Assembly (NCBI GenBank): GCA_903926465.1 | Contig: CAIYJE010000055.1 | Location: 1 to 64,000, forward strand | DNA from: an uncultured Planctomycetales bacterium | GTDB lineage: Bacteria > Planctomycetota > Planctomycetia > Isosphaerales > Isosphaeraceae | DNA length: 64,000 nucleotides | Reading direction: 5' to 3' | Shown here: positions 1 to 64,000 of the stretch, one piece after another | How positions within the stretch are numbered: position 1 is the first letter of the stretch | Layout: each line of letters starts with the position of its first letter | The notes under the pieces: generated by a model | Databases searched by the model: none | Seen by the model: only the letters and a program-made list of their open reading frames with translations | Told to the model about the DNA's origin: nothing | Translations under genes and position numbers: made by a program

Positions 1-2
1 AA

Positions 3-164
3 TGTCTATCGAGGCGACGGTTTCCTGATATTGCCACACTGGAGCAGGAAACGTCAGCTTGGTCAACGGATGCGAATAGCAGACAGCGTGGTGTAGACTG
101 GCAAATGAAAGTCGACGATGCTCGCACCAAGCTCAAGAGCGCCTACCCCAAACCTAAGCCGTGA
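3..164 (+). CDS. IS630-family transposase, C-terminal fragment (runs in from left edge)
   Basis: The frame is open from the window edge to a TGA at 162-164. Its last residues follow the tail pattern I know from IS630/Tc1-mariner type (DDE_3) transposases: a RRRFPD element, an aromatic 'AW' followed by a basic helix, then VDW, then DARTKLKSAYP, which parallels the usual 'WRFTTADARIKLKRLYP' ending. The catalytic DDE residues lie outside the window. The reading frame ends only a few bases before sequence that reads as the middle of a PEP-CTERM protein, so the element's right end is probably at about 165-180. The identification rests on about 50 residues only. It could also be a decayed copy. Confidence 0.6.
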   Translation, partial: CLSRRRFPDIATLEQETSAWSTDANSRQRGVDWQMKVDDARTKLKSAYPKPKP

Positions 165-506
165 CTAAGCACTAGCAACCTGACGGTCATTGACGCCTCG
201 GTGATCGACACTTATCTGGGCGGGGCCTACTTTGTGGTAGCACCCGGAACCAAGTATGGCCTGGCGCACGTGACGTTTACCGCGACCACCTGGGCGTCTC
301 CCTCGGTGCCGACGCAGTTTGTGGCGGGAGACACGACCATTGCCGGTGAGGACGGGGTAACTGGCCTGCTGATTGTTGGGCCCAGTGATGGCATCATCAC
401 GGTGAATGGCTCTCAGCCGGTGCCCGAGCCGGGCACCCTGGTGATGAGCGGCTTGATGGTGCTGGCCGGCGGCCTGGCGGCGCGCCGCAAGCTGCACGAG
501 CGATAG
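165..506 (+). pseudogene. PEP-CTERM protein, 3' part, apparently truncated by an insertion sequence
   Basis: The reading frame directly after the transposase stop encodes about 110 residues of beta-rich, Thr/Val/Gly-rich secreted-protein sequence. It ends in a typical PEP-CTERM sorting signal: VPEPGT, a hydrophobic helix, then RRK near the C terminus. The first possible start is a GTG at 201, but the homologous-looking sequence begins before it, there is no signal peptide, and no ribosome site precedes it. It is therefore read as the distal part of a longer exported protein whose 5' part lies beyond the inserted element, outside the window. PEP-CTERM proteins are normally cut by exosortase and delivered to the envelope; without its signal peptide this fragment should not be. 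Confidence 0.65.
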
Positions 507-560
507 TCTGAAGCCACCGCCTGAGCTCAGGTGGTGGGTCTGTCACAAGAATGTTTCGTT

Positions 561-632
561 TCGTCCATGCTGTCCATCTGGTCCATGAAGTCTGATTCCT
601 TTCACACAACGGAATGGACTTCATGGACGGAA
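561..632. repeat. GTCCAT-rich intergenic inverted repeat, copy 1
   Basis: This is a run of 'GTCCAT' units containing a perfect 12-bp inverted repeat: GTCCATGAAGTC at 581-592 pairs with GACTTCATGGAC at 617-628. Related arms occur at 34238-34336 and 40938-41020, always between genes or at a gene end. It sits between the ends of the PEP-CTERM remnant and pfk. It could fold as a transcription-ending or mRNA-protecting hairpin, but it has no T tract. Confidence 0.6.
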
Positions 633-662
633 GCGAAGCCTGGGAATGGGTGGAGCCCTGTT

Positions 663-2045
663 TTACTGGGCTTCTTCCGGTAGCCTGCGGATTCGCTTGT
701 GGATATCGACGTTAATTGAGTAATACGGGCGGGTCAGGTGCCCGGTGTCGAACAGGCTGCGGATCGCCTCCACATCATCGGCTCCCAGGGCGTTCTGGAA
801 GATGGTGTGCAGGTATTCGACCCCCTTGGGCGAGGGCTGAAACCGGGTGGGGTCATAGAAGCTGGGTGACATTGGGCGGGCATGAATGACCCCCCAGCGG
901 TCGCGAAGTTGGTTGGCGGGCACACTGTCGAGAACGTAGCCCCCTTGGCGGTATTGCAGGGTGGCCACGCAGTCCTGAAATCCATCGGCCAGAAGGTCAA
1001 CGGCTTTGCCGCCAAGCTGGCTGGCGGTGAAGCGGTCGAACAGGATCGGTCGCCCCCCGCGCTGGGTGTGGCCCACTTTACGGACGAAGACGGCGGCTTC
1101 CGCCGAGGGGTGGCGGCGGGTTTCTCGGAAGTAGTCGTCACCGATCCTGGTCACGAGTAGATCTCTGATGGCCTCACCGGCCCCGTTGTAGACCAGGTTA
1201 CCGGCGGGGTCGGTGCTGGCCCGAACTGCGCCAAAGGGGCGGCCTTCGTGATCGACGATCCCTTCAGAGACCACGATCACCACGTGTTTCTGGATTTCGA
1301 GCAGAGATTGCACGCGGCTGACCAGGTGATCGTCGTCGAACGGTGATTCGGGGACCAAGATGAGATCGGGCTGGCCGTAGGCGGTTCCGAGCGCCAGCAT
1401 GCCGCAGTCTCGGCCCATCACCTCAACAATGGCGATCCGACGGTGACTTTCGGCGGTGGTCCGGATTCGTTGGACCGACGTGGCGGAAACGTAAACCCCG
1501 GTGGCAAAGCCGGGGGTGCAGTAATTGACCATCTCATCGAGCGAGAAGTCTCGACCTGGCCGTTTTCGATAAATGTAACCGCGTGGGTTTGAGGCCGGTA
1601 CCCGTTCCCATTCCGTGGTTTCATCGATGTAATTCAGGCCCAGGTCGTTATCTATGGTCTTGGGGGCCAGTACCACGGGAATCTGGGTGCCCAGGGCCTG
1701 CATGCCGTTCAGGGTGCCGTCACCACCAATGCAGATCAGACCGTCGATCTTGAGCCGTCCGAGCCGTTCCGCCACGCGCTTGATGGTCTCGGTATCATCG
1801 CCAGAGACGTAGTCTCTGGTGGCCCCCAGCAGGGTGCCGCCGTAGGTGGGGTCTAGTTCCGGGATGCTCTGGAGCAGCGGGTTCAGGAACACGTGGGGCA
1901 CGGTCGGGTTCAGCAGGCCGCTGAACCCTTTCATGATCCCCACGGCCTCGATTCGGAGCTGGTTGGCACGTGCAACTGCGCCATGAATGGTGGCGTTCAG
2001 GGCGGGCGTATCGCCCCCGGCGGTCAAGATCCCGATGCGCTTCAT
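663..2045 (-). CDS. pfkA: 6-phosphofructokinase, ATP-type with PPi-type lysine and an insert
   Basis: A phosphofructokinase (460 residues) that would phosphorylate fructose 6-phosphate in glycolysis. Visible motifs are the N-terminal GILTAGGDTPALN, GGDGT at 107-111, PKTIDND at 128-134 (the Asp pair that acts in phosphoryl transfer) and MGRDCG at 210-215. The Gly in GGDGT is the residue associated with ATP use, because PPi enzymes have Asp there. The Lys in PKTIDND is instead the PPi-type or trypanosome/plant-type residue, where E. coli PfkA has Gly. Between TIDNDL and the next conserved block lies an extra stretch of about 35 residues (roughly 141-178), which makes the protein longer than the usual 320-residue bacterial enzyme. 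It is the last gene of a same-strand run starting with ppa. Donor choice is inferred from motifs only. Confidence 0.93.
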   Translation of the reverse strand: MKRIGILTAGGDTPALNATIHGAVARANQLRIEAVGIMKGFSGLLNPTVPHVFLNPLLQSIPELDPTYGGTLLGATRDYVSGDDTETIKRVAERLGRLKIDGLICIGGDGTLNGMQALGTQIPVVLAPKTIDNDLGLNYIDETTEWERVPASNPRGYIYRKRPGRDFSLDEMVNYCTPGFATGVYVSATSVQRIRTTAESHRRIAIVEVMGRDCGMLALGTAYGQPDLILVPESPFDDDHLVSRVQSLLEIQKHVVIVVSEGIVDHEGRPFGAVRASTDPAGNLVYNGAGEAIRDLLVTRIGDDYFRETRRHPSAEAAVFVRKVGHTQRGGRPILFDRFTASQLGGKAVDLLADGFQDCVATLQYRQGGYVLDSVPANQLRDRWGVIHARPMSPSFYDPTRFQPSPKGVEYLHTIFQNALGADDVEAIRSLFDTGHLTRPYYSINVDIHKRIRRLPEEAQ

Positions 2046-2100
2046 GATGGACCTCGGGTCAGGAGGAAAGAGCCGTCCGGGGTAGGTACCGGCAAATGGA

Positions 2101-2340
2101 TCAGGCCTCGTCTGCTGGGACCGGCTCGGCCTCGATCAGGCGAACTGGTCCCAGCCCTTCGACCTCGACCACGTCACCAGCCAGAAGTTGCCTGCGTTTG
2201 CGCAATTCGAGTTCACCGTTGACCCGCACGATCCCGGCCTCAACCACAGCCTTGGCCTGGGCACCAGATTCAACCAGGTTGGCGAATTTGAGAGCCTGGA
2301 TGAGCTGGATTGGCCACCTAGCGACTCCGAGTGTCCGCAT
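2101..2340 (-). CDS. S4-domain RNA-binding protein (YbcJ-like)
   Basis: A 79-residue protein consisting almost entirely of one S4 RNA-binding domain. The characteristic pattern is KFANLVESG, then AKAVVEAGIVRVNG, then a basic 'ELRKRRQLLAGDVVEVEG' stretch. The length matches the stand-alone YbcJ/YaaA-type S4 proteins, which are small putative RNA binders whose target is not settled. The ATG at 2340 lies inside the end of the CvpA gene (23-bp overlap on the same strand), indicating co-transcription and probably translational coupling. It is followed by pfk after a gap of about 55 bp. The first ten residues are less conserved, so a later start is possible. Confidence 0.85.
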   Translation of the reverse strand: MRTLGVARWPIQLIQALKFANLVESGAQAKAVVEAGIVRVNGELELRKRRQLLAGDVVEVEGLGPVRLIEAEPVPADEA

Positions 2341-3031
2341 TCTCGTCCCCGGAATCTGGAGGGTTGTTCAGGGAACGGCCAATGTTTTCAAAGAACTGGC
2401 TGGTTTTTTGCCCGAAAGCAGGCTTCTCGCCGGTATTCTTACGGGCGATTTCGCGGGTCGCGCCACTTTCGAGCCCCAGCTTGGATGCCAGGCTCGAAGA
2501 GGATTTCTCACCGGCCGCCTTCGCAATGGCGTCGGCTTCCATTTGATCGATGAACGGGGCCAGCATATCGGAGGCCTCGGGCGGCAGGCTTTGCTCAAGC
2601 GTCCAAAGTCCACGCGCTTCCATTTTGCCGGTTGTGCTTCGGAACACGGTGGGGCGGTACTGGGGCGCCAGCGTGGTCACGAACAGGGTGACAATCATCC
2701 CCAGAAATGCGCCGGTCACTCCGCCCAGAACCATACCTACATGGCGATCATAGGCCTGAAGCTTGATCTTTCTGAGGAACGAGCGAATCATCCACGCGCC
2801 GGTGAAAACCCCACCCGATGTCCCCGAGTACACAACGAGCATTGCTTCCATTCGTTGCTGGAGCGCATCGCCCGCAAGGTAAGGGGCAAGCTTGGTGGAG
2901 CCGGGGTGGGCCACCGCGTAGCCAACCCCCAGAGAGGCCAGGGTCGCAATCTGCCAGACCGCCCCTTTCCACGCACCCCAGAGCATTCCGATGACTACGA
3001 ATCCAATCATTAACGCGTCATAGTTCGTCAC
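2318..3031 (-). CDS. CvpA family membrane protein
   Basis: A 237-residue protein with four hydrophobic segments in the first about 125 residues, in the CvpA arrangement: an N-terminal 'GFVVIGMLWGAWKGAVWQ' segment, a second helix near GVGYAVAH, then GVFTGAWMIRSFLRK, and a last glycine-rich helix GMVLGGVTGAFLGM. A hydrophilic, Ser/Lys-rich tail of about 90 residues follows. CvpA proteins were named for colicin V production in E. coli and are now linked to envelope homeostasis; their mechanism is unknown. The gene overlaps the downstream S4 gene. The long cytoplasmic or periplasmic tail is larger than in E. coli CvpA (about 160 residues in total). Confidence 0.85.
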   Translation of the reverse strand: MTNYDALMIGFVVIGMLWGAWKGAVWQIATLASLGVGYAVAHPGSTKLAPYLAGDALQQRMEAMLVVYSGTSGGVFTGAWMIRSFLRKIKLQAYDRHVGMVLGGVTGAFLGMIVTLFVTTLAPQYRPTVFRSTTGKMEARGLWTLEQSLPPEASDMLAPFIDQMEADAIAKAAGEKSSSSLASKLGLESGATREIARKNTGEKPAFGQKTSQFFENIGRSLNNPPDSGDENADTRSR

Positions 3032-3190
3032 GGTGACCGACTCCCTTCGATCCCTGGCACTGCTTGGCTCCCCTGTTGAGCCAATTCGTTCATCCTATCG
3101 ATCGCCGGCAATGAGGCAATCCAGGTTTTCAGGGCTGGGTTTGGCCAAATCAAGCGAATAGGCGGGTCTCAACGGTAAATCGTGCAATAT

Positions 3191-4096
3191 TCAGGCCAAG
3201 GGATTGGCCCAGGGGGCTTCACCGGCGGAAACCCTGCCCTGGAAATCTGCAAGGGCCTCGTGCACGCCTCGCATCACACCCGGCAGATACCCACCCAGGC
3301 GGTCAGATATCAGGCCGCCGGCCAGCGGTCGAGCCGCGATCCCTGGCGCAGGTTCGGGGGTTGGTACCCCTTGGATTCCAGCCCTGTCCATGCCGAAGGC
3401 TGCCGCAATGGACCGGGCAAAAGCGGCCCGATCCAGATAATCTGGGCCGGCCAGGTGCACAATGCCGCCCCAATTCACCTCGGCGCACAGAATTGCGGCC
3501 AGCGCCACGTCTGGCCCATAGCTCGGGTTGGCCGCCTGATCACTGGGGCAGGCCAAGGTTTTGCCGGCCTTGAAAGCTTTGAGTGCCTGGTAGGCGAAGT
3601 TTTTCCCCTGGCGTTCAGGTCCATATACCCAGCAGGTCCGGGCAATCAGCACCTGGTCGTCGAGTTCGTCGGCCAGCCGTTCCTCGGCCTCAAGCTTGCC
3701 CCGGCCGTACTCGTTCAGGGGGCGTGGCGTCGCATCCTCGGTGTACGGGCCGTTTTGGCCATCGAACAGGTAATCGGTAGAAAAGTAAACGAAGCGAGCG
3801 CCAACCTCGGCCCCCGCCCGGGCAATGGCCAGCGGTTGCTCCAGATTGGCCGCCCGGGACCGGGCCGGATCTCGATCGCACCCATCCACCCAGGTGAACC
3901 CCGCAGGGTAAAAGATCACGTCTGGTTTCTGCCCGCGCACCCAGGCCGCTGCGTCTGGGTCGGCGGCATCCAGCGGTTCCAGGCCAGGAGTGGGCACCGT
4001 GGCGTAGGTACCCACCCCCTCGTGGCCACGTTCGGCCAGGTGTTTGAGTAACCAGTTACCAATCTGACCGGAACCGCCAATCACCACAGCTTTCAC
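3191..4096 (-). CDS. dTDP-4-dehydrorhamnose reductase-like SDR protein
   Basis: An extended short-chain dehydrogenase of the RmlD substrate-binding family, 301 residues from a GTG at 4096. It shows the Rossmann motif GGSGQIG near the N terminus, a catalytic Ser in VYFSTDYLFDG, and the Tyr/Lys pair in NEYGRGKLEAE. RmlD reduces dTDP-4-keto-rhamnose to dTDP-rhamnose for surface polysaccharide. No rmlA, rmlB or rmlC is nearby, so another NDP-sugar or SAM-related substrate is possible. The GTG start is preferred over an upstream ATG at 4153 because it sits 1 bp after the ppa stop, is preceded by AAGGGG at about 10 bp, and starts the protein right at the Rossmann strand (VKAVVIGG). This implies coupling to ppa. 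Confidence 0.85.
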   Translation of the reverse strand: MKAVVIGGSGQIGNWLLKHLAERGHEGVGTYATVPTPGLEPLDAADPDAAAWVRGQKPDVIFYPAGFTWVDGCDRDPARSRAANLEQPLAIARAGAEVGARFVYFSTDYLFDGQNGPYTEDATPRPLNEYGRGKLEAEERLADELDDQVLIARTCWVYGPERQGKNFAYQALKAFKAGKTLACPSDQAANPSYGPDVALAAILCAEVNWGGIVHLAGPDYLDRAAFARSIAAAFGMDRAGIQGVPTPEPAPGIAARPLAGGLISDRLGGYLPGVMRGVHEALADFQGRVSAGEAPWANPLA

Positions 4097-4097
4097 G

Positions 4098-4643
4098 TCA
4101 GTGGAACCCCTTGTTGCGCCTGACCTGGCTATACCGTTCGAGGCTGTGCTCAATCACCTCAATGGTCTTGGCGGCAGGCTGAATTTCATCAACTTCCACC
4201 GCTTTGCCTTCCAGTTGCTTGTAATCCTGAAAGAACCGGCGAAGCATCATCAAGCGGTGCGGAGGCAGTTCGGCGGCTTCGTGAAAAACGTTGAACTCTG
4301 GGTCGTCTACGGCAACCGCCAGAATTTTATGGTCTTTCTTGCCGCAATCGACCATCGTCATCAGGCCGATGGCGCGAGCGTTGACCAGGGTAAGTGGGGC
4401 CAGGGTTTCCTGGCAAAGCACCAGCACGTCCAGCGGGTCATCATCCTCTGCATAGGTCTGAGGGATGAAGCCGTAGTTTGCAGGATAATAAACAGCCGAG
4501 AACAAGATCCGGTCCAGCCTGAGCAGGCCCGTCTTCTTGTCGAGCTCGTATTTGACGCTCGAACCCATGGGAATTTCAACGACGGCGCTGAATTCGTAGG
4601 GGAGTTTATCGCCAGGGGTAACGTCGTGCCAGGGGTGGATCAT
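4098..4643 (-). CDS. ppa: inorganic pyrophosphatase (family I, soluble)
   Basis: A 181-residue family I inorganic pyrophosphatase, which hydrolyses PPi to two phosphates in the cytoplasm and pulls biosynthetic reactions forward. The full signature is present: [15 protein letters not shown] with the substrate-binding Lys/Glu, the YPANYGFIP strand, and the metal-binding DDDPLDVLV motif, followed by the [13 protein letters not shown] region. Length and order match E. coli Ppa. It is the first gene of the minus-strand run ppa, RmlD-like, CvpA, S4, pfk. The pairing with a phosphofructokinase that carries a PPi-type lysine is suggestive but proves nothing. Confidence 0.96.
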
Positions 4644-4809
4644 GATCGGCCAGGTAACATGGGGACAAAACGGTTCAACATGAGAGCTCTTACTGTATCC
4701 GCTTCAGCCTGAGAGCCCAACCGGGCATCTCTCAGTTTCAACAGGAACGGCGAAAGTTGGAATCATCCAGGTTTCAGCGAGGGGGAAACTTCCTGTCCAA
4801 AATCCCGGC

Positions 4810-6024
4810 CTACTCGTGCCTCAGCGCGTCGATTGGATTCAGCAGGGCCGCCTTGAACGCGGGTAAGAGGCCAAAGAAGACGCCGGTGCCGGCCGAGATT
4901 CCGAACCCCAGCGCCACGGCCCACCAGGGGACCGAGATGGAAACCATTTGCGGATGCAGGCTGGCCAGGGCCCCCAGGCCGAACCCGAGCAGAATTCCCA
5001 GCCCGCCACCCACCAAGCTCAGGGCCACGGCTTCCACCAGGAATTGTTCCAGAATATCACGGCGGCGGGCCCCCACCGCTTTTCGCAGGCCAATTTCTCG
5101 GGTGCGTTCGGTCACGCTCACCAGCATCACGTTCATGATCCCAATTCCGCCCACCAGCAAGGAAATTCCCACAATACCCGCCAGTACAACCGTGGCTGCA
5201 ATGCTCATGTTCTGGAACGCCTTGAGGATCTCGTCCTGCGTTCGGATCTGGAAGTCATTGGGTTGATAGGCGTTCAGGCCGTGGCGACGCCGCAACAGGG
5301 TCACAATCTGAGACTTGGCTTCCGGGACGTCTTCTTCGCTGGTGGCCTGGGCAGTGAATGCCATTGAGGTGCGTGCGTTTGGGAACATCTTGATGGCAAT
5401 GGTGTACGGCACCAGCGCCAGATCGTCCTGGCTGGAACCCAGGAAGCTCCCTTTTTCTTGCAAGATTCCAATCACGCGGAACCGCTGGCCATTGAGCAAG
5501 ATGGGCTGGCCCACCAGGTCGTCGCCCGCATGCAGTTTGCGCAAAATCTCTCGGCCCAGCACGCAGACGTGATGGGCCTGCTCAATATCAACGGCCGAGA
5601 ACGGCCGGCCTACATCCACGTGGAAGTTGCGGATGGCATGGTATTCCGCAGACACTCCCTCAAGCGGTACCGCCAGCTCTTCTCGTCCGTGCACCAGCTT
5701 GATGCCTGGACGAACGATCAACGGCGAGATGACGCGCAACAGCTTGCAAGAGCGTTCCACCGCCTGGATGTCTCGCTCATCCAGCGAGATCCGCCCCAGC
5801 GACTTGCCAATTTCACCAGGCGGGCGCTGAGGCCACACCCACATGGCGTTGGTTCCCAACCCCTGAAGAAATTCCGCCACGTAGCCCGTGAACCCTTGCA
5901 CCACGCTGACCACGGTAATGGTCGATGCCACCGCGATCACAATGCCAAGCACCGTCAGCGCAGACCGCATCCGGTTCGACCAGAGTTGCTCCAGGGCGGT
6001 ACGGAGATTGGCAAGATGCAGCAT
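4810..6024 (-). CDS. MacB-like ABC transporter permease (FtsX/MacB_PCD)
   Basis: A 404-residue permease of the MacB/LolC superfamily. There is one transmembrane helix near residues 20-42 (ALTVLGIVIAVASTITVVSVV), a large periplasmic MacB_PCD-type domain, and three C-terminal helices carrying the FtsX-domain signature GGIGIMNVMLVSVTERTREIG followed by LRKAVGARRRDI. These proteins transmit ATP-driven movement across the membrane (mechanotransmission) rather than forming a channel. The cognate ATPase is most likely the gene at 7040-7786, same strand, but an oppositely oriented methyltransferase gene separates them, which is not the usual operon order. An adaptor is not adjacent; the orphan HlyD-type protein at 26358 is a candidate partner. 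Confidence 0.9.
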   Translation of the reverse strand: MLHLANLRTALEQLWSNRMRSALTVLGIVIAVASTITVVSVVQGFTGYVAEFLQGLGTNAMWVWPQRPPGEIGKSLGRISLDERDIQAVERSCKLLRVISPLIVRPGIKLVHGREELAVPLEGVSAEYHAIRNFHVDVGRPFSAVDIEQAHHVCVLGREILRKLHAGDDLVGQPILLNGQRFRVIGILQEKGSFLGSSQDDLALVPYTIAIKMFPNARTSMAFTAQATSEEDVPEAKSQIVTLLRRRHGLNAYQPNDFQIRTQDEILKAFQNMSIAATVVLAGIVGISLLVGGIGIMNVMLVSVTERTREIGLRKAVGARRRDILEQFLVEAVALSLVGGGLGILLGFGLGALASLHPQMVSISVPWWAVALGFGISAGTGVFFGLLPAFKAALLNPIDALRHE

Positions 6025-6286
6025 GGTGGCAAATGTCCACGGTTTCAGGTCAGAGCCTGTGCACGAGCCTGGCCGTTTGAGATCGGGAATCGACCGGCTC
6101 GATCCACGATCTATCAGTCTGGCGTGTCAGGCCGGTTCCAGTCTATCCCGTTGGGCCATGGACCAGGGCCCGCCTGCGCGGGAAACTGGGGATCTTGCGT
6201 TCCTGTGATCCCCGCCTTCCTTATCTGTTCGGCAGCCTAACACCCCTGGGTTGTCGTTGTGGCCTTCCGGCCTGGAGCTTCCCGCA

Positions 6287-7003
6287 ATGATCGCTCGTGG
6301 ACTTTCCCGGTGGCTTTTTGGCTGCATTTTCATTGGAATTGTGGCGGCTCCGGCCGGTGCCCAAGAGGTCAAAGCTCCGGTGCCCACCGGCCAGGTTGCC
6401 AAGGAAATTCGCAAGCCGGGCGAAGCCGGTCCACCGCTGGCCAGTAGCGATGCCGAGGCCAAGGTGCTGGCCATGATCGATGAGATGAAAGAGAACAACC
6501 GGGGGACCAACAACGTGCCGGCCGCCGACGGCCGGTTGCTGCGAATCTTGACCGAGTCCATCGGTGCCAAAACGGTGCTCGAACTGGGCACCTCCAACGG
6601 ATACTCCGCGCTCTGGATCTCTATGGCCTTGCGCAAGACGGGCGGCCACCTGACCACCCTGGAAATCGACGAGATCCGGTTCGACCTGGCCAAAGAACAC
6701 TTTGAGAAGGCCGGCGTGCTGGACCTGATTACCCAGGTGCTGGGCGATGCCCATGAGGAAGTCACCAAGTTCGAAGGGCCAATTGATCTGCTGTTCATTG
6801 ATGCCGACAAAGACGGCTATCTGGATTATCTGAACAAGCTCTTGCCCAAGGTTCGCCCTGGCGGCCTGATTCTGGCCCACAACATGAAGGCGCCACTGCC
6901 CAACCCAGAGTTTGTCAGGGCCATCACCACTAACCCTGCACTCGAAACCCAGTTCTATAACATGGACGATCAGGGGATGGCCGTGATCCTCAAGAAGCGT
7001 TGA
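6287..7003 (+). CDS. signal-peptide-bearing class I O-methyltransferase
   Basis: A 238-residue protein whose first about 26 residues form a signal peptide (WLFGCIFIGIVAAPAGAQ, with an AGA/Q cleavage-like site). A catechol-O-methyltransferase-type SAM fold follows: motif I VLELGTSNGYSALW, the acidic strand end LEIDEIR, the metal-binding DADKDGY strand, and RPGGLILAHNM in place of the usual ADN. The ATG at 6287 is chosen over an upstream TTG because GGAG lies 9 bp before it and the signal peptide begins there. Family members O-methylate small molecules with SAM, which is a cytoplasmic cofactor, so export is puzzling. The predicted signal could be an N-terminal anchor facing the cytoplasm. It sits between the two halves of a MacB system on the opposite strand. 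Confidence 0.85.
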   Translation: MIARGLSRWLFGCIFIGIVAAPAGAQEVKAPVPTGQVAKEIRKPGEAGPPLASSDAEAKVLAMIDEMKENNRGTNNVPAADGRLLRILTESIGAKTVLELGTSNGYSALWISMALRKTGGHLTTLEIDEIRFDLAKEHFEKAGVLDLITQVLGDAHEEVTKFEGPIDLLFIDADKDGYLDYLNKLLPKVRPGGLILAHNMKAPLPNPEFVRAITTNPALETQFYNMDDQGMAVILKKR

Positions 7004-7039
7004 CCGAGGGCTGGCCATGCCTTGCAGGTTTTGCTCAGC

Positions 7040-7786
<747 letters not shown>

Positions 7787-7901
7787 TGCGTGATCTCCTA
7801 CCTCAACGGCCGGGCCTGTTGACTTCAACTTCGTCAATGAATGATCGTACGCGAACGACGCCCAATGGGCCAGTAAGCCAGGCCTCCAAGCAACGTCCAC
7901 G

Positions 7902-8444
7902 TTAGAGCTCGTCCACCAAGATCTCGTGCCTGTCGGTATCCCACGGAATCCCATAGCTCATGAAGTGACGACCAACGATTTCAGGAACGATCGTTGTGTC
8001 GGCAGGCGCGCAGGTCTGAGTCAAGGCATCGTAGGCATAGGCACACTGACGCACAACAACGGCCGGCAGTTGGTCGGCTCCGGTCACCGCGTGGACGATG
8101 CTGTTCAACGCTTCGGTACAGTCGGTCTTTCCTAGCACGAAGGCGGCTGACGCTCGTAATTGTGCAGATCCCAACGCATCAATCAGGAGTGGGCCAACGC
8201 GTTGAGCGATGCCACGAACTTCGGCTTCGGTCAGGCGATCCGGCAGGTTCCCGATTTTCTGGTTCATAAACGTAAAGTTCCCGTTCGATCCTCCGTGGTA
8301 ACGGTGTCGGTTGAGCAGTTCAGCCAAGTCCGTCAGAAGTCGTACTTTGCCTCCTGGAGTGTCAGTTGCCAGTGCGTTCAATTCTGTCAGGAGCTCTGCC
8401 GTAAAAGTCCTCTCGCCAGGTCCGTTGCTCGCCTCGGTATCCAT
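7902..8444 (-). CDS. hypothetical helical protein
   Basis: A 180-residue protein I do not recognise. It has no signal peptide and no membrane segment. Most of it is predicted by eye to be helical, and one stretch ([25 protein letters not shown]) has the A-helix/B-helix spacing of a single HEAT-like repeat. That would fit an immunity-type or scaffold protein, but the match is weak. The C terminus is acidic ([12 protein letters not shown]). It lies 115 bp upstream of the ABC ATPase on the same strand and may share a transcript. The ATG at 8444 is the only reasonable start. It is more polar and less GGCC-rich than its neighbours, which may point to separate ancestry. Confidence 0.6.
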
Positions 8445-8689
8445 GTCAAGCTTCCAGGTTTTTCTTGGAAAGTCCCCGTGCTCCGTCCGCCTGCCATTTC
8501 TCTCACAGCGTTTGGCCGGATTATCACCATCTCATTCTTGAGCTTGGCGGTTGCGTCTGGGAAATGCCGCCTTTTCCTTCCCGTCGCCCACCAAAACCGA
8601 GGCCCGATCTGCTGCCGCTCACGTCTGGGTTCGGCTATGCTAGTGGCCAGTTCTGAATCGGCTTCCGCTCATTGTCCGGGATCTTTGCC

Positions 8690-9988
8690 ATGGCCTTGCG
8701 ACCGCGCCCCAGCTTCAATCATACGCTGCAAGCCCAGGCGGCGGCTGTGCGGGCTGGTGAGATCAGTTGCCTGCAACTGCTGGAAAAGTCTCTGGCACAA
8801 ATTGACAGTTGCGAAGCCGAGATCCGAGGCTGGGTGGTGGTCGATCGGGAAGGGGCCCGGGCCCAGGCCCTTCAGCGCGACGTGGAACAGGCGGCCGGCA
8901 TGATTCGGGGCCCGCTGCATGGGGTGCCGATTGGCGTCAAAGACATTTTTGACGTGGCCGGCCTGGTCACGGGTGCAGGGGCCAAGCGGTGGTCAGATCG
9001 GGCGGCCGTGCGAGATGCCGATGTGGTGGCCGCCCTGCGGGCTGCCGGCGCGGTGATTGTGGGCAAAACGGTGACCACGGCGTATGCCTGGCTAGATCCG
9101 GCCGTGACCACCAACCCCTGGGACCATGCACGAACGCCTGGTGGATCGTCGAGCGGGTCGGCGGCGGCCGTGGCAACTGGCATGTGCGCGGGTGCGCTGG
9201 GTTCGCAGACCGGTGGATCGCTGATCAGGCCGGCCAGTTATTGCGGTATCAGTTCACTCAAGCCGGGGTACGGGCGGCTGAGCGGGCAGGGGATTGTGCC
9301 CTTGGCCCCAAGCCTGGACCATCCCGGGATCATGGCCCCTACGGTGGCCGATCTGACTTCGCTCTGGCAAGCGTTGACGGGGGCGTTAGAGCCAGTCGGG
9401 CCCGCGTCTCATCCCCCGCGTCTTGGTCGGCTCAATGGGTTCTTCACCCAGCGTGCGGCGCCGGTGGCGCTGGAGGCGTTGGAACTGTTTCTAGATCAGG
9501 TTGGTTCCCAGGGGGCCCGGGTGCTGCCGGTGGAGTTACCGGAGCACTTTGACACCATTCCGACCCAGTTCCGGGTGATCTTGGCAGCGGAGGCGGCGGC
9601 CGTGCATGCGGCCCGTTACGGTAATCAGCGAGATGATTACCCGCCCCTGATGGGGCGGTTGATCGATGAGGGGAACGCAATTCCGGCAACTTCGTATATT
9701 TTTGCCAGACATCACCAGGAGCGCTGGAAGCGAGAGATCTTGAGGAGCCTGGAAGGGTTGGACGTCTTGGTGATGCCTTCTACACCCGACGTGGCCCCCG
9801 ACCGCTCGACCACGGGTGACCCGTCGTTCAACTCACCCTGGAGTTATCTGGGACTGCCGGCACTCACCATTCCAGTGGCAAGCAGCGAGCAGGGGTTACC
9901 GCTGGGCGTGCAACTGGTGGCCGCGCCTTATGGAGAGGCTGCGCTTCTGAGTGCGGCCCTTTGGTGTGATGAGCGGCTGGGGGGCTGA
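8690..9988 (+). CDS. amidase signature family hydrolase
   Basis: A 432-residue member of the amidase signature family, the same fold as GatA, AtzF and fatty acid amide hydrolase. The Ser-cisSer-Lys triad is visible: the Lys in PIGVKDIFDVAG (about residue 84), the glycine/serine block GGSSSGSAAAVATG with the cis-Ser, and the nucleophile in GSQTGGSLIRPA (about residue 177). No signal peptide is present, so it acts in the cytoplasm on an unknown amide. GatA is less likely because the gene stands alone without gatB/gatC and the C-terminal half differs from GatA. The ATG at 8690 is preferred over a TTG at 8672. Its 3' end contributes one arm of an inverted repeat (9977-10030). Confidence 0.9.
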   Translation: MALRPRPSFNHTLQAQAAAVRAGEISCLQLLEKSLAQIDSCEAEIRGWVVVDREGARAQALQRDVEQAAGMIRGPLHGVPIGVKDIFDVAGLVTGAGAKRWSDRAAVRDADVVAALRAAGAVIVGKTVTTAYAWLDPAVTTNPWDHARTPGGSSSGSAAAVATGMCAGALGSQTGGSLIRPASYCGISSLKPGYGRLSGQGIVPLAPSLDHPGIMAPTVADLTSLWQALTGALEPVGPASHPPRLGRLNGFFTQRAAPVALEALELFLDQVGSQGARVLPVELPEHFDTIPTQFRVILAAEAAAVHAARYGNQRDDYPPLMGRLIDEGNAIPATSYIFARHHQERWKREILRSLEGLDVLVMPSTPDVAPDRSTTGDPSFNSPWSYLGLPALTIPVASSEQGLPLGVQLVAAPYGEAALLSAALWCDERLGG

Positions 9989-10030
9989 TACCGTAGTCCC
10001 ATGAACACTTTGAGAGGAGCAGCCCCCCAG
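9977..10030 (+). terminator. 10-bp G-rich inverted repeat at the amidase end
   Basis: CTGGGGGGCT (9977-9986), which includes the last codons of the amidase gene, is perfectly repeated in inverted orientation as AGCCCCCCAG (10021-10030) with a 34-base loop. It could end transcription or stabilise the mRNA end. No T tract follows, so it is not a classical intrinsic terminator. Confidence 0.35.
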
Positions 10031-10068
10031 GCTAACGGGGTTGCTTGGTGATACAAGCCTGCTCACGG

Positions 10069-10168
10069 CTACATGCCACGTTGGGCGGCCTCGCGGTGGC
10101 GGGCAAGAATCCCCTTCCATTCGTCGCCGTACAGGTTGTCGTTCTGGCTGGTAGAGGGGACACAGGCC
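10069..10168 (-). pseudogene. 3'-end remnant of a second metallo-beta-lactamase-like gene
   Basis: Read on the minus strand, this stretch encodes SQNDNLYGDEWKGILARHRE followed by AAQRGM and a TAG at 10071-10069. It matches the last residues of the intact lactamase-fold gene at 10894-12525 (SQNANLYGEEWKGIIARNRE then AAKRGKYP). The DNA agrees at roughly 80-85 percent over about 90 bp (compare 10075-10166 with 10907-10994), same orientation. Upstream of the matching part the frame is lost. The two copies bracket the toxin-antitoxin remnant. Confidence 0.8.
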
Positions 10169-10239
10169 AAGAGTCCTGGGCCATTTGCTCAAAGTATTTC
10201 GACGTACTGGTGTTCTGTCATTCCATGGCATCTTGAAAT

Positions 10240-10268
10240 TTGACTCGTACGGATGGTGGCCGTACATT
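10240..10268 (+). promoter_or_regulatory. promoter and likely operator of the DUF1778 antitoxin gene
   Basis: A -35 TTGACT (10240-10245) and a -10 TACATT (10263-10268) are separated by exactly 17 bp. The spacer and -10 contain an inverted repeat, GTACGG (10247-10252) and CCGTAC (10260-10265), that overlaps the RNA polymerase site. This is the arrangement expected for autorepression by an antitoxin. Transcription from it would begin near 10275, which argues against the ATG at 10253 as the translation start. Confidence 0.55.
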
Positions 10269-10312
10269 CGCTCGATAGAGTCAAGATTCCCAAAGGAGTA
10301 CCTAGGGCATCA

Positions 10313-10582
10313 GTGAAGTCGGCGAGGTTAGAAACTCGAGTTTCCCCCGAACAAAAACAGCTGATCGAGTGTGCCGCCGCCTACACGGGGCGAACGGTTT
10401 CCGATTTTGTGCTTGATCGCGTGGAAGAAGCCGCAAAAAAGGTGATCGAACAGTACGAGCGAATCCGTCTGAATCAGGAACAGAGTCGCGTTCTGGTCGA
10501 GGCATTGCTAACGCCTGAGCAACCGAACAAGAAATTACAAAGCGCCATGGAAGCTTACCGAAACCAAGTTGAAAGTCGATGA
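10313..10582 (+). CDS. DUF1778 (TacA-like) type II antitoxin
   Basis: An 89-residue antitoxin of the DUF1778/TacA family. The N-terminal ribbon-helix-helix strand is SARLETRVSPEQKQLIECAA, followed by YTGRTVSDFVLDRVEEAAKK, the conserved core, and a C-terminal helix that normally wraps a GNAT toxin. Partners acetylate aminoacyl-tRNA and are neutralised by this protein, which also represses the operon. I start it at the GTG at 10313 (AGGG 5 bp upstream, right before the conserved strand) because the longer ATG at 10253 lies inside the inferred promoter. Its stop overlaps the toxin ATG by 4 bp. The antitoxin looks intact while its toxin does not. Confidence 0.85.
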   Translation: MKSARLETRVSPEQKQLIECAAAYTGRTVSDFVLDRVEEAAKKVIEQYERIRLNQEQSRVLVEALLTPEQPNKKLQSAMEAYRNQVESR

Positions 10583-10814
10583 GCGGATCCATTTGTGAGC
10601 GACTGGCAATTCACCATGATCGCAAGCATTTTGATTGCTGATGGATGCTTTATCGCGATGTGTGCGCGTGTCGACCGAAATTGCCGCAAGTGTAATCGTG
10701 GTCGATTCCAAGGATGAAGCCGCGAGTGGCTTTTACACGAAGTTCGGCTTTCTCTCGCTTCCCAGCCTACCTCATCGAATGTTCTTGCCCATGGCCACCG
10801 CTCAAGGGCTTATG
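10579..10814 (+). pseudogene. GNAT toxin gene with large internal deletion and frameshift
   Basis: Translation from the ATG at 10579, which overlaps the antitoxin stop, gives about 20 residues ending in HHDRKHFDC, close to the 'HDRxxFDCG' start of TacT-type acetyltransferase toxins. It then hits a TGA at 10639-10641. One frame over, from about 10635, the sequence continues as LLMDALSRCVRVSTEIA, VIVVDSKDEAA, FYTKFGF and RMFLPMAT, which is the C-terminal part of the same family. Intact toxins are about 160-180 residues, so roughly 80-100 codons, including most of the acetyl-CoA-binding core, are missing at the junction near 10635-10641. The protein cannot be active. The second frame stays open to 10940 without further family resemblance. 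Confidence 0.82.
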
Positions 10815-10893
10815 GAGCGACGTGAACAAAGCGATCATCCACGTCGAGTGGTGGCCGAGTGTAGGTTAACCCTCTCTCCAAGGGATCCTCACC

Positions 10894-12525
10894 TCAGGGA
10901 TACTTGCCGCGTTTGGCGGCCTCCCGGTTGCGGGCGATGATCCCTTTCCATTCTTCGCCGTAAAGGTTGGCGTTCTGGCTGTTGGAGGGGAAGGCGGGGA
11001 GCCAGAGGTCGGGCTTCAGCGGGTCAAGCTTTTCCAGGGTCGTCTGGTACCAGAAGGTGCCATCGGCCGAGCGTTTGAGGTCGGCGAACAGGCTGGACAT
11101 CGAGGGGAAGTCTGGCTTGGCCGGCATCCGACCGCTGATCACCACCGTCTTACCCGCCCAGGGCAGCTTGTACGCCACCGGATACTTGCCCGCGCCTGCC
11201 ATCGGAATCGCCTCAACCTCAAACCACCCCTGGGTGGGCAGGTCTTTGAGGGACACGATCTGCTTGGCCGTGGGATAGGTCGTCTGGAGCACGTGGATTC
11301 CTTCCGCCGGCGCGACAACCTGCGGATTGCCGTGCTCCAGCAGGTCGGTCAGTCCGGCGGTGGCGTCGGGGTCTACCGAGGTCAGCAGCACGGCGGTGGG
11401 CTCAATGGCCTCTCGCCCCAGGGCTTTGAGACGCTCAATCACAAACCCGGTCAGCCCCGGTCCGCCAGGGGCATCGAACAGAAAGAACCGGGAATCCACG
11501 AACAGGCCATAAACGGCCCGCCCCTGGAAGTCGCCCAGGTATTCCAGGCCGGGCAACAACTCCTTGGGATTACCATCCAGAAAATTTGCACCATCGGTTT
11601 GGTTCCGCTCAATCAACGCCTGCATATCCTGGATACCCCGATCCATGATCTCCTGCCAGCGTGCCTGGGTCATGGCGGGGTTTTGAGGCGTGGGGTCCAT
11701 GCGTGGGTGCCCCGGCAGCACCAGATCGGGGGCCGGCAGCCCCTTGAGCTTTTGCAGGGTGGCCAGGAACCGGACAGCATCACCCCGGTAGCGTGGAGCG
11801 CGGTGGGCGGCGTAGGTTCCCAGCGGTTCCCGCAGGGTGGGGTCACTCATGCGCTCATCGCCGCGAAGAGACATGATCACATCGCCGGAGAACAGGATGC
11901 GCTGGCCATTGCGTTCCATCAGGTAGCAAACCGAGCCGGAGGTATGTCCGGGGGTGGCAATGGCCCGAAAGTGGGCATCGCCCACGGTAAACTCCTGGTC
12001 TCCGTCTAGCTCCACATCCACGGCCACGGGATGAATCTCAGCGTCGGGCATGTAGAACGTGCTGAAAAACGCCTCGGCTGGCTGGCCCTCACGCAGGGGC
12101 TTGGCTTCTTCCTTGCCGGCGTAGACCGTGGCTCCGGTCGCCTTGCGCAAAGACTCGGCACCACCGCTATGGTCACCGTGGGCGTGGGTCAGCAGAATCG
12201 CCTTCAACCGCCGCTCATTCAGGCCAAGTTGCTTCAACTGGACCCGGACCGGGCCAGCGTCTCCCTTCAGGCCGGTATCGATCAGAACATACCCCTCGGG
12301 TGTCTGAACCACGTAAGAGGCTGAGGGGAACTGGTTCCCTAGCAGGTAAAGCCCAGGTCCCAGCCGCTTGGCGATTGGCTCTAGCAGGGGTGTGGCGGAG
12401 TTCGCGGGGTTGGAAGCGGCAGAGGACGGGTCACCCGGCGGTCTCCCGCAGCCTACCGGCATGGTCAATGCCAGCGAGAGCCACGGAAAGATGCGCCAGG
12501 TCTGGATCAGACGATTGCGGTTCAA
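10894..12525 (-). CDS. metallo-beta-lactamase-fold lipoprotein
   Basis: A secreted metallohydrolase of 543 residues. A signal peptide (FPWLSLALTMPV) ends in a lipobox-like MPVGC, so it is probably lipid-anchored. The lactamase fold follows: LTHAHGDHSGG (HxHxDH zinc ligands), ATPGHTSGSV (third His) and LFSGDVIMS (Asp ligand). The first about 230 residues resemble subclass B3-like or glyoxalase-like hydrolases. The C-terminal about 250 residues contain a second, degenerate lactamase-like half (for example FDAPGGPGLTGF), and I do not recognise a function for it. The start is uncertain: the frame reaches 12657, but the TTG at 12525 (AGGG 6-7 bp upstream) places the signal peptide correctly and avoids overlap with the NYN gene. 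The substrate is unknown; antibiotic hydrolysis should not be assumed. Confidence 0.82.
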   Translation of the reverse strand: MNRNRLIQTWRIFPWLSLALTMPVGCGRPPGDPSSAASNPANSATPLLEPIAKRLGPGLYLLGNQFPSASYVVQTPEGYVLIDTGLKGDAGPVRVQLKQLGLNERRLKAILLTHAHGDHSGGAESLRKATGATVYAGKEEAKPLREGQPAEAFFSTFYMPDAEIHPVAVDVELDGDQEFTVGDAHFRAIATPGHTSGSVCYLMERNGQRILFSGDVIMSLRGDERMSDPTLREPLGTYAAHRAPRYRGDAVRFLATLQKLKGLPAPDLVLPGHPRMDPTPQNPAMTQARWQEIMDRGIQDMQALIERNQTDGANFLDGNPKELLPGLEYLGDFQGRAVYGLFVDSRFFLFDAPGGPGLTGFVIERLKALGREAIEPTAVLLTSVDPDATAGLTDLLEHGNPQVVAPAEGIHVLQTTYPTAKQIVSLKDLPTQGWFEVEAIPMAGAGKYPVAYKLPWAGKTVVISGRMPAKPDFPSMSSLFADLKRSADGTFWYQTTLEKLDPLKPDLWLPAFPSNSQNANLYGEEWKGIIARNREAAKRGKYP

Positions 12526-12601
12526 GCTGTGCCCTATCGGCTTCCGTTCGAGATCCGGAGATGATCGTCGCCCGTTTTCAACTGGAGCATGCCGCACCCA
12601 A

Positions 12602-13480
12602 TCAACGGCCGGCCGCTGGCCCACTCGGTCCTCGGCGAGGCGGAATGGATTCTCCACCTCCCACCGGCGGCTTCTTGGTGCCGTCGGCCTGTCGTCCTTC
12701 GCTCCCCATGCCGGTCACCGCGTAGGTGCCGCTTTTGGGGTTCCGCTCAATGTCCACCACCGCGCAGTTGTCGGCATCTTCCAGCAGGTGTCCGAATGTG
12801 CGGTAGCCATAATAGCTCTCGTCGAACGATGGCTTTTTCCGCTTCATCGTTTCCTTGATAAGCGAGGCGTGCAGGATCTCGTGGTTTTCGCGTCTGAGGG
12901 CGTTGCACGCATCAATCAGCAGGGCAAAGGCTTCACGCTTTTTCTCAGGCGCACCAGCCAGGCGGGCGTCTAAAACCGTGACAACCTGCTTCTCGTCTTC
13001 TTCCTGGCGCTCCAGGTCTTCGTAGTAAATAAACTCGTCGCAGTTGTCCCGGAGTAGCTCGGAGGTTGAGCCCTTCATTCCCAGGCCAATGACGTGCTTA
13101 CCGTTTTCCTTGAGCTTGGAGACCAGTGGAGAGAAATCACTATCGCCAGACACGATGGCAAAGGTGTCCACGTGAGACTTGGACCACGAAAGGTCCATGG
13201 CATCGACGACCAGCCGGATATCGGCCGAGTTCTTGCCAGTTTGGCTTCGCTTGGGGATCTCAATCAACTCGATCCCAGACTCATGGAACGGCGAGGTGTA
13301 GGCTGGGAACCGACTCCAGTCGGCATACGCCTTCTTGACGATAATCTTCCCTTTTTCGACCAGGCGCTCGAGCACCTTCTGAATGTCGAAGCGGGCCTTC
13401 TTCTGGTGGGTAAACCCCATGGCGAGGTTTTCCAGATCGATAAACACCGCCAGGTTTCGTTCGCGATCCGATTTGGTCAT
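12602..13480 (-). CDS. NYN-domain nuclease-like protein with LOTUS/OST-HTH domain
   Basis: A 292-residue protein. Residues about 8-150 form a NYN (PIN-like, LabA/DUF88) domain: the first acidic site is in AVFIDLENLAMG, the second in SADIRLVVDAMDLS, and the third in IVSGDSDFSPLV, with GLGMKGSTSELL after it. Residues about 180-255 look like an OST-HTH/LOTUS winged helix (EAFALLIDACNAL, then SYYGYRTFGHLLEDAD). NYN domains are metal-dependent RNases and LOTUS domains bind RNA or G-quadruplexes, so RNA processing in the cytoplasm is the likely role. The C terminus is basic and glycine/proline-rich. It lies 76 bp upstream of the lactamase-fold gene on the same strand. The target is unknown. Confidence 0.9.
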   Translation of the reverse strand: MTKSDRERNLAVFIDLENLAMGFTHQKKARFDIQKVLERLVEKGKIIVKKAYADWSRFPAYTSPFHESGIELIEIPKRSQTGKNSADIRLVVDAMDLSWSKSHVDTFAIVSGDSDFSPLVSKLKENGKHVIGLGMKGSTSELLRDNCDEFIYYEDLERQEEDEKQVVTVLDARLAGAPEKKREAFALLIDACNALRRENHEILHASLIKETMKRKKPSFDESYYGYRTFGHLLEDADNCAVVDIERNPKSGTYAVTGMGSEGRQADGTKKPPVGGGESIPPRRGPSGPAAGR

Positions 13481-13639
13481 TGCACCCAGGCTCGACCCGC
13501 TTGCGGGTGTCGGTTCGAGGTATTCAGATTAGCCAGGGACTGGCCATTCCTGATAACAAACATGCTAACCCAAGACACATGTGCCACGCGAGATCTTGGC
13601 CCAAGAGATTTTAGCCCGTCCCCCATGACACCGGTTTTC

Positions 13640-13677
13640 AAAAAAAAAGGCGAGCAACTTTGAAGTCGCTCGCCTTT
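13640..13677 (-). terminator. intrinsic terminator of the 18-residue-repeat protein gene
   Basis: On the minus strand a stem AAAGGCGAGC/GCTCGCCTTT with a 12-base loop is followed directly by eight T residues. It lies 28 bp after the stop of the repeat-protein gene, which supports the minus strand as the coding strand there. Confidence 0.9.
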
Positions 13678-13704
13678 CAGTTTGATCAGACCGTCCCGGC
13701 AAAA

Positions 13705-14517
13705 TTACTTGCTGGGAACAGGCAGAAGCTGGCTGGAAACCGCAGCCTGAGGGGCAGCGACAGCAGCGGGAGCAAACTTAGCTGGAGCCTGAGGAGCGGC
13801 AACAGCAACCGGAGCAACCTTGGAAGGAGCAGCGGTGTAGGCCTGAGGAGCGGCAACAGCAACCGGAGCAACCTTGGAAGGAGCAGCGGTGTAGGCCTGA
13901 GGAGCGGCAACAGCAACCGGAGCAACCTTGGAAGGAGCAGCGGTGTAAGCCTGAGGAGCGGCGACAGCAACCGGAGCAACCTTGGAAGGAGCAGCGGTGT
14001 AAGCCTGAGGAGCGGCGACAGCAACCGGTGCAACCTTGGAAGGAGCAGCGGTGTAATCCTGAGGAGCAGCGACGGCAACTGGGGTGCTCTTGCCAGCGGC
14101 AACCAGACCACCCTGAGGAGCAGCGACGGCAACTGGGGTGCTCTTGCCAGCGGCAACCAGACCACCCTGAGGAGCGGCGACAGCAACCGGAGCAACCTTG
14201 GAAGGAGCAGCGGTGTAAGCCTGAGGAGCGGCGACAGCAACCGGAGCAACCTTGGAAGGAGCAGCGGTGTAAGCCTGAGGAGCGGCAACAGCAACTGGGG
14301 TGCTCTTACCAGCAGCAACCAGACCACCCTGAGGAGCAGCAACGGCTACAGGAGCAGCCTTGCCAGGAGCCTGAGGAGCAGCGGCAACCCAGTTGGTGCC
14401 AGCAGCAACAGCCACTGGAGCAACTTTGCCAGGAGTCTGCAGGGACTGAGCACCAGCAGGAGCGGCCAGGAGGCCAGCAGCAACCAGGCCCAGCAGGTTG
14501 GAAGGGCGAACGATCAT
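13705..14517 (-). CDS. secreted low-complexity protein built of 18-residue repeats
   Basis: A 270-residue exported protein. Residues 1-24 are a signal peptide (LLGLVAAGLLAAPAGAQ). Residues 64-243 are ten contiguous 18-residue units ending in PVAVAAPQ, in two flavours: AYTAAPSKVAPVAVAAPQ (seven, one beginning with D) and GGLVAAGKSTPVAVAAPQ (three), in the order G-A-A-G-G-D-A-A-A-A. The composition is Ala, Pro, Val and Lys, with no Cys, so an extended cell-wall- or envelope-associated fibre is plausible. GGAGAG lies 8 bp before the ATG and a strong terminator follows. The opposite strand is also open across the array, but it has no signal peptide, ribosome site or terminator. I know no family with this unit. 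Confidence 0.8.
   Translation of the reverse strand: MIVRPSNLLGLVAAGLLAAPAGAQSLQTPGKVAPVAVAAGTNWVAAAPQAPGKAAPVAVAAPQGGLVAAGKSTPVAVAAPQAYTAAPSKVAPVAVAAPQAYTAAPSKVAPVAVAAPQGGLVAAGKSTPVAVAAPQGGLVAAGKSTPVAVAAPQDYTAAPSKVAPVAVAAPQAYTAAPSKVAPVAVAAPQAYTAAPSKVAPVAVAAPQAYTAAPSKVAPVAVAAPQAYTAAPSKVAPVAVAAPQAPAKFAPAAVAAPQAAVSSQLLPVPSK
13789..14328. repeat. ten tandem 54-bp repeats (coding)
   Basis: There are ten adjacent 54-bp units without spacers, in phase with the minus-strand codons. Neighbouring units of the same flavour are nearly identical in DNA, so copy number should vary by slippage or unequal recombination. Confidence 0.95.
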
Positions 14518-14995
14518 CGGTGGAACTCTCCGAAATTACGACGGGGTATGACTAGGTGTCCTCGACCCGATTCGAGGATTGTGTCGGCCTCCAGATCCCC
14601 GTGTGTGAGGTCTGTGCACGTCGATTATATCTCACCGTTTTGCGGGATCTAGATAAACTGCGGAAAATTCAATCGCCGTGGTGGTTTTGGGACTTTGGTG
14701 TTGATAAGTGCGATTGTAGGCTTTGTAGGAGATGCGAGTGGCGGCGGGTTGGGGGTTTGGCGGTTTTCGGAAATTTATGCCTGGAATGCCTGGAATTGCT
14801 GGGCAATTTGCTTGATCGTCAAAGTCATTAAGATCAAGATGATTGTTGCAAATGGGAACTTGCGCGGTGGGGGAGTACGGACCCCCAGACCGGACCAAAA
14901 AATTTTAGCACCGAAATGAACCGGGCGAAGTGACCGCACTGCGGTGACTGGCCGGCTGGTCTCAAGACGTTGGGTTGTCAGGGAGGGAGTCGATC
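14518..14995. other. AT-richer divergent intergenic region
   Basis: This lies between the divergently read repeat-protein and TPR genes. Its GC is lower than that of the flanks. A TATAAT on the minus strand (14629-14624) lies about 110 bp before the repeat-protein start and could be its -10, but I see no convincing -35. A short direct reiteration, 'gcctggaatgcctggaatt', lies near 14780. I found no gene here. Confidence 0.4.
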
Positions 14996-17900
14996 ATGCC
15001 CGAAGGAATCGAGCGCCACGGATACACGTGGACGTGTGGGAGGAGTCGCGGCTCTTCCACGATATACGTGGTACTGGCACTCAGCGGGCTCGTCTCTCAG
15101 GCGTTGGGTCAGGTGGCGGGCGGTCTTGGGGTCGAGCCCCCCGCAGCCGGAGCGTTGGCTCAGCGCCGGCAGGTGCCCCAGGGTCTGAACTTTGCCAACG
15201 CCCTTCTGAATGAAAGGCGTTATGAACTTGCGGTCGAGGAATTCGAGAAATTCCTACGTACCCGCCCGGTCCAGGCTGATGAGGCAGAGGCCCAGTATGG
15301 GTTGGCTCGCGCTTTGCTTTCACTGAAGAAGTATGGAGAGGCGCGAACCCATTTTGAAACCTTCCTGACACTTGCTCCCGACAGTCCACAGGCCGCCACG
15401 GCGCGGTTCAGGCTGGCAGAATCCGCCTATCTGGGACGCGATTTGCCAGAAGCCAAACGCCTGTTCGAAGATTATCTGGCCCGCCATCCGGGGCACGTTC
15501 ATCGAGACGCCGCCTGGCCCTACCTGGGGGATGTTCGGTTTGGCCTGAATGACATGGCGGGTGCCCGGGCTGCCTATGAGACCACCATTTCTGAATTTCC
15601 GAATGGTCCGCTCACGGATCGGGCCCGGTTTTTTCTGGCCAGGGTGCTGGCCGCCCAGAAAGATACCGATGCTGCGCTCGGGCAGCTTCGGGGGTTGGCC
15701 GCTCGCACCGGTTCAGAATGGGCCGACCGGGCCAAGCTTCAAATTCCGCAGGTCTTGATCGGGGCCGGCCGGTTTGAGGATGCACTCGCAGAGCTTGAGG
15801 CCCTGGAAAAATCTCAGCCGGCGTTGGCGGCCTCTGGCGAACTGATGCTCAAACGGGCGGATGCCCTGGTGGGACTGAAGCGCAGTGATGAGGCAGAGGC
15901 GGTGCTCAGAGATCTGATTGCAAAGTCTGGCGTTTCCGGGCCAGTGGCAGCGCAGGCCGGTTATACGCTCGGACAAATTGCCTGGGATAAGGACCGGTAT
16001 CCGGCCGCGCTGGCGGCCTGGGAAGCCGCCCAGGTGCGGGGTCCAAGTCCTGCGCTGGCCCCCATGCTGTTATTCCGCACCGGCGAGGCACTTTCCCGAA
16101 CTGGGCAACCGGATGCGGCCCGAGCCCGGTTTCTTCGGCTGGCCGATCAGTACGCAGGTGACGTGTGGGCCGACCAGGCCCTGGCGCAGGCCGCTCGGTT
16201 GGCGCTGGAAGCGGGAGATTCTGTGGCCGCCGGATCGGCCGCCGATCGGTTGCTGAAAGAGTATCCGCGTTCGCCACTGCGGGCCAACGCCCGCTTGATC
16301 TCCGCGCGGTCCGCTCAGCTCACTGGCAAGTCGAGCGATGCAATTACCGGCTTCCGCCAGTTACTGGCGGAAGACAAACCGAGTCCGGAAACCGCCCAGG
16401 CCGCGCTCTTCTACCTCAGCCAGGCGTACAAGGCCGCCGGTCAGTCTGACAAGGCGGCCGAGGTGCTCGCGGAAATTGCCAAGGATCCGGGGATGACCCT
16501 GGGCGGCAACGCCCGCTACGCACTTGGCCAGGGGCACTTTGAGGCAGAACGCTATGCAGAGGCCGTGGCTGCACTTGATCCGTTCGTTCAAGAGAACCCC
16601 CAAAGTTCGCTCACGCCCCATGCGCTGGCCTACCTGGTGTTGGCCCATGAGGCCCTGAAGCAACCGGCCCAGGCCCAAGCCCGGCTCGACGAACTGCAGA
16701 AAGACTGGCCTGCAAGCGAAGATTTACTCCGCGTGCGGCTTCGCCTGGGTGAAGCCGCGCTCGATTCCAAAGAGTACGACCGTGCGGTGGAATTTCTGAG
16801 CCCTGCCGCCGTCGATCGGCCTGCTCCTGAGCTAGCGTCGGCCACCGATGGCGAGCCGTGGACGGCACGCGCCCGGATTGGCCTGGGTTGGGCATTGCTC
16901 GGCCAGGAAAAGCCGGACAAGGCGGCCGAGGCGTTTGGGCGAGCGCTTGAGGCCCGGCCGGCGGCGTCGGCCGAGCTTTCCGCCGAGGCGGCGTACATGC
17001 AGGGCTTTGCGTTTGAAAAGGCGGGACAGTCCGACCGCGCCCTTGAAGCGTTTGCCAGGGCGGCGGAAACGTATCGAGAGTCGCCCCAGGGGCTCAATTC
17101 CAACCTGGCCCGGGCGCGGCTACTGGCCAAGACGGGGCGTGCCACCGAGGCGGCCGAGGCGCTGGCCTTGCTGCTCCAATCTCGGCCCGCGGGCCTGGAA
17201 GAGAAAGCGGGCGCGGCTGCACTGCTGGCCGAGCTGGCGCGGGTACAAGACGATGCCGGCCAAGCGGCCGCCGCTGAAGCCACGTACCAGAAACTTTTGA
17301 GGGAACAGCCGAACAGCCCAGAGGCGGCCGAGGCGCGAATTGCGCTGGCGGAGCAGGCGGCCAAGCAGAAGCGGTTTGCAGACGCGCGGGTGTTGCTAGA
17401 GCCAATGGTCAATCCGGGCGACCAGGTTAAAGTGGATGCCACGCTGCGAGATCGGGCCCTGTTCCGGCTGGGCCGCATGGCCCTTGAGGAAGGGAAGACC
17501 GACGAGGCCGCGTTGCAGTTCCGCCGGGTGATCGAAGCCAGCGGGCAGGGGAATTCCCGCGACCTGGCCCGGTTCTGGCACGCGGAATCCCTCTATCGAG
17601 GCGACCATCCGAGCGAAGCCGAGCCCGAGTTTGCCGAACTGGTTCGAGAACGATCCGCAGATTCCAAGGCCGAATCTTGGCGAGATACCGCGCGGCTGCG
17701 ACGGGTTCAATGCCTGGTCAGCCTGAGACGCTGGTCCGATTCGCTCAGTGAAGCCGATGCGTTCCTGGCCGACCGGCCCGATTTTCCCCAGCGTGCCGAA
17801 CTTCATATCGCACGCGGGCGAGCGCTTCAGTCTCAGGCCTTGCCGCGGTTCGAAGACGCCAGAGCCGCCTTTGCCAAAGCCATTGAACTGGCGCCTGGAA

Positions 17901-18196
17901 CCGAATCGGCCGCACGGGCACAATTCTTCACGGGGGAAGCGTTCCTCCATGAGAAGAATTACCGAGAGGCGGTGCGTGAGTTCCACCAGGTCGAGTTGCT
18001 TTACAAGTTGCCCAGGCTTCAAGCCGACGCCCTGCTAGAGGCAGGAGCCTGCTACGTGGAGCTGGGTCAAAGGGACCAGGCTGCAGAGGTCTACCGCAAA
18101 CTGGTGAACAACTTTGCAGAGCAGCCGGCAGCCATTGAGGCCCGTAAACGCCTGGATGCCATTTCTCTGGCACCCGGTTCGGCCTCACCTCGGTAA
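14996..18196 (+). CDS. large secreted TPR-repeat protein
   Basis: A protein of about 1066 residues with an N-terminal signal or anchor (TIYVVLALSGLVSQALGQVAGG). The rest is almost wholly tetratricopeptide repeats: pairs of helices with the W/L-G-Y-A-F-A-P spacing, such as 'YELAVEEFEKFLRTRP', 'YGEARTHFETFLTLAP', 'LPEAKRLFEDYLARHP' and 'DQAAEVYRKLVNNFAEQP'. The 34-residue periodicity, with TolA/YbgF/BamD-like spacing, suggests a periplasmic scaffold. The ATG at 14996 is chosen over a TTG at 14975 because GGGAG lies about 7 bp before it. It precedes the ExbB-like, TonB-like and polytopic genes on the same strand, although a repeat element lies in the 839-bp gap. TPR proteins of the CpoB/YbgF type commonly accompany Tol/Exb systems, so a shared role is inferred. 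Confidence 0.88.
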   Translation: MPEGIERHGYTWTCGRSRGSSTIYVVLALSGLVSQALGQVAGGLGVEPPAAGALAQRRQVPQGLNFANALLNERRYELAVEEFEKFLRTRPVQADEAEAQYGLARALLSLKKYGEARTHFETFLTLAPDSPQAATARFRLAESAYLGRDLPEAKRLFEDYLARHPGHVHRDAAWPYLGDVRFGLNDMAGARAAYETTISEFPNGPLTDRARFFLARVLAAQKDTDAALGQLRGLAARTGSEWADRAKLQIPQVLIGAGRFEDALAELEALEKSQPALAASGELMLKRADALVGLKRSDEAEAVLRDLIAKSGVSGPVAAQAGYTLGQIAWDKDRYPAALAAWEAAQVRGPSPALAPMLLFRTGEALSRTGQPDAARARFLRLADQYAGDVWADQALAQAARLALEAGDSVAAGSAADRLLKEYPRSPLRANARLISARSAQLTGKSSDAITGFRQLLAEDKPSPETAQAALFYLSQAYKAAGQSDKAAEVLAEIAKDPGMTLGGNARYALGQGHFEAERYAEAVAALDPFVQENPQSSLTPHALAYLVLAHEALKQPAQAQARLDELQKDWPASEDLLRVRLRLGEAALDSKEYDRAVEFLSPAAVDRPAPELASATDGEPWTARARIGLGWALLGQEKPDKAAEAFGRALEARPAASAELSAEAAYMQGFAFEKAGQSDRALEAFARAAETYRESPQGLNSNLARARLLAKTGRATEAAEALALLLQSRPAGLEEKAGAAALLAELARVQDDAGQAAAAEATYQKLLREQPNSPEAAEARIALAEQAAKQKRFADARVLLEPMVNPGDQVKVDATLRDRALFRLGRMALEEGKTDEAALQFRRVIEASGQGNSRDLARFWHAESLYRGDHPSEAEPEFAELVRERSADSKAESWRDTARLRRVQCLVSLRRWSDSLSEADAFLADRPDFPQRAELHIARGRALQSQALPRFEDARAAFAKAIELAPGTESAARAQFFTGEAFLHEKNYREAVREFHQVELLYKLPRLQADALLEAGACYVELGQRDQAAEVYRKLVNNFAEQPAAIEARKRLDAISLAPGSASPR

Positions 18197-18425
18197 GAAG
18201 CCGTTGCAAAACCGGGACTGGCTCCGACGGCTTCATGGTGCCTGTCCCGGTTTGACGAATAGATCGAGACTCTGGCCAGAATGCTGGAATTTTCTGGCGG
18301 TTCCCGGTGGTGTTCGACAGGCAGAATTGAGAAGCCTTCGCTTCAGGGTCTTGAGCTCTGAAGGCCCGATTCATGACAGCCCAGCCCAACGGGCTGGGGC
18401 ATGGGACATTCGTCCGAGTCTTCTT
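18197..18425. other. spacer after the TPR gene
   Basis: This contains a short palindrome, CAGCCC-AAC-GGGCTG (18382-18396). Its 'CAGCCCAACGG' core recurs in inverted form at about 18665-18676, flanking the MITE-like element. I see no gene or strong terminator. Confidence 0.4.
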
Positions 18426-18640
18426 TAGCGGCTCACGATGGGCTTGCACACGAAAAGATTTGCTGAGTGTCACGCCTCAGTGTCTTGATCTTCGTTCGAT
18501 GTAGGACAGCCGCCCTCGGCTGTCATCTTCGTAACGGCCCAGGAATTCAGAGACAGCCGAGGGCGGCTGTCCTACATTCGGAAAAGGAATACCAGGAAAA
18601 ACGCTCACTTAAGTGTGCAACGCAAATGTTAACCGCTATA
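18426..18640. repeat. MITE-like element, copy a, with long internal inverted repeat
   Basis: The terminal inverted repeats are related: TAGCGGCTCACGATGGGCTT (continuing GCACAC) at 18426-18451, and a right end at 18613-18640 that reads GTGTGCAA...ACCGCTATA. Inside, a perfect 24-bp inverted repeat (18501-18524 and 18552-18575) has arms that are themselves hairpins, GACAGCCG-CCCT-CGGCTGTC. The same ends and hairpin core recur at 49669-49759 and 58742-58834, and one end recurs at 42078. No transposase frame is inside. The element separates the TPR gene from the ExbB-like gene. Confidence 0.75.
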
Positions 18641-19035
18641 GCGCTGATCGAGCCTGCGACCCACCCCGTTGGGCTGGTCTATCTTGAAACGTGCTTTCAG
18701 CCCTCAAAACCAGACCGTTTCCTTGATTCGCGGAATTTGGCGGAATGTTGGCGATTCTGATCGTCTGCAAACGGCTGATTGCTGGCGGCTTGGTTGGATA
18801 TTTTGGATCTTGCGGGCTTTGTGTCCTGTGGCGGCAAGGCGGTACAGGTTCCCTGTCTTGACCGACCGGCTTGACTGTTCGGGTGCTTGAAAATGGTGGC
18901 GAGTTCCAGGCGAACCGTGGGCTTGCTAGAGCCGATTGCAAGGAAAGGACGCGGACGTCCAGAGCGAGTTTGAGCGTTAAGGGGCAAACCGAACAGGCGG
19001 TGTGGCCCCAAGATCGTCCGCGGGGAGCAGAGTTC
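18641..19035. other. gap between repeat element and ExbB-like gene
   Basis: This holds the inverted 'CCGTTGGGCTGG' echo of 18382 at about 18666-18677 and the untranslated leader of the ExbB-like gene. The plus frame is open from 18871, but that extension has no recognisable sequence and is left as non-coding. There is no other gene. Confidence 0.4.
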
Positions 19036-20037
19036 ATGGCTGGCAGTGCAACTCCGCAAAATCCACTTGCATCGGGGAAGGCTTTGGATCGGCGCATGCG
19101 GCCGACCGCCTTGCCACGGGTGAGTGCTCTGGTTGAGGCGGCCTCCTGGGCCGGCCTGATTGGGCTGGCAATTCTGGCGCGGGGAGCCGCCGGTGGAGCG
19201 GAAGTGCGTACGGTCAGGGCCGGCGCCGGTGTTGAGGCCAACCTGCTGGAATCCCTTTCGCCCCGGGTCGAGCGGCTGGGCCGGACCGTTCGCGGCTGGT
19301 ATGAGCGAACACCTCCGCTTGAACGCGTGAGCTGGGGTGGGCTGGTGGCCTGCGGAACGCTGGGGTGCCTGACACTGGCCAGCCGGCTGTGGTCGGTGCG
19401 TCGTTCCCGGGTCCTTCCCACGAGTTTTGAGACGAGGTTCCGTGCCCGGCTGGCCGATGGGACCGTGGACTGGATGCAGGCGCTGGATTATTGCGAGCTG
19501 AACCCCAGCCCTGGGGCTCGGGTGGTGCTTTCCGCCATTCGCCGGTGGGGTCGTCCCACCACTGAACTCGAACGGGCCGTGACTCTGGCCGCCCAGAACG
19601 AGGTGGCCGCCCTGCGCCGGCATACGGGTACGCTGCGACGGGTGGCGGCCCTGGCCCCGCTAATTGGGTTACTGGGCAGCCTGGCAGAGGCCAGCCGTAC
19701 ACTGGGTGGCTTGGAGCCGGGGTTGCCGCTAGGCCCGGCCATTGCAGCCGCGCTTACTCCTTTGATCTGTGCGGTTGGACTGGCGATCCTGGCCTTGCTC
19801 GCCTACGATGGCATTGCGGGACGAATCGATTCGCTGGCCATGGAACTCGATCGGATTGGGCTTGATACGGTGGAAGCGCTCGGCCTGCTGCCGGCCGCAT
19901 CCAGCAACCGAACTTCCAGCACCACTCACCGTGCGGAATCGGCATCCTCTTCCTACTCGGCCCCACTGGGGGTTCGGCCGGGGATGGCCTCGCCTGATTT
20001 CCGATTGACCCCATCAGCAAATCGGCCCCAGTCCTGA
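19036..20037 (+). CDS. ExbB/TolQ/MotA-family proton channel protein
   Basis: A 333-residue protein. After an N-terminal hydrophobic segment (about 36-55) there is a transmembrane helix near 98-116 (WGGLVACGTLGCLTLASRLW). The ExbB core follows: a cytoplasmic helical loop with RRHTGTLRRVAALAPLIGLLGSL, then PAIAAALTPLICAVGLAILAL, and a basic/acidic cytoplasmic tail. The 'APLIGLLGSLAEASRTL' block corresponds to the 'APLLGLLGTVxGMIxAF' signature of MotA_ExbB. ExbB forms a pentamer around ExbD and uses proton flow to drive TonB or Tol proteins. No ExbD is found in the window. The ATG at 19036 follows GGGGAG at about 10 bp; a longer frame from 18871 adds poor sequence. It is 68 bp upstream of the TonB-like toroid gene, most likely in one operon. 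Confidence 0.85.
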   Translation: MAGSATPQNPLASGKALDRRMRPTALPRVSALVEAASWAGLIGLAILARGAAGGAEVRTVRAGAGVEANLLESLSPRVERLGRTVRGWYERTPPLERVSWGGLVACGTLGCLTLASRLWSVRRSRVLPTSFETRFRARLADGTVDWMQALDYCELNPSPGARVVLSAIRRWGRPTTELERAVTLAAQNEVAALRRHTGTLRRVAALAPLIGLLGSLAEASRTLGGLEPGLPLGPAIAAALTPLICAVGLAILALLAYDGIAGRIDSLAMELDRIGLDTVEALGLLPAASSNRTSSTTHRAESASSSYSAPLGVRPGMASPDFRLTPSANRPQS

Positions 20038-20105
20038 GCCCAGGCGATCTCGCCGGCCCTCAGCGACTTTGCGGGATCGTTCCTGAAAGGAGTCTCAGGA
20101 ACGCC

Positions 20106-22385
20106 ATGAACGGGCTGAATCTTGAAGCATTCTTGAAGCTGCTGGGAGCCGACTCCACCTTTTGGGTGAGTGCCGGTACCATCGCCACGTTGCTGGGCTT
20201 GGGGGCGTGGGCCGTCCGTGGCCGAACCCCGATGATCAGCCGTTGCCTGGCGCTTTCGCTAGCCTCGCACGTGGGGCTGATGGTTTACGGTGGCCCTCAG
20301 GCGGCCCGCTGGCTGGTTGCAGACTCTCGATCCACTGCGCCCCTCCGGGAAGGCCCGCCCCCAGCGGTGGCCTTGTTTCAAGAGCATCAAGATTTACCAG
20401 AGCGTCGCGCCAGCGCGAGCCTGCAAGAAGCGGCCGCGCTTGATCGACCGGAATCTTCTCCAGCCGTGGATCTGGTGCCCATTCCAGAGATCGCACGTCC
20501 AGAGCCGGTGGCCGCCGAGCCGATCGACCAAGCCCCGCGCTTGCTGGCGATGCCGCTGGCCGTGGAAGCTCCAGAGCCAGTGGCCCCTGCGCCTGAAATT
20601 AGCACCGCCGACCGTGAAATTGCGACCGAGAGCACAGAAGCCCTGAGCCGCCCGCTTGAGCATGTGGATGCCATGCCCGTGGAACTGGCCGAGGCCAAAG
20701 CCGCGACCCTGGATTCGGCCCTGCCAGAGATTCAGCCGGTTGCAGGCCCCGCGCGGAGCGAAGCTGGCCCAAGCCGGACCCGCCGCACACTTGAGCCGAT
20801 GGCCGGCCCGCAAGCGGTTGTGGCCATTCCCGCCTCGGTGCCGGTGGCCCCGGTTGCTTCCCAGGAGGAGCATCCCTTGCTGGCCGAGGAACTTGCCGAT
20901 GCTTCGGACCGGCCCAAAATTGCCATGCTCGAAGTTAGCCCAGAGCCAGCCTTGCCAGAGCCAGATCTAGCCCCGCTTACCCGTGAGGCACGCGCAACCA
21001 GTGGCACGGCTGTGGCGGCCATGCTCCCCAAGCGACCGACCCTTCCTGACCGTGTCCCGCTGATGCGAGAGAACGGCCTGACGGCCGGTCCGCCTCCCTC
21101 GATCACCGGCCTGGAGTCCAGGGTTGGTGCTCGGGAGTTGCCAGACATTCCGGAAGTGTATCGATCGCGGATGGCCCCCAACCGGTCGGCCATTGCGCTG
21201 GCGGGTGGTGCCTCGGATGCCAGTGAAGAAGCCGTGGAACACGCGCTCAAGTGGCTGGCCGTGCATCAAGACCTGGATGGCCGCTGGAATGCCGGTAGCC
21301 GTCGCGATTCGGCCGCCAAGCCGATGCGGGGCGAGACCAGCTTCACGGCCCAGTGTCCACCGGGTGAGGTCTGTGAAGGGGAGTCGTATTACTACGAGGC
21401 CGATACGGCGATGACCGGCCTGGCTTTGCTGGCATTTCTGGGGGCCGGGCAAACTCATGAGACTGGCCTGCATGCGGATACGGTGGCCAAGGGGCTGAAC
21501 TTCCTGATTCGTGCCCAAAAACCGGATGGCGACCTGCGCGGCTCTAGCGTAAACGTGGGCATGTACTGTCATGCCATTGCCAGCCTGGCCTTGTGTGAAG
21601 CGTATGCCCTGACCAGCGACCAGTCTCTGCGGAGCCCTGCGGATCGCGCCTTGAAGTTTCTTTTGAATTCCCGCACGGCCGACAAGGTTGCCTGGCGGTA
21701 CAAGCCTGGCGACAAGTTTGGCGGCGACACCAGCATTCTGGGCTGGGCGGTGATGGTGATGAAGACCGCCCGCGAGGTGGATTTGCCGGTTCCTGAAGAG
21801 GCTCGGCAAGGGGCTCTGCGCTGGTTGAAGGGGGTTTCTGAAGGCCCGTCCAAGGGGTTGGCCATTTACCGGCCCGGCGAGGGGTACCCGGTGACCCCGA
21901 CAATGACGGCCGAAGCCTGGGCGTGTCGTCAGTTCCTGGGCGTGGGCGGCCCAAGCGCGGCCAGTGACGAGGCAGCCACCTACCTGTTGCAGCATGGTCC
22001 CGATCGTGACCCGCTGAATTTGTACTACTGGTATTACGCCACGCTGTCTCTGTACCAGCATGGGGGAGATTCCTGGGTGCGCTGGAATAACCGGGTCAGA
22101 GATCAACTGGTCCGCCGGCAGACGCGGGGCGGCCATGCCGATGGGAGCTGGGATCCCTCGTTGTGCAAGGATAAGCACGATGTGCTGGGAGGCCGAATTT
22201 ACACCACGGCGCTGGCCACCCTGACCCTGGAAGTCTATTACCGCTACCTCCGACTGTACGACAGCCCGTCTCAGCCCATCCCGGGCAGTGTTCAGCGCGC
22301 CCCGGGGGCCGATGCCGCGTTGCGGAGAGCTGGCGTGAAGCCGGACGACCTGCCGGAACCGAGACCCGAGCGACTGGGACGCTGA
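20106..22385 (+). CDS. TonB-like anchored protein with terpene-cyclase-type alpha/alpha toroid
   Basis: A 759-residue protein. Two N-terminal hydrophobic helices (about 18-36 and 42-62) are followed by about 300 residues rich in Pro, Glu and Ala (for example PEPVAAEPIDQAP and EPVAPAPE), like the periplasm-spanning part of TonB. From about 375 to 735 there is an alpha/alpha toroid with prenyltransferase/squalene-oxidase-type repeats: HALKWLAVHQDLDGRWN, GLNFLIRAQKPDGDL, MTAEAWACRQFLGVGG and QTRGGHADGSWD. No DxDD cyclase motif is visible, so catalysis is doubtful; complement/macroglobulin-like or binding toroids are alternatives. With an ExbB-like gene immediately upstream, I infer that it is the energised effector of that channel. 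The polytopic protein gene follows after about 160 bp. Confidence 0.85.
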   Translation: MNGLNLEAFLKLLGADSTFWVSAGTIATLLGLGAWAVRGRTPMISRCLALSLASHVGLMVYGGPQAARWLVADSRSTAPLREGPPPAVALFQEHQDLPERRASASLQEAAALDRPESSPAVDLVPIPEIARPEPVAAEPIDQAPRLLAMPLAVEAPEPVAPAPEISTADREIATESTEALSRPLEHVDAMPVELAEAKAATLDSALPEIQPVAGPARSEAGPSRTRRTLEPMAGPQAVVAIPASVPVAPVASQEEHPLLAEELADASDRPKIAMLEVSPEPALPEPDLAPLTREARATSGTAVAAMLPKRPTLPDRVPLMRENGLTAGPPPSITGLESRVGARELPDIPEVYRSRMAPNRSAIALAGGASDASEEAVEHALKWLAVHQDLDGRWNAGSRRDSAAKPMRGETSFTAQCPPGEVCEGESYYYEADTAMTGLALLAFLGAGQTHETGLHADTVAKGLNFLIRAQKPDGDLRGSSVNVGMYCHAIASLALCEAYALTSDQSLRSPADRALKFLLNSRTADKVAWRYKPGDKFGGDTSILGWAVMVMKTAREVDLPVPEEARQGALRWLKGVSEGPSKGLAIYRPGEGYPVTPTMTAEAWACRQFLGVGGPSAASDEAATYLLQHGPDRDPLNLYYWYYATLSLYQHGGDSWVRWNNRVRDQLVRRQTRGGHADGSWDPSLCKDKHDVLGGRIYTTALATLTLEVYYRYLRLYDSPSQPIPGSVQRAPGADAALRRAGVKPDDLPEPRPERLGR

Positions 22386-22546
22386 GTGGTGAGATTCTGC
22401 GGCCCGGTCTTTGATGTTCGCCGCATATGAGCGGATATCATTGGTCAGGATTCCCGGCTAGAATCAACCAATCTTATCGCCGCCCAGGTGCTGGGTCGGG
22501 ACGGACGGGGAGAAGAGCCGGCCTGTGGGTGCCGGGGAGGCAGGCC

Positions 22547-23929
22547 GTGCAGGGTGCAATGCTAGGGTTGTGGGCGCAGGCAACGACGGCTGCGCCGGGA
22601 ACCGATCCGCAGGCGATTGCCAGAATTGCCTTGCGCCGCTGGTTTTCGGGCCTGACGTTAAGCGGCCCCGAGGTGTTTACCGGCCAAATGCCCTGGTTTG
22701 CCCTGGCCGGCGGGCTGGCTGGCCTGTTGTTGCTGGCTCTGGTGATTCAGGGGCCAGGCCGTGCGCTGGCGCAGTTGTTTGACATTCCTGGCCATTTTCG
22801 GCTGATCTCGGCCGCGTTGGGTCGCTTTCGCGCCGCCAGCCGGCTGGTTGTGCTGCTGTTGCTGGTGGCCGTCACGTCTTGGACGGTGTGGGAATCTCGC
22901 CAATATTCCAATCCCCAGCGGCTGGAAGAGCTGGCCCTGTTGCTCAAGAACAAGGGGGTGTACCAGCTTGCAACCGAGCAAGGGTTGCTGGCCGCGCTCA
23001 CGCCGTTGCGCGATGTGGCCGGCCTGGGCGATACCCTGATCTTGATGATTGCGGTGTCTGTTCTGGTGTTTCGGGTCTCCGCGGAGCGCTGGGAAGAGGA
23101 CACGGTTGATGATGCGTCATGGGTGCCGGCGTGGACCACGCCGGCCTGGGTTGCCGCCTGGCTCTACGTACTTTACCGGGTCACAATTTTGATTGTGTCG
23201 CCCGATGGTTACCCGGCCTCGGCATCGACTTACCTGGAACCGGTGCTAATACCCACGTTGATGCTGATTTGTGATGGTCTGCTGCTTGCCTGGGTGCTTG
23301 GCGAACTGCGGCGATCGGAACTCGATGAACTGGCTGGTTCGCGGGTTGCCATGGCCGTTCGCTGGCTACCCGCGGCCGTGCTGGCCTGTCTGGTGGCTTT
23401 ACCTGCGCGGGTGGTGGCCGTGACGGCGTTTCTGATTCTGAATTATGCTTTGCGTTACGTTTCGGTTGGCGCTCCATCGGTTGTGCTTGGTGGGCTCATC
23501 TGGTTGTTGATGGGGTGGGGGCTTACCGTGTTTCAGGCCGGCTCGTTGATGGTTTTGCCACTGGTGGGGGCCGCCGCATATGGCCCGATCCGGGGCGGCA
23601 CCTGGTCGGTCTGGTGGCGGATGATGCGCCATGAGGGGGGGCGATTGGTGGCCATGGTGGCGTTTTGCGGGGTTGGTATCGGTATTGCGGTGGCTCTGGT
23701 TTATGCGTTGTTGTTTCAGTATCCGGTTCAGTCTTGGTTGCTGGCCGCCGCGGATAGTTACAGCCACTACGTCACGATACCGCTGGGGCTGATCTTGCTG
23801 GCCACGCTGGTCGAAATTGCGGACCGCGTGTCTCTGCCGGGCGGGGAGCTGGAAAGCCCCGTAGAGCAGGGCCCGCTGGCGGAAGTGACGCCGTTACACG
23901 CCGTGGACGCTACTGCCAACGGGGATTGA
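22547..23929 (+). CDS. polytopic membrane protein of unknown function
   Basis: A 460-residue protein with about eight hydrophobic helices (for example FALAGGLAGLLLLALVI, LVVLLLLVAVTSWTVW, AVLACLVALPARVVAVTAF and VAFCGVGIGIAVALVYALLF). A polar loop of about 60 residues follows helix 2 and the tail is acidic. I recognise no family. The start is a GTG at 22547, preceded by GGGGAGG at 6 bp; the frame extends to 22427 but without a ribosome site. It is the last gene of the TPR / ExbB-like / toroid run and may be the inner-membrane platform for them. Its last about 160 bp overlap the tail of a convergent minus-strand frame (23767-24504). Confidence 0.75.
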   Translation: MQGAMLGLWAQATTAAPGTDPQAIARIALRRWFSGLTLSGPEVFTGQMPWFALAGGLAGLLLLALVIQGPGRALAQLFDIPGHFRLISAALGRFRAASRLVVLLLLVAVTSWTVWESRQYSNPQRLEELALLLKNKGVYQLATEQGLLAALTPLRDVAGLGDTLILMIAVSVLVFRVSAERWEEDTVDDASWVPAWTTPAWVAAWLYVLYRVTILIVSPDGYPASASTYLEPVLIPTLMLICDGLLLAWVLGELRRSELDELAGSRVAMAVRWLPAAVLACLVALPARVVAVTAFLILNYALRYVSVGAPSVVLGGLIWLLMGWGLTVFQAGSLMVLPLVGAAAYGPIRGGTWSVWWRMMRHEGGRLVAMVAFCGVGIGIAVALVYALLFQYPVQSWLLAAADSYSHYVTIPLGLILLATLVEIADRVSLPGGELESPVEQGPLAEVTPLHAVDATANGD

Positions 23930-24504
23930 ATGGAGTTCAGCCCAGTTTCAGATCTGGGCGGTTCCGGCACGGTGGCCAGGCTCTTTCTTGGTTTTCGGGT
24001 GGCCGGTTTTGAATTTGTGAGACTCTTGATCGGTGTCGTGACCGGGTTCAGTCTGGTTTCAGGCTCCGCCACCGGTTCCGGTTTTGGTTTTGGTTCAGGA
24101 TCTGCCTGTGTGGGTTGCTGATGTGTGGATGGATCTGGTTGCGGGCGTAGATCTGTGGATGTTGGGGCACCGTCTGGCTTCTGGGTGGGCGGTACCGAGA
24201 TCGCATTCAGGGCGGCCCGCGTAGCCTGGATCAGTCCATTTACCGGTTTCTCTGGGCGATCGCCCGGTTCATCGGAAAGCCTGAGCAATAATTGTCGAAG
24301 ATGCGGATAGCTGCCTGAACAGGCCTTGGAGATCCACGTTTCAATGAGCGTGGCTAGCCTGGTGGTACCGGTTGTAGAGTCAATCTCCAGCAGAGCGACT
24401 CTTAACAGGTGATTCAGGTGCTGGCTGTCCAAGGGGTCCTGTTCCCTGTCTCCAGAGACGTTGCCGGCTGAAAGAGAGTGGGGATTGTGTAAAGTTTCCT
24501 GCAT
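23767..24504 (-). CDS. hypothetical protein with Pro/Lys/Glu-rich linker
   Basis: A 245-residue frame. Residues about 30-105 are well-formed amphipathic helices (LNHLLRVALLEIDSTTGT, TRLATLIETWISKACSGSYP, LRQLLLRLSDEP), followed by an unstructured Pro-Lys-Glu stretch (EPKPKPEPVAEPE). The last about 55 residues are read antisense to the end of the polytopic gene and look random (Ser/Thr-rich). A GGAG lies about 10 bp before the ATG. The N-terminal half looks like a real cytosolic domain that I cannot name. The real stop may be where annotated, giving a 163-bp convergent overlap, or an earlier stop could have been lost by mutation. Confidence 0.5.
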   Translation of the reverse strand: MQETLHNPHSLSAGNVSGDREQDPLDSQHLNHLLRVALLEIDSTTGTTRLATLIETWISKACSGSYPHLRQLLLRLSDEPGDRPEKPVNGLIQATRAALNAISVPPTQKPDGAPTSTDLRPQPDPSTHQQPTQADPEPKPKPEPVAEPETRLNPVTTPIKSLTNSKPATRKPRKSLATVPEPPRSETGLNSIQSPLAVASTACNGVTSASGPCSTGLSSSPPGRDTRSAISTSVASKISPSGIVT

Positions 24505-24786
24505 GGGTTGTGTCTCCGGCCGGTCGGCGGTTCCGTGGGTCCCATACCTTCCGCGCGCTCTGGAGCCGGTGTGGAGATTGCCATCCGCCGACTGGTGCGT
24601 GGCTGCGGGGTTTGGGAAGAATATTCCTTCATTTTAGGGGCGGTTCGATGGCTACAATCATTTAATAATCTTTGAATCAAAGACGTAAGTACATGCCGTA
24701 GCGAGACAAACAATGGAGGAAATTTCCTGGTCATCGGATCAGAATATCACCTGTCCGTTAATAACCTGGGTAGGAGGTGTACCGCA

Positions 24787-25260
24787 GTGAGTTGCAGCAT
24801 TTGTATGGAATGGCAAGTGGTACTGGACGCGGTGATTGCGGGAGATGGGAGTTTGGGGCCGTATCCTGGTCCGTGCTGGGTGCCCCGAGAAAAACTGGAG
24901 CGGGCGGGCAGTGCCAAGACGCTGGTGGCCTTGATCGGGGCGGGCTGGCTGGAGATCTGGGAAGGCATTGAGGGTGGTCCGGCATTCACGCTCACGCCGT
25001 ATGCCGCCGACCAGCTTGGAGTGGAGCTGATTGAGGTGGGGTGCGACGAGACTCCGGTCTGGGTTCGTTGCAATCCTCTGAATAGCACACGGCCGATCCG
25101 GCTGCAGAAGTACGAACATGAAATGCCCTTGCCGTACCCAGAGCAGGTGCTCGACCCCGTTCGACCGGTCGTGGACACGGTTCTGGACGAGCTTTCCGGT
25201 GAGCCTTTGCAGCTTTGGGGCCGGCCGATCGTGCGGGATCAACGGCTGAAGGCCGGTTGA
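24787..25260 (+). CDS. hypothetical protein, winged-helix-like
   Basis: A 157-residue protein from a GTG at 24787, with a strong AGGAGG 9 bp upstream. The first about 85 residues (VVLDAVIAGDGSLGP, LERAGSAKTLVALIGAGWLEIW, then FTLTPYAADQLGVEL) have the helix-turn-helix-wing order and the 'LTPxG' end of MarR-like winged helices. The remainder is Pro-rich and basic/acidic mixed. It has no signal peptide. This could be a DNA-binding regulator, but no family could be assigned. It is divergent from the hypothetical at 23767-24504, with an AT-rich 280-bp gap (24505-24786) that should hold both promoters. Confidence 0.65.
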   Translation: MSCSICMEWQVVLDAVIAGDGSLGPYPGPCWVPREKLERAGSAKTLVALIGAGWLEIWEGIEGGPAFTLTPYAADQLGVELIEVGCDETPVWVRCNPLNSTRPIRLQKYEHEMPLPYPEQVLDPVRPVVDTVLDELSGEPLQLWGRPIVRDQRLKAG

Positions 25261-25436
25261 TTGGGCTGGGCCTTGCTGGAACGGTCTTGTTGGCGATTGG
25301 CAAAACCGCAAGGGCCCCAACCAAGTTGCCGGAAATGAACGGGGACTCTGGCTGGGGCCCATCGGTTTGAGGTTTGCGTCTGCGAAAGTTTGGTTGGACC
25401 TGGCTGGAAACCTGCCCAGGCTCAGAGGTTGCCTGT

Positions 25437-25442
25437 TATGAT
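25437..25442 (+). promoter_or_regulatory. possible extended -10 for the Yip1-like gene
   Basis: TGTTATGAT (TG at 25434-25435, TATGAT at 25437-25442) fits an extended -10, about 60 bp before the chosen GTG start. No good -35 stands 17 bp upstream. Confidence 0.3.
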
Positions 25443-25500
25443 GGCTCCAGAGTGACAGTTCGCCCAGGTTGACACGTTGCCTCGTTCTGGAGCCTGTTGC

Positions 25501-26244
25501 GTGGTTGAGTTGGCTGCAGTGCATGAACGCTCGGCGAGCGTTGAACAGGGTTTGAAAGCTCCCACCAGTCCAGGGCGCATTCTTGTGCTCTGGGTTGTGC
25601 TGGTGTTGCTGCTTCAGGCCGCGCAATGGGTGGCAGGGTTCCGGCCGGTCGCCCTGATCGATGCTGTTGAAGAGGGGGCCGCCCGGGTCGAAACTCAGGC
25701 GATTGGCGAAGTGGGCGAAGACGTGATCCGCAAGGCGATTCAGACCCAGCGCGCCACCCAGACGTTCTGGAGTGCGATTGCGGTTCTGACCGATTTCGGG
25801 ATCGAACCGCTGGCCCTGGTCATCCGTGCGGTGCTGGCGGCCGTGGCGTTTGCCAGTTTGGCCGCCATTCGAGGTCAGCCCATTGATGTGGCGCGTGGGT
25901 TTCTGGACGCGTCCCTGGCGCAGGGGTTTTGGGTGCTGGGGCTGGCCGTGCGGGTTGGGCTGATGATCTTGCTCAGAAGAACCGAGGTCGAGACCTCTCT
26001 GGTGCTTGCCCTGCCACCAGGAACTTACGCAGGTGCCACCTGGGCCGCACTCCGCCAGGTCGATGCGTTTGCCGCCATGGGCTGGTGGGCCATTGGCGTG
26101 GGGGCGGTTCGCCGCAAACAGGTGGGGGTGATTGGTGCGGTTCTGGTTTGCCTGACGCTCTGGCTTTGCGAGGCGGGCCTGCGGGTGTGCGGAACCCTGA
26201 TCATGGAGGCCGGGATGCGGCTCTCAATCATGCCCGACTCCTGA
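25501..26244 (+). CDS. Yip1-like integral membrane protein
   Basis: A 247-residue protein. A transmembrane helix lies near residues 30-47 (LVLWVVLVLLLQAAQWVAGF). A loop of about 50 residues and further helices follow (LALVIRAVLAAVAFASLAAI, FWVLGLAVRVGLMILL, VGVIGAVLVCLTLWLCEAGL). The segment LRQVDAFAAMGWWAIGVGAVRR resembles the conserved 'lDvFslWslvLlaiGl' turn of YIP1-domain proteins. The start is the GTG at 25501, with GGAG 8 bp upstream. It lies 113 bp before the HlyD-type adaptor on the same strand. In many planctomycetes I would expect such a protein next to a MacAB-like exporter, so a role in that transport complex is inferred. The family assignment is tentative. Confidence 0.6.
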   Translation: MVELAAVHERSASVEQGLKAPTSPGRILVLWVVLVLLLQAAQWVAGFRPVALIDAVEEGAARVETQAIGEVGEDVIRKAIQTQRATQTFWSAIAVLTDFGIEPLALVIRAVLAAVAFASLAAIRGQPIDVARGFLDASLAQGFWVLGLAVRVGLMILLRRTEVETSLVLALPPGTYAGATWAALRQVDAFAAMGWWAIGVGAVRRKQVGVIGAVLVCLTLWLCEAGLRVCGTLIMEAGMRLSIMPDS

Positions 26245-26357
26245 CACTTTCAGGCCGGTTCTGGGGTACTTCAGAAAAAGAGCAAAACTCTGTGGTGCGG
26301 CTGGGTGTCTGAAGTTGAGTTTGGTTTGAGATTCCAAAGAGTGAGCGGGTGGATTTC

Positions 26358-27671
26358 ATGAAGCGGCTAACCTTGGTGCTCATTGTTGTCTTGGCCATCT
26401 GTGGTCTGGCGGCCGCCAACTACTTGCGGAATCCCACCCCTGCGGCCATCGACTGGCAACTGGTGCATGCTGCGCCCCTGGAGGTGCTTACCGAATTGCC
26501 CCAGAACGGCCTGATTATCCAAACGATCTCAGCCCCAGGTGCGATTGAGGCGGTGGATGAGGTGGAGGTTGCCTCTCAGGTCATCGGCCGCGTCAATTCC
26601 GTGCTGGTCAAAGATGGCGATCAGGTTCAGGAAGGGCAGTTGCTGGTGCAGTTGGATGACGATGAGCCCAAATCTCGTCTCCAATCGGCCGAGGCACGGG
26701 TGGCCCGGCTACTGGAAGCCACCAAGACCGCGCAGGTTGAGGTTGAAAAGGTCAAGCGCGACGCCGACCGTGCCGAGCGGCTGAGCCAGCGTCAGGCGGC
26801 TACCACCACGGAACTTGCAGATGCCCGCACCACGCTGTTGAAAGCGCAACAGGCGCAGAGTATGAGCGAAAAAGAGCTTGAAGAAAGCCGTAAAATGGTC
26901 GAGACCAACCAGAAGTCGTTGAGTTATAGCGAGATTCGGGCCCCGCTGGCGGGCCGAATTTCGGGTCTCAAGGTCGAGAAGGGAGAGGTGGTGATTGCCG
27001 GCACCACCAACCTGCCCGGCAGTGTGCTGATGACCATCACCAGTTTGGACACCATGCGGGTTCGCGCTGAAGTGGATGAAACCGATATTCGCCGGGTGCG
27101 CGAACATCAGGCGGCCAAAGTTTACCTGCAGTCCGACCTGACCCGGTCGATCCCTGGCAAGGTGGGCCCAATTGCCCCCAAGGGGAAGAAGACCGGAGAG
27201 GTGGTCTCCTTTGAAACCCTGGTGGTCGACCTGGGCCAAGATGAGTCGATCAAGCCAGGGATGAGTGCCACGGTGGAAATTGAAGTCGATCGCGTGTCCG
27301 AAGCACTCAGTCTGCCGGTTCAGGCGGTGGTCTACCGGCGCAGGAAAGATTTGCCAGATACGCCGGCCGTTCGTGAATGGAGCGAGAAAAGTTCACGCGT
27401 ACCGGGTGAGAAGGGGATTGATCCCGAAGCCCGGTATCTGCCCCTGGTCTTCATCGAAGAACAAGGCTTGGCACGTGCCCAACCGGTGGAAATAGGCCTG
27501 AGCGATGAAAAACGGGTTGAGATACGAGCGGGTCTGAAACCGGAAGACAAGGTGATTGTGGGGCCGTTCCGCACGCTGGACGCCTTGCGCGATGGGGACC
27601 GGGTGGGCCCACCCAAGGCAACCATCGGTGCCAAAGCGGAAACCGGATCGGCCGCGGCCAGGTTGAAGTGA
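26358..27671 (+). CDS. HlyD/RND-type periplasmic adaptor (membrane fusion protein)
   Basis: A 437-residue adaptor. An N-terminal signal or anchor (TLVLIVVLAICGLAAANYL) is followed by a lipoyl half-motif (GAIEAVDEVEVASQVIGRV, KDGDQVQEGQLLVQLD), a long alpha-helical coiled-coil hairpin (about 100-190, with RLSQRQAATTTELADARTTL) and the second lipoyl half (YSEIRAPLAGRISGLKVEKG). Beta-barrel and membrane-proximal domains follow. Such proteins link an inner-membrane pump to an outer-membrane channel. No pump gene is adjacent; the next gene is convergent. The MacB-like permease and ATPase at 4.8-7.8 kb lack an adaptor and may be its partners. The ATG at 26358 is preferred over a GTG at 26349. Confidence 0.9.
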   Translation: MKRLTLVLIVVLAICGLAAANYLRNPTPAAIDWQLVHAAPLEVLTELPQNGLIIQTISAPGAIEAVDEVEVASQVIGRVNSVLVKDGDQVQEGQLLVQLDDDEPKSRLQSAEARVARLLEATKTAQVEVEKVKRDADRAERLSQRQAATTTELADARTTLLKAQQAQSMSEKELEESRKMVETNQKSLSYSEIRAPLAGRISGLKVEKGEVVIAGTTNLPGSVLMTITSLDTMRVRAEVDETDIRRVREHQAAKVYLQSDLTRSIPGKVGPIAPKGKKTGEVVSFETLVVDLGQDESIKPGMSATVEIEVDRVSEALSLPVQAVVYRRRKDLPDTPAVREWSEKSSRVPGEKGIDPEARYLPLVFIEEQGLARAQPVEIGLSDEKRVEIRAGLKPEDKVIVGPFRTLDALRDGDRVGPPKATIGAKAETGSAAARLK

Positions 27672-27707
27672 GGGCAGGGCGGCTGACTCCCTCAGAGACA
27701 AAAACCA

Positions 27708-30700
27708 TCAATGATCAGGATGCGGACCAAGAAATGTGGTCCGTTCTTTCTCCGCCTCGGCCGCACCTTCTGTGTCTCTCAGTCCTTTGGCCGCGGCGGC
27801 AAGGTTCTCTTGGTGGCTGGCCATGAACTGCCGGTAGGTGGGGTTCCGCGGGTTAACCGCCAGGGCCTTGCGTTGCCAGTTCACGGCTTGCCACAACTTG
27901 TCACGCGCTGGCTCAAACTGCTGGGCCTGGAGGTCGAGCCCGGCCAGGTTATTCAGGGTTCCACCTACCATGCTTGCAAAATCTGGAACCTTGGGGAATT
28001 TCTCCGCCAGCGTTTGTTGAATGGTCAGGGCTAATTGGTATTCTTGCTCGGCCTCGGTCCGTTTGCCGGAGTCGTCGAAAAAGATGCCCAGATTATTATA
28101 ACTGGATGCGAGATCGTATTGGAACTTGACGTTGTTGGGGTCCATCTCGGCCAGGGTGCGCCGGGTGGCCAGGGCTGCCGTAAAAGCTTGTAGCGCCTCG
28201 GCCGGCTTGCCAGCACTTCCAAACAGTCTGGCAAGATTATTAAATCCGCTTGCCAGGTTGCTCTGAATCCGGATGTCTGAGGGGTCAGACTCTGCAAGCG
28301 GTTGCAAAATCTCCAGGGCCGCTTTGCAGGCAACAATCGCTTCGTACGGCTGACCGTTCTCGCTGAGTAGGTTACTGATATTTTGCTGGCAAGTTGCCAG
28401 GTTGAGCTGAAACTGGGGTACAGACGGGTTCGCCCTGGCCAGCGCCTGGTCAATGGCCAGCGAGGCCTGATAGGCCTGCATGGCTTCGGCAGGCTTGCCG
28501 GTATTCCTGAATAACTGCCCGATATCGAAGTAGCTAACACCCAGCTCTGCCTGGATCTGGTTATCTGAAGGGCTGACCTTGGCCAGCCGGCTGCGGATCT
28601 CAATCGCCTGGTTGTAATCCTGCATGGCTTCGGCTGGCTTGCCGGCTTCGGCGTGTAGGGTGCCGAGATTGTGGTAACTGGTGGCCAGATCGCTTTGCAA
28701 CTGTGCCACGCTGGGGTTCAATTCTGCGAGCTTGCGACGGACGGCCAGAGCCTCTTGATGCGCCTCAAACGCTTCGGCCTGTTTACCTGTAGTATTAAGC
28801 AGCAAACCGATATTGTTCAGGCAGGTGGCCAGATTGCGCTGGAGATCGACCACAAAAGGGTTGGCTTTGGCCAGACGTTCATATGTAGAAAAAGCCTGTT
28901 TGAACGCCTTCAAGGCCTCGGCCGGCTTGCCCGTGGTTCTGAGCAGGTTTCCAAGATTGACCCTGGTTTTAGCCAGTTCGGTTTGAAAGAAATCGGTTTC
29001 TGGGTTGGCATCAACCTGTTTCTGCTGGATGGCGAGGGCGTGCTCCAGGGCCTGGAACGCGTCGGTTGGCCGGCCTATGGTTCCCAGCAGCATGCCCAGG
29101 CTGTTGTAGCTGGATCCCACATCCGACAGGAACTCAGGATGGGATAAGTTGGCGTTTGCCAGCGTTTGGTATGTAGCGAGCGCGGCCTGGAAAGACGCGA
29201 TGGCCTCAAGCGGCTTGCCGGTGTCGCCCTGGAGCTGGCCAATCGCCATCTGTGTCTTCGCGATGCTTTTCTGATCGGCAAGGCTACTGGGCTTGGACTT
29301 TGCCAGTTCTTGGCGGATGTTGAGAGATTCCGAGTACGCACTCAGGGCGTCTTTCTTATCGCCAACCTCATGGATAAGCGAACTCAGTTCGTCACTGGCG
29401 GCCGCCAGTTGTAACAACGATTCGGGACCAGAATTCCGGTTCGCCGCCAGCCGTTCATGAAGCACGCTGAAGAACGCCAGTGGTTCTTTTAACAGTCGTT
29501 TGCGCAACTCGATTAACACGGGTGTGTTCTTGAGTTGCGGTTCGTTGATGATGGTATCTCGAAAGCTTTTGACAGCGTTGATGGCCTGCTGCTCACCCTG
29601 AAGGGCGAGCTGACGTTGCTCGGCCAGGTCGGTGTTGGCCTCGGCCAGTTTTTGGCTAGCCAGGGTTTGGGCAGCCAGCGCGTGTCCCATCGCTCGAATG
29701 TGGTAAGCGGTGCCGGCCATTCCCGCGACGCCGGCCAGCGTGAGCAACATCAACGAGGCCGCGGCCACGGGGTGCCTTCTTGCCCACTTCCATAGCCGTT
29801 CGGGGGCGGAGGTTGCTCGGGCATGAATTGGGTTGCCGGTCAGAAATCGGTCCAGCTCATCAGCCAGTTCGTTGGCCGAGCGGTACCGGCGCTGGGGGTT
29901 AAACTGCAGGCACTTCTCGGTAATAATCGCCAGGTCGCGTGGAATTTTCCGGCCCGAGGATTCCAGGGGTTGGTGCCGGCCGCCGGTCGTGAGCAGCAAA
30001 GATTCCCAGTGCGTGTTTCCCTCATACGGCGGCTTTCCGGTAAGCAGAGCGTACAAGATGCCACCCAGCCCGTGGATATCGGTGGCCGGCCCCACGGCGG
30101 CCAGTCCAGATCCAAGCCCGGTCTGCTCAGGTGCCAGGTAGCCTGCCGTCCCCAGCACCTGGCCAGATTCTGTTAAACCGCTCTCGGTCCCATCGGGCCG
30201 CGCCAGTCCGAAGTCGGCCAGTTTGGCTACCGGCCGCTGCCCGCCCAGTTCCAGAAGCACGTTGGCGGGTTTGAGGTCGCGATGCACAATGCCGGCCGCG
30301 TGCGCCTCACTCACGGCGCCCGCCAGGTCTTTCACAATCCGCGCCGCTTCTGTGGGTTCTAACACACCTGCATCCAGCCGTTGCTGTAAGCTGCCGCCAG
30401 AAATCCACTCCATCACCAGAAACGGCAAGCCGCGCACTTCTCCCGATCGGTAGATTTGCACCACGTTGGCATGATTCAGCCGGGCGAGCAGCGCGGCTTC
30501 TTGTTGCGCGCGGGCACGCGCCGTGGGGCTGAACTGACCGGCCGCCGTAAGAACTTTCACGGCCACCAGCCGGTTCAGATCGACCTCACGCCCCTGGTAC
30601 ACAACCCCCATGCCGCCATGCCCCACCTCCACCAGGTCGATCAGGCCCGGAAGCAGGGGTAGTTCCATGCCAGATCGCAAGCCTAAGCCCGTACCGGAAC

Positions 30701-30977
30701 CGGCCAGCCCTTCCCGTTCCGCAGGTGCGATGGTCCTGGCCAGGTTACCGAGCCTGGCAACCGTCTCTGGCCGAAGTTCCGCGACCGGTGAAGGAGTGAG
30801 TAGCCCCGATGCGGCATCCCATCGGCTGGTCAGTCTCCCCAGATGTTCTGCGCAGGTTTTACAGGTATCCAGATGGAATGCCAGTTCCGCTTCGCTGTGT
30901 GCAGGTAACTGCCCGTCCGCGAACCGTTGCCAGGTCTGTGGGCTTGGGCAATTAGAAGCTGGACGGTCGCTTGGCAT
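27708..30977 (-). CDS. Ser/Thr protein kinase with zinc finger and TPR array
   Basis: A 1089-residue membrane kinase. The N-terminal about 60 residues carry an anti-sigma-like zinc motif (HLDTCKTCAEHL). The kinase domain follows (about 115-385): the Gly loop GHGGMGVVYQG, Lys in VAVKVL, the catalytic loop HRDLKPANVLL, DFGLA and a GYLAPEQ segment. A transmembrane helix (AAASLMLLTLAGVAGMAGTAY) lies near 425, and a coiled coil follows. About a dozen TPRs then run to the end, reading 'YNNLGxLxxxxGKPAEAxxAYxxALxIxxxLA'. All catalytic residues are present. The ATG at 30977 overlaps the sigma-factor gene by 26 bp, so the two are co-expressed. In planctomycetes such ECF-kinase pairs are thought to form phosphorylation-controlled sigma switches; the TPRs would bind the signal or partner. 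Confidence 0.92.
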   Translation of the reverse strand: MPSDRPASNCPSPQTWQRFADGQLPAHSEAELAFHLDTCKTCAEHLGRLTSRWDAASGLLTPSPVAELRPETVARLGNLARTIAPAEREGLAGSGTGLGLRSGMELPLLPGLIDLVEVGHGGMGVVYQGREVDLNRLVAVKVLTAAGQFSPTARARAQQEAALLARLNHANVVQIYRSGEVRGLPFLVMEWISGGSLQQRLDAGVLEPTEAARIVKDLAGAVSEAHAAGIVHRDLKPANVLLELGGQRPVAKLADFGLARPDGTESGLTESGQVLGTAGYLAPEQTGLGSGLAAVGPATDIHGLGGILYALLTGKPPYEGNTHWESLLLTTGGRHQPLESSGRKIPRDLAIITEKCLQFNPQRRYRSANELADELDRFLTGNPIHARATSAPERLWKWARRHPVAAASLMLLTLAGVAGMAGTAYHIRAMGHALAAQTLASQKLAEANTDLAEQRQLALQGEQQAINAVKSFRDTIINEPQLKNTPVLIELRKRLLKEPLAFFSVLHERLAANRNSGPESLLQLAAASDELSSLIHEVGDKKDALSAYSESLNIRQELAKSKPSSLADQKSIAKTQMAIGQLQGDTGKPLEAIASFQAALATYQTLANANLSHPEFLSDVGSSYNSLGMLLGTIGRPTDAFQALEHALAIQQKQVDANPETDFFQTELAKTRVNLGNLLRTTGKPAEALKAFKQAFSTYERLAKANPFVVDLQRNLATCLNNIGLLLNTTGKQAEAFEAHQEALAVRRKLAELNPSVAQLQSDLATSYHNLGTLHAEAGKPAEAMQDYNQAIEIRSRLAKVSPSDNQIQAELGVSYFDIGQLFRNTGKPAEAMQAYQASLAIDQALARANPSVPQFQLNLATCQQNISNLLSENGQPYEAIVACKAALEILQPLAESDPSDIRIQSNLASGFNNLARLFGSAGKPAEALQAFTAALATRRTLAEMDPNNVKFQYDLASSYNNLGIFFDDSGKRTEAEQEYQLALTIQQTLAEKFPKVPDFASMVGGTLNNLAGLDLQAQQFEPARDKLWQAVNWQRKALAVNPRNPTYRQFMASHQENLAAAAKGLRDTEGAAEAEKERTTFLGPHPDH

Positions 30978-31584
30978 TCTGATACTCAAGGCGCTGGAGG
31001 GTGGACTGAATCTTGCGCTGAACGTTATGACGAGCAACCCACACTGAACTGAGCTTCATTCCCAGATGTGCAGAGACTTCCTTGCCGGGTTGTCCTTCAA
31101 GTGCCAGTAACCGGAACGCTTCCCAGGTTTGCGGTTGGACCCGTTTCTGGACCAACCGCATGGCAAGATCGAGCAGGTCTTGATCAAACACCTCTTCCAG
31201 GCAGGCCGTAAATACTTCGCGGGCCGGAAGATTTGCCATCAGGCGTGCCGTTGCCGAGTGGCCAGCACCGCGTTCCTGCCATTTTTGTTCATCTTGCCAG
31301 TCTGACCAGACAGAATTCACCAGTTTACGCAGATAACGGCGAAAACTCTTGCCTGGATCGTAACTGAACCGATCGGCGATTTTCCAGAACCGCAGCAGAG
31401 CCTCTTGCGAGATATCCACCGCGTCAGCCTCTTGCAGCCCTTGTTTCTTACAATACTGGATCAGACGCGGTCCGTAGATCACCACAAACTGAGACCATGC
31501 GTTGGGATCACCCGGCTTATGCTTCAGCCGCAAGAGCAGCGAAGCTCGTGTGTCTAGCACGCTTTTTCCCGAGGTGAATTCCAT
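30952..31584 (-). CDS. ECF RNA polymerase sigma factor (kinase-linked type)
   Basis: A 210-residue extracytoplasmic-function sigma factor. Region 2 includes NAWSQFVVIYGPRLIQYC and DAVDISQEALLRFWK (the DxxQE element); region 4 includes QTWEAFRLLALEGQPGKEVSAHLGMKLSSVWVARHNVQRKI. The 'SSVWVARHNVQRKI' end is typical of the planctomycete sigma factors that are encoded beside Ser/Thr kinases. It recruits RNA polymerase to unknown promoters. No anti-sigma gene is present, but the downstream kinase has an anti-sigma-like zinc motif that could play that part. The gene overlaps the kinase gene by 26 bp. Confidence 0.9.
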   Translation of the reverse strand: MEFTSGKSVLDTRASLLLRLKHKPGDPNAWSQFVVIYGPRLIQYCKKQGLQEADAVDISQEALLRFWKIADRFSYDPGKSFRRYLRKLVNSVWSDWQDEQKWQERGAGHSATARLMANLPAREVFTACLEEVFDQDLLDLAMRLVQKRVQPQTWEAFRLLALEGQPGKEVSAHLGMKLSSVWVARHNVQRKIQSTLQRLEYQNAKRPSSF

Positions 31585-32256
31585 CCGTGTGTACCAAGAT
31601 CCAGGTCATGGGTATCCAAACTGCCATCGAACAACCCTTGAAATCAGCAAGCGAATTGTAGCAAAAAAAGGGAGACAGTAGTCGGGATACCTTAGTCTTG
31701 CCGGACACACGGTAGGCAATGGACGTGTGCGTGCGGGACCGTTTTTCCCCATTGGACGAGTGCTTGCCTGACACATCTTCCGTATTGGGGAAGCGGCCCC
31801 CTGACCCACCGGAAGCAGGCCGTCATTCACGCTACCGGCTATGAAACCAGATTGTCCCGTCACTGACGTTCCGGGCTCTGCCAGATCGAACGTGTCCAGG
31901 TTGTTCCCAATCTCACCCCGCCGCAGCCTACTGCCCCGGGCATCTCGCTTGGGAAGAAAACGCATAGATAAAAAGCCAAAATATGAAATAAGAGTGCCTT
32001 AAAAAGAAGCTTTTAAATTTTTTGAAAAGTCAGATTAAGGTTTTGGGCTTTTTACCCCTATCAGTGGTGGAAGGTGCGGATATTCCAACCTCATCGGCTG
32101 CCGAGCGGCAGTTTGATTTTATGAGGCGTCCCCCAGGTCTGGGGGACTTTCGACCGCTTTGAGAGTTTTTCGATGCGTCCGAGTCAGGCATCTCCGAAGG
32201 TCCAGGCAGGCAGCAGTTCTGCCCCGTCGCTCCACACCCCATAAGGGATTTCAAGA
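31585..32256. other. AT-rich divergent intergenic region upstream of sigma factor and PEP-CTERM gene
   Basis: The sigma-factor leader lies at the left. An A/T-rich tract at 31965-32040 (runs of A and T, including 'ttttaaattttttgaaaa') is the probable promoter area of the PEP-CTERM gene, but I cannot fix -35/-10 boxes. A hairpin at 32128-32147 is listed separately. A 119-codon minus frame (31606-31965) lacks a ribosome site and resembles nothing. Confidence 0.4.
32128..32147 (+). promoter_or_regulatory. perfect hairpin in the PEP-CTERM leader
   Basis: GTCCCCCA-GGTC-TGGGGGAC forms an 8-bp GC-rich stem with a 4-base loop followed by TTT, about 110 bp before the PEP-CTERM start. It could be an attenuator or a protein-binding element in the leader mRNA, or a weak terminator. 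Confidence 0.45.
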
Positions 32257-32919
32257 ATGAGTCCGCACAGGTTCATGTCGCGCCTTGCTGTTCTGGCCAT
32301 CCTCGCCGTGTGCATCGTGGGAACGGCCCCGGTGTCTCAGGCTGACATTGTGTACACTGTCAACAACAACGCCAGCTTGCAGCAGGGCTACACCCTGACA
32401 GGCACGATCACAACCGACGGCAAGATCGGTGATCTAGCCGGGTCGGACATCGGGGCTTGGTCGATCACCGCCACCAATGGCACCGCCACTTATACGACCT
32501 CGGGCACCGGAGCGATTATCGATGGGTCAGTGACTGCCTCTTCCACCGCCCTCACAGTTAGCGGGGTCACACAGCAGATTGACACGTATAATAGTTTCAC
32601 ACTCAAAGGCGATGACGGTTGGGTCTACGAGTTAACTAATTTTGCGAACAACCCCGGTAACGCGCCATTCTCCTACACACACAGGTCTGCGATGTATCAG
32701 GAGAATCCTCCGTACCTGACTGCCTTCTTGGTCTTTGACAGTTCAATTACTCTTCCCTTTGCAGCGTTAACAATAGCAACGGCCTCCGCCGCCGTCCCTG
32801 AGCCTTCAACCGTGGTGCTGGCCACCATTGTAGGTGCGATTGGCCTGGGTGGCGCGGCGGTCCGCAAGCGCAAGCTGGCCAAGCTGATCGACCTAGACGG
32901 GCGCGTTGGCTCGCTCTAA
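32257..32919 (+). CDS. PEP-CTERM sorting-signal protein
   Basis: A 220-residue exported protein. The signal peptide spans about 1-30 (LAVLAILAVCIVGTAPVSQA). A Thr/Gly/Asn-rich beta domain of about 150 residues follows (VYTVNNNASLQQGYTLTGTI). The C-terminal PEP-CTERM signal has VPEPST, a hydrophobic helix (VVLATIVGAIGLGGAAV) and RKRK. About 14 residues follow the basic cluster, a slightly longer tail than usual. Exosortase is expected to process it and deliver it to the surface or matrix; no exosortase gene is in the window. AAGGGA lies about 10 bp before the ATG, and a 9-bp hairpin (32948-32972) follows the gene. Confidence 0.92.
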   Translation: MSPHRFMSRLAVLAILAVCIVGTAPVSQADIVYTVNNNASLQQGYTLTGTITTDGKIGDLAGSDIGAWSITATNGTATYTTSGTGAIIDGSVTASSTALTVSGVTQQIDTYNSFTLKGDDGWVYELTNFANNPGNAPFSYTHRSAMYQENPPYLTAFLVFDSSITLPFAALTIATASAAVPEPSTVVLATIVGAIGLGGAAVRKRKLAKLIDLDGRVGSL

Positions 32920-32947
32920 CGATTGTCTATCCCAGGGACTGCATGGC

Positions 32948-32972
32948 GCTGGCTGCGAGCTTTGCAGCCAGC
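32948..32972 (+). terminator. hairpin after the PEP-CTERM gene
   Basis: GCTGGCTGC (32948-32956) pairs perfectly with GCAGCCAGC (32964-32972) around a 7-base loop, 29 bp after the stop. It lacks a T tract, so it may protect the mRNA end rather than terminate. Confidence 0.4.
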
Positions 32973-33074
32973 CCGTGCAGGCGGCTTGGGTGAAGTTCAA
33001 ACAACGCGTGCTTGCTCTGGTGGCATGGATGACGCCGTCTTTGGGTCATCCGTGAACGGGTGCAAACGACGTGT

Positions 33075-33204
33075 GCTTGCGGTGGGGCGAGGTTCCACCC
33101 GAGCCGGACGATTGTGGAACCGTAGTATTCACAATTGCGCCTGTACTCGAATGCCTTTGCAGTTCGTTTGTCCGGCTCGGGTGGAACCTCGCCCCACCGC
33201 AAGC
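33075..33204. repeat. intergenic element with perfect 35-bp inverted repeats
   Basis: The arm at 33075-33109 (begins GCTTGCGGTGGGGCGAGG) is repeated without a mismatch in inverted orientation at 33170-33204. The ends are 60 bp apart. A partial direct echo of the left flank (CAAACRACGYGTGCTTGC) lies at about 33000-33020. There is no coding capacity inside. It could form a long cruciform or be a MITE/REP-type unit distinct from the GACAGCCG family. The rest of 32920-33385 shows nothing else. Confidence 0.85.
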
Positions 33205-33385
33205 ATGGAAACCTTCATTTTACCATGATCCAGCCAGGTTTTGCGACTTGTGATAGATGACGAGGGTTTCACCCTGGGCTCATGTTGTGTCGGGCGTTTG
33301 GCCCTCAAGCGATCCTGTGTGCAAGGCAATTATGAATCGCTCTACAACCAGGTGAAAAGCGAGGCCGGTTGTGCAAGAAGTTGTG

Positions 33386-33559
33386 ATGGCAGAAAACGGG
33401 TTAAAGAGCCCCGAGCAGCGCTGCCCCCAATGTTTACGGGCGGGCAATAACCTGAGGCGGCTGAACCGGTCGCCCGTCGATCGGCTGATTGGGCTCATTT
33501 TCCAATGTCAGAAGTTCAAATGCTGGGTGTGTGGCTGGCAAGGATTGATGAGAGGATAA
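33386..33559 (+). CDS. zinc-ribbon microprotein
   Basis: A 57-residue protein with two CxxC-type knuckles: CPQC near residue 14 and CWVC near residue 47, with an extra Cys at FQCQKF. They are separated by a basic stretch with SPVDRLIGLIF. This is the pattern of small bacterial zinc-ribbon proteins ('CPxC...R...ERLLGL...yRCxxCgwrg'). The role is unknown; some bind nucleic acid or ribosomes. The frame opens at a GTG at 33371, but the ATG at 33386 is chosen, with a weak AAGAAG before it. It stands alone in the gap between the inverted-repeat element and the thioesterase gene. Confidence 0.65.
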   Translation: MAENGLKSPEQRCPQCLRAGNNLRRLNRSPVDRLIGLIFQCQKFKCWVCGWQGLMRG

Positions 33560-33763
33560 CCCGAAGACGTGTCATCCATGCCACCAGAGCACAGCTGTAT
33601 CCCAGGGCCTCAAGACCGAATTCCGGTGTACTCACAGCCGGTCGGCCTGGGATATCATGAATGGCCTTGGCGGGAGCTAGGAACAGCCTGGGTTGCCGGC
33701 CAGCACTGGCCGGGCCTGGAATGATCGCTGGATTTTGAACTGAATTTGCAGGGAGCCGTGGAC

Positions 33764-34249
33764 TTGAGCGAGGAACTGTTGGCAACCGACCCCAGGCGGT
33801 GGGCGAAGCCGGCCCACCCCGATGAGCCCCAAAACCGGATGCCGTTCCATGATCTGCTGGGGATGTGGCCACGCGAGGTGGCTGGTGGCAAGGCCGTGAT
33901 CGAATTAACGGTGGGCCCCCAGCACTTACGGGCCGGCACCATTTTGCACGGTGGCGTGTTCGCGGCCCTGCTTGATGCGGCCCAGGGGATGGCGGCGGCC
34001 AGCCTGGCACCGCCGGATCATGATCTGGTGACCGCCCAGCTTGGCCTGAACTTCATTCGGCCCGCACGCGTGGGAGATGCGCTCATTGCACTCGGAGAGG
34101 TCCAGCACGCGGGGCGCAAGACGGCCGTGACCCGGGGTGAGATTCGATCGAGTAATGGCACCCTGCTCGCCACGGGGACGGCCACACTGCTGTATTTGCC
34201 TATGGATACGGGCGTGGAAAACGGTGAAAAGCTGAGAAGAATGGACTGA
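33764..34249 (+). CDS. PaaI-family hotdog-fold thioesterase
   Basis: A 161-residue hotdog thioesterase that would hydrolyse an acyl-CoA. The family core is clear: an N-terminal helix with PFHDLLGM, the catalytic-site segment TILHGGVFAALLDAAQG (HGG followed by the Asp), and strands LNFIRPARVGDALIALGEV and GEIRSSNGTLLATGTATLLY. PaaI-like enzymes form tetramers in the cytoplasm. The substrate is not deducible. The start is judged to be the TTG at 33764 because GGGAG lies 8 bp before it; a GTG at 33758 is too close to that site and a TTG at 33746 lies upstream of it. The last codons form one arm of a GTCCAT-type inverted repeat. Confidence 0.88.
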   Translation: MSEELLATDPRRWAKPAHPDEPQNRMPFHDLLGMWPREVAGGKAVIELTVGPQHLRAGTILHGGVFAALLDAAQGMAAASLAPPDHDLVTAQLGLNFIRPARVGDALIALGEVQHAGRKTAVTRGEIRSSNGTLLATGTATLLYLPMDTGVENGEKLRRMD

Positions 34250-34336
34250 AATGCTCGGTATGGACTTGAATAAACCTACGTAGTTGATGTTTTGGTCGAT
34301 CATTCCTGTCCATACCGTCCATCAGGTCCATTCTGG
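34238..34336. repeat. GTCCAT-rich intergenic inverted repeat, copy 2
   Basis: The left arm, AGAATGGAC...CGGTATGGAC (34238-34265), overlaps the end of the thioesterase gene. The right arm, GTCCATACCGTCC...GGTCCATTCT (34308-34334), is its imperfect inverse. It is related to copies at 561-632 and 40938-41020. Confidence 0.6.
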
Positions 34337-34356
34337 TTTGCGTTGTTTCCCCAATG

Positions 34357-34392
34357 AAAAAAGCCGGCCTGGTCAGATGACCCGGCCGGCTT
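34357..34392 (-). terminator. intrinsic terminator of the DUF1559 gene
   Basis: On the minus strand AAGCCGGCC/GGCCGGCTT forms a 9-bp stem, with T residues after it (six A on the plus strand at 34357-34362). It lies about 25 bp after the DUF1559 stop. Read on the plus strand it may also act on the thioesterase transcript. Confidence 0.85.
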
Positions 34393-34417
34393 GGTTGCTC
34401 TGGATGATAAGCTTCAA

Positions 34418-35506
34418 TCAATAGTCGCTGGCGGAAACCACTTCACCACCGGCGGCCGAGATGATTGACCGGAAGACCACGACGTTGATGGATTCTTTGA
34501 GGAACTTCACGCTGCCGTCGCCGAACAGGGCGTTGACGCCACCAGGATGGAACGAGAACGGTTCCTGGTTGGCACCTGCCTGGCTGGTGGTACCGAACGC
34601 TGGGTTTCCTGCTTGTGGGTAAGGGCCTTGGGCGCACATCGGTCGGAACTTGTTGTTCGGAGCGCCGGAAACACCCAGGCCCACACCGTTGGCCTCACCC
34701 CAGCGCCATGCTCGTCTCTGCCCCTGGGGCACGGGGCGAGAAACGTTGGGCTGAAGTGGGGATACGTAAGATTCAGGCCGTTCGCTCACAAACCGGGCAT
34801 CGCGACCAGCGTCTTCGATCGCCAGAATCGTCCCGCTCAAACCGTCTCTGGTGGCGGCAATGGTGCCAACCGGGTGGTGGAGAATGCCGTCGATACGGGA
34901 GGGTCGATTGCGGAACGGAACGATGGGAGTGGCACCGGTTTGGCCAGTACGACCCTGGGGGTCGATATCCACATAGGTGGTGAAACCGTAGTCATTCACA
35001 CCGTAGCCAGGGCCAGCATTCTCGAATGGCGCACCGTTGGGGTCGCCGGTCTGGTCGCGGCCGGCGCTGCCTTCACGAACCGAGCTTGGGCAGATGAAGG
35101 TGTTAACCACGGTGGAATAGGCGGTGTAGTTCACGCCACTCAGGTGGTTGTAATCAAAGTTGAAGTTGATGGAGTTGAACACGGTGCCACCTTCCAGGTA
35201 CTGGAGAGCCCGGGCGTGAGCGCCGGTGCCATCGGTGTACATGGTGTCTGGCACAGCCACACCCTGGTACAGCGAACCCTGGCCGGCGATTGGGAACGTG
35301 CCGTTGGCGGATTCGTAGTTGTGAACGGCCAGGCCGAGTTGCTTGAGGTTGTTGGTGCACTGGGCGCGGCGGGCGGCTTCACGGGCCGACTGCACGGCGG
35401 GCAGTAGCAAAGACACCAGCACACCAATGATTGAGATCACCACAAGCAGTTCAATCAGCGTAAAACCACGGCGGAGGGACGGAATCCTGGTCGGCGAAGC
35501 AGACAT
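34418..35506 (-). CDS. DUF1559 prepilin-like protein
   Basis: A 362-residue protein of the large planctomycete DUF1559 family. It has a type IV prepilin/pseudopilin N terminus ([20 protein letters not shown]), with Glu at position 5 after the cleavage point, and [23 protein letters not shown] with '[14 protein letters not shown]', the family hallmark. The C-terminal H-x9-DG motif is seen as [17 protein letters not shown]. These proteins are thought to be exported and assembled or anchored by pilus-type machinery; their function is unknown. The start is at 35506, with AGGAG 7 bp upstream, not the longer frame from 35578. A small lipoprotein gene precedes it on the same strand, a pairing often seen with this family. 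Confidence 0.94.
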
Positions 35507-35574
35507 CGAAATCTCCTGAATCTGGGATAGAACGAGAACGCGAACCTGAAAATGTGCGATCGGAACCAGACGGG

Positions 35575-36048
35575 TCACTTCAACTCGATTGGGCTCAGCG
35601 TGGTGGGCTCGGCCTTCACGGTGACTACCAGCGTGGAGCTGTCTTCATCAAGGTATTTGGATGGGAACGGTGGCTTGACCGTCTTGCTCTTCTTGACTCC
35701 GGCGGCCCCAGGCTCGACCCGCACCTTGTATTTGCCGGGCACTGCGCCATCGCCGGGCGTCTTGGTGGTCAGCGTGAACTTGCCATCACTCTGAATCTCG
35801 CCCACCGACGGTGGCGTGCTGGTATCCTCGGCGGCCACCAAAACCACGCGGCCTTCCTTCAGAGGCGACCCATTCTTGAGGACGACAGTTCCAGAGACCG
35901 GGAAGGTCTGACCGATCGGTTTGGTTGCCACATCCGAAGGACCCGAGCAACCCACTCCGCAGAGCAGGGCCGCCGTGCCAGCGAGCGCTGTGAATGTGTT
36001 TCGGAAACGGGAACGAAAACCAGAGAGTGAACGCTTTCCCGAACTCAT
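35575..36048 (-). CDS. small lipoprotein with carboxypeptidase-regulatory-like fold
   Basis: A 157-residue lipoprotein: the signal peptide ends in LLCGVGC, a lipobox-like site. The mature part ([22 protein letters not shown], then [27 protein letters not shown]) has the 'V-x-G-x-V-x-x-x-G-x-P' and 'DGxFxLxxxxPGxYxVxV' pattern of transthyretin/CarboxypepD_reg-like beta sandwiches. It likely sits in the envelope beside its DUF1559 partner. The start is set at the ATG at 36048 (GAGG 9 bp upstream); upstream Met codons up to 36135 are alternatives. The gap to the DUF1559 start is 68 bp, consistent with one transcript. Confidence 0.85.
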
Positions 36049-36528
36049 CGACATCATCCTCATAGACTGGGGTAACCCGAGCGTTTTCGTTGTCATGTCG
36101 CTCGGGCTTAGCCACGTGGCCGCGGTCATGGTCAACCCCCTAGGGCAATGGCCGTGCCAGATTCACGGGTCACCGGTTGGAAAACTGGCTTCCCTGTGAA
36201 ATTTCCTCGGAATTCCTATCGTTTTGATAGGGAATATTTTTTAGGGGGGGTAGGATCCGGCCTGGCTGGGCCTTGAAATCTCACGGCCGTGCCAGGAAAT
36301 ATCCCAGGCCATGAAATTTCCAGGGTGGGATTTGACTCTGCGTTTTTGCGCGCTGTTATGGGTTACTTGGTGAGAAATCGCCTGTTTCGACCGAAGTCTG
36401 CCATCAATCCGAATCTTTCGAATCGCTCTTGCCTTCTCTTGGAGATTGAATCAATACTAACTCGATCAGAGTGGTATGAAATGGTCTATCGAGATTTTTG
36501 GAGTGCTGGGTTACTCCGGTGGTGATCC
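36049..36528. other. divergent intergenic region, AT-rich centre
   Basis: This includes CCTATC-GTTTT-GATAGG followed by TATTTTTT (36217-36243), a weak plus-strand terminator-like hairpin, and an A/T-rich stretch up to 36500. A 78-codon plus frame (36289-36525) ends just before the activator gene, but it has no ribosome site or recognisable sequence and is not called. Confidence 0.4.
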
Positions 36529-38160
36529 ATGAGTGTGCTCCTGACACGAGAGAGTAAGGTCAAGTCGATGGACGTCGAAGGTTCGAGCGTGGCTCTGGTT
36601 TCCGACCTCTGGCGGGAGGTGGGTCGGCACCTGCATCTGGAGGAGGTCATCGAGCGGCTGGCGGAGATGTTGCCGCCGTTCTTACCTGCCGACGAGGTTT
36701 TGATTCGCCTGGTGGATTCTGGCCGACAGGTGCTGGAAACGGCGGCGCTTGGGCTGGGGAAGCCGGGGCCGGTGCCTGCGCGGGCCCGGACCGAATGCTT
36801 GGAGTCGGATTACCAGCGGATCATTCAGTGGTGTCAATCAGATCGCGTGGAGCGGGGCAGTGTGCGAGAACTGGGGGCGCGGTTGCCTGGCCTGGTCCCG
36901 CCCGACCTGGAGGGAGACGTGCTAGCCGCGCCTCTCAAAAGTCCAGGTGGCCAGCTGGGGGCGGTGGTGCTGGTGGCCTTGCCGCCCGAGCGGTTTGTGG
37001 CGGCTCATCTGGCGGTGGTGGCAAAGTTGCTGGATCCACTGTCGATGGCGCTTGAGAATGATCATCGGTTGCGGGAACTGGTGACTTTGCGAGAGGCGGT
37101 GGAGGCCGAGAACCGGGGGCTGCTCTCCAGGCTTGGCCGGCATGATATCAGCGAGTCGATTGTGGGGGCCGATACGGGCTTGCGCGAGGTGATGGAGCAG
37201 ATCGACCTGGTGGCCCGGTCTGATGCGCCGGTGCTGGTGCTGGGCGAAACGGGTTCTGGTAAAGAGGTTGTGGCGCGTGCCATTCACCTCAAATCCAGGC
37301 GAGCCACGGGTCCATTCATGCGCGTGAATTGCGGTGCCATTCCGCCCGAGCTGGTGGATAGCGAGCTGTTTGGCCATGAACGAGGGAGCTTCACCGGTGC
37401 GCTCAATGAGCGCAAGGGCTGGTTTGAGCGGGCCGACGGCGGCACCTTGTTTCTGGACGAGTGTGGTGAGTTGCCACCGGCCGCGCAGGTGCGATTGTTG
37501 CGGATCTTGCAAGACGGCCAGTTTGAACGGGTGGGTGGAGAGAAAGCGTGTCGGGCCGACGTGCGGATTATTGCGGCAACGCACAGGGACCTGCAGGCGA
37601 TGGTGTCTGCGGGTCAGTTCCGGCAGGATCTGTGGTACCGGATGGCGGTGTTTCCGATCAAGCTGCCGGCCTTGCGAGAGCGGGTCATGGATATTCCGGT
37701 GCTGGCGGCCCACTTTGCCGTACGTGCCGCCGGCCGGCTGGGTGCGCCGCCGCTGGCCCCTGATCTGGCCGATGTGGATTTGCTGTGCGCCTATAGCTGG
37801 CCCGGCAATGTGCGTGAACTGGCGGCCGTGATTGAGCGGGCAACCATTCTGGGGAACGGCAAGCGGCTGGAGATTGCCAGGGCGCTGGGAAATGCCCAGG
37901 TATTGCCCTTGCCAGACGTGGCTGCCGTCAAGCTTGCGTCCGATGTTTCTGTACCGGCGGCCTTACCGGTTGCAGATGCTGCAAGCGGACCGTTTCCGAC
38001 CCTTGATGATGCCATTCGCGATCACATGGTGCTGGCGCTGGAAAAGACGCGGGGCCGGATTGAGGGGCCAGATGGCGCGGCGGCTTTGCTGGGGATCAAT
38101 CCCCACACCTTGCGTTCCCGGATGAAGAAACTCGGGGTGAACTGGGGGCAGTTTCGATAA
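36529..38160 (+). CDS. sigma-54-dependent transcriptional activator with GAF-like sensor
   Basis: A 543-residue enhancer-binding protein. Residues about 20-185 form a GAF-like sensor. The AAA+ domain (about 210-445) has Walker A GETGSGKE, the sigma-54 loop GSFTGA at 286-291, Walker B GTLFLDECGELP and the sensor segment RIIAATHRDL. A Fis-type helix-turn-helix is at the end (GAAALLGINPHTLRSRMKKLGV). The loop has Ser where GAFTGA has Ala; the Thr that touches sigma-54 is kept, so activity is expected. It is not a response regulator, since it has no receiver domain, and it should respond to a small ligand through GAF. Its target genes are unknown. It is convergent with the TPR-transferase gene. 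Confidence 0.93.
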   Translation: MSVLLTRESKVKSMDVEGSSVALVSDLWREVGRHLHLEEVIERLAEMLPPFLPADEVLIRLVDSGRQVLETAALGLGKPGPVPARARTECLESDYQRIIQWCQSDRVERGSVRELGARLPGLVPPDLEGDVLAAPLKSPGGQLGAVVLVALPPERFVAAHLAVVAKLLDPLSMALENDHRLRELVTLREAVEAENRGLLSRLGRHDISESIVGADTGLREVMEQIDLVARSDAPVLVLGETGSGKEVVARAIHLKSRRATGPFMRVNCGAIPPELVDSELFGHERGSFTGALNERKGWFERADGGTLFLDECGELPPAAQVRLLRILQDGQFERVGGEKACRADVRIIAATHRDLQAMVSAGQFRQDLWYRMAVFPIKLPALRERVMDIPVLAAHFAVRAAGRLGAPPLAPDLADVDLLCAYSWPGNVRELAAVIERATILGNGKRLEIARALGNAQVLPLPDVAAVKLASDVSVPAALPVADAASGPFPTLDDAIRDHMVLALEKTRGRIEGPDGAAALLGINPHTLRSRMKKLGVNWGQFR

Positions 38161-38208
38161 TCGGACCCGCCTGCATCTTCTTATAGGATTTCGAAACGTG
38201 AGAGTACG

Positions 38209-38251
38209 AAAAACAAGAACCGGCACCAAACGTGGTTGGTGCCGGTTCTTG
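38209..38251 (-). terminator. strong hairpin terminator of the TPR-GT41 gene
   Basis: A perfect 16-bp stem (38214-38229 with 38236-38251; core AACCGGCACCAA) has a 6-base loop. On the minus strand it is followed by TTTTT (38213-38209). It lies 41 bp after the TPR-transferase stop and 49 bp from the activator stop, so it may serve both convergent genes. Confidence 0.9.
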
Positions 38252-38291
38252 TAAGTTAAACACACACTCGTGTGACTGAATCGTGAACGGA

Positions 38292-40682
38292 TTACTGGAT
38301 CTGTGCCTTGGCCGTATCTTGTTCGCAGTACTCTTTCCACATCTGCTGGTAAGCGGCTTCCACGTTCTGAGCGAACCGAGTTTTATCCATCAGGGGAGAG
38401 GTTTGCATACGCTCTCGAAGGCCGGCCTTCAAATCACTTAAACGATCACGATCTTCCGCCAGTGCGGCGGCAATTTTGATGTATTCCTCGGGGCTGTGCG
38501 CGACCAGTTCTGGCAAACCGATGTTGGTCAGAATGCTCAGGCCGCCTCTTCCCACGGCTGTTGAGCCAGCCAGGCTAACTACCGGGGTGCCCATCCAAAG
38601 GGCATCGCAGGTGGTGGTTCCGCCGCTGTAGGGGAAGGGATCGAGCGCGATATCGGTTTGCTGGAGAACTCCCAGATATTGGTCCATCGGCAGATAGCCC
38701 ATGAACACCAGACGGTCTTTAGAAATCCCTTGCTCCACAAAGCTGGCCACAATGTTGTCTCGGTGGCTACCGGCCTGGGTGTGAATGACCAATCGGGAGT
38801 GGGGAACCGCCTGCAAAATCTTGGCCCAGGTGGCGAGCACTTTGGGCCCCACCTTGCAGAAATTATTGAAAGACCCAAACGTGATCTGGCCTGGCTTTGC
38901 AACCGGCAATGGCTGGCTAACCGGCGTGACGGTTGGCGGTTCGTAGCACCAGTACGTTTCTGGCAAATGAACCGACTTCTCAGAGTAGAACGAACTGGTA
39001 TCGGTGTGTGGGTCCAGGTACGGGTCTGTCAGGCGATAATCAATGGTGCCCAGGCCCGTGGTCCCGCAGTAGGCAAGGTAAGTTACCTGCACGGGAGCCG
39101 GCTTCCGCGCAAATGTCAGCAGCCGGTGACTGCCCATGTGCATGGTCAGATCGATCAGAATGTCGATCTGATCCTGGCGAATCTGGTCGGCCAGTTTCTC
39201 GTCTGAGAACGCGGCAGCGTTGCGCCAGGTATCGGCATGCAGGCGGCAACGGTCGGTTACTGCGTCTGGTCTGCGAACCGACGCGTAGCAGAAGACCTCA
39301 AACTTTTGGCGATTGTGAGCTTCCAGCAGCGGCGAGATGAACCGACCAACCGGGTGCGTGCGAAAGTCTGGAGACACGTAACCAATGCGCAAGCGGCGGT
39401 GAGTCGATTTCTCGTTCTCATGGGGCTTGATCTGTTCGGCCAGTGGTTCAGCGTATCGCTGGTTCCAGTTTTGGTGCTGTTGATAAACGGTTTCTTGATC
39501 CGCCGCATCCGTGAACAACTGGGTGTAAACCACGTTGCTATGAATGGGGTAGTATCCGTTTGTCAGCTCAAGCGCCTGTTGAAAACTGGCAATGGCCTCA
39601 TCCAGTTTGCCCTGATCTTTGTAAACATTGCCCACGTTGTTGTGGGCGTCTGGGTGATTGGGCTTCATTTTCAGGGCTTTGAAGTAATACGACAGGGCCT
39701 CATCCAGTTTGCCCTGGTCTTTGCAAACATTGCCAATCTTGACATAGATGTCTGGGTTTTGCGGGTTGAGTGCGAGTTCCCGCTGGTAGCAGGTCATGGC
39801 CTCGGTCAGGTCTCCCAGATCACTCAACGTCTGGCCCAGGTTGCCCAGCGCCTCAACGTAATTGGGTTCCAGTTCCAGGGCTTTGCGAAAGGCGGGAACC
39901 GCCTCCAATAGCCTTCCTTCTTCATTGAAGGCAACCCCCAGGTTGTTGTGGGCAATTGCATAATTGGGCTTAAGTTCCAGAGCCCGGCGGTAGTAGGCAA
40001 TGGCCTTTTCGAGTTCCCCTCGTTTCTTGAAGAGGTTTCCGATATTGCTGTGCGTTTCGCCAATTTCGGGCCTGAGTCTGAGCGCTTTTTGGTAACAGTC
40101 GAACGCCAGATCAAGTTCGCCCAGGTCAGAGTAAGCATTCCCCAGATTGTTGTGAGCTTCTACGAACTGGGGATTGAGTTTCAAAGCCTGCCCGAACGTT
40201 TCGATGGCGGCTTCAGAATTCCCCTGCTCTTTAAGGGCGTTTCCCAGGTTGTTCAACGCGTTAACATAGTCTGGCTTGAGCTCCAGCGCATGACGAAAGC
40301 TGGCAATGGCCTGGTCGAATTTGCCAAGCCCTTTGAGAGCCAGGCCCAGGTTGTTGTGTGCCTGGTGATACTTGGGTTGGATTTCAATGGCCCGGCGATA
40401 GCAATCGACCGCCTCGTCCATTTTGCCCATATCGGTGTAGGTGGCGCCCAGATTTCCGTAGGCCTCGGCATAGTCTGGGGCTAGTTCAATGGCCCGCCGG
40501 AAACAGGCAATGGCCTCTCCCCGCCGGTGGTCTTGCTGGGCGATTACGCCCAGAAGTTGATACGCCACCGGTTGATTGGGGTCCACTTGCAAGATCTGCT
40601 GGTAAATTTGCTCGGCAACTTGCAATCGACCATTCTGGTGGTGTTCCACAGCCATAGACAGCGCTTCAGACACGGTGGGCAT
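38292..40682 (-). CDS. TPR protein with SPINDLY/OGT-type (GT41) glycosyltransferase domain
   Basis: A 796-residue protein. Residues about 1-410 are at least eleven near-canonical TPRs ('AHNNLGxAxxxxGxxxxAIxxYxxALxLxPNY'). From about 440 there is an O-GlcNAc-transferase-type catalytic region: RLRIGYVSPDFRTHPVGRF, IDILIDLTMHMGSHRL, PVQVTYLAYCGTTGL, ITFGSFNNFCKVGP, RLVFMGYLPMDQYL, ALDPFPYSGGTTTCDALWMG and PVVSLAGSTAVGRGG. GT41 enzymes transfer GlcNAc, or fucose in plant SPY, to Ser/Thr of proteins, and the TPRs select the targets. There is no signal peptide, so it acts in the cytoplasm. The ATG at 40682 is preferred; a TTG at 40700 is possible. Bacterial donors and targets are largely unknown. 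Confidence 0.93.
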   Translation of the reverse strand: MPTVSEALSMAVEHHQNGRLQVAEQIYQQILQVDPNQPVAYQLLGVIAQQDHRRGEAIACFRRAIELAPDYAEAYGNLGATYTDMGKMDEAVDCYRRAIEIQPKYHQAHNNLGLALKGLGKFDQAIASFRHALELKPDYVNALNNLGNALKEQGNSEAAIETFGQALKLNPQFVEAHNNLGNAYSDLGELDLAFDCYQKALRLRPEIGETHSNIGNLFKKRGELEKAIAYYRRALELKPNYAIAHNNLGVAFNEEGRLLEAVPAFRKALELEPNYVEALGNLGQTLSDLGDLTEAMTCYQRELALNPQNPDIYVKIGNVCKDQGKLDEALSYYFKALKMKPNHPDAHNNVGNVYKDQGKLDEAIASFQQALELTNGYYPIHSNVVYTQLFTDAADQETVYQQHQNWNQRYAEPLAEQIKPHENEKSTHRRLRIGYVSPDFRTHPVGRFISPLLEAHNRQKFEVFCYASVRRPDAVTDRCRLHADTWRNAAAFSDEKLADQIRQDQIDILIDLTMHMGSHRLLTFARKPAPVQVTYLAYCGTTGLGTIDYRLTDPYLDPHTDTSSFYSEKSVHLPETYWCYEPPTVTPVSQPLPVAKPGQITFGSFNNFCKVGPKVLATWAKILQAVPHSRLVIHTQAGSHRDNIVASFVEQGISKDRLVFMGYLPMDQYLGVLQQTDIALDPFPYSGGTTTCDALWMGTPVVSLAGSTAVGRGGLSILTNIGLPELVAHSPEEYIKIAAALAEDRDRLSDLKAGLRERMQTSPLMDKTRFAQNVEAAYQQMWKEYCEQDTAKAQIQ

Positions 40683-40937
40683 TTTGATAAGTCCAGGCAA
40701 TTTCCAGAGGAATCATGATGTTGCAACAGAGATGCCCGAATTATACCGCAAGTCTCAGTGGCAAAGTGAAACTCTGGCCAGAGAGGCAGTCGAGCACCAA
40801 CACACAATCTTCGCCAGACTCCCAGAGAACTCAACTACGAATTGACGAAATGACAGTGAGCGGGGACGAATTGTTCTTGCCTTCAATTACCATGACACTT
40901 ACCGAACGAGGCGAAACCCAGATTTACCGGATCGGAA
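40683..40937. other. intergenic gap upstream of the TPR-GT41 gene
   Basis: This is the leader of the TPR-transferase gene, with a low-GC stretch at 40840-40930. I see no gene and no recognisable promoter boxes. Confidence 0.3.
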
Positions 40938-41020
40938 CGGACTTCATGGACGGAATGGACAGGGTTGATCGACCAAGACAAAGCCGGTCTGATCTCTTTC
41001 TGGTCCATCCCGTCCAATCG
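40938..41020. repeat. GTCCAT-rich intergenic inverted repeat, copy 3
   Basis: CGGACTTCATGGACGGAATG(GAC) at 40938-40960 is inversely repeated, imperfectly, as GGTCCATCCCGTCCAATCG at 41002-41020. It ends 4 bp before the stop codon of the Gfo/Idh/MocA gene. The TTCATGGACGG core is shared with copy 1. Confidence 0.6.
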
Positions 41021-41024
41021 TTAG

Positions 41025-42011
41025 TCAAATGTTGACTGCGCCTCGAAGCACGGCATCAATGACCTTCATCTGAGCCACGCCGTCTTCAGCGGGGGCCAGC
41101 AGGTGGCCGGCGTGAATGCTGGCGGCAAAGTGATCAACCATGGCGGCGTACTGGTTGCGGCCATCAAAGTGCAGGGTTTCGGGCTCGGCGGCGCCCGAGT
41201 CGGAGCCGAGCCTCAGCAGGGTGGCGGTCGGGTTCGGGCCGGGCAGGAAGGCGTCTAGCACGGTGATGGAGCCGCCGGTGCCCACCAGTTCGAGCCGGTT
41301 GCGGTAGGGGAGTTCAAAGCTGCAGTCGATGTTGCCAATCACCCCGTTGGCGAACCCGAGGTGGGTGGCCAGCGTCATATCCACGCCGGTGGGCCCACGT
41401 TTGACCAGGGTCTGAATCGATTCCGGTTCACTCTGGGTGAACAGCCGCGCGGCGTTCACGCCATAGCAGCCCACGTCAAACAGGGCACCGCCGCCACGGG
41501 TGGGATCGAGCCGCCAGTCGGTGGGGTCGATCGAGAACGAGAATGAGACGTTGATCACCCTGAGCGTGCCAATTTCGCCAGCCTCAATTCGCCTTCGGAT
41601 CTCCACGATTCTGGGCGCGTACCGCCACATGAACGCTTCCATCAAAATCACGCCGCGCTGCTTGCAGTGGTCGGCCATGGCCAGGGCTTCGGCCGCATCG
41701 CGCGCTACTGGCTTTTCACACAAAACGTGCTTACCGGCGTCGGCCGCGGCCTTGGTCCAGTCCAGGTGCAGTTCATTGGGCAAAGGGATATAAACGGCAT
41801 CAATGTCTGGGTCGGCGAGCAGGGCTTCGTAAGAGCCGTAGGCGCGCGGGATGTTGAATTCCTTGGCCCATTCGTCGGAACTCGTTTGCTGGCGACTGGC
41901 CAGGGCGAGCAGGGTACTGGAGTGAGATTCGCGAATGCCGGGAATCAGGCCACGGCGTGTGATACGGGCGCAGCCGAGAATGCCCCAGCGGATTGGCTTG
42001 GTGCTACTCAT
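41025..42011 (-). CDS. Gfo/Idh/MocA family oxidoreductase
   Basis: A 328-residue NAD(P)-dependent sugar or cyclitol dehydrogenase. The N-terminal Rossmann fold has GILGCARITRRG, the family signature is VYIPLPNELHLDW, and the catalytic Lys is in HVLCEKPVA. The C-terminal GFO/IDH/MocA domain contains GGGALFDVGCYGVNAARLF, with the Asp/Cys-Tyr equivalent of the active-site 'DxGxH' block. It is cytoplasmic; the substrate cannot be told from sequence. Close planctomycete relatives occur in many copies. It stands alone: the nearest same-strand gene upstream is 330 bp away. Confidence 0.93.
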   Translation of the reverse strand: MSSTKPIRWGILGCARITRRGLIPGIRESHSSTLLALASRQQTSSDEWAKEFNIPRAYGSYEALLADPDIDAVYIPLPNELHLDWTKAAADAGKHVLCEKPVARDAAEALAMADHCKQRGVILMEAFMWRYAPRIVEIRRRIEAGEIGTLRVINVSFSFSIDPTDWRLDPTRGGGALFDVGCYGVNAARLFTQSEPESIQTLVKRGPTGVDMTLATHLGFANGVIGNIDCSFELPYRNRLELVGTGGSITVLDAFLPGPNPTATLLRLGSDSGAAEPETLHFDGRNQYAAMVDHFAASIHAGHLLAPAEDGVAQMKVIDAVLRGAVNI

Positions 42012-42077
42012 GGATCATGATCCATTCATGGGTTAGAGGAAATCGAAGCGAGGACGGAAGATTGCTGGATGGCCTGC

Positions 42078-42118
42078 AGCGGCTCACGATGGGGTTGCAT
42101 CAACACAGGGACGCCTCA
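42078..42118. repeat. solo end of the MITE-like element (copy b)
   Basis: AGCGGCTCACGATGGGGTTG followed by CA (42078-42099) matches the left end of the element at 18426, and the following ACGCCTCAGTG also occurs in that copy (about 18473-18483). No opposite end or hairpin core is found, so it looks like a broken copy. The rest of the gap 42012-42342 holds nothing I recognise. Confidence 0.55.
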
Positions 42119-42342
42119 GTGAACACCACCGATTACAGGTCCGAGTGTGGCACGACTCCTGGAGAGTCGAGCGACTTTGAATGAGTTTGCGACGTTTCCA
42201 GAAGCTGTTCGGTGCGTTTCTCAAATCACGCGGTGCTGTTTGGTGAAGCGTGTCCATCAAAATACCCCACCAAGAGAACCGAGGGTGGCTGTTTCACCGG
42301 TGCAATTTTAGTGTGAATCGGCATCGATGATTGCCTTGGGTG

Positions 42343-42738
42343 TTACACGTCGGGGGCCGGCGGAAACGCGTCTCGAAAATGATCAATGACGGGGGGCAGA
42401 TTGTCACTGGCCCAAACGATGGCGATAATATCAAAACGGCAGGGGATGGCGGCTTCCAGCATTCCGTATCTCCGCAAGAAAGCCCGTGCCGTGCGTGTAA
42501 TTCTGCGCTGTTTTTCCGGGGTAACGGCCTCGGCGGGCAAACCTCGACGTCGGGTTTTGACTTCGACGAAGACCAATGTGTTCCCCTCGCGGGCCACCAG
42601 GTCGATCTCTCCGCGCCGTACGCGGAACTGGCGAGCAAGAATTCGGAACCCCTGGCGCTGGAGATGGCGTGCGGCAAGCCGTTCTCCCCGGTTTCCCAGT
42701 GTGATCCGCAACAGGCGGTTGAATCGGCGCAGGTTCAT
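42343..42738 (-). CDS. yraN: YraN/UPF0102 family endonuclease-fold protein
   Basis: A 131-residue UPF0102 protein with the restriction-endonuclease-like core: GERLAARHLQRQGFRILARQ, then RRGEIDLVAREGNTLVFVEVKTRR (the conserved GEIDLV...VFVEVK, equivalent to the PD-(D/E)xK site), and RFDIIAIVW. Homologues are small, cytoplasmic, and often beside rnhB or rsmI; their substrate is unsettled, with DNA repair and Holliday-junction-related roles suggested. GGAG lies 6 bp before the ATG. It is separated by 154 bp from the upstream lipoprotein gene on the same strand. Confidence 0.92.
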   Translation of the reverse strand: MNLRRFNRLLRITLGNRGERLAARHLQRQGFRILARQFRVRRGEIDLVAREGNTLVFVEVKTRRRGLPAEAVTPEKQRRITRTARAFLRRYGMLEAAIPCRFDIIAIVWASDNLPPVIDHFRDAFPPAPDV

Positions 42739-42892
42739 GCGTGGCTCCGGTACCTGCTGCCGCAGGCCAACCCAGGGCCGGTTCTGGAAACCGCCAAACC
42801 TGTCGCTAGCCAGCGCCGAGCCACAACCGCCGGTGGGGGCGGTAAAACGCCTGTGGTAGGCCGATTTCTAGGAGTTGATCCAGCAGCGACCG

Positions 42893-43153
42893 CTACTTGA
42901 GGATGCCGAGGTTGGTCTCGATCTCCTGGGCCTCGCTGCTGAGCGTTCCAGCGTATCGGTTCTTTTTGAAGAAGCCATCGAGGTCTTGGGGGCGGCGGAA
43001 GGTCGGGTCGTCCTTCACGGGATCGGCCGGTGGCTCGACATCGGTCAATCCTGAACGAAGTGCCTGCTTGCGGGGCTCGCACCCGGGTGCGATCAGCAGC
43101 AGCAGGCCGGCCATCACCAGGCCACCCGGTACCATCTTTGAGAGGCGTTGCAT
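42893..43153 (-). CDS. small putative lipoprotein
   Basis: An 86-residue protein with a signal peptide (GGLVMAGLLLLIAPGC) ending in a lipobox-like IAPGC. It is followed by a polar, Pro/Asp-rich mature part with no recognised domain (DPTFRRPQDLDGFFKKNRY). It is expected to be lipid-anchored in the envelope. GGAG stands 8 bp before the ATG, which supports it as a real gene. It lies between yraN and the MFS gene on the same strand. The function is unknown. Confidence 0.75.
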   Translation of the reverse strand: MQRLSKMVPGGLVMAGLLLLIAPGCEPRKQALRSGLTDVEPPADPVKDDPTFRRPQDLDGFFKKNRYAGTLSSEAQEIETNLGILK

Positions 43154-43253
43154 CGACAGTTCTCCGGCATTGGTCGCGGCCCAGGTGCCAGACCAGTTCC
43201 TGGGCCCGACTTGTCATTGCGCGGGGGATCATGCCAGAAGCCTCCCAGAGTGT

Positions 43254-44783
43254 CTAGTTCGTCTGGGTGGGACTGACCGGCGGGTGCGGGTCATTGCCCC
43301 AGGCCAGAGACAAGATCAACAGCCCAACCAGCGGCGAGAGTCCAACCAGCACAAAGATCGGCGCAAATGAGCCGGTGGAGTCTTTGACCCAGCCCGCGAA
43401 CGGTAGAATGCCGGCGGCGAACAGGTTTCCCATCCCGCCTAGAATGCCAACCACCAGTCCGGTGGCCGAGGGGTCAACCTCTTGGCAGAAGGCAAAGTAA
43501 TTGGCCATGAAGGCGGCCGCTCCCAGGGCCATCAGTGCGAGCAGGGCCATGCAGGCATAATCGTTGGACACCCGTCCGACCCAGGCACCCGCGCTGATCG
43601 CCAAGACGCAGAGCCCCATGATCCGTAATCGTGCGCTTGAGGGCTTCAAACCCCGGCCTGCCAGTAATCGGGAGCCGAGCCCACCCAGCAGGTTGCCGGC
43701 GTCGGCCGCCAGAAAGATCAATGCGGTAACCACGCTGCTCACAAGAAAGATCGCCGTTTCGGTCCGTTTTGGAGTGTCGGCCGCCAGAAAACTCTCGAAA
43801 AGCGAGACGAGGCCGGTCATTTTGCGCTCGCTATTCAAATACTTGGGCAGCCAGCTCACCAGGAAGTGCCAGCAGATATTGATGCTGATGGCCACCACCA
43901 CCATGATCCAGAACCGGCGGAGGCGAACGACCTCTCCCAGGCTGCGGCCCCAGCCGGTGGCCCCGAGCGTGTTCAGGGGGAGCAGCCTGGCCACAATAAG
44001 CAGCCCGGTCATCAAGGTGGCCACGCCCAGCCAGCAGCCAACTGCGCCCGCCTGACGGTAGCCGATCAGGCCCACGGCCACCGCGTCCACCAGTAAGAGG
44101 CTGAATGCCAGCCAGGCACGCGGTTGAAGCCTGCCGCTGGTTCCAGAGGGCAAGAGCGGCTTCGGGGCGGGCTCGCCCGCCAGGATGCCGGCCACCGGAC
44201 CACGCACGGCCAGCAGCCAGGCTGCGGACCAGACAAATCCCAGTAACCCCACGGCCACGAACGCGGTTCGCCATCCGTAGCGCACGGTCACGAAGGGGAC
44301 GATCAGGGGGGTGATTACCGCCCCCACGGCTGCCCCTGAGTTAAAAATTCCATTGCCCAGCCCCCGGTCGGCCGCAGGCAGCACCCGGCCCGTGACCTTG
44401 AGGGCGCAGGGCCAGTTGAAAGACTCGCCCACTCCCAGCAGGGCGCGACAGGCAATGAGTACGGCCAGTGTGGGGGCAAACGCCGAGGCGATGCCGGCCA
44501 GGGACCACCAGACCACCGCCCCCAGGTAGAGCCTGCGAACGTCGAGCCGGTCTGCCATCAAGCCCGCAGGAACCTGAAGCAAGGCATAGGTCAGCGTGAA
44601 CGCGGCCAGCACCCAGCCGAACGTCTCATTGTTAATCGCAAATTCCGCCTGAATCTGCGGGCTCACCAGGGCAATCGCCTGCCGGTCCATGTAATTGAGG
44701 ACCGTTGAGGCAAACATCAACCAGCAAAGTCCCCAGGCCCAACCCCCGGGTGCACTTGGCGGAATGGCTTTGTGATCAGACAT
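43254..44783 (-). CDS. MFS transporter, ACS (hexuronate/anion) type
   Basis: A 509-residue major facilitator with about 12-14 helices. The start FASTVLNYMDRQAIALVSPQ matches the ACS-family 'NYxDRxxLSxAxPxI' helix 1. The loop 2-3 motif LMADRLDVRR and the GVGESFNWPCALKVTGRVLP and GIFNSGAAVGAVITPLIV segments match ExuT/GarP-like organic-anion:H+ symporters. It is an inner-membrane carrier; sugar acids such as hexuronates are the usual substrates. It is longer than typical (about 430) owing to two extra hydrophobic segments near residues 210-260 (LAFSLLLVDAVAVGLIGY, CWLGVATLMTGLLIVARL). No catabolic genes are adjacent. Confidence 0.88.
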   Translation of the reverse strand: MSDHKAIPPSAPGGWAWGLCWLMFASTVLNYMDRQAIALVSPQIQAEFAINNETFGWVLAAFTLTYALLQVPAGLMADRLDVRRLYLGAVVWWSLAGIASAFAPTLAVLIACRALLGVGESFNWPCALKVTGRVLPAADRGLGNGIFNSGAAVGAVITPLIVPFVTVRYGWRTAFVAVGLLGFVWSAAWLLAVRGPVAGILAGEPAPKPLLPSGTSGRLQPRAWLAFSLLLVDAVAVGLIGYRQAGAVGCWLGVATLMTGLLIVARLLPLNTLGATGWGRSLGEVVRLRRFWIMVVVAISINICWHFLVSWLPKYLNSERKMTGLVSLFESFLAADTPKRTETAIFLVSSVVTALIFLAADAGNLLGGLGSRLLAGRGLKPSSARLRIMGLCVLAISAGAWVGRVSNDYACMALLALMALGAAAFMANYFAFCQEVDPSATGLVVGILGGMGNLFAAGILPFAGWVKDSTGSFAPIFVLVGLSPLVGLLILSLAWGNDPHPPVSPTQTN

Positions 44784-45200
44784 CTCGGGATTCGGGCCCT
44801 TCTGGGGCTAAGCCGGCTGGAATCGTTCAGGGTGTGGGTGGGGCGGCAAGTCGCTGACTTTCGATCGTTCCAGGCAGGCCCGGCAAGCAAGACTCAAGAA
44901 TAAGGGGCCAGGCACACGGTTGCCAGGAGTCTCCGCGGCCTGAATCCATCCAAAGATCAAGAAAACCAATTCACGTCGGGGCGGCTCTGGGTCCGTTTGG
45001 CACCGCTTATGAAGCCGGAAAACGCCACAAACCCTGGCCCTAAAATTCAATTTGCAGCAAGTCAATCAATTTGGTATGAATTAGCTTGTCTTGGACTCAG
45101 GGCACGGAATAATCAGGCTGCGCCGTGTTGCTCTTGCTGTCCGGTTTGATCCGGGTTGGGACCCGCGTGCGGAAGTTTGGCTGACCAGGAGTGGTGGGCG
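44784..45200. other. divergent intergenic region upstream of the sulfate importer
   Basis: This should contain the promoter of the sulfate ABC operon and of the MFS gene. A lower-GC stretch at 45040-45110 ('aaattcaatttgcagcaagtcaatcaatttggtatgaattag', given in parts) is the likely promoter site, but I see no clear boxes and no riboswitch I know. There is no gene. Confidence 0.35.
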
Positions 45201-46241
45201 ATGAAGACAAGGGTTCAGGGCCTGGCTTTCTTTTTCCTGGCGCTGGGCGTTGGCCTGGTTGCTGGATGTGGTGGTTCGTCAGGTCCAGACGCGTCTGGTG
45301 ATGTGATCAAGCTGGGAGCCTACTCGGTAGTGCGAGAGGCGTTTCACGATGCCTTGATTCCGGCTTTCCAGGAACACTGGAAGCAGAAAACCGGTCGGGT
45401 GGTCAGGTTTGAGGAATCGTACAACGCTTCGGGGGCCCAGGCGCGGGCCATTGCGTCTGGTTTCGATGCCGACGTGGCGATTCTCTCGCACACGGGCGAC
45501 ATGAACCAGCTTGTGGAAGCGAAGCGGGTTTCGCCAGACTGGGCCAAGAATCCGACGGGCGGCATTGTCACGCACAGCGTGGTGGTGATTGGGCACCGCG
45601 AGGGGAACCCCAAGGCAATTGCAGACTGGTCCGACCTGGCCAAGCCGGGCGTGGGCGTGCTTTACCCAGACCCGAAAACTTCGGGCGGGGCGCGCTGGAA
45701 TATTAACGCCATCTATGGCTCGGCGTACCTGGCTTCCAAGGCGGCCGGTGGTGGCACCCCCGACCTGGCCGCCGTGGCGGATTTGCTGAAGCGGGTTCAG
45801 GCGAACGTGGTGAACATGGACGCCTCGGGCCGGCAGAGCATGTCGAGCTTTTCTGAGAGAGGTATTGGCGATGCGGTGGTCACGTATGAGAACGAGATTT
45901 TGCTGCGGAAGCGTGAAGGGAAGCCGATTGAGTATGTGGTTCCGGAGGCCACGCTGTTGATTGAGAGCCCTGCCGCAGTGGTAGACAGTTCCGTGGAAAA
46001 GCATAAGAACCGTGAAGTTGCGACCGAGTTTCTGGCGTTTCTAACGTCGGTCGAGGGGCAGAAAATTCTTGCCAGCTACGGGTTCCGCCCGGTGGACCAG
46101 ACCAGCCCATTGTTGCCTGAGTTCCCGAAGCCCGCAAAGCTCTTCACCATGGCGGATCTGGGTGGTTGGGATGAAGTGCAAACGGCTGTGTACGGCCCCA
46201 AGGGCTTGTGGACGTCGATCTTCAGCGATCAGGGTAAGTAA
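45201..46241 (+). CDS. sulfate/thiosulfate-binding lipoprotein of the ABC importer
   Basis: A 346-residue periplasmic-binding protein of the Sbp/CysP family. The signal peptide ends in GLVAGC, so it is probably lipid-anchored. Family marks are KLGAYSVVREAFHDALIPAF, the ligand loop RFEESYNASGAQARAIASG, ADVAILSHTGDMNQLVE, DPKTSGGARWNINAIYGSA and YENEILL. It captures sulfate and hands it to CysT/CysW. The ATG at 45201 follows AGGAG by 9 bp and fits the signal peptide. It is the first gene of a four-gene operon, with 5 bp to cysT. Thiosulfate specificity cannot be excluded. Confidence 0.93.
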   Translation: MKTRVQGLAFFFLALGVGLVAGCGGSSGPDASGDVIKLGAYSVVREAFHDALIPAFQEHWKQKTGRVVRFEESYNASGAQARAIASGFDADVAILSHTGDMNQLVEAKRVSPDWAKNPTGGIVTHSVVVIGHREGNPKAIADWSDLAKPGVGVLYPDPKTSGGARWNINAIYGSAYLASKAAGGGTPDLAAVADLLKRVQANVVNMDASGRQSMSSFSERGIGDAVVTYENEILLRKREGKPIEYVVPEATLLIESPAAVVDSSVEKHKNREVATEFLAFLTSVEGQKILASYGFRPVDQTSPLLPEFPKPAKLFTMADLGGWDEVQTAVYGPKGLWTSIFSDQGK

Positions 46242-46246
46242 TACTA

Positions 46247-47089
46247 ATGGCCAGTGTGGAAACGACGCGGAGCGGCGGTGATACCGGCTTGCCGGACCTG
46301 GTGCTGCGGGGAATGACCCTGGGGTACCTGGGTTGGATGGTGGTTTTGCCCATCATTGCCCTGGGGTTCCAGTCTCTGGTTGCCGGTCCGCAAGCGTTTC
46401 TGGACGCGGTTCTGGACCCGCAGGCTGTTCATGCGCTCAAGTTGACCGTGGTCACTGCCCTGGTGATGGTGGTGATTAATGTGGTCATGGGTACTGCCAC
46501 CGCCTGGGTTCTGGTGCGGTATGAGTTCCCGGGCAAGAAGGTAATGAACGCGCTGATTGACCTGCCGTTTGCGGTGCCCACGGTGGTGACCGGCCTGATG
46601 CTGGTGCTGTTGTATGGGCCCAGCAGTGTGCTGGGGACGATTCTGGGGACGTACGGATTTTCCGTGATTTATTCCCAGCCTGGCATTGTGCTGGCCCTTT
46701 TGTTTGTGTCTTACCCGTTCGTGATCCGGAGCGTGCAGCCCGTGCTGCTGGAGCTGGACCGGGCCGAGGAAGAAGCGGCGGCAACCATGGGAGCGTCTGG
46801 ATGGCTCACATTCTGGCGCGTGACGTTGCCAACCCTGGCTCCTGCCATTTTCACCGGCGCGGCCCTGTCGTTTGGTCGAGCGCTGGGTGAATTCGGGAGC
46901 GTGATCTTGGTGGCTGGCAACCAGCCGATGAAGACCAAGACCACGCCGCTTTACGTGTTTGGAGAGATTGAGAGTGGTAACAAGCAGGGTGCGATGGCGG
47001 TTTCGCTTGTTCTGCTGGCCCTCTCACTGGGAGTGCTCATCTCGTTGAACCTGTATCAGCGCCGGTGGAGTCTTGAGGATGGCAAGTGA
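46247..47089 (+). CDS. cysT: sulfate ABC transporter permease CysT (CysU)
   Basis: A 280-residue inner-membrane permease with six hydrophobic helices. Typical segments are the start of the core PQAVHALKLTVVTALV, the RYEFPGKKVMNALIDLPFAVPTVVTGL segment shared by CysT/CysW, and the EAA loop [22 protein letters not shown]. The helical end is SFGRALGEFGSVILVAGN. It pairs with CysW to form the channel. It starts 5 bp after the binding-protein stop, and its end overlaps cysW by 11 bp, so the genes are translated together. Confidence 0.93.
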   Translation: MASVETTRSGGDTGLPDLVLRGMTLGYLGWMVVLPIIALGFQSLVAGPQAFLDAVLDPQAVHALKLTVVTALVMVVINVVMGTATAWVLVRYEFPGKKVMNALIDLPFAVPTVVTGLMLVLLYGPSSVLGTILGTYGFSVIYSQPGIVLALLFVSYPFVIRSVQPVLLELDRAEEEAAATMGASGWLTFWRVTLPTLAPAIFTGAALSFGRALGEFGSVILVAGNQPMKTKTTPLYVFGEIESGNKQGAMAVSLVLLALSLGVLISLNLYQRRWSLEDGK

Positions 47090-47957
47090 CCATGACCAGA
47101 CGGGCGAAGCCGACGGGATCAACCGCTTGAGCGCGAGCAAGTGGGCCTCGCTACCGATCGGCCGTTGGCTGCTGATGACCGTGGTCATTGGCTGGTTCGC
47201 CTTGTTGATTTTGGTGCCCACCATTGCGCTGGCCAGACAGGCGTTTGCCGGGGGCCTGGCACCGCTGGGCCGGGCGATGGCGTCCGAAGAGTTTCGGCAG
47301 GCCTTTGGGATGACCCTTGGAATTACCCTGGTGGCGGTGGTGGTGAACACCATCTTTGGAGTGTGCTTTGCCCTGGTGCTGGTCAGGCAGCGGTTCTGGG
47401 GAAAAACGCTGGCGGATGGGTTAGTGGATCTGCCGTTTGCCATTTCGCCGGTGGTGACCGGTTTGATGCTGGTGGTGCTTTACGGGCCTGATGGCTGGAT
47501 TGGCCGGCATCTTGAAACGGGCGGCTTTCGGGTGGTTTATGCGTTACCGGGCATGATTCTGGCTACACTCTTTGTCACCTTGCCGTTTGTGGTAAGGGGT
47601 GTGGTGCCGGTGCTCCAGGAATTTGGCGTCGATCAGGTGGAGGCGGCTTACATTCTGGGCGCGGGCCGCTGGGTTACGTTCTGGCGGGTCACGCTCCCCT
47701 CCATTCGCTGGGGATTGGCGTACAGCATGTTGCTGCTGATCGCCCGCTCCCTGGGAGAGTTTGGCGCGGTCATGGTGGTGTCTGGTAACCTGCTGGGGCA
47801 TACGCAGACCGCCACCCTGTACGTTCATGATGGCATTGAGGGGTTCCGGCCTGAAGGGGCGTACGCCGCCAGCCTGATCCTTGCCGCCGTCTCTTTTTTC
47901 ATGCTGATTGGGATGGAAACGTTTCGTAAGCGACTCAAGGCCTCCAAGCAATCCTGA
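47079..47957 (+). CDS. cysW: sulfate ABC transporter permease CysW
   Basis: A 292-residue permease paralogous to Cys[58 protein letters not shown], and the EAA loop [23 protein letters not shown], then [16 protein letters not shown]. It forms the other half of the membrane pore. The ATG at 47079 lies inside the end of cysT with GGAG about 8 bp upstream. The N-terminal about 25 residues are polar and variable. It is followed after 46 bp by cysA. Confidence 0.93.
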
Positions 47958-48003
47958 GTCAATCCGACCTTTTTCACTCGCAGCGGGTGAGCGAGACCGA
48001 ACC

Positions 48004-49092
48004 ATGAGTATTGTCGTCGAGAACTTATCGAAGCGGTTCGGCACGTTCCAGGCGGTGTCGGATGTGTCGTTTGAGGTGCCCACCGGCCAACTGGTGGCGC
48101 TACTGGGACCGAGCGGGTCTGGCAAGAGCACGATCCTGAGGATCATTGCCGGCCTGGAAGACCCGGATACCGGGCGTGTAAGCCTGACCGGTGAAGATGC
48201 CACCAGCGTTCCTGTGCAGCGCCGGGGGGTGGGCTTTGTGTTTCAGCATTACGCGTTGTTCCGTCACATGACGGTCCGGCAAAATGTGGCCTTTGGGCTG
48301 GAGGTTCGTAAGAAGCCCAAGGCTGAGATCGAAGAGAAGGTTGAACGGCTGTTGAAACTTGTGCAATTGCACGGTTACGCCGATCGCTACCCGTCTCAGC
48401 TTTCGGGCGGGCAACGGCAGCGTGTGGCGTTGGCGCGGTCACTGGCTCCCGAGCCCAAGGTGCTGCTGCTCGATGAGCCGTTTGGTGCGCTCGATGCGCG
48501 GGTGCGTGATGAATTGCGGGCCTGGCTGCGTCGCCTGCATGATGAAGTGCATGTCACGAGCTTGTTTGTGACTCACGACCAGCAAGAGGCGTTCGAGGTT
48601 TCTGACCAGGTGGTGGTTCTGAACCACGGCAAGGTGGAACAGTATGGTCCGCCCCAGCAACTGTACGAACGGCCGGTGAGCCCGTTTGTGGCGCAGTTTT
48701 TGGGCCAGGTGAACGTGCTGCCCATGAAAGCGCTCTGGAACCCGCAGGCCATTGATCTGAAACATATTCAGGAGGCGTTTGGATCAGACGTTCTGAATAC
48801 CGAAGAAGCGGTTTATGTGCGGCCGCATGACCTGGACATTCATCGAGAGCCGAATACGCGCCCCTGCTGGCGGGGGCGGATCGAGCGGCTGACTCCCCTG
48901 GGAGGAATCGTTCGGATTGATCTGAGCATTAACAGTGACGAACGACTGCAAATTGACCTGCCCAGAGACCAGCAACTGGCGTTGAGCCTGGTGCAGGGCG
49001 ACGATGTCTTCGTTTCACCACGTTCGTTCACGCCCATTGGTCCGCCCAAGCAAATTCCGGGAGACGCTGCGGGCACGTTTTATACAATTTGA
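48004..49092 (+). CDS. cysA: sulfate ABC transporter ATP-binding protein CysA
   Basis: A 362-residue ATPase that drives the CysT/CysW pore. It has Walker [10 protein letters not shown], the Q loop [11 protein letters not shown], signature [15 protein letters not shown], Walker [13 protein letters not shown], and the His switch [14 protein letters not shown]-terminal TOBE-type domain follows (YVRPHDLDI, the CysA hallmark, and [20 protein letters not shown]). The ATG at 48004 is the family start; the frame is open from 47908. Its last 100 bp (48991-49090) recur almost exactly at 54054-54153, downstream of the sulfatase and porin genes. Confidence 0.95.
48991..49090 (+). repeat. direct repeat, left copy (cysA 3' end)
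   Basis: This 100-bp stretch, beginning GTGCAGGGCGACGATG and ending ATACAATTT, is repeated in the same orientation at 54054-54153 with two mismatches. The copies bracket about 4.96 kb holding the sulfatase and porin genes. Confidence 0.95.
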
Positions 49093-50079
49093 AACGGGTC
49101 TTCTATAATTTGACGACGGAAACCGCATTCCCCGAAGCTTCAGCCGTGGCGTTGAAGCTACGTCAATATGTTTTTGGACAACGGGAATTCCGCTTCCAAG
49201 TACCGATCCCTGCCCAGAGTTTACGAAAAAGGTTGATGGCCTGTAGTGCCAATGCAGTAATCAATCACGGGGAAACTGAGCGAGTGGATTGAGACTTTGC
49301 TGCGACCGTTGCTTGCGTTATAAGCCGTTTCGTAAATGGCGTTTCGAGATTGCATCGTCTTGGAAAGATTTTTGTTCGGATATTTTCGAAGTGTTCTAAA
49401 ACTATTCGTGGTGTCCGTTCAAACCACCACGTTTTGGAGTAACTGCGTTCGCGCAGATTCTTTCTACCTTGCAAGATGTATTCTTCGTCCCAAGCCGGGA
49501 TTCGTCCGGCCCTGATAACTTGATTGGTTGAGGTAAGAACATCTCTGGTTTTCAACAATGCAGGGCGCTAGCAAACATTTGCTTCTGCTGAAAATCCAAC
49601 TCAGGAGTTAACAGTACCTACCAGGCGCTGGTTGGTTCGATCGCGCATAAGATTTGCCATGGCGGCTTTAGCAGTTCACGATTCGGTTGCTTATAGAGTA
49701 CAGCCGCTCGGCTGTCTCTTGGTTTTGTTTCTATGTGTAACCCAATCGTAAACGCTATAGTTTAATTCTGGAGTGTACACCTACTAATATGGTTATGTCA
49801 GCTAAAAAAACCCTACGGCTTTTTGATCCAAAGCCTCGTCTATCGAATTGCGAAGGGGAACTCTGGCCTGATCGCCCCGACGCGTATTTTTGAAAAGGAG
49901 TTCGAGCAGATTGAGGTCTGGCCGACCCATTCCAGGCCTTGCCGGAGGTCTGCGATGGGGCGTGACTTCGTGCATCGACGATAATCACGAGGGGCGTGTC
50001 TGGTCTTCCGCGCAACCAGGCGCAATTAGCCCACCTGACTTGGATGCGCGTACAACCATCATCTCCAGGGAGAATCCAC
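49093..50079. other. gene-poor low-GC left part of the bracketed segment
   Basis: Nearly 1 kb without a gene I can support. It holds a MITE-like element (49669-49759). A minus frame at 49265-49558 and another at 49755-50252 show no family features. The latter includes 'RPDTPLVIIVDARS', which could be a decayed transposase, but I cannot show it. GC is clearly lower than in the flanking operon. The sulfatase promoter must lie at the right end. Confidence 0.4.
49669..49759. repeat. MITE-like element, copy c (short)
   Basis: The left end is TAGCAGTTCACGATTCGGTT then GC (49669-49690). The central hairpin is ACAGCCG-CT-CGGCTGT (49700-49715). The right end is GTGTAACCCAATCGTAAACG then CTATA (49735-49759). 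The ends are inverse to each other and match those of copies a and d. It lies inside the cysA-bracketed segment. Confidence 0.75.
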
Positions 50080-51825
50080 GTGAAAAGAGCGTATGCGCTG
50101 CACGCAATGCTGTCGTTAGCGGCTGGCGCAGTCCTGGGATTTATTGCCGCCAAAACCGACACTCGTTCGATGGCGGCGAGCGGGGAGTTGGCGTCACACT
50201 CCCCCACGTCAACGGCATTCCGGTCCTGTGACCAGGGATCGACAAACGCCACGTTGCTTGCCCTGGCCGCTCATAACCAGACCGTTACCGCCGCGGCCCG
50301 AGAATCTGGCAAGAAGCCGAACATCTGTATCATTTGGGGAGACGATATCGGCCAGTCCAACATCAGCGCCTACACGATGGGGTTGATGGGCTACCGCACG
50401 CCGAACATCGACCGGATTGCCCGTGAGGGGATGGCCTTCACCGATTATTACGGCGACCAGAGCTGCACTGCCGGCCGATCTACTTTCATCACCGGCCAGC
50501 ACGTTTTGCGAACTGGTCTGAGCAAGGTCGGCTTGCCAGGCGCAACCCTGGGCTTGAGGAAGGAAGATCCGACGATCGCCGAGCTGCTCAAGCCGCTCGG
50601 ATACGCCACCGGGCAGTTCGGCAAGAATCACCTTGGCGACCGCAACGAGTTCCTGCCGACCGTCCACGGTTTCGACGAATTCTACGGCAACCTGTACCAC
50701 CTGAACGCCGAGGAAGAGCCGGAGCTGCCGGACTACCCGAAAGATCCGGCCTTCCGGGCCAAGTATGGCCCGCGCGGGGTCCTGGATTCTAAGGCCACAG
50801 ATCAGGACGACCCGACCGTCGATCCACGGTTCGGCAAGGTCGGCAAACAAACGATTCACGATACCGGTCCGCTCACGAGGAAGCGGATGGAGACGGTCGA
50901 TGACGACATCGCCGGTCGTGCCGCGGAATTCATTCAGCGGCAGGCCAAGGCGGATAAGCCGTTCTTTGTGTGGGTGAACTTCACGCACATGCACTTCCGG
51001 ACGCACGTGAAGCCCGAGAGCAAAGGCCAATCCGGCCGGTGGCTAGATGAATATGTCGATGCGATGATGGATCATGACAAGAATGTTGGCACCGTACTGA
51101 AGGCTCTGGACGATGCAGGGATTGCTGAGAACACGTTTGTGATGTACAGCACGGACAATGGTCCGCATATCAACACGTGGCCAGACGCCGCGATGACGCC
51201 GTTCCGCAACGAGAAGAACACCAACTGGGAAGGGGCCTATCGCGTTCCGTGCCTCGCCCGCTGGCCGGGTAAGATCAAGCCGGGGAGCGTCTCCAACCAG
51301 ATTGTCAGCCACCTCGATTGGTTGCCTACATTCCTGGCGATGGCGGGCGATGAGGAGATCACGCAGAAGCTCCTCAAGGGACACAAGGTTGGCGAGATGG
51401 ACTACAAGATTCATCTCGATGGTTATAACCTGGTCCCATACCTGACTGGCCAATCCGAGAAAGGTCCACGGGAGTCGTTCTTCTACTGCAACGACGATCA
51501 GCAGCTCACGGGCCTGCGGTACGACAACTGGAAGCTCGTCTTCATGGAGCAGCGCGTCCAAGGCACCTTGAGAGTTTGGGCCGAACCGTTCACAACTCTT
51601 CGTGTGCCGAAGATCTTCAACTTGCGTCTCGACCCATACGAGCGGGCGGATGTCACTTCCAACACCTACTATGACTGGCTGATGGACCACGCCTTCCTGA
51701 TGGTCCCTGCGCAGGATTACGTGGGCAAGTTCCTGATGACGTTCAAGGAATATCCGCAACGCCAGAAGGCCGCCAGCTTCAACCTGAACGAGGTGATGGA
51801 GAAGCTGACGGAAAGGCCCAATTGA
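50080..51825 (+). CDS. secreted type I (formylglycine) sulfatase
   Basis: A 581-residue arylsulfatase-family enzyme. The signal peptide spans about 1-30 (LHAMLSLAAGAVLGFIAAK). The metal-site start is IIWGDDIGQ; the active site SCTAGRST has Cys129, which must be converted to formylglycine (C-x-A-x-R); FGKNHLGD carries the catalytic Lys/His; and YSTDNGPH is the late metal site, followed by WEGAYRVPCLARWPGK. It cleaves sulfate from an organic ester outside the cytoplasm. No formylglycine-generating enzyme or anSME is in the window. The GTG at 50080 follows GGGAGA by about 7 bp and starts at the signal peptide; the frame is open from 49996. A terminator follows, and it is convergent with the porin gene. 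The released sulfate would feed the importer encoded just upstream. Confidence 0.92.
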   Translation: MKRAYALHAMLSLAAGAVLGFIAAKTDTRSMAASGELASHSPTSTAFRSCDQGSTNATLLALAAHNQTVTAAARESGKKPNICIIWGDDIGQSNISAYTMGLMGYRTPNIDRIAREGMAFTDYYGDQSCTAGRSTFITGQHVLRTGLSKVGLPGATLGLRKEDPTIAELLKPLGYATGQFGKNHLGDRNEFLPTVHGFDEFYGNLYHLNAEEEPELPDYPKDPAFRAKYGPRGVLDSKATDQDDPTVDPRFGKVGKQTIHDTGPLTRKRMETVDDDIAGRAAEFIQRQAKADKPFFVWVNFTHMHFRTHVKPESKGQSGRWLDEYVDAMMDHDKNVGTVLKALDDAGIAENTFVMYSTDNGPHINTWPDAAMTPFRNEKNTNWEGAYRVPCLARWPGKIKPGSVSNQIVSHLDWLPTFLAMAGDEEITQKLLKGHKVGEMDYKIHLDGYNLVPYLTGQSEKGPRESFFYCNDDQQLTGLRYDNWKLVFMEQRVQGTLRVWAEPFTTLRVPKIFNLRLDPYERADVTSNTYYDWLMDHAFLMVPAQDYVGKFLMTFKEYPQRQKAASFNLNEVMEKLTERPN

Positions 51826-51885
51826 GCGAGCGGTGGGTACGCAGGCTGCGGATATGGAGTGCCTGAAGGTTTGATGACGAGCAGG

Positions 51886-51921
51886 AAGAAGGGCGAATGA
51901 GGTTCTCGTTCGCCCTTCTTT
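51886..51921 (+). terminator. terminator between sulfatase and porin genes
   Basis: AAGAAGGGCGAA (51886-51897) pairs perfectly with TTCGCCCTTCTT (51909-51920) around an 11-base loop and is followed by TCATT. It lies 60 bp after the sulfatase stop. On the minus strand it would follow the porin gene and be flanked by TTCC, so the plus direction is more likely. Confidence 0.75.
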
Positions 51922-51999
51922 CATTACGACAACTCAGGTGAGCGTGCACACGATGCTTCTTGGCATGGTGCGTCCTTCATGGAGGACGAATTGCCTGGT

Positions 52000-53490
52000 T
52001 CAGAAGGTCACGTTGATCCGCAACCCGTAGACAAACGCATTGTCGGTGGTCAGGTTCCCGGCCCCTGGGCGCAGCCACTGAATGTCTGGAGAGATATTGA
52101 GCCAGGGGGTTGCCTGGTAATTGTAGAAAAGCTCTACGCCTTGCCCATTGCGCGGGCCGAAGATAGCTGTTGGGATCGGACCGAACTGGTTGCTGGCACC
52201 CACGAGAAACCAACCGACCCCAAACGTGTCGCCCCGCCTCTGGCCGAGCGGGCTGAAGCCGCCGAGCCCAGCACTGAGGAAATAATGAACCGGGTTTGGG
52301 TTGCCATCGGTAATCGCCGCGCGGCAGAACAGGCCCCAGCCGCGGTCCGGGTTCTCTGTGAAGCGGAATAGGTACTGATCGGAACCGTAGTAAAGGGTGT
52401 AGGAGTTCCAGAGTACCGGGGTAGCGGCACCTGGTAGGCCCGAGGTTCCTGTCGGGAGCAGGAATGAGAACCGCAGGTCGTCTTGCGCTTCGTGTTTCCA
52501 GACTCCGCCAAGGTGATGCTGTCCCGGCAGGTCTAAGAACCTCGTCTTTGCCTTGAACTCGCCCCCCACAATGATTCCCTTGGTGAACAGATTGCTGAAT
52601 TGCATAAAATCGGCGGTCCGGTCGATCGTGTCCATCACGAACGCGCTAAACCCACCCCACTTGCGCGGCGAGACAACACCTGCTGTGAACGTGCTGTAAG
52701 GCAGACCCAGCAGGAACGCTGGGTTGGCGATTAGCGACTGGTTCACGAACTGGTCGGCACCGTCGCCGCCGGCGAAGACATCTTGATCGAACGACCCGAG
52801 AACGTCTTTCTTGCCGGCGAACACGACCCAGTTCGGCGAGAGGGGCTGCGTGAATAGGAAGTTGGTGATGTAGGGCACGCCTGGGTTGTTGGGCCGCGGT
52901 GGTAGGAGCGCAGGGAACACCGGCGGCGCAAAGGTACCGGCGTGAAGGCTGACGTTCCCGTACTCGCCGTACCAGTGCTCGGCGCGAACGAGTAGTCGCC
53001 CCATCGGCAAGCCTCCAAACTTCTCGAGGTCGAAGAGCAGGTCGTATTCGGAGTGACCGGTATACTTGAAGACATTCCCCTGACCGAACGGGGCAGGTAT
53101 TGGCTTGTTGATCCCACCCGCAATCCCAAAGCCGAACTGCGTAACTCGCCCGCCGAAGGTGATTCCCAAGTCCTTGGTCGAGAACAAGTCGTCGAACAAA
53201 TCTCCCGTCACCGTCTTGCGGTCCCATGGTTGCGGTGTAGCCGTAGGTGTTTGTTGTAACGGCAGAGCCTCTTGGGCTTCACCATCTTGCGGTACCTGAG
53301 CAGGATCGTCCGGTAGCAGGTCAATCGTGTACGGGTCCGCCAGCCTTTCCGTTATCGGGGCCGGTGTCTGGTCTGGGGGTGAGGCCTGGATTGGAGCCGG
53401 TTGTGGGGTCGGCGCGCCTTCCTGCGCATTGCCGTATGCGGATGATAGCAGAAGTAGGCCTATAGTTAGAAACGGTATACGGCGATACAT
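52000..53490 (-). CDS. OprB-like carbohydrate-selective outer-membrane porin
   Basis: A 496-residue protein. The signal peptide (FLTIGLLLLSSAYGNAQ) is followed by a Pro/Gln-rich linker of about 75 residues and then an aromatic, glycine-rich beta-barrel domain. It contains ITFGGRVTQFGFGIAGGIN, HSEYDLLFDLEKFGG, LPMGRLLVRAEHWYGEYGN and GVELFYNYQATPWLNISPDIQWL, and ends in a C-terminal Phe after NVT, as outer-membrane barrels do. OprB-type porins pass sugars. Here, next to a sulfatase, it may admit sulfated carbohydrates, or it may simply be carried on the same segment. The ATG at 53490 has AGGGAA about 8 bp upstream; the frame is open from 53673. Confidence 0.85.
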   Translation of the reverse strand: MYRRIPFLTIGLLLLSSAYGNAQEGAPTPQPAPIQASPPDQTPAPITERLADPYTIDLLPDDPAQVPQDGEAQEALPLQQTPTATPQPWDRKTVTGDLFDDLFSTKDLGITFGGRVTQFGFGIAGGINKPIPAPFGQGNVFKYTGHSEYDLLFDLEKFGGLPMGRLLVRAEHWYGEYGNVSLHAGTFAPPVFPALLPPRPNNPGVPYITNFLFTQPLSPNWVVFAGKKDVLGSFDQDVFAGGDGADQFVNQSLIANPAFLLGLPYSTFTAGVVSPRKWGGFSAFVMDTIDRTADFMQFSNLFTKGIIVGGEFKAKTRFLDLPGQHHLGGVWKHEAQDDLRFSFLLPTGTSGLPGAATPVLWNSYTLYYGSDQYLFRFTENPDRGWGLFCRAAITDGNPNPVHYFLSAGLGGFSPLGQRRGDTFGVGWFLVGASNQFGPIPTAIFGPRNGQGVELFYNYQATPWLNISPDIQWLRPGAGNLTTDNAFVYGLRINVTF

Positions 53491-53949
53491 GAGATTGTTC
53501 CCTAAATGCGTGACCCGTATCTGGGGCCCAGTGGGCAAGCAGCCCCGACTGGCCAGCCACGAAGCCGTTCCGACTCTGTCCGGCCTACGATTGCTCAAGC
53601 GGCGTCGAACGTGAACATCACTCAAACGTGACCGCATGATGATCGGCACGACAGGGATGACTGTTGTATTCAAAATCTTCAGAACGCGTGGCCATTTAGT
53701 ACGAGTTTGTTAATTTATAAACTGTTTTCCTGGCATGAATGCGAAAAAGTTCACATCTATCCACATAGATCGGTTCGAGTGACCATTGCAAAGCTCTATG
53801 GATTGCCGGCAGGGTAACTCTTGGTTGTGGTTCTTTTTAGTCAGGCCAAGCTGGGCCGCGTCTTTCTGATTCTTTCTCCAGCTCCAGAAAATCAAAAGCA
53901 AGCAACACCATGTAAACCATGATGATAGTATCCTTGCCAAGATTGCCCC
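53491..53949. other. intergenic, right part of the bracketed segment
   Basis: This holds the porin leader and a lower-GC stretch near 53690-53800. I see no gene or recognisable element before the cysA remnant. Confidence 0.35.
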
Positions 53950-54155
53950 TGGTGGTGATTCCGTTCCAATGCTTTGGATTGACGTCATGGTCTCCAGTGA
54001 CGACCGGCAAGAGTTTGACCTGCCCAGAGACCAGTAACTCGCCCAGATGCCCGGTGCAGGGCGACGATGTCTTCGTTTCACCACGTTCGTTCACGCCCAT
54101 TGGTCCTCCCAAGCAAATTTCGGGAGACGCTGCGGGCACGTTTTATACAATTTAA
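53950..54155 (+). pseudogene. 3'-end remnant of a second cysA-like gene
   Basis: The 5' part reads, in one frame, IDVMVSSDDRQEFDLPRDQ then a TAA, parallel to [19 protein letters not shown] of the intact CysA. After a frame change the last about 33 residues ([20 protein letters not shown], then a near-identical end and stop) follow the intact protein with one substitution. The first about 80 bp are thus clearly diverged, while the last 100 bp (54054-54153) are 98 percent identical to cysA. The fragment has no start, no ATPase domain and a stop, so it is dead. Confidence 0.88.
54054..54153 (+). repeat. direct repeat, right copy (cysA 3' end)
   Basis: This is the partner of 48991-49090, with 2 mismatches in 100 bp. 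Confidence 0.95.
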
Positions 54156-54494
54156 AAGAGATCCTCGGGGCTTTTGAAGTGGAGCTTGGGTGGTGGGCTT
54201 TGGCTCCCCAAGTGCAACTTCAAGACTCTCGCCCCAGATTGGCAACGGATCCGGAATTCCGGCAGGTCATCAAAACCCGATAATCTGGTCCATCTTCTGA
54301 GCCATGCCAGAATCTCTGGCTATTCGGCGTGTGAGTCTTTGTATACTGTTGGGTGATGCAACCTGTGGCATTCGGGCAGACCCTCCTCTTGAACTGGCGG
54401 ACTTTCAGTACCGAGAGTTGCTTGAGTTTGATAGGGTACGGCCATGCGGGTGTCTGGTTCCGAACTCCACGTATACCCCTCGGGATGGCGATCA
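54156..54494. other. leader region of the Cache-type kinase gene
   Basis: A TATACT (about 54341-54346) preceded by 'TTTG' could be a -10, about 150 bp before the chosen start. An earlier start (ATG at 54444, AGGG 7 bp upstream) is also possible. Nothing else is recognised. Confidence 0.3.
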
Positions 54495-56744
54495 ATGGGT
54501 GAGCCGCTTCCTGATCTCGAACGCCAGGCGCGGATCGATCGGGCGGTTGCCGAACTCCAGGCTGCGCGTCGCAAGGGTGAAGAACTTGACCTGGCCGCCT
54601 GGCTAGCCAGGCACCCCGATCTTTCGGTTGAATTGGGAGAGTCTTTGCGGATGCTGGGGGGAGATTCCGACGAGGTTGAGTCCAACCGGCAGCCTTCCGA
54701 TCACTCGACCGTGGTTTATCCGCATGCCGAAAAGAAGTCGCGTGCCGATGCGTTTCAGTATCCGACCCCCGACCGGCTGGGCGACTACGAGATTCTGGAG
54801 CCGCTGGATGCCGGCGGCGAGGGGATGGTGTTCCGCGCGCGGCACCGGCTGAATGACCACGTGGTGGCCTTGAAGATGCTGCCGCCAGGTCGCAACCGAG
54901 ATAAGAACGCCATCCACCGGCTTCGAGAAGAGGCCAGAGCCATTGCGGCGCTCCGGCACGACCATATTGTGCCCATCCATTTCGTGGGTGAAGAGGGGGG
55001 CACCTGGTACTACACCATGCCCTTGATGCCGGGCGGTAGCCTGAAGGGGCGGCGGGGTGCCAGTAAGGGAGAGATCCCGGGCGTGGTCCGCTTGCTGAAG
55101 CAGGTGGCGCGGGGAATCCACCATGCCCATAGCCGGGGTGTGCTTCATCTGGATCTCAAGCCGGCCAATGTGCTGCTTGACCATCTGGGCCGCCCTTACG
55201 TCTCGGACTTTGGGCTGGCCTTGCGGGTTGAGGAAGGGGAAGTTGAGGCGGATAGTGGGCCGCAAACTCCTGTGAGCGAGTCTACGGATACGCTGACCTC
55301 GGTCTCGCTGACGAGCCCGCAGATTCGTGGGACCGCGCCGTTCATGTCGCCCGAGGTGGCGTCTGGAAAGACTTCGGTGTTCAGTACGGCCGCCGATGTG
55401 TACGGACTGGGGGCCTTGCTTTACACCCTGTTAACCGGGCGAGCCCCCTTCGAAGGGCGATCGTTTGCGGAAACGCTGAAGTATGTGACCACCGAGACAC
55501 CGAATTCTCCAAGGAAACTGAACAGCAAGGTGGATCGCGAGCTTGAAGCGGTTTGTTTGAAGTGCCTGGAGAAAGATCCGGCGGCACGCTACGCATCGGC
55601 CGATGCCTTTGCGGCCGATCTGGCGCGCTGGCTGCGGGGCGAGCCCACTCAGGCGGGAAGTCCTAACTGGCCCAAGCGGGCCTGGTTTGCCGTTTGCCGG
55701 CATCCCTGGATGGTAGGCTTGTCACTGGCCGGCGCGCTGGCCATTGGGCTGGTGACGCAAATCGGCTCGCTCTCTAGCCTTCATACCGCGGGTGCGCGAG
55801 ATGCGCACCGGTTGGCCGGTTACATTGGCAAGGAACTGGAAATTGTGCGTCGTGGTCTGATTGATTCTCAGTCTGCCCCTGAGCTCATGATTGCTCTGCT
55901 TGATCAGGATCCCGGTTCTCCTCAGCAACGCCAGATGCTTGACGCGTTCCTTCAGCGCAAAACGGCCGACTTTCAAGCCTGGTTCGGGCTTGGGATTGGC
56001 AGCCCACTGATGAACATATTCGTGCTAGATTCCCAAGCTATCTTACGCGCGGATACGGGAGCAGCCGGTTCAGCAATTGGACGATCATTTGCCGAGCGAG
56101 ACTACTTTCGGCATTTCCTGGATCGTAACGACCAGTTCAATATTCGGAATCCAGAGGTCTACGTATCTAAAGCCTTTCATTCCCTCAAAGATGGCCGGTA
56201 TAAAATTGCCCTGGCCATTCCCATTCGACAGGAGCAGGGGGCCTTGGCGGGGGTGCTGGTGGCCAACATCACGTTGGCGGCCCGCCTGGGAATGGTCGAT
56301 CTGACGGACGAGCCGATTGGAGCCACCATCTCTGCCCCCATGGACTGGAGCTATGGTGAGCAGGAAGGGGTCCCTTTGGACCAGCGATCCCCTTACATTG
56401 CCGCGTTCGATCGCCGTTACGCTGCCCATGATCGGCCTGATCCGATCTGGCTCTGGCCAGACGCCATGCCCAAGCTGGCCGATTTTCTTGAAGATCTGGA
56501 ACTCCAGGTGGCCCATGATTACGGCTTCCGCGGAAGCAGTTTGCTTTATGAGCGCGTGAAGGGATCTCCACTGGTTGTGGTTATCCGACAGAAATATCCC
56601 TGGCCCGCGTTTATCCTGTTTGACGAACGGGTGCGTCCGGCCCTGATCGGAGCCAGTGCGGTAGGGTTGGTCGTGTTTGCCTGGCTGCTTTCCCGGCAGA
56701 TCCGGCAGTGGAAGGCGACAACGGCGCAGAACCTGCAGGTGTAA
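54495..56744 (+). CDS. membrane Ser/Thr kinase with extracytoplasmic Cache-like sensor
   Basis: A 749-residue receptor kinase. The kinase domain spans about residues 95-390: a Gly loop DAGGEGMVFRA, Lys in VVALKML, the catalytic loop HLDLKPANVLL (residues 218-220 are HLD instead of HRD), DFGLAL, and GTAPFMSPEV. A transmembrane helix (MVGLSLAGALAIGLV) lies near 420. The outside domain (about 440-710) resembles dCache: ERDYFRHFLD, VYVSKAFHSLKDGRYKIALAIPIRQ and GALAGVLVANITLAARLG. A second helix (LIGASAVGLVVFAWLL) and a short basic tail end the protein. The kinase is a non-RD type, so it should not need activation-loop phosphorylation in the usual way. The layout resembles a chemoreceptor-style sensor wired to a kinase. 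The start at 54444 is an alternative. Confidence 0.88.
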   Translation: MGEPLPDLERQARIDRAVAELQAARRKGEELDLAAWLARHPDLSVELGESLRMLGGDSDEVESNRQPSDHSTVVYPHAEKKSRADAFQYPTPDRLGDYEILEPLDAGGEGMVFRARHRLNDHVVALKMLPPGRNRDKNAIHRLREEARAIAALRHDHIVPIHFVGEEGGTWYYTMPLMPGGSLKGRRGASKGEIPGVVRLLKQVARGIHHAHSRGVLHLDLKPANVLLDHLGRPYVSDFGLALRVEEGEVEADSGPQTPVSESTDTLTSVSLTSPQIRGTAPFMSPEVASGKTSVFSTAADVYGLGALLYTLLTGRAPFEGRSFAETLKYVTTETPNSPRKLNSKVDRELEAVCLKCLEKDPAARYASADAFAADLARWLRGEPTQAGSPNWPKRAWFAVCRHPWMVGLSLAGALAIGLVTQIGSLSSLHTAGARDAHRLAGYIGKELEIVRRGLIDSQSAPELMIALLDQDPGSPQQRQMLDAFLQRKTADFQAWFGLGIGSPLMNIFVLDSQAILRADTGAAGSAIGRSFAERDYFRHFLDRNDQFNIRNPEVYVSKAFHSLKDGRYKIALAIPIRQEQGALAGVLVANITLAARLGMVDLTDEPIGATISAPMDWSYGEQEGVPLDQRSPYIAAFDRRYAAHDRPDPIWLWPDAMPKLADFLEDLELQVAHDYGFRGSSLLYERVKGSPLVVVIRQKYPWPAFILFDERVRPALIGASAVGLVVFAWLLSRQIRQWKATTAQNLQV

Positions 56745-56921
56745 CGCCACAGCCTGGCGAAAGTCCGAATTTCGGGCTCTCGGCATCTGGATGGTCTTTC
56801 GAAAGTTCCAGGACTTTTCAAGTGGTTCACGGTTGCGTTGCACACAATCTGGCGCTTCGGGCTTGAATTGGACACCTGGGCGCGATGCAAACGTGAACCT
56901 CGATACGAAATACCGAGTGGG

Positions 56922-56960
56922 AAACAAAACCGCCCGTGCGACACGGGGTCGCACGGGCGG
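56922..56960 (-). terminator. intrinsic terminator of icd
   Basis: CCGCCCGTGCGAC (56930-56942) pairs perfectly with GTCGCACGGGCGG (56948-56960) around a 5-base loop. On the minus strand the stem is followed by TTTTGTTTCC. It lies 64 bp after the icd stop. The gap 56745-56921 shows nothing else. Confidence 0.9.
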
Positions 56961-57023
56961 TGGAGTTTTGCAAGTCCAAGAGCTAGCAGCTAAACGGGAG
57001 AGTGCCGTTGGAGCCGCCAGGTC

Positions 57024-58478
57024 TTACTGACCCTGGCTGAGTGAGTAGCCGGGCTGGCCGTCGAAGTTACACAGGTTCTCGGTCTTGATCACATCGAGCT
57101 TGGCGTGGTTGGCACGCTGGAGCAGTTCGATGATGTCTTGGTGAGAGATCGGGGTACCGGCCGTCTTGGACATGAACCGGCCAATGTACTGGTCGATGGT
57201 GGAGGTCTGGCTGTTACCGCGTGGGTAGACCATCACGCCACGGTTGGACAGCGTTACCAGTTGCAGGTGGTCATTCTGGAGTGCGTCGACCACTGGACCC
57301 AGTTCGGCGGGGTTCCGGCGGTCATGCAGGAACAGATCGACCCCCATCAGGTCCTTCTTGGCGGCCGGCTTGCGGAGCTCGGCAATGGTGGGGACCTTGA
57401 TGGAGTGGGCCACCCCGTACTTCACGGGCTTGAACTTGGAAGGAGACTGGCCTACCCGGGCAATCACGGCCTGGGCAAATTCCTTGGTGCCAACCTTTTC
57501 GCGGCTCACGGATTCATCATAGATGTCATACGTGTGCACGCCGTCTTCCAGGGTTTTGAGCCAGGCGTTGTGCACGCGCTCGGCCACATCGCCCTGTCCA
57601 ATGTGCACCAGCATCATCACGCCACCCAGGAGCAGGCCTGAGGGGTTGGCCAGATTTTGGCCGGCGCGGCGTGGAGCCGAGCCGTGAATGGCCTCGAACA
57701 TGGCCCCTTGCTCACCAATGTTCGATGAGCCGGCCAGGCCCACGGAACCGGCGATCTGAGCGGCCACGTCGGAGAGGATGTCGCCGTAGAGGTTCGGCAT
57801 CACAATGACGTCGAAGTTCTCGGGCGTGTCTGCCATCTTGGCAGCGCCGATGTCCACAATCCAATGCTCGTTGACAATGTCCGGGTATTCCACGGCAATC
57901 TCATCGAAGACCTTGTGGAAGATGCCGTCGGTGAGCTTCATGATGTTGTCTTTGGTGAAGCAGGTCACCTTCTTGCGGTTGTTCTGCTTGGCGTACTCGA
58001 ACGCGTAGCGAACAATCTTCTCGCAGCCGGGCCGGCTGATCAACTTGAGGCACTGCATCACTTCGTCGGTCTGGCGGTGCTCAATCCCTGCGTAAAGGTC
58101 TTCCTCGTTCTCACGAACGATGACGACGTCCATGACCGGGTGCTTGGTGGCGACGAACGGGTGGTAGCTCACACAGGGGCGGATGTTGGCAAACAGCCCC
58201 AGCGACTTCCGCACGGTCACGTTCAGGCTTTTGAAGCCACCGCCCTGAGGCGTGGTGATGGGGGCCTTGTAGAACACCTTGGTGCGGTACAGGCTTTCCC
58301 AGGCGGAAGGCTCAATGCCGGCTGAGTGGCCCCGCTTGTAAACGCTCTCACCAATTTCAATGGTTTCGATGTCGAGCTTGGCACCTGCTGCTTTGAGGAT
58401 CTGCAGAGAGGCGTCCATGATCTCAGGACCGATGCCGTCACCGTGAGCCACCGTGATCGGGGTATTACCGTGCGCCAT
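57024..58478 (-). CDS. icd: NADP-dependent isocitrate dehydrogenase
   Basis: A 484-residue isocitrate dehydrogenase of the longer Thermus/Rickettsia-like type. It oxidatively decarboxylates isocitrate to 2-oxoglutarate in the TCA cycle. Marks are the N-terminal VAHGDGIGPEI, the substrate motif SLNVTVRKSLGLFANIRP, DVVIVRENEEDLYAGIEH, the signature NLYGDILSDVAAQIAGSVGLAGSSN, and EAIHGSAPRRAGQNLANPSGL. The last about 140 residues are the extra C-terminal domain of this subtype. Cofactor preference is inferred from the subtype only. It stands alone, with its own terminator. The ATG at 58478 fits the conserved start. Confidence 0.94.
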   Translation of the reverse strand: MAHGNTPITVAHGDGIGPEIMDASLQILKAAGAKLDIETIEIGESVYKRGHSAGIEPSAWESLYRTKVFYKAPITTPQGGGFKSLNVTVRKSLGLFANIRPCVSYHPFVATKHPVMDVVIVRENEEDLYAGIEHRQTDEVMQCLKLISRPGCEKIVRYAFEYAKQNNRKKVTCFTKDNIMKLTDGIFHKVFDEIAVEYPDIVNEHWIVDIGAAKMADTPENFDVIVMPNLYGDILSDVAAQIAGSVGLAGSSNIGEQGAMFEAIHGSAPRRAGQNLANPSGLLLGGVMMLVHIGQGDVAERVHNAWLKTLEDGVHTYDIYDESVSREKVGTKEFAQAVIARVGQSPSKFKPVKYGVAHSIKVPTIAELRKPAAKKDLMGVDLFLHDRRNPAELGPVVDALQNDHLQLVTLSNRGVMVYPRGNSQTSTIDQYIGRFMSKTAGTPISHQDIIELLQRANHAKLDVIKTENLCNFDGQPGYSLSQGQ

Positions 58479-58741
58479 GAGGGCTGAATCTCCAGGTCGG
58501 GTGGCGTGGGGTCAACGGCGAAAGAACCGGCCGCGCGTCGCACCGCGTTGAGGAAGGAATTGGGGTTTATGGGCAGGATATCGAAGCGTGTCTTGGTGAA
58601 TCAGGACAGACTGATCCAGAAATAGCCCCGTGAACCCAAACTGAAACGTTCCCAAATATCGGAAATCTGGGTACCGATGGTCAAGGGCGCGGTGTCGTTC
58701 TGAGAAGGAAATCGGACAGGGGGCGTTCAGCGGGCCGGTTT
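58479..58741. other. leader of icd
   Basis: The upstream region of icd, ending at the MITE-like element. An 85-codon minus frame (58512-58769) overlaps the element and is not credible. No promoter boxes are clear. Confidence 0.3.
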
Positions 58742-58834
58742 TATAGCGGTTCACGAATCGGTTGCACATACAAACAACCCCAGGAGACAGCCGGGGGCGG
58801 CTGTCCTACACGTGCAACCCAACTGCGGCGCTAT
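58742..58834. repeat. MITE-like element, copy d
   Basis: The left end is TATAGCGGTTCACGAATCGG then TTGCACATA (58742-58770). The hairpin core starts GACAGCCGGGGGCGGCTGTC and continues CTAC (58786-58809), as in copy a. The right end is GTGCAACCCAACTGCGGCGC then TAT (58812-58834). It touches the stop codon of the last DAB-operon gene (58834-58836), so it may act as that transcript's 3' hairpin. Confidence 0.78.
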
Positions 58835-60303
58835 CAGTCCTTGGGAACCGGCTCGACCTCTACCTTGTGATGCAAATCGGGTTTCTCGGTTGCATCTGGC
58901 TCAGAGTCTGCTCCCACCCGGCTCACGCGGTCTTGCAAGATCTGGCGGGCCGCACGCACCCGGGTTTGAACTCCGGGGGCTGGAAAGATTCCTCCCAGCA
59001 AGATCAGCGCAACCAGCGTCAGCACGGCAACCCGCTCTCGTCCCACCATCTTGAGCGAGATCGACGTGTGGTGTCTGGCCCCTGTGAAAATTGAGAAGTA
59101 TCCCCGCATCACGGCAATCCCGTTCAGGGCACCGGCGATCACCACCAGCATTCCGATGATCGGGTTGGCTTCGACCGCACTATCCACCAGCAACTCGGCG
59201 GCGATGAAGCCGACTGTACCCGGAAAGCCGACGCAGGCGAGCCCCGTCAACAAGAAACAGACGGCCAGGCTGGGAATATTAGGGTACAGTCCGTGGAAGC
59301 GGGTGAGTGTGAGCCGTCCGAATCTGGACTCAATGGCCCGGAGTGTGAGGCCAAAACCGCCCAGAGAGAAGATGGCAGAGAACCAGAGGCAAAGTGATGC
59401 GGTGAATGAGAGTTCGGTGTGGATTTCCAGGCCGACGAGCACCAGAGAAGTGTTGCTGAGGAACAGATAGGCAAACAGCCGGCGGGTTTCGTGCTGGATG
59501 GTGCCCATGGCGGCCGCGTAGATGGCCGTGACGAGTGAGGATGCGGCGATGCCAGAGAGGATCCAGCCAGGCGCAATGGGAAGCACCAGGCGAACGGCCG
59601 CCAGCACTCCGGCCAGCGGGGTTGCGTACAGAATGGCATTGCCGAACGAGGCATGCTCAAACCAGTCGGTTACCCAGCAGTGCATCGGCACCGTCCCGCA
59701 CCGGATCAGAATAGCGAGCATCAGCGGCACGCTGGAGATGCCCAGGCCCAAAGCCGAGCCCGTACTGAACTGGACACCGGCCCAGCCAATGATCAGCAGG
59801 CCGACGAAGAGCCCCATGTGAATGACATAAAGTCTGGTGGGCTTGCGGCGGTTAACCAGCTCGATATACGGGGGCACGCAACTGATGGCCAGCAGGCCGA
59901 CCAAAATCCAGCCAGGCTGGCAGGTGAACATCGCCAGCCGGATGGCTTCCGAGACCAGCGACCAAGAGAACGAGAAGTTGCGCATCTTGGTCCGGGCCGT
60001 GGCCAAGGCCGTCAGGAAGTGGAGCAGGGCGATGGCGGGTACCAAGGCCGCGGAAAGCTGATCAACGGCGAACAGTTTCTGGCCGAAGAGGGCGAGCGAC
60101 GGACTCCAGACCTCGTGCGCGTCTGCCGGGCTAGCCAGGCTGAAAGTCAGCCACGCCAGGCAAGAGGTCACAAATGTCAGGCCTGTGAAAATAATTCCCC
60201 AGCGCGCGGCCTGGACCGCTTGCTTGAGCTGGCTAACCCAGACCGAGCCGAAAAGCGCCAGGATGATCGACAACTCGAGCCAGGGTAGGTTCGGGATTCT
60301 CAT
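58834..60303 (-). CDS. second NDH-like membrane subunit of the DAB operon (NuoM/NuoN-type)
   Basis: A 489-residue protein with about 13-14 helices of the proton-conducting NuoL/M/N/Mrp family. The central region is 'GTVPMHCWVTDWFEHASFGNAILYATPLAGVLAAVRL', corresponding to the NuoM/N 'vPFHxWlPDaxexAp' block, and RRLFAYLFLSNTSLVLVGL. Where NuoM/N has the essential Lys before the 'vP' motif, this protein reads LIRCGTVP, with Arg. The C-terminal tail is acidic and polar (about 35 residues). The ATG at 60303 overlaps the stop of the NuoL-like gene by 4 bp (ATGA), so they are coupled. It presumably adds a second proton path, or a regulatory half, to the DabA-DabB pump. A MITE-like element follows immediately. 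Confidence 0.82.
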   Translation of the reverse strand: MRIPNLPWLELSIILALFGSVWVSQLKQAVQAARWGIIFTGLTFVTSCLAWLTFSLASPADAHEVWSPSLALFGQKLFAVDQLSAALVPAIALLHFLTALATARTKMRNFSFSWSLVSEAIRLAMFTCQPGWILVGLLAISCVPPYIELVNRRKPTRLYVIHMGLFVGLLIIGWAGVQFSTGSALGLGISSVPLMLAILIRCGTVPMHCWVTDWFEHASFGNAILYATPLAGVLAAVRLVLPIAPGWILSGIAASSLVTAIYAAAMGTIQHETRRLFAYLFLSNTSLVLVGLEIHTELSFTASLCLWFSAIFSLGGFGLTLRAIESRFGRLTLTRFHGLYPNIPSLAVCFLLTGLACVGFPGTVGFIAAELLVDSAVEANPIIGMLVVIAGALNGIAVMRGYFSIFTGARHHTSISLKMVGRERVAVLTLVALILLGGIFPAPGVQTRVRAARQILQDRVSRVGADSEPDATEKPDLHHKVEVEPVPKD

Positions 60304-61700
60304 GAGATTTCGTCGATCACTCCAAACGGGGTTGCCACGCGGTCGGATTCCCTTGAGGCTTCGCCCGAGAGCAGGTTGGTCCAGCGTCGCTCCAGCCCAT
60401 CGCACCAGTGGGCGGCCCGCACAAACGGACGAACGCCCCAGGTGATCAATGCGGCATCAAAATAGCCGCGCTCAAGACCCAGCCGGTAAAGCCAGGAGAG
60501 TGCGGGGCCATTGGCAATTCTTCGCCAGGGCGTTGTGGTTTGTGGAAGATGGTCGCCAATTGCGTTTTCCAGTTTCTGGTAGTCATTCAGCAGCGACGGT
60601 GCGCGAAGGAACTGGGAGGTTCGCAGGCAAGCGTGCCCCAGCATGTGGACCAGCGGGACATAAAGCGGGATGTACTTCCAGAGCCCAATTTCCGCAACAA
60701 TGATCCCCACCTGCGTGAGCGAGGCATACGAAAGGGCCGACTTGATGTCGGTTTGCACACTACCTGCAAGGTAGGCAAAAAAGGCTGTACTCAGGCCCAG
60801 CACAACCACCAAAACCGACAGCACGGGGGAACAGGCCAGAAGTGGGCTTAGCCTGAGTAACAGATAAACCCCCAGATGCACGGAAACCGCGCCATAGAAA
60901 ACCGCACTTGAGGGGGTTGGACCTTCCATGGCCCGCGGCAGCCAACCAGAGAACGGAATGAGCGCCGACTTGCCGGCGGCTGCCGCCAGGCACAGTGACC
61001 CAATGAGCAGCGCCTGGCCCGAGGAAATCATGGCATGCTCATAAGGCCACACATCGGCCCCCAGAAGTTCGTCAAAGTCTCCCTCGCCCCCCAGGTGATG
61101 CATCACCACCACGGCCAGCAGCAGCGCAGCGTCTGAGAAGCGGTAAACCGACCAGACCCAGAGCGCGTTCCTGGACGGTCCTGGCCTGGACTGGTAATAC
61201 CCCACCAGCAGGGCCGAAGATAGACCGACCATCTCCCAGCCTGTGAACAGGGTCTCGCTGGTGCCGGCCAGCGCGGTAACCACCATGCCCAGCAAGAAAA
61301 GGCTGTAAAGCACAAAAAAACGATTGAACCCGCGTTCCCTGTGCAGGTAGCGGCTGGAGAATGCGCCAATGGTGCCCGACAGCACAAACGCCAGAATCAC
61401 GAACGGGACCGACAACCGGTCAAAGATGAATTTGAGCGAGAAGTGGTAAAGCCCCGGTATGGCCACCCAGTTTCCCAGTTCAATCGGTAAAAACCGGATC
61501 CCCAGAATGAGCATGCCGGCGAGGACAGCCAAGGCGGCCAGCAGGCCAACCGCTGTGCCAACCTGGAGAATTCGGGTGGTGGTCTGCTCTGAGAACGGTC
61601 GGTCGAACAGCGAAACCACCCCCAGCAGTAGCAGCAACGAGAGTGGGGCTAGAATCACGAGCAGACCGAGGAAAGTCATCAAGTGTTGAGGCGTCGGCAT
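60300..61700 (-). CDS. dabB: DabB-like NuoL-type proton-conducting subunit
   Basis: A 466-residue NuoL-family membrane protein. Conserved parts are SSRYLHRERGFNRFFVLYSLF, ETLFTGWEMVGLSSALLVGYYQSR with the intramembrane Glu, AGKSALIPFSGWLPRAMEGPTPSSAVFYGAVSVHLGVYL with the key Lys, and DIKSALSYASLTQVGIIV. In DAB (DABs accumulate bicarbonate) systems, DabB couples cation flow to the carbonic-anhydrase-like DabA. The gene begins 23 bp after dabA ends and overlaps the next subunit by 4 bp. The ATG at 61700 is chosen over an upstream start at 61775 that would overlap dabA. It is shorter than NuoL (about 610), as DabB proteins are. Confidence 0.9.
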   Translation of the reverse strand: MPTPQHLMTFLGLLVILAPLSLLLLLGVVSLFDRPFSEQTTTRILQVGTAVGLLAALAVLAGMLILGIRFLPIELGNWVAIPGLYHFSLKFIFDRLSVPFVILAFVLSGTIGAFSSRYLHRERGFNRFFVLYSLFLLGMVVTALAGTSETLFTGWEMVGLSSALLVGYYQSRPGPSRNALWVWSVYRFSDAALLLAVVVMHHLGGEGDFDELLGADVWPYEHAMISSGQALLIGSLCLAAAAGKSALIPFSGWLPRAMEGPTPSSAVFYGAVSVHLGVYLLLRLSPLLACSPVLSVLVVVLGLSTAFFAYLAGSVQTDIKSALSYASLTQVGIIVAEIGLWKYIPLYVPLVHMLGHACLRTSQFLRAPSLLNDYQKLENAIGDHLPQTTTPWRRIANGPALSWLYRLGLERGYFDAALITWGVRPFVRAAHWCDGLERRWTNLLSGEASRESDRVATPFGVIDEIS

Positions 61701-61723
61701 CTTGGAATCCGTTTTCTCCGGTC

Positions 61724-64000
61724 TCAGGCCTGGATTTCTGCGAACTCGAGGTGTTCTCTCCAGCCCCGGTACCATTCCGCGCTTGATTGTGCGGTAGGAA
61801 GAGACAGGGCCTGGGGTTGATAGGGCTGAAACACGCCATCCTCATAAACGCTCAGCTTTTTGGTTTCTGGGTGAACCACGGTAAGCTGAACCCAGCCGTT
61901 CCGGCATAAGCGGCCGACAACGGGGTTCTGGGCGATCAGCCGAAGCATGGCTTCCGGCAAGACCTCGATCACGAACATGAGGCGAACCGGTTCGTGGATT
62001 TCTACCATCTGCCAGGGCAGGCCGGTTCTGAGGTCACTGGCCGCGCCGTCCATCACCCCCACCAATGAGGTGATGTTATGAGGCAGCTTGGTCCCCGCCC
62101 CCCAACCATGGTTATCAACGGACGAGAAGTAGTATTCCAGGTTAATGCCCGCGCATACTGGAAAAACCGCGCTCAGGATCCGGTTCAGAATTCCGTTGGC
62201 GGCATCATCCGTACCGGGGTTGTACGAAACCAGGAATGCGCGACGATCAAAATAAAGCCCTCGGGTTAGCTCACGAGGGGCCACAATGCAGAGTGCGTTG
62301 GTCGCATGGCCGAGTTCCGGTCGGGCCTGGGCCATATCTTCCGAGCGTCCTTCCACATGTTCTCTGGCGCCGGTGGGCGAGAGCGTGAGCTGGGCCGACT
62401 GGAACCGTCGACTGCGCTCGTGGGCATCGCGTTCTCTCGCCAGTTCGAAGTCATTGCGCGCTCGTCCAAACTCGGCCATGTGGCTGGGTGGAACCTGGTC
62501 AAGATCGAAGTAGGTCACCGCGTCATTGCAGGTGTTGTGCATGCAGCCAACAAAGTAGGTCTCTGGCGGCACCAGAATGCCCCGATTTGCCAGCAATTGC
62601 CTGACCCGGTGATCATTGAGCAACTGGGCCAGTGCTCGGGCGTTAGGGCCGCCAGGCGACCCGCCACATGCGCCACAGTCATAGGCCGAACGGTGGGGGT
62701 TGTTGATGCTGGTGGAGCCGTGACCAACAATGAAGACCAGCCGGGCGAAGCCCGAGGTGAGGCCGATTTCCTGAAGGATTTTCTGGCCGATGTTGGCCAT
62801 TTCCTCCAGGTTGAACCCGATATGGCCCCCTTCCGGACCGGTCTCGGCTTCAGTTCGTTCAAGCTGGAGCCTGGTGCCAACCGGAGCTTCCACAAACTGA
62901 CCGATGCGTGACTTCACACGCGAGGTCATGCGTGGAAAGAGGGTGCGAGCGATCAGCGGGGCCGATACGAAGACACCCACCATCGAGGTGAGCAGCGCCC
63001 CCAGCGTGGCCGACCGGCTCCCCTTGTGAAGCGTGTGCGTGGCCTTGCCAAGCGCGCGTCTGGCCTTGGCCCGCCGGCGATGGCTTGATTCCAGATCCAC
63101 CGCCACTTTTTCCGTGACCCAGTGCTGGGGCCGAATGACCACCGGACAGAGGGGCACAAAGTGTGCGTCGTTGATGCCGCGATAGTAAATGGGTACCGAG
63201 AAGAACCCGGCGGTGCCGTAGGTCACACAGTCGTGCGCCACTTCTTCCAGGTGACGACGGATCGATTCTTCTCGCTCGTCGATGCAGAAGACCGCCTGAA
63301 ATCTTGGCTTCTGATCCGCATGTCGCGGTCGATTGGCGTGCAGGGCAATTGCATCCAGCGCCTGGGTGTAAAACCTGCGCTCGTATGCCAGGTGGAACAC
63401 GCGACGCCGTTCGATTGCCGTGAAGGTCTCTACCTCGCGCAGAAGTTCCGCCCAACCTTCGTGATCGAGCCGATACAGGACATCGGGCGAGAAGCCCATG
63501 ACCTGGGCGATCTGGAAAACCAGGAACGCCCGCTGCTGAACGCTTGGGGGCCAATCCTGTTTAATGCCGCCACGAATTTCGTCTCGTAGGCCGGCCAGTG
63601 GCCCGCTGTATCCCAGGCCTTCATGCGCCGACCATGCCAGCGCCTGGCGATCCAGCAACAGCCGCACGGCCAGGAATTCGATCAGGCTGCCTGCGGGAAT
63701 CGGATGAACCACACGATCGCCGCGGGTCTCGATTTGCTGCACCATGCCGCCCCAGCCACGCAACGCGAGCAGGGTGGATGCCAGGTATTCTTCCCATTCG
63801 TCGGCCGGAACGCCCAGATCTTCCAGTGACTCACGGATCGACTCCAGGGGCGTCATCCCCTGGTCCTGCATCTCCCCAAGCTTGCGGTCCAGGCCGCTCA
63901 TCCAGCCGATTGGTGGCCCAAAGGGACGGCGAAACAGCGAGCAGAACGCGATGAAGAATCCCTCTTCACGCCTGGGAAGTTGCCACTGGGCCAACCCCTG
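61724..64000 (-). CDS. dabA: DabA (DUF2309) inorganic carbon transporter subunit, 5' end outside window
   Basis: The visible 758 residues belong to DUF2309, now known as DabA (also UPF0753). It is a beta-carbonic-anhydrase-like protein that, with DabB, hydrates CO2 to bicarbonate in an energy-driven way at the membrane. The zinc site is readable: AVFCIDEREES (Cys and the Asp/Arg pair, about 63278-63289), FIVGHGSTSINNP (His, about 62715), and CGACGGSPGGPNAR (Cys, about 62670), plus GCMHNTCNDAVTYFDLD. The frame is open to the last base, and the family is usually 800-1100 residues, so the start lies beyond 64000. It is first in the run dabA, dabB, NuoM/N-like. No carboxysome or RuBisCO gene is present here; an anaplerotic role in a heterotroph is inferred. 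Confidence 0.94.
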   Translation of the reverse strand, partial: QGLAQWQLPRREEGFFIAFCSLFRRPFGPPIGWMSGLDRKLGEMQDQGMTPLESIRESLEDLGVPADEWEEYLASTLLALRGWGGMVQQIETRGDRVVHPIPAGSLIEFLAVRLLLDRQALAWSAHEGLGYSGPLAGLRDEIRGGIKQDWPPSVQQRAFLVFQIAQVMGFSPDVLYRLDHEGWAELLREVETFTAIERRRVFHLAYERRFYTQALDAIALHANRPRHADQKPRFQAVFCIDEREESIRRHLEEVAHDCVTYGTAGFFSVPIYYRGINDAHFVPLCPVVIRPQHWVTEKVAVDLESSHRRRAKARRALGKATHTLHKGSRSATLGALLTSMVGVFVSAPLIARTLFPRMTSRVKSRIGQFVEAPVGTRLQLERTEAETGPEGGHIGFNLEEMANIGQKILQEIGLTSGFARLVFIVGHGSTSINNPHRSAYDCGACGGSPGGPNARALAQLLNDHRVRQLLANRGILVPPETYFVGCMHNTCNDAVTYFDLDQVPPSHMAEFGRARNDFELARERDAHERSRRFQSAQLTLSPTGAREHVEGRSEDMAQARPELGHATNALCIVAPRELTRGLYFDRRAFLVSYNPGTDDAANGILNRILSAVFPVCAGINLEYYFSSVDNHGWGAGTKLPHNITSLVGVMDGAASDLRTGLPWQMVEIHEPVRLMFVIEVLPEAMLRLIAQNPVVGRLCRNGWVQLTVVHPETKKLSVYEDGVFQPYQPQALSLPTAQSSAEWYRGWREHLEFAEIQA

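Follow-up and report, generated by a model that had tools for sequence, protein, structure and literature searches.

A family of exported Lys/Gln-repeat proteins in the order Isosphaerales, with a partner of predicted transglutaminase fold beside sister genes: candidates for a cross-linked envelope

One gene in the window – the whole stretch of 64,000 nucleotides that was analysed, from an uncultured planctomycete of the order Isosphaerales – belongs, judging by its sequence, to a family of stand-alone, exported repeat proteins that appears specific to this order. New here are the repeat family, the rule by which its repeats combine lysine and glutamine, and a transglutaminase-fold partner encoded beside sister genes of the window gene. 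The reading preferred here is that these are dedicated Lys/Gln-repeat envelope proteins cross-linked by a transglutaminase with the fold of GP42, a proposal to which we give a little less than an even chance. No description of a planctomycete transglutaminase paired with a repeat protein was found among the titles and abstracts listed from one open-licence library.

The features of the window gene and its neighbours are listed in Table 1. The units of the array follow one another without spacers in the order GGL, AYT, AYT, GGL, GGL, DYT and then four times AYT. Seven have a TAAPSK head (one of them starting with D instead of A) and three a GGLVAAGKST head, and PVAVAAPQ is the common end of all ten. 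Both flavours retain one Lys and one Gln despite their differing heads. A second degenerate unit trails the array, besides the one that precedes it. Tandem Repeats Finder gives a period of 54, 9.4 copies and 89% matches. The first-pass annotation, made from the letters of the window, had described ten near-identical 54-bp units without spacers in two flavours with a shared PVAVAAPQ tail, together with a signal peptide, a ribosome site and a strong terminator, and all of these were found again.

Table 1. Coordinates of the window gene, its parts and its neighbours
Feature	Position	Strand	Details and basis
Type A Lys/Gln-repeat protein gene	13705..14517	-	270 aa, without internal stops; open frame, translation, relatives
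Classical signal peptide, residues 1-23, AGA end then Q	14449..14517	-	Basic n-region, hydrophobic core, AxA-like site
Probable ribosome-binding site GGAGAG	14526..14531	-	8 nt ahead of ATG; read off sequence
Ten exact 18-residue (54-bp) units, one Lys and one Gln apiece	13789..14328	-	Unit count; Tandem Repeats Finder
Degenerate unit ahead of array	14329..14382	-	Unit reading
Intrinsic terminator, 15-pair stem and T run	13645..13678	-	Folding z -4.35
NYN-domain gene, next downstream	12602..13480	-	PF01936, E 7.3e-37
TPR-repeat gene, divergent from repeat gene	14975..18196	+	TPR matches; orthologous neighbours
MotA/TolQ/ExbB-type proton channel gene, after TPR gene	18871..20037	+	PF01618, E 4e-12

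At the DNA level, 4 of the 21 pairs of TAAPSK-flavour units and 1 of the 3 pairs of GGL-flavour units are identical. Most codon differences are silent: 26 synonymous and 6 non-synonymous over the TAAPSK-flavour pairs, with all 6 coming from the single D, and 10 synonymous and 0 non-synonymous over the GGL-flavour pairs. The protein sequence is thus kept while the DNA of the array is shuffled. The assembly is in 207 contigs, which leaves the copy number in living cells uncertain. Codon usage in the gene (GCT for 78% of Ala, CCT for 65% of Pro, GTT for 78% of Val) exceeds that of ribosomal proteins in the direction in which these depart from neighbouring genes. The codon index is 0.838; eleven ribosomal-operon ORFs have 0.69-0.79, and nine ORFs of the window 0.61-0.71. 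The value fits an abundant product, but duplicated units can push such an index upwards, and it is taken as a hint of high expression. A search of positions 13400-15100 gave no sigma-70-like promoter. The protein has no transmembrane anchor beyond the signal peptide, and matched no Pfam family at E<=1 and no NCBIfam entry at E<=0.1.

A direct homology search with the window protein gave little because the units of different genera differ too much. It matched, weakly, 6 of the 45 genomes of the order, its own included, and the one match among the genome contigs searched was an unrelated low-complexity sequence of Neolewinella. (The 45 genomes, one per species, are those of the window's family, which is the whole order as sampled.) The family was reached through gene order, by way of the conserved NYN-domain neighbour, followed by a second query. 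Upstream of the NYN gene, several genera have a short exported ORF with units of 10 to 14 residues such as QAPSKVAPAP. With this NYN-adjacent repeat ORF as the query, relatives were found in 42 of the 45 genomes at E<=1e-3, and 53 to 59 repeat proteins were read out, depending on the analysis; these counts are lower bounds because the arrays break assemblies. Draft contigs that end within repeats include G009:C107, G016:C276, G017:C232, G022:C248 and G032:C87. At E<=1e-8 there were matches in 13 of 246 genomes of the phylum and 11 of 252 other genomes of the class, with 23-57% identity, low complexity and, in many, internal stops; the one with the best identity (genome G302) is a histone-like run. 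A spread of the family past the order was rejected at the search sensitivity used, the outside matches being weak and of low complexity.

The suggestion that the gene is functional, that its product is exported and that its units are still turning over gains support from the mostly synonymous unit differences, the ribosomal-protein-like codon usage and the relatives themselves, which carry other unit types in 42 of the 45 genomes. The first-pass annotation, which knew of no family with the motif, is borne out for Pfam and NCBIfam, but a family does exist and extends through the order. Its other concern, that homologues might show the gene to be a degraded part of a larger protein, is rejected: the relatives are short stand-alone ORFs made of an N-terminal signal and repeats alone. 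Some of them end in an Ala/Pro-rich tail. A C-terminal Lys acting as a wall anchor, like that of Braun's lipoprotein, was rejected because C termini vary among the relatives, and an SH3-ligand reading (PxxPxK) was dropped because the motif is not in the window units.

Units in the family are 7 to 18 and more residues long and are present in anything from a few (4) to 28 copies. Their length, sequence and number drift fast, while the pattern P-x-K-x-x-P and about one Gln per Lys persist. In 59 repeat proteins (9,481 mature residues), K makes up 8.8% and Q 7.9%, with D, E and R together about 0.5%. Exactly one Gln was present in 216 of the 318 distinct Lys-to-Lys segments of these proteins (intervals outside 6-24 residues were left out), where 1000 shuffles gave 115 as the mean and no more than 146, a comparison that is not a strict probability, as the segments share descent. 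Segments without Gln number 70 of the 318 distinct ones and 104 of 771 overall. Proline stands three residues after Lys in 313 of the 318, and a count over 53 proteins, with tails past the last Lys trimmed off, has Pro two before Lys at 753 of 774 lysines and three after at 741. The trimmed mature part of the window protein has 14 Lys and 14 Gln, with Pro at -2 in 11 of the 14 and at +3 in 13. It also contains Tyr, as do other members. In five members most units carry Cys (L211 in G011, L212 in G026, L115 in G038, L116 in G037 and L129 in G008). Units such as PPPSKQCPPISGPIC bear what we take to be a striking resemblance to the vertebrate small proline-rich proteins.

The loci were labelled type A or type B from the type of N terminus and the adjacency of an enzyme-like gene. 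All 28 type A proteins that were inspected have classical signal-peptide features. The window gene belongs to type A, and its protein has the layout of the family, with Sec signal-peptide features followed by P-x-K-x-x-P...Q repeats alone. Type B proteins start with a short hydrophobic stretch, and the first 10 residues are free of Lys and Arg in 25 of 29. This N terminus may be an unusual export signal or an anchor, and the export of type B is not certain. In the type B genes, L114:4824-5471 and those of other genomes, a His-rich, GLGHH-like stretch often comes after the hydrophobic start. One gene of each type is present in the window's genome, with type B on contig C31.

The neighbour of the type B genes encodes an exported protein, some 525 residues long, that 44 of the 45 genomes of the order have; the sole genome without it is 64% complete. 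The gene is present in none of the 252 other genomes of the class, and plasmid records gave no match. A profile search of the phylum found distant homologues in three genomes among 245 others. Four of these (L231 in G060; L232, L235 and L237 in G125) share the WxGHC and VWN motifs and have different N-terminal domains, FG-GAP repeats or a quinohemoprotein amine dehydrogenase-like domain.

At all 39 testable primary loci, the type B repeat ORF is divergent from the enzyme-like gene. These pairings comprise 36 found by script and those in G034, G015 and G019; four primary loci (G003, G012, G043, G044) were left out because their contigs end there, and G018 was taken out of the count after the tree was built. 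The sole copy in G018 is without a repeat neighbour and clusters, with support 1.0, with the extra copies of G016 and G017. Extra copies that have enough flank and no repeat neighbour are also found in G001 (L208), G027 (L207), G037 (L206) and G038 (L205). That of G017 has none within a flank of a mere 1.2 kb, and that of G016 is at a contig end. In the tree, one separate deep branch holds the extra copies of G001, G037 and G038, and another the G027 copy. No enzyme gene adjoins the window gene; in the window's genome the enzyme is encoded on another contig, C31.

A GHC motif had raised the suspicion of a transglutaminase before searches began. Among Pfam hints, PF16683 (Transglutaminase elicitor) alone recurred, with 10 of 23 enzyme-like proteins matching at E<=1. 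Full membership of this family was rejected, since the best score of 14.2 bits is below the curated cut-off of 25. A PF16683 search of the 45 genomes of the order gave none at E<=0.1, the distant homologues in G060 and G125 did not match it either, and a sequence search of solved structures returned nothing. The predicted structure of the core domain (from 51 sequences; pLDDT 88.8, pTM 0.86) has as its best match 3tw5_A, the GP42 transglutaminase, with Z 17.8, an rmsd of 3.3 over 249 of 344 residues and 17% identity. The next row has Z 6.9, and papain-like proteases make up most of the 25 rows after 3tw5, which span Z 5 to 6.9. A larger model of the enzyme has the same top match, at Z 15.6. 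Foldseek alone ranked nothing at E<=0.001 for the enzyme models, so the call of a GP42 fold rests on the second aligner. On this prediction, the enzyme-like protein has the GP42 transglutaminase fold.

A Cys, a His, an Asp and an Asn are invariant in all 23 enzyme-like proteins, and in all 51 of a set that includes four distant homologues; this set was picked by the W-GHC motif, the four distant rows were added deliberately, and the filter missed G011 and a partial sequence in G043. In the predicted model the Cys opens a helix, the Asp opens another helix and the Asn a strand. These three probably superpose on their GP42 partners, for which the aligner gives ranges only. The His precedes the Cys in all 23 proteins and also in G011, while the order in GP42 is Cys then His.

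GP42 has no known dedicated repeat substrate, and is said to have bacterial relatives in Vibrio. The type B neighbour resembles GP42 of Phytophthora sojae (PDB 3TW5; PF16683) in that it is secreted, matches nearly the whole domain and has a catalytic-type Cys at the start of a helix. It differs in its 17% identity to GP42, a score below the Pfam cut-off and the His ahead of the Cys. PMC10318531 places the His of GP42 directly after the Cys, the Asn on a strand and the Asp on another helix, and the type B neighbour keeps these last two placements.

A secreted enzyme of transglutaminase fold that adjoins a protein with regularly spaced Lys and Gln suggests that the former welds the latter, for which the repeats of trappin-2 (PMC3110255) and the Bacillus spore-coat enzyme Tgl (PMC6490927) are precedents. 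The window gene product would be a secreted, intrinsically extended envelope protein. Outside the inner membrane, the GP42-fold enzyme would link the repeat proteins through isopeptide bonds between Gln and Lys side chains, and a covalent mesh of protein would result within the cell wall or on its surface. Further bonds could come from the Cys that some members carry and from the Tyr of others, such as the window protein. The type A window protein could, less firmly, be a second substrate of the same enzyme, because of the motif, composition and genome that it shares with type B and not because of gene adjacency. Fold, pairing and composition are computed, and from them we infer both the cross-linking and its extension to type A. 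For the repeat family we regard cross-linking as about evenly balanced, and for the type A window protein as slightly less probable than that. The earlier guess of a structural exported protein, a surface fibre or wall linker, is partly supported; it is compatible with this mechanism and had missed the Lys and Gln in every unit and the transglutaminase-fold partner of the sister genes.

Short secreted or envelope repeats rich in Gln, Lys and Pro are also found in the cementoin domain of trappin-2, involucrin, cornifin/SPRR and seminal vesicle proteins. Trappin-2, a known transglutaminase substrate, has five GQDPVK motifs with Q and K in each unit, of which, according to PMC3110255, only certain Gln and Lys react and most do not. 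The Lys/Gln rhythm alone therefore proves little. Gln and Lys occur together in each repeat of trappin-2 and SPRR substrates, as they do in all ten window units. The vertebrate substrates are different in that sequence and organism are unrelated, and in that their cross-linking has been measured while that of the bacterial repeats is deduced. Extended Pro-rich low-complexity wall stretches, like those of the repeat proteins, are also known from pneumococcal PspA and from extensins. Those of PspA are parts of larger proteins, extensins are plant proteins bonded through Tyr, and neither is known to have a Lys/Gln rhythm or such an enzyme partner. The Tgl of Bacillus subtilis is of a different enzyme family, its substrates are not known as Pro-rich repeat proteins, and, unlike the proposed exported enzyme, it acts on the spore coat from within the mother cell. 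According to PMC6490927, Tgl is a bacterial transglutaminase that fixes the protein layer of the spore coat by Gln-Lys bonds, and the enzyme proposed here would likewise fix a protein layer through such bonds.

The composition of the repeat proteins is of the Ala-Pro-Lys linker kind, with a strong net positive charge and hardly any acidic residues. If they were not cross-linked, they could be extended Ala/Pro/Lys-rich spacers or polycations that bind anionic polymers in the periplasm or wall, with an enzyme-like neighbour of unrelated task. Such repeats do arise repeatedly elsewhere, as in the histone-like run of G302. Neither charge nor extension needs Gln, yet about one Gln per Lys holds across the unit types, and linkers usually belong to larger proteins. 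This explanation also gives no reason why type B should be so constantly paired with a protein of transglutaminase fold, and we consider it unlikely, if deserving of some weight. The papain-like fold is found in proteases and deamidases too, which counts against cross-linking. The enzyme-like protein might be a papain-superfamily protease or deamidase, with type B as its substrate, propeptide-like partner or inhibitor and type A as an unrelated wall protein of similar composition. The papain-like proteases in the 25 rows that follow 3tw5 are in line with this, as are the extra enzyme copies that stand without a repeat neighbour. The drop in Z from 17.8 to 6.9 favours a transglutaminase, Pro-rich repeats are poor protease sites, and 4 to 28 units with a constant rhythm of Lys and Gln are not expected of an inhibitor; we consider a protease or deamidase improbable.

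The gene neighbourhood of type A raises another explanation, in which the window gene would belong functionally to the divergent TPR-ExbB operon and supply a TonB-like, periplasm-spanning Pro/Lys-rich element with no connection to cross-linking. A divergent TPR gene, followed by ExbB-like genes, is beside type A at 13 of 29 loci, with the same pairing in other genera. The NYN gene, present in 41 of the 45 genomes, adjoins type A genes in several genera and is within 2.1 kb downstream at 9 of the 29 loci; both it and the TPR gene adjoin type A in six genomes of five genera (G000, G025, G012, G021, G037, G038). Neither is near 12 of the 29 loci (flanks are short at some), and the window protein has no TonB C-terminal domain, no Pfam match and no transmembrane anchor past the signal peptide; we consider a role in this operon very improbable. 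Counted against the preferred reading, cross-linking by the GP42-fold enzyme, are the extra enzyme copies without a repeat neighbour, the PF16683 score below the cut-off and the active-site order unlike that of GP42, and also the lack of an enzyme gene beside the window gene, the segments without Gln and the uncertain export of type B.

In its widest form, the cross-linking proposal is that evolution gave the whole order a counterpart to the cornified envelope of vertebrates, with a secreted GP42-fold transglutaminase that welds one or more dedicated, fast-evolving Lys/Gln/Pro-repeat proteins, the window gene's product among them, into a covalent outer mesh. We hold this form more tentatively, as somewhat less probable than not. 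Were it correct, an enzyme and its substrate would form a bacterial pair dedicated to a covalent protein layer of the envelope, in a group known for a long debate about its cell envelope, and would converge strikingly with the cross-linking of skin, semen clots and spore coats. Two order-specific gene families that lie outside every public family model would also gain a function, and a new self-cross-linking biomaterial would become available.

Several other features of these neighbourhoods were observed. Genes for TPR, MotA/ExbB-like, squalene-hopene-cyclase-like and Pfam-less multi-membrane-segment proteins stand in a row on the plus strand of the window at 14975-23929, and this block is partly kept with type A genes in other genera. 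In G038 (L077), the repeat gene is separated from the NYN gene by a small RRM-like RNA-binding ORF, which the window lacks at this place. The window ORF at 10253-10582 (plus strand) may encode a DUF1778-type antitoxin, and the short ORF that follows it, in the region up to 10940, resembles what we take to be a GNAT fragment, as in toxin-antitoxin pairs of the TacAT type.

Follow-up and report, generated by a model that had tools for sequence, protein, structure and literature searches.

A three-gene class of DAB-type operons with a NuoM-like third gene and altered coupling residues

The structure of the two-gene inorganic-carbon system DAB2 (2026, PMC13144422) names the zinc ligands, an Asp–Arg pair and a proton path in DabB2. 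In DAB2, the finger residue Glu444 of DabA2 substitutes for K399/D400 of NuoL, and Ile is found at the position of NuoL Glu144 (PMC13144422). Activity is abolished by E444A or E444Q and significantly impaired by H260A or K347A, and it was proposed that proton flow via DabB and the DabA finger activates CO2 hydration (PMC13144422). In complex I, the NuoL pairs Glu144/Arg175 and Lys229/Asp178 lie close to where membrane subunits meet (PMC13144422). Before this, COGNAT (2017, PMC5700660) had reported ybcC (= dabA) upstream of a nuoL homologue, often with COG1008 (NuoM), and had suggested that additional membrane subunits would lead to more ions being moved.

The DNA analysed here (the window) is a stretch of 64,000 nucleotides at the start of contig C55 of an uncultured planctomycete. 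An initial annotation had described a DAB-type inorganic-carbon pump in which dabA is followed by genes for two unlike NDH-type membrane subunits, first a NuoL-like gene and then, through an ATGA overlap, a NuoM/N-like gene. All three genes were found on the minus strand in the order dabA-dabB-T, where T denotes the extra third gene, and the Pfam matches and gene order bear the description out. dabA, of the three-gene class, is located at 61724-64825 of contig C55 (minus strand; 1033 aa) and crosses the window end, so that only its 3' part (61724..64000) is inside the window; the in-window portion of the product matched PF10070 with 714 bits. The dabA stop is separated by 23 bases from the ATG of dabB at 61700. 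The dabB gene (60300-61700, minus strand; 466 aa) codes for a NuoL-like product matching PF00361 and PF00662 (Proton_antipo_M/N), and T (58834-60303, minus strand; 489 aa) for a NuoM/MrpD-like product matching PF00361 (Proton_antipo_M; 73 bits). The ATGA at 60300..60303 (minus strand) combines the ATG start of T with the TGA stop of dabB. An isocitrate dehydrogenase gene on the same strand, about 350 bases downstream of T, is probably outside the system. Judged by its sequence, the locus is a DAB/DAC system in the broad sense, with a PF10070 protein carrying the zinc site and an adjacent PF00361 NuoL-like subunit.

The host genome (6.9 Mb, 99.7% complete) also has an ordinary two-gene dabB-dabA locus without T on contig C15 (L004:8450-12699). 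It codes for nine PF00361 proteins and two beta-carbonic anhydrases, and a search for RuBisCO gave no match in this genome; the role of the three-gene form is thus not tied to carbon fixation by RuBisCO.

Related loci were collected in two ways. Among 199 planctomycete genomes, strong T matches adjoin a DabA of the ~1000-residue type, with dabB in between. About 85,000 species genomes were then scanned with the DabA alignment alone as query, so that T was not selected for, and 80 loci were obtained. By record title, these belong to Planctomycetota, Myxococcota, Verrucomicrobiota, Acidobacteriota, Actinomycetota (Saccharothrix), Elusimicrobia, Armatimonadetes and Gemmatimonadetes; MAGs are numerous and some isolates are included. 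In the wide-scan and planctomycete loci together, the three genes occur in order on one strand at 82 of 98 loci, a sample conditional on similarity to the DabA class of the window, so that the statement is that this class has T and not that every DAB does. Nearly all of the remaining loci stop at a contig edge; L115 and L047, both described below, are the exceptions. A DabA census of a further phylum had hits in 3 genomes out of 199, a number too low to contribute, and was left out of the counts. In seven genomes that were checked, the three-gene-class DabA was in most cases the sole DabA; a Verrucomicrobiaceae MAG (L115), with three DabA in its genome, carries the three-gene operon twice in a stretch of 19 kb, once on each strand. 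Matches to T on plasmids were weak NuoM/Mrp matches, and DAB context was absent.

The initial annotation had allowed for the third gene being unlinked in relatives, which the 82 loci contradict: wherever the contig has sufficient length T is linked, the one orphan T being a shortened gene for 322 aa (L047:5691-6659, genome G054) that retains the Arg and the TM12 acid described below; dabA and dabB are absent from its surroundings and the genome gave no DabA match. Chance overlap or a sequencing artefact is ruled out by the 82 conserved operons. Long open frames at some loci (for example L045 and L046) were considered as gene fusions and rejected, as they look like ORFs prolonged in the upstream direction in GC-rich DNA, with dabB in another frame. 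Pairwise distances within the operon were correlated, most strongly for DabB and T (r = 0.94, reached in 0 of 2000 permutations), with r = 0.83 for DabA and DabB and 0.81 for DabA and T, and the DabB and T subtrees are largely alike. T is an inherited part of the operon, not an incidental neighbour.

The DAB2 sites were mapped via the two-gene proteins of contig C15, which align to the 9rd0 chains. The window DabA has C514, D516, R518, H702 and C717 as the equivalents of the zinc-site residues C351, D353, R355, H524 and C539 of DAB2, and these residues are kept in both classes in every aligned row with letters. At the finger Glu444 position, the window DabA has Ser614 (codon 62984-62986). Glu was found at this site in 18/18 two-gene DabA and in 0/93 three-gene DabA, which carry A, G, S, T, L, V, P or F instead; these and the following residue counts are not independent trials, since the swaps may stem from one ancestral event. 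The loss does not depend on the exact alignment, because an acidic residue within three positions either side of the site is found in all 18 two-gene proteins and in none of 97 three-gene proteins.

The window DabB retains E156 (the equivalent of NuoL E144), R187, D190, K244, K320, H352 and H356, with Y269 in place of DAB2 H260 and R360 in place of K347. The NuoL E144 site is Glu in 90/91 three-gene DabB as against 0/17 two-gene DabB. In the three-gene class, H260 is replaced by Tyr (89/90), K347 by Arg (86/87) and S316 by Ala (79/89), while K235, K310, H339 and H343 are largely retained. The DabA and DabB classes differ in the same way within one genome that has both, so that the pattern tracks the class and not the species.

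Structure models were made of single chains of DabB and T. In the DabB model (pLDDT 76.8), residues 8-435 match NuoL 1-561 with about 400 aligned, leaving some 130-160 NuoL residues unpartnered; 9rd0_B was absent from the structural match list of this model, and no inference was drawn from its absence. The DabB–NuoL profile alignment extends as far as residue 376, and the final 95 residues of DabB resemble NuoL 528-562 (E 0.0014, a weak match). From these alignments and the model we read the three-gene DabB as a NuoL-like protein lacking TM12-14. In the tree, built by a quick method with SH-aLRT support only, three-gene and anammox-like DabB share a clade from which both NuoL and the two-gene DabB are excluded.

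T is predicted to have a complete 14-TM antiporter fold (pLDDT 82.8), matching MrpD with Z 44.7 and NuoM with Z 44.4. The initial annotation had pointed to an Arg in place of Lys in the LIRCGTVP motif; this Arg, R201 in TM7, aligned with NuoM Lys234, is present in 81/81 T relatives and is therefore no local oddity. Arg also occupies the TM7 Lys position in one NuoN of the host genome. The TM5 Glu and the TM8 Lys are absent from all T proteins scored (0/82 each), and the TM11 His is mostly lost. An acid in TM12 is kept (78/80), one position past NuoM E407 and corresponding to NuoL D400; it is E370 in the window (codon 59194-59196), and the exceptions are His in the Saccharothrix T (L082) and Gly at L041. 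The loss of these path residues argues against T working by itself as a conventional pump. In the same phylogeny, T forms its own clade next to NuoM+NuoN and separate from NuoM+NdhD3 (SH-aLRT 97 and 96 in this quick tree); its assignment to NdhD3 or NuoM is unsupported.

Loci L053-L057 belong to one planctomycete family (f45), and we take their genomes, from the family and from paired dab operons, to be those of anammox bacteria. At L053, L054 and L055 two divergent dab operons are adjacent, both coding for a long DabB, and the Glu444 site is I or H in six anammox-like DabA. In one of the two operon types, the DabB has 653 aa and consists of a three-gene-type DabB and a stretch matching T with 66 bits at either locus (residues 208-416 of T at L053, 309-416 at L054); the TM12 acid of T is included and its first half is absent. 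The other type of DabB (665 aa) gave no significant T match, and a similar 'GVPG...WEYL' stretch was seen by eye. With part of T fused to two anammox-like DabB, it seems to be the second half of T that a shortened DabB needs. A different extension was seen at L062:891-3437 (genome G106), where an 848-aa two-gene-type DabB has a second antiporter-like domain at its C-terminus; the DabA of that locus keeps Glu444.

We consider it an even chance that the operon encodes a three-subunit inorganic-carbon accumulator of the DAB/DAC type in which DabB and T form a single proton route, and infer how the subunits dock, which path and ion are used, and the hydration of CO2 itself, as follows. DabA would be the cytoplasmic, carbonic-anhydrase-like, zinc-bearing part, and DabB a shortened NuoL-like subunit giving the cytoplasmic half of the proton path. 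Docking of T on DabB in the manner of NuoM on NuoL is proposed because the NuoL interface pairs are kept in DabB where a NuoM-like gene is adjacent, and the Glu is lost elsewhere. The TM12 acid of T (E370) may help to supply what is missing on the periplasmic side of the path, T thereby taking the role that DabB TM12-14 and the DabA finger Glu444 have in two-gene DAB2, and proton flow through the DabB–T pair would drive one-way CO2 hydration in DabA. In the NuoM–NuoL geometry, TM12 of T would face the TM5 side of DabB, whereas the lost Glu444 was located on the side of TM12, and that E370 directly takes over from Glu444 is therefore a guess. The stricter form of this scheme, which we judge less likely than not, is a split proton channel with only the cytoplasmic half in DabB and only the periplasmic half in T; in at least five phyla, a former antiporter would then carry the coupling residue once borne by the carbonic-anhydrase-like subunit.

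T might instead be structural, moving no ions and serving as a membrane anchor for the finger of DabA and for the shortened DabB, with the path made by DabB and the altered finger. The dismantled central charged chain of T would agree with such a role, as would the retention of most DAB2 path residues in DabB; a mere scaffold would, however, have no need of the TM12 acid, which is kept in 78/80 T proteins and also in the anammox-like fusion, and we regard this explanation as unlikely. Use of another ion (Na+), or movement of bicarbonate in place of CO2 hydration, with T tuning the choice of ion, is improbable. The homologue MpsAB has been argued to use Na+ (PMC13144422) and Mrp antiporters resemble T, but the Staphylococcus MpsAB-type proteins examined carry E444, H260 and K347, so that the swaps do not mark Na+ coupling and its deduction from them was rejected; the intact zinc site also speaks against this explanation. 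Two independent channels, with DabB and T each moving an ion per CO2 hydrated at a higher coupling ratio, as the initial annotation had envisaged and as the COGNAT authors had also suggested (PMC5700660), would suit the full 14-TM fold of T and the operon context, but are likewise improbable, since T has neither the TM5 Glu nor the TM8 Lys (0/82 for each) and in most cases no TM11 His, and DabB lacks TM12-14, which leaves neither protein with a complete canonical path.

Returning to the three-subunit scheme, the loci make up a widespread natural class without the coupling residues of DAB2 and with an untouched zinc site. Either the coupling proposed for DAB2 is not general, or coupling is re-routed via a third subunit. 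The three-gene form might have been well described already: the arrangement is indeed known (COGNAT, PMC5700660), and the residue pattern was not found described. Clade C of COGNAT (ybcC-nuoL with COG1008 NuoM and/or COG0659), matched by its description, very probably has the same arrangement; that account predates the DAB function and has no residue analysis. Because COGNAT had reported the neighbourhood, the new content is at the level of residues and not the discovery of an operon. A literature search gave no treatment of the three-gene class since the characterisation of DAB, a mention in Desmarais 2019 or Schmid 2021 still being possible. The gene arrangement has thus been known since 2017, and what is apparently new is the pattern of residues in the light of the DAB2 structure of 2026.

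Among known systems, Staphylococcus MpsABC has DabA and DabB homologues as here; its mpsC is dispensable and not conserved beyond staphylococci (PMC6689103). DAB1 of H. neapolitanus (DabA1, Hneap_0908, DabB1) likewise has three genes, but its third gene codes for a small transmembrane protein (PMC13144422) and T is a 489-aa NuoM-like protein. As a stand-in for DAB1, a Nitrobacter hamburgensis plasmid (L152:993-6879) carries dabB, a third gene whose 253-aa product gave no Pfam match, dabA with Glu444 kept and a PII gene, and a second copy starts downstream. Cyanobacterial NDH-1MS (NdhF3, NdhD3, CupA) also joins a part that hydrates CO2 to two further subunits, one NuoL-like and the other NuoM-like. 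NDH-1MS is powered by ferredoxin oxidation within complex I, and NdhD3 keeps the Glu and Lys lost by T and groups with NuoM, not with T. The system resembles DAB2 of Halothiobacillus neapolitanus (DabA2-DabB2; PDB 9rd0) in its zinc-site residues and in most residues of the cytoplasmic half-channel. DAB2, with two genes, has Glu444, H260, K347, TM12-14 and an Ile at the E144 site; the three-gene class differs from it at all of these points and has T added.
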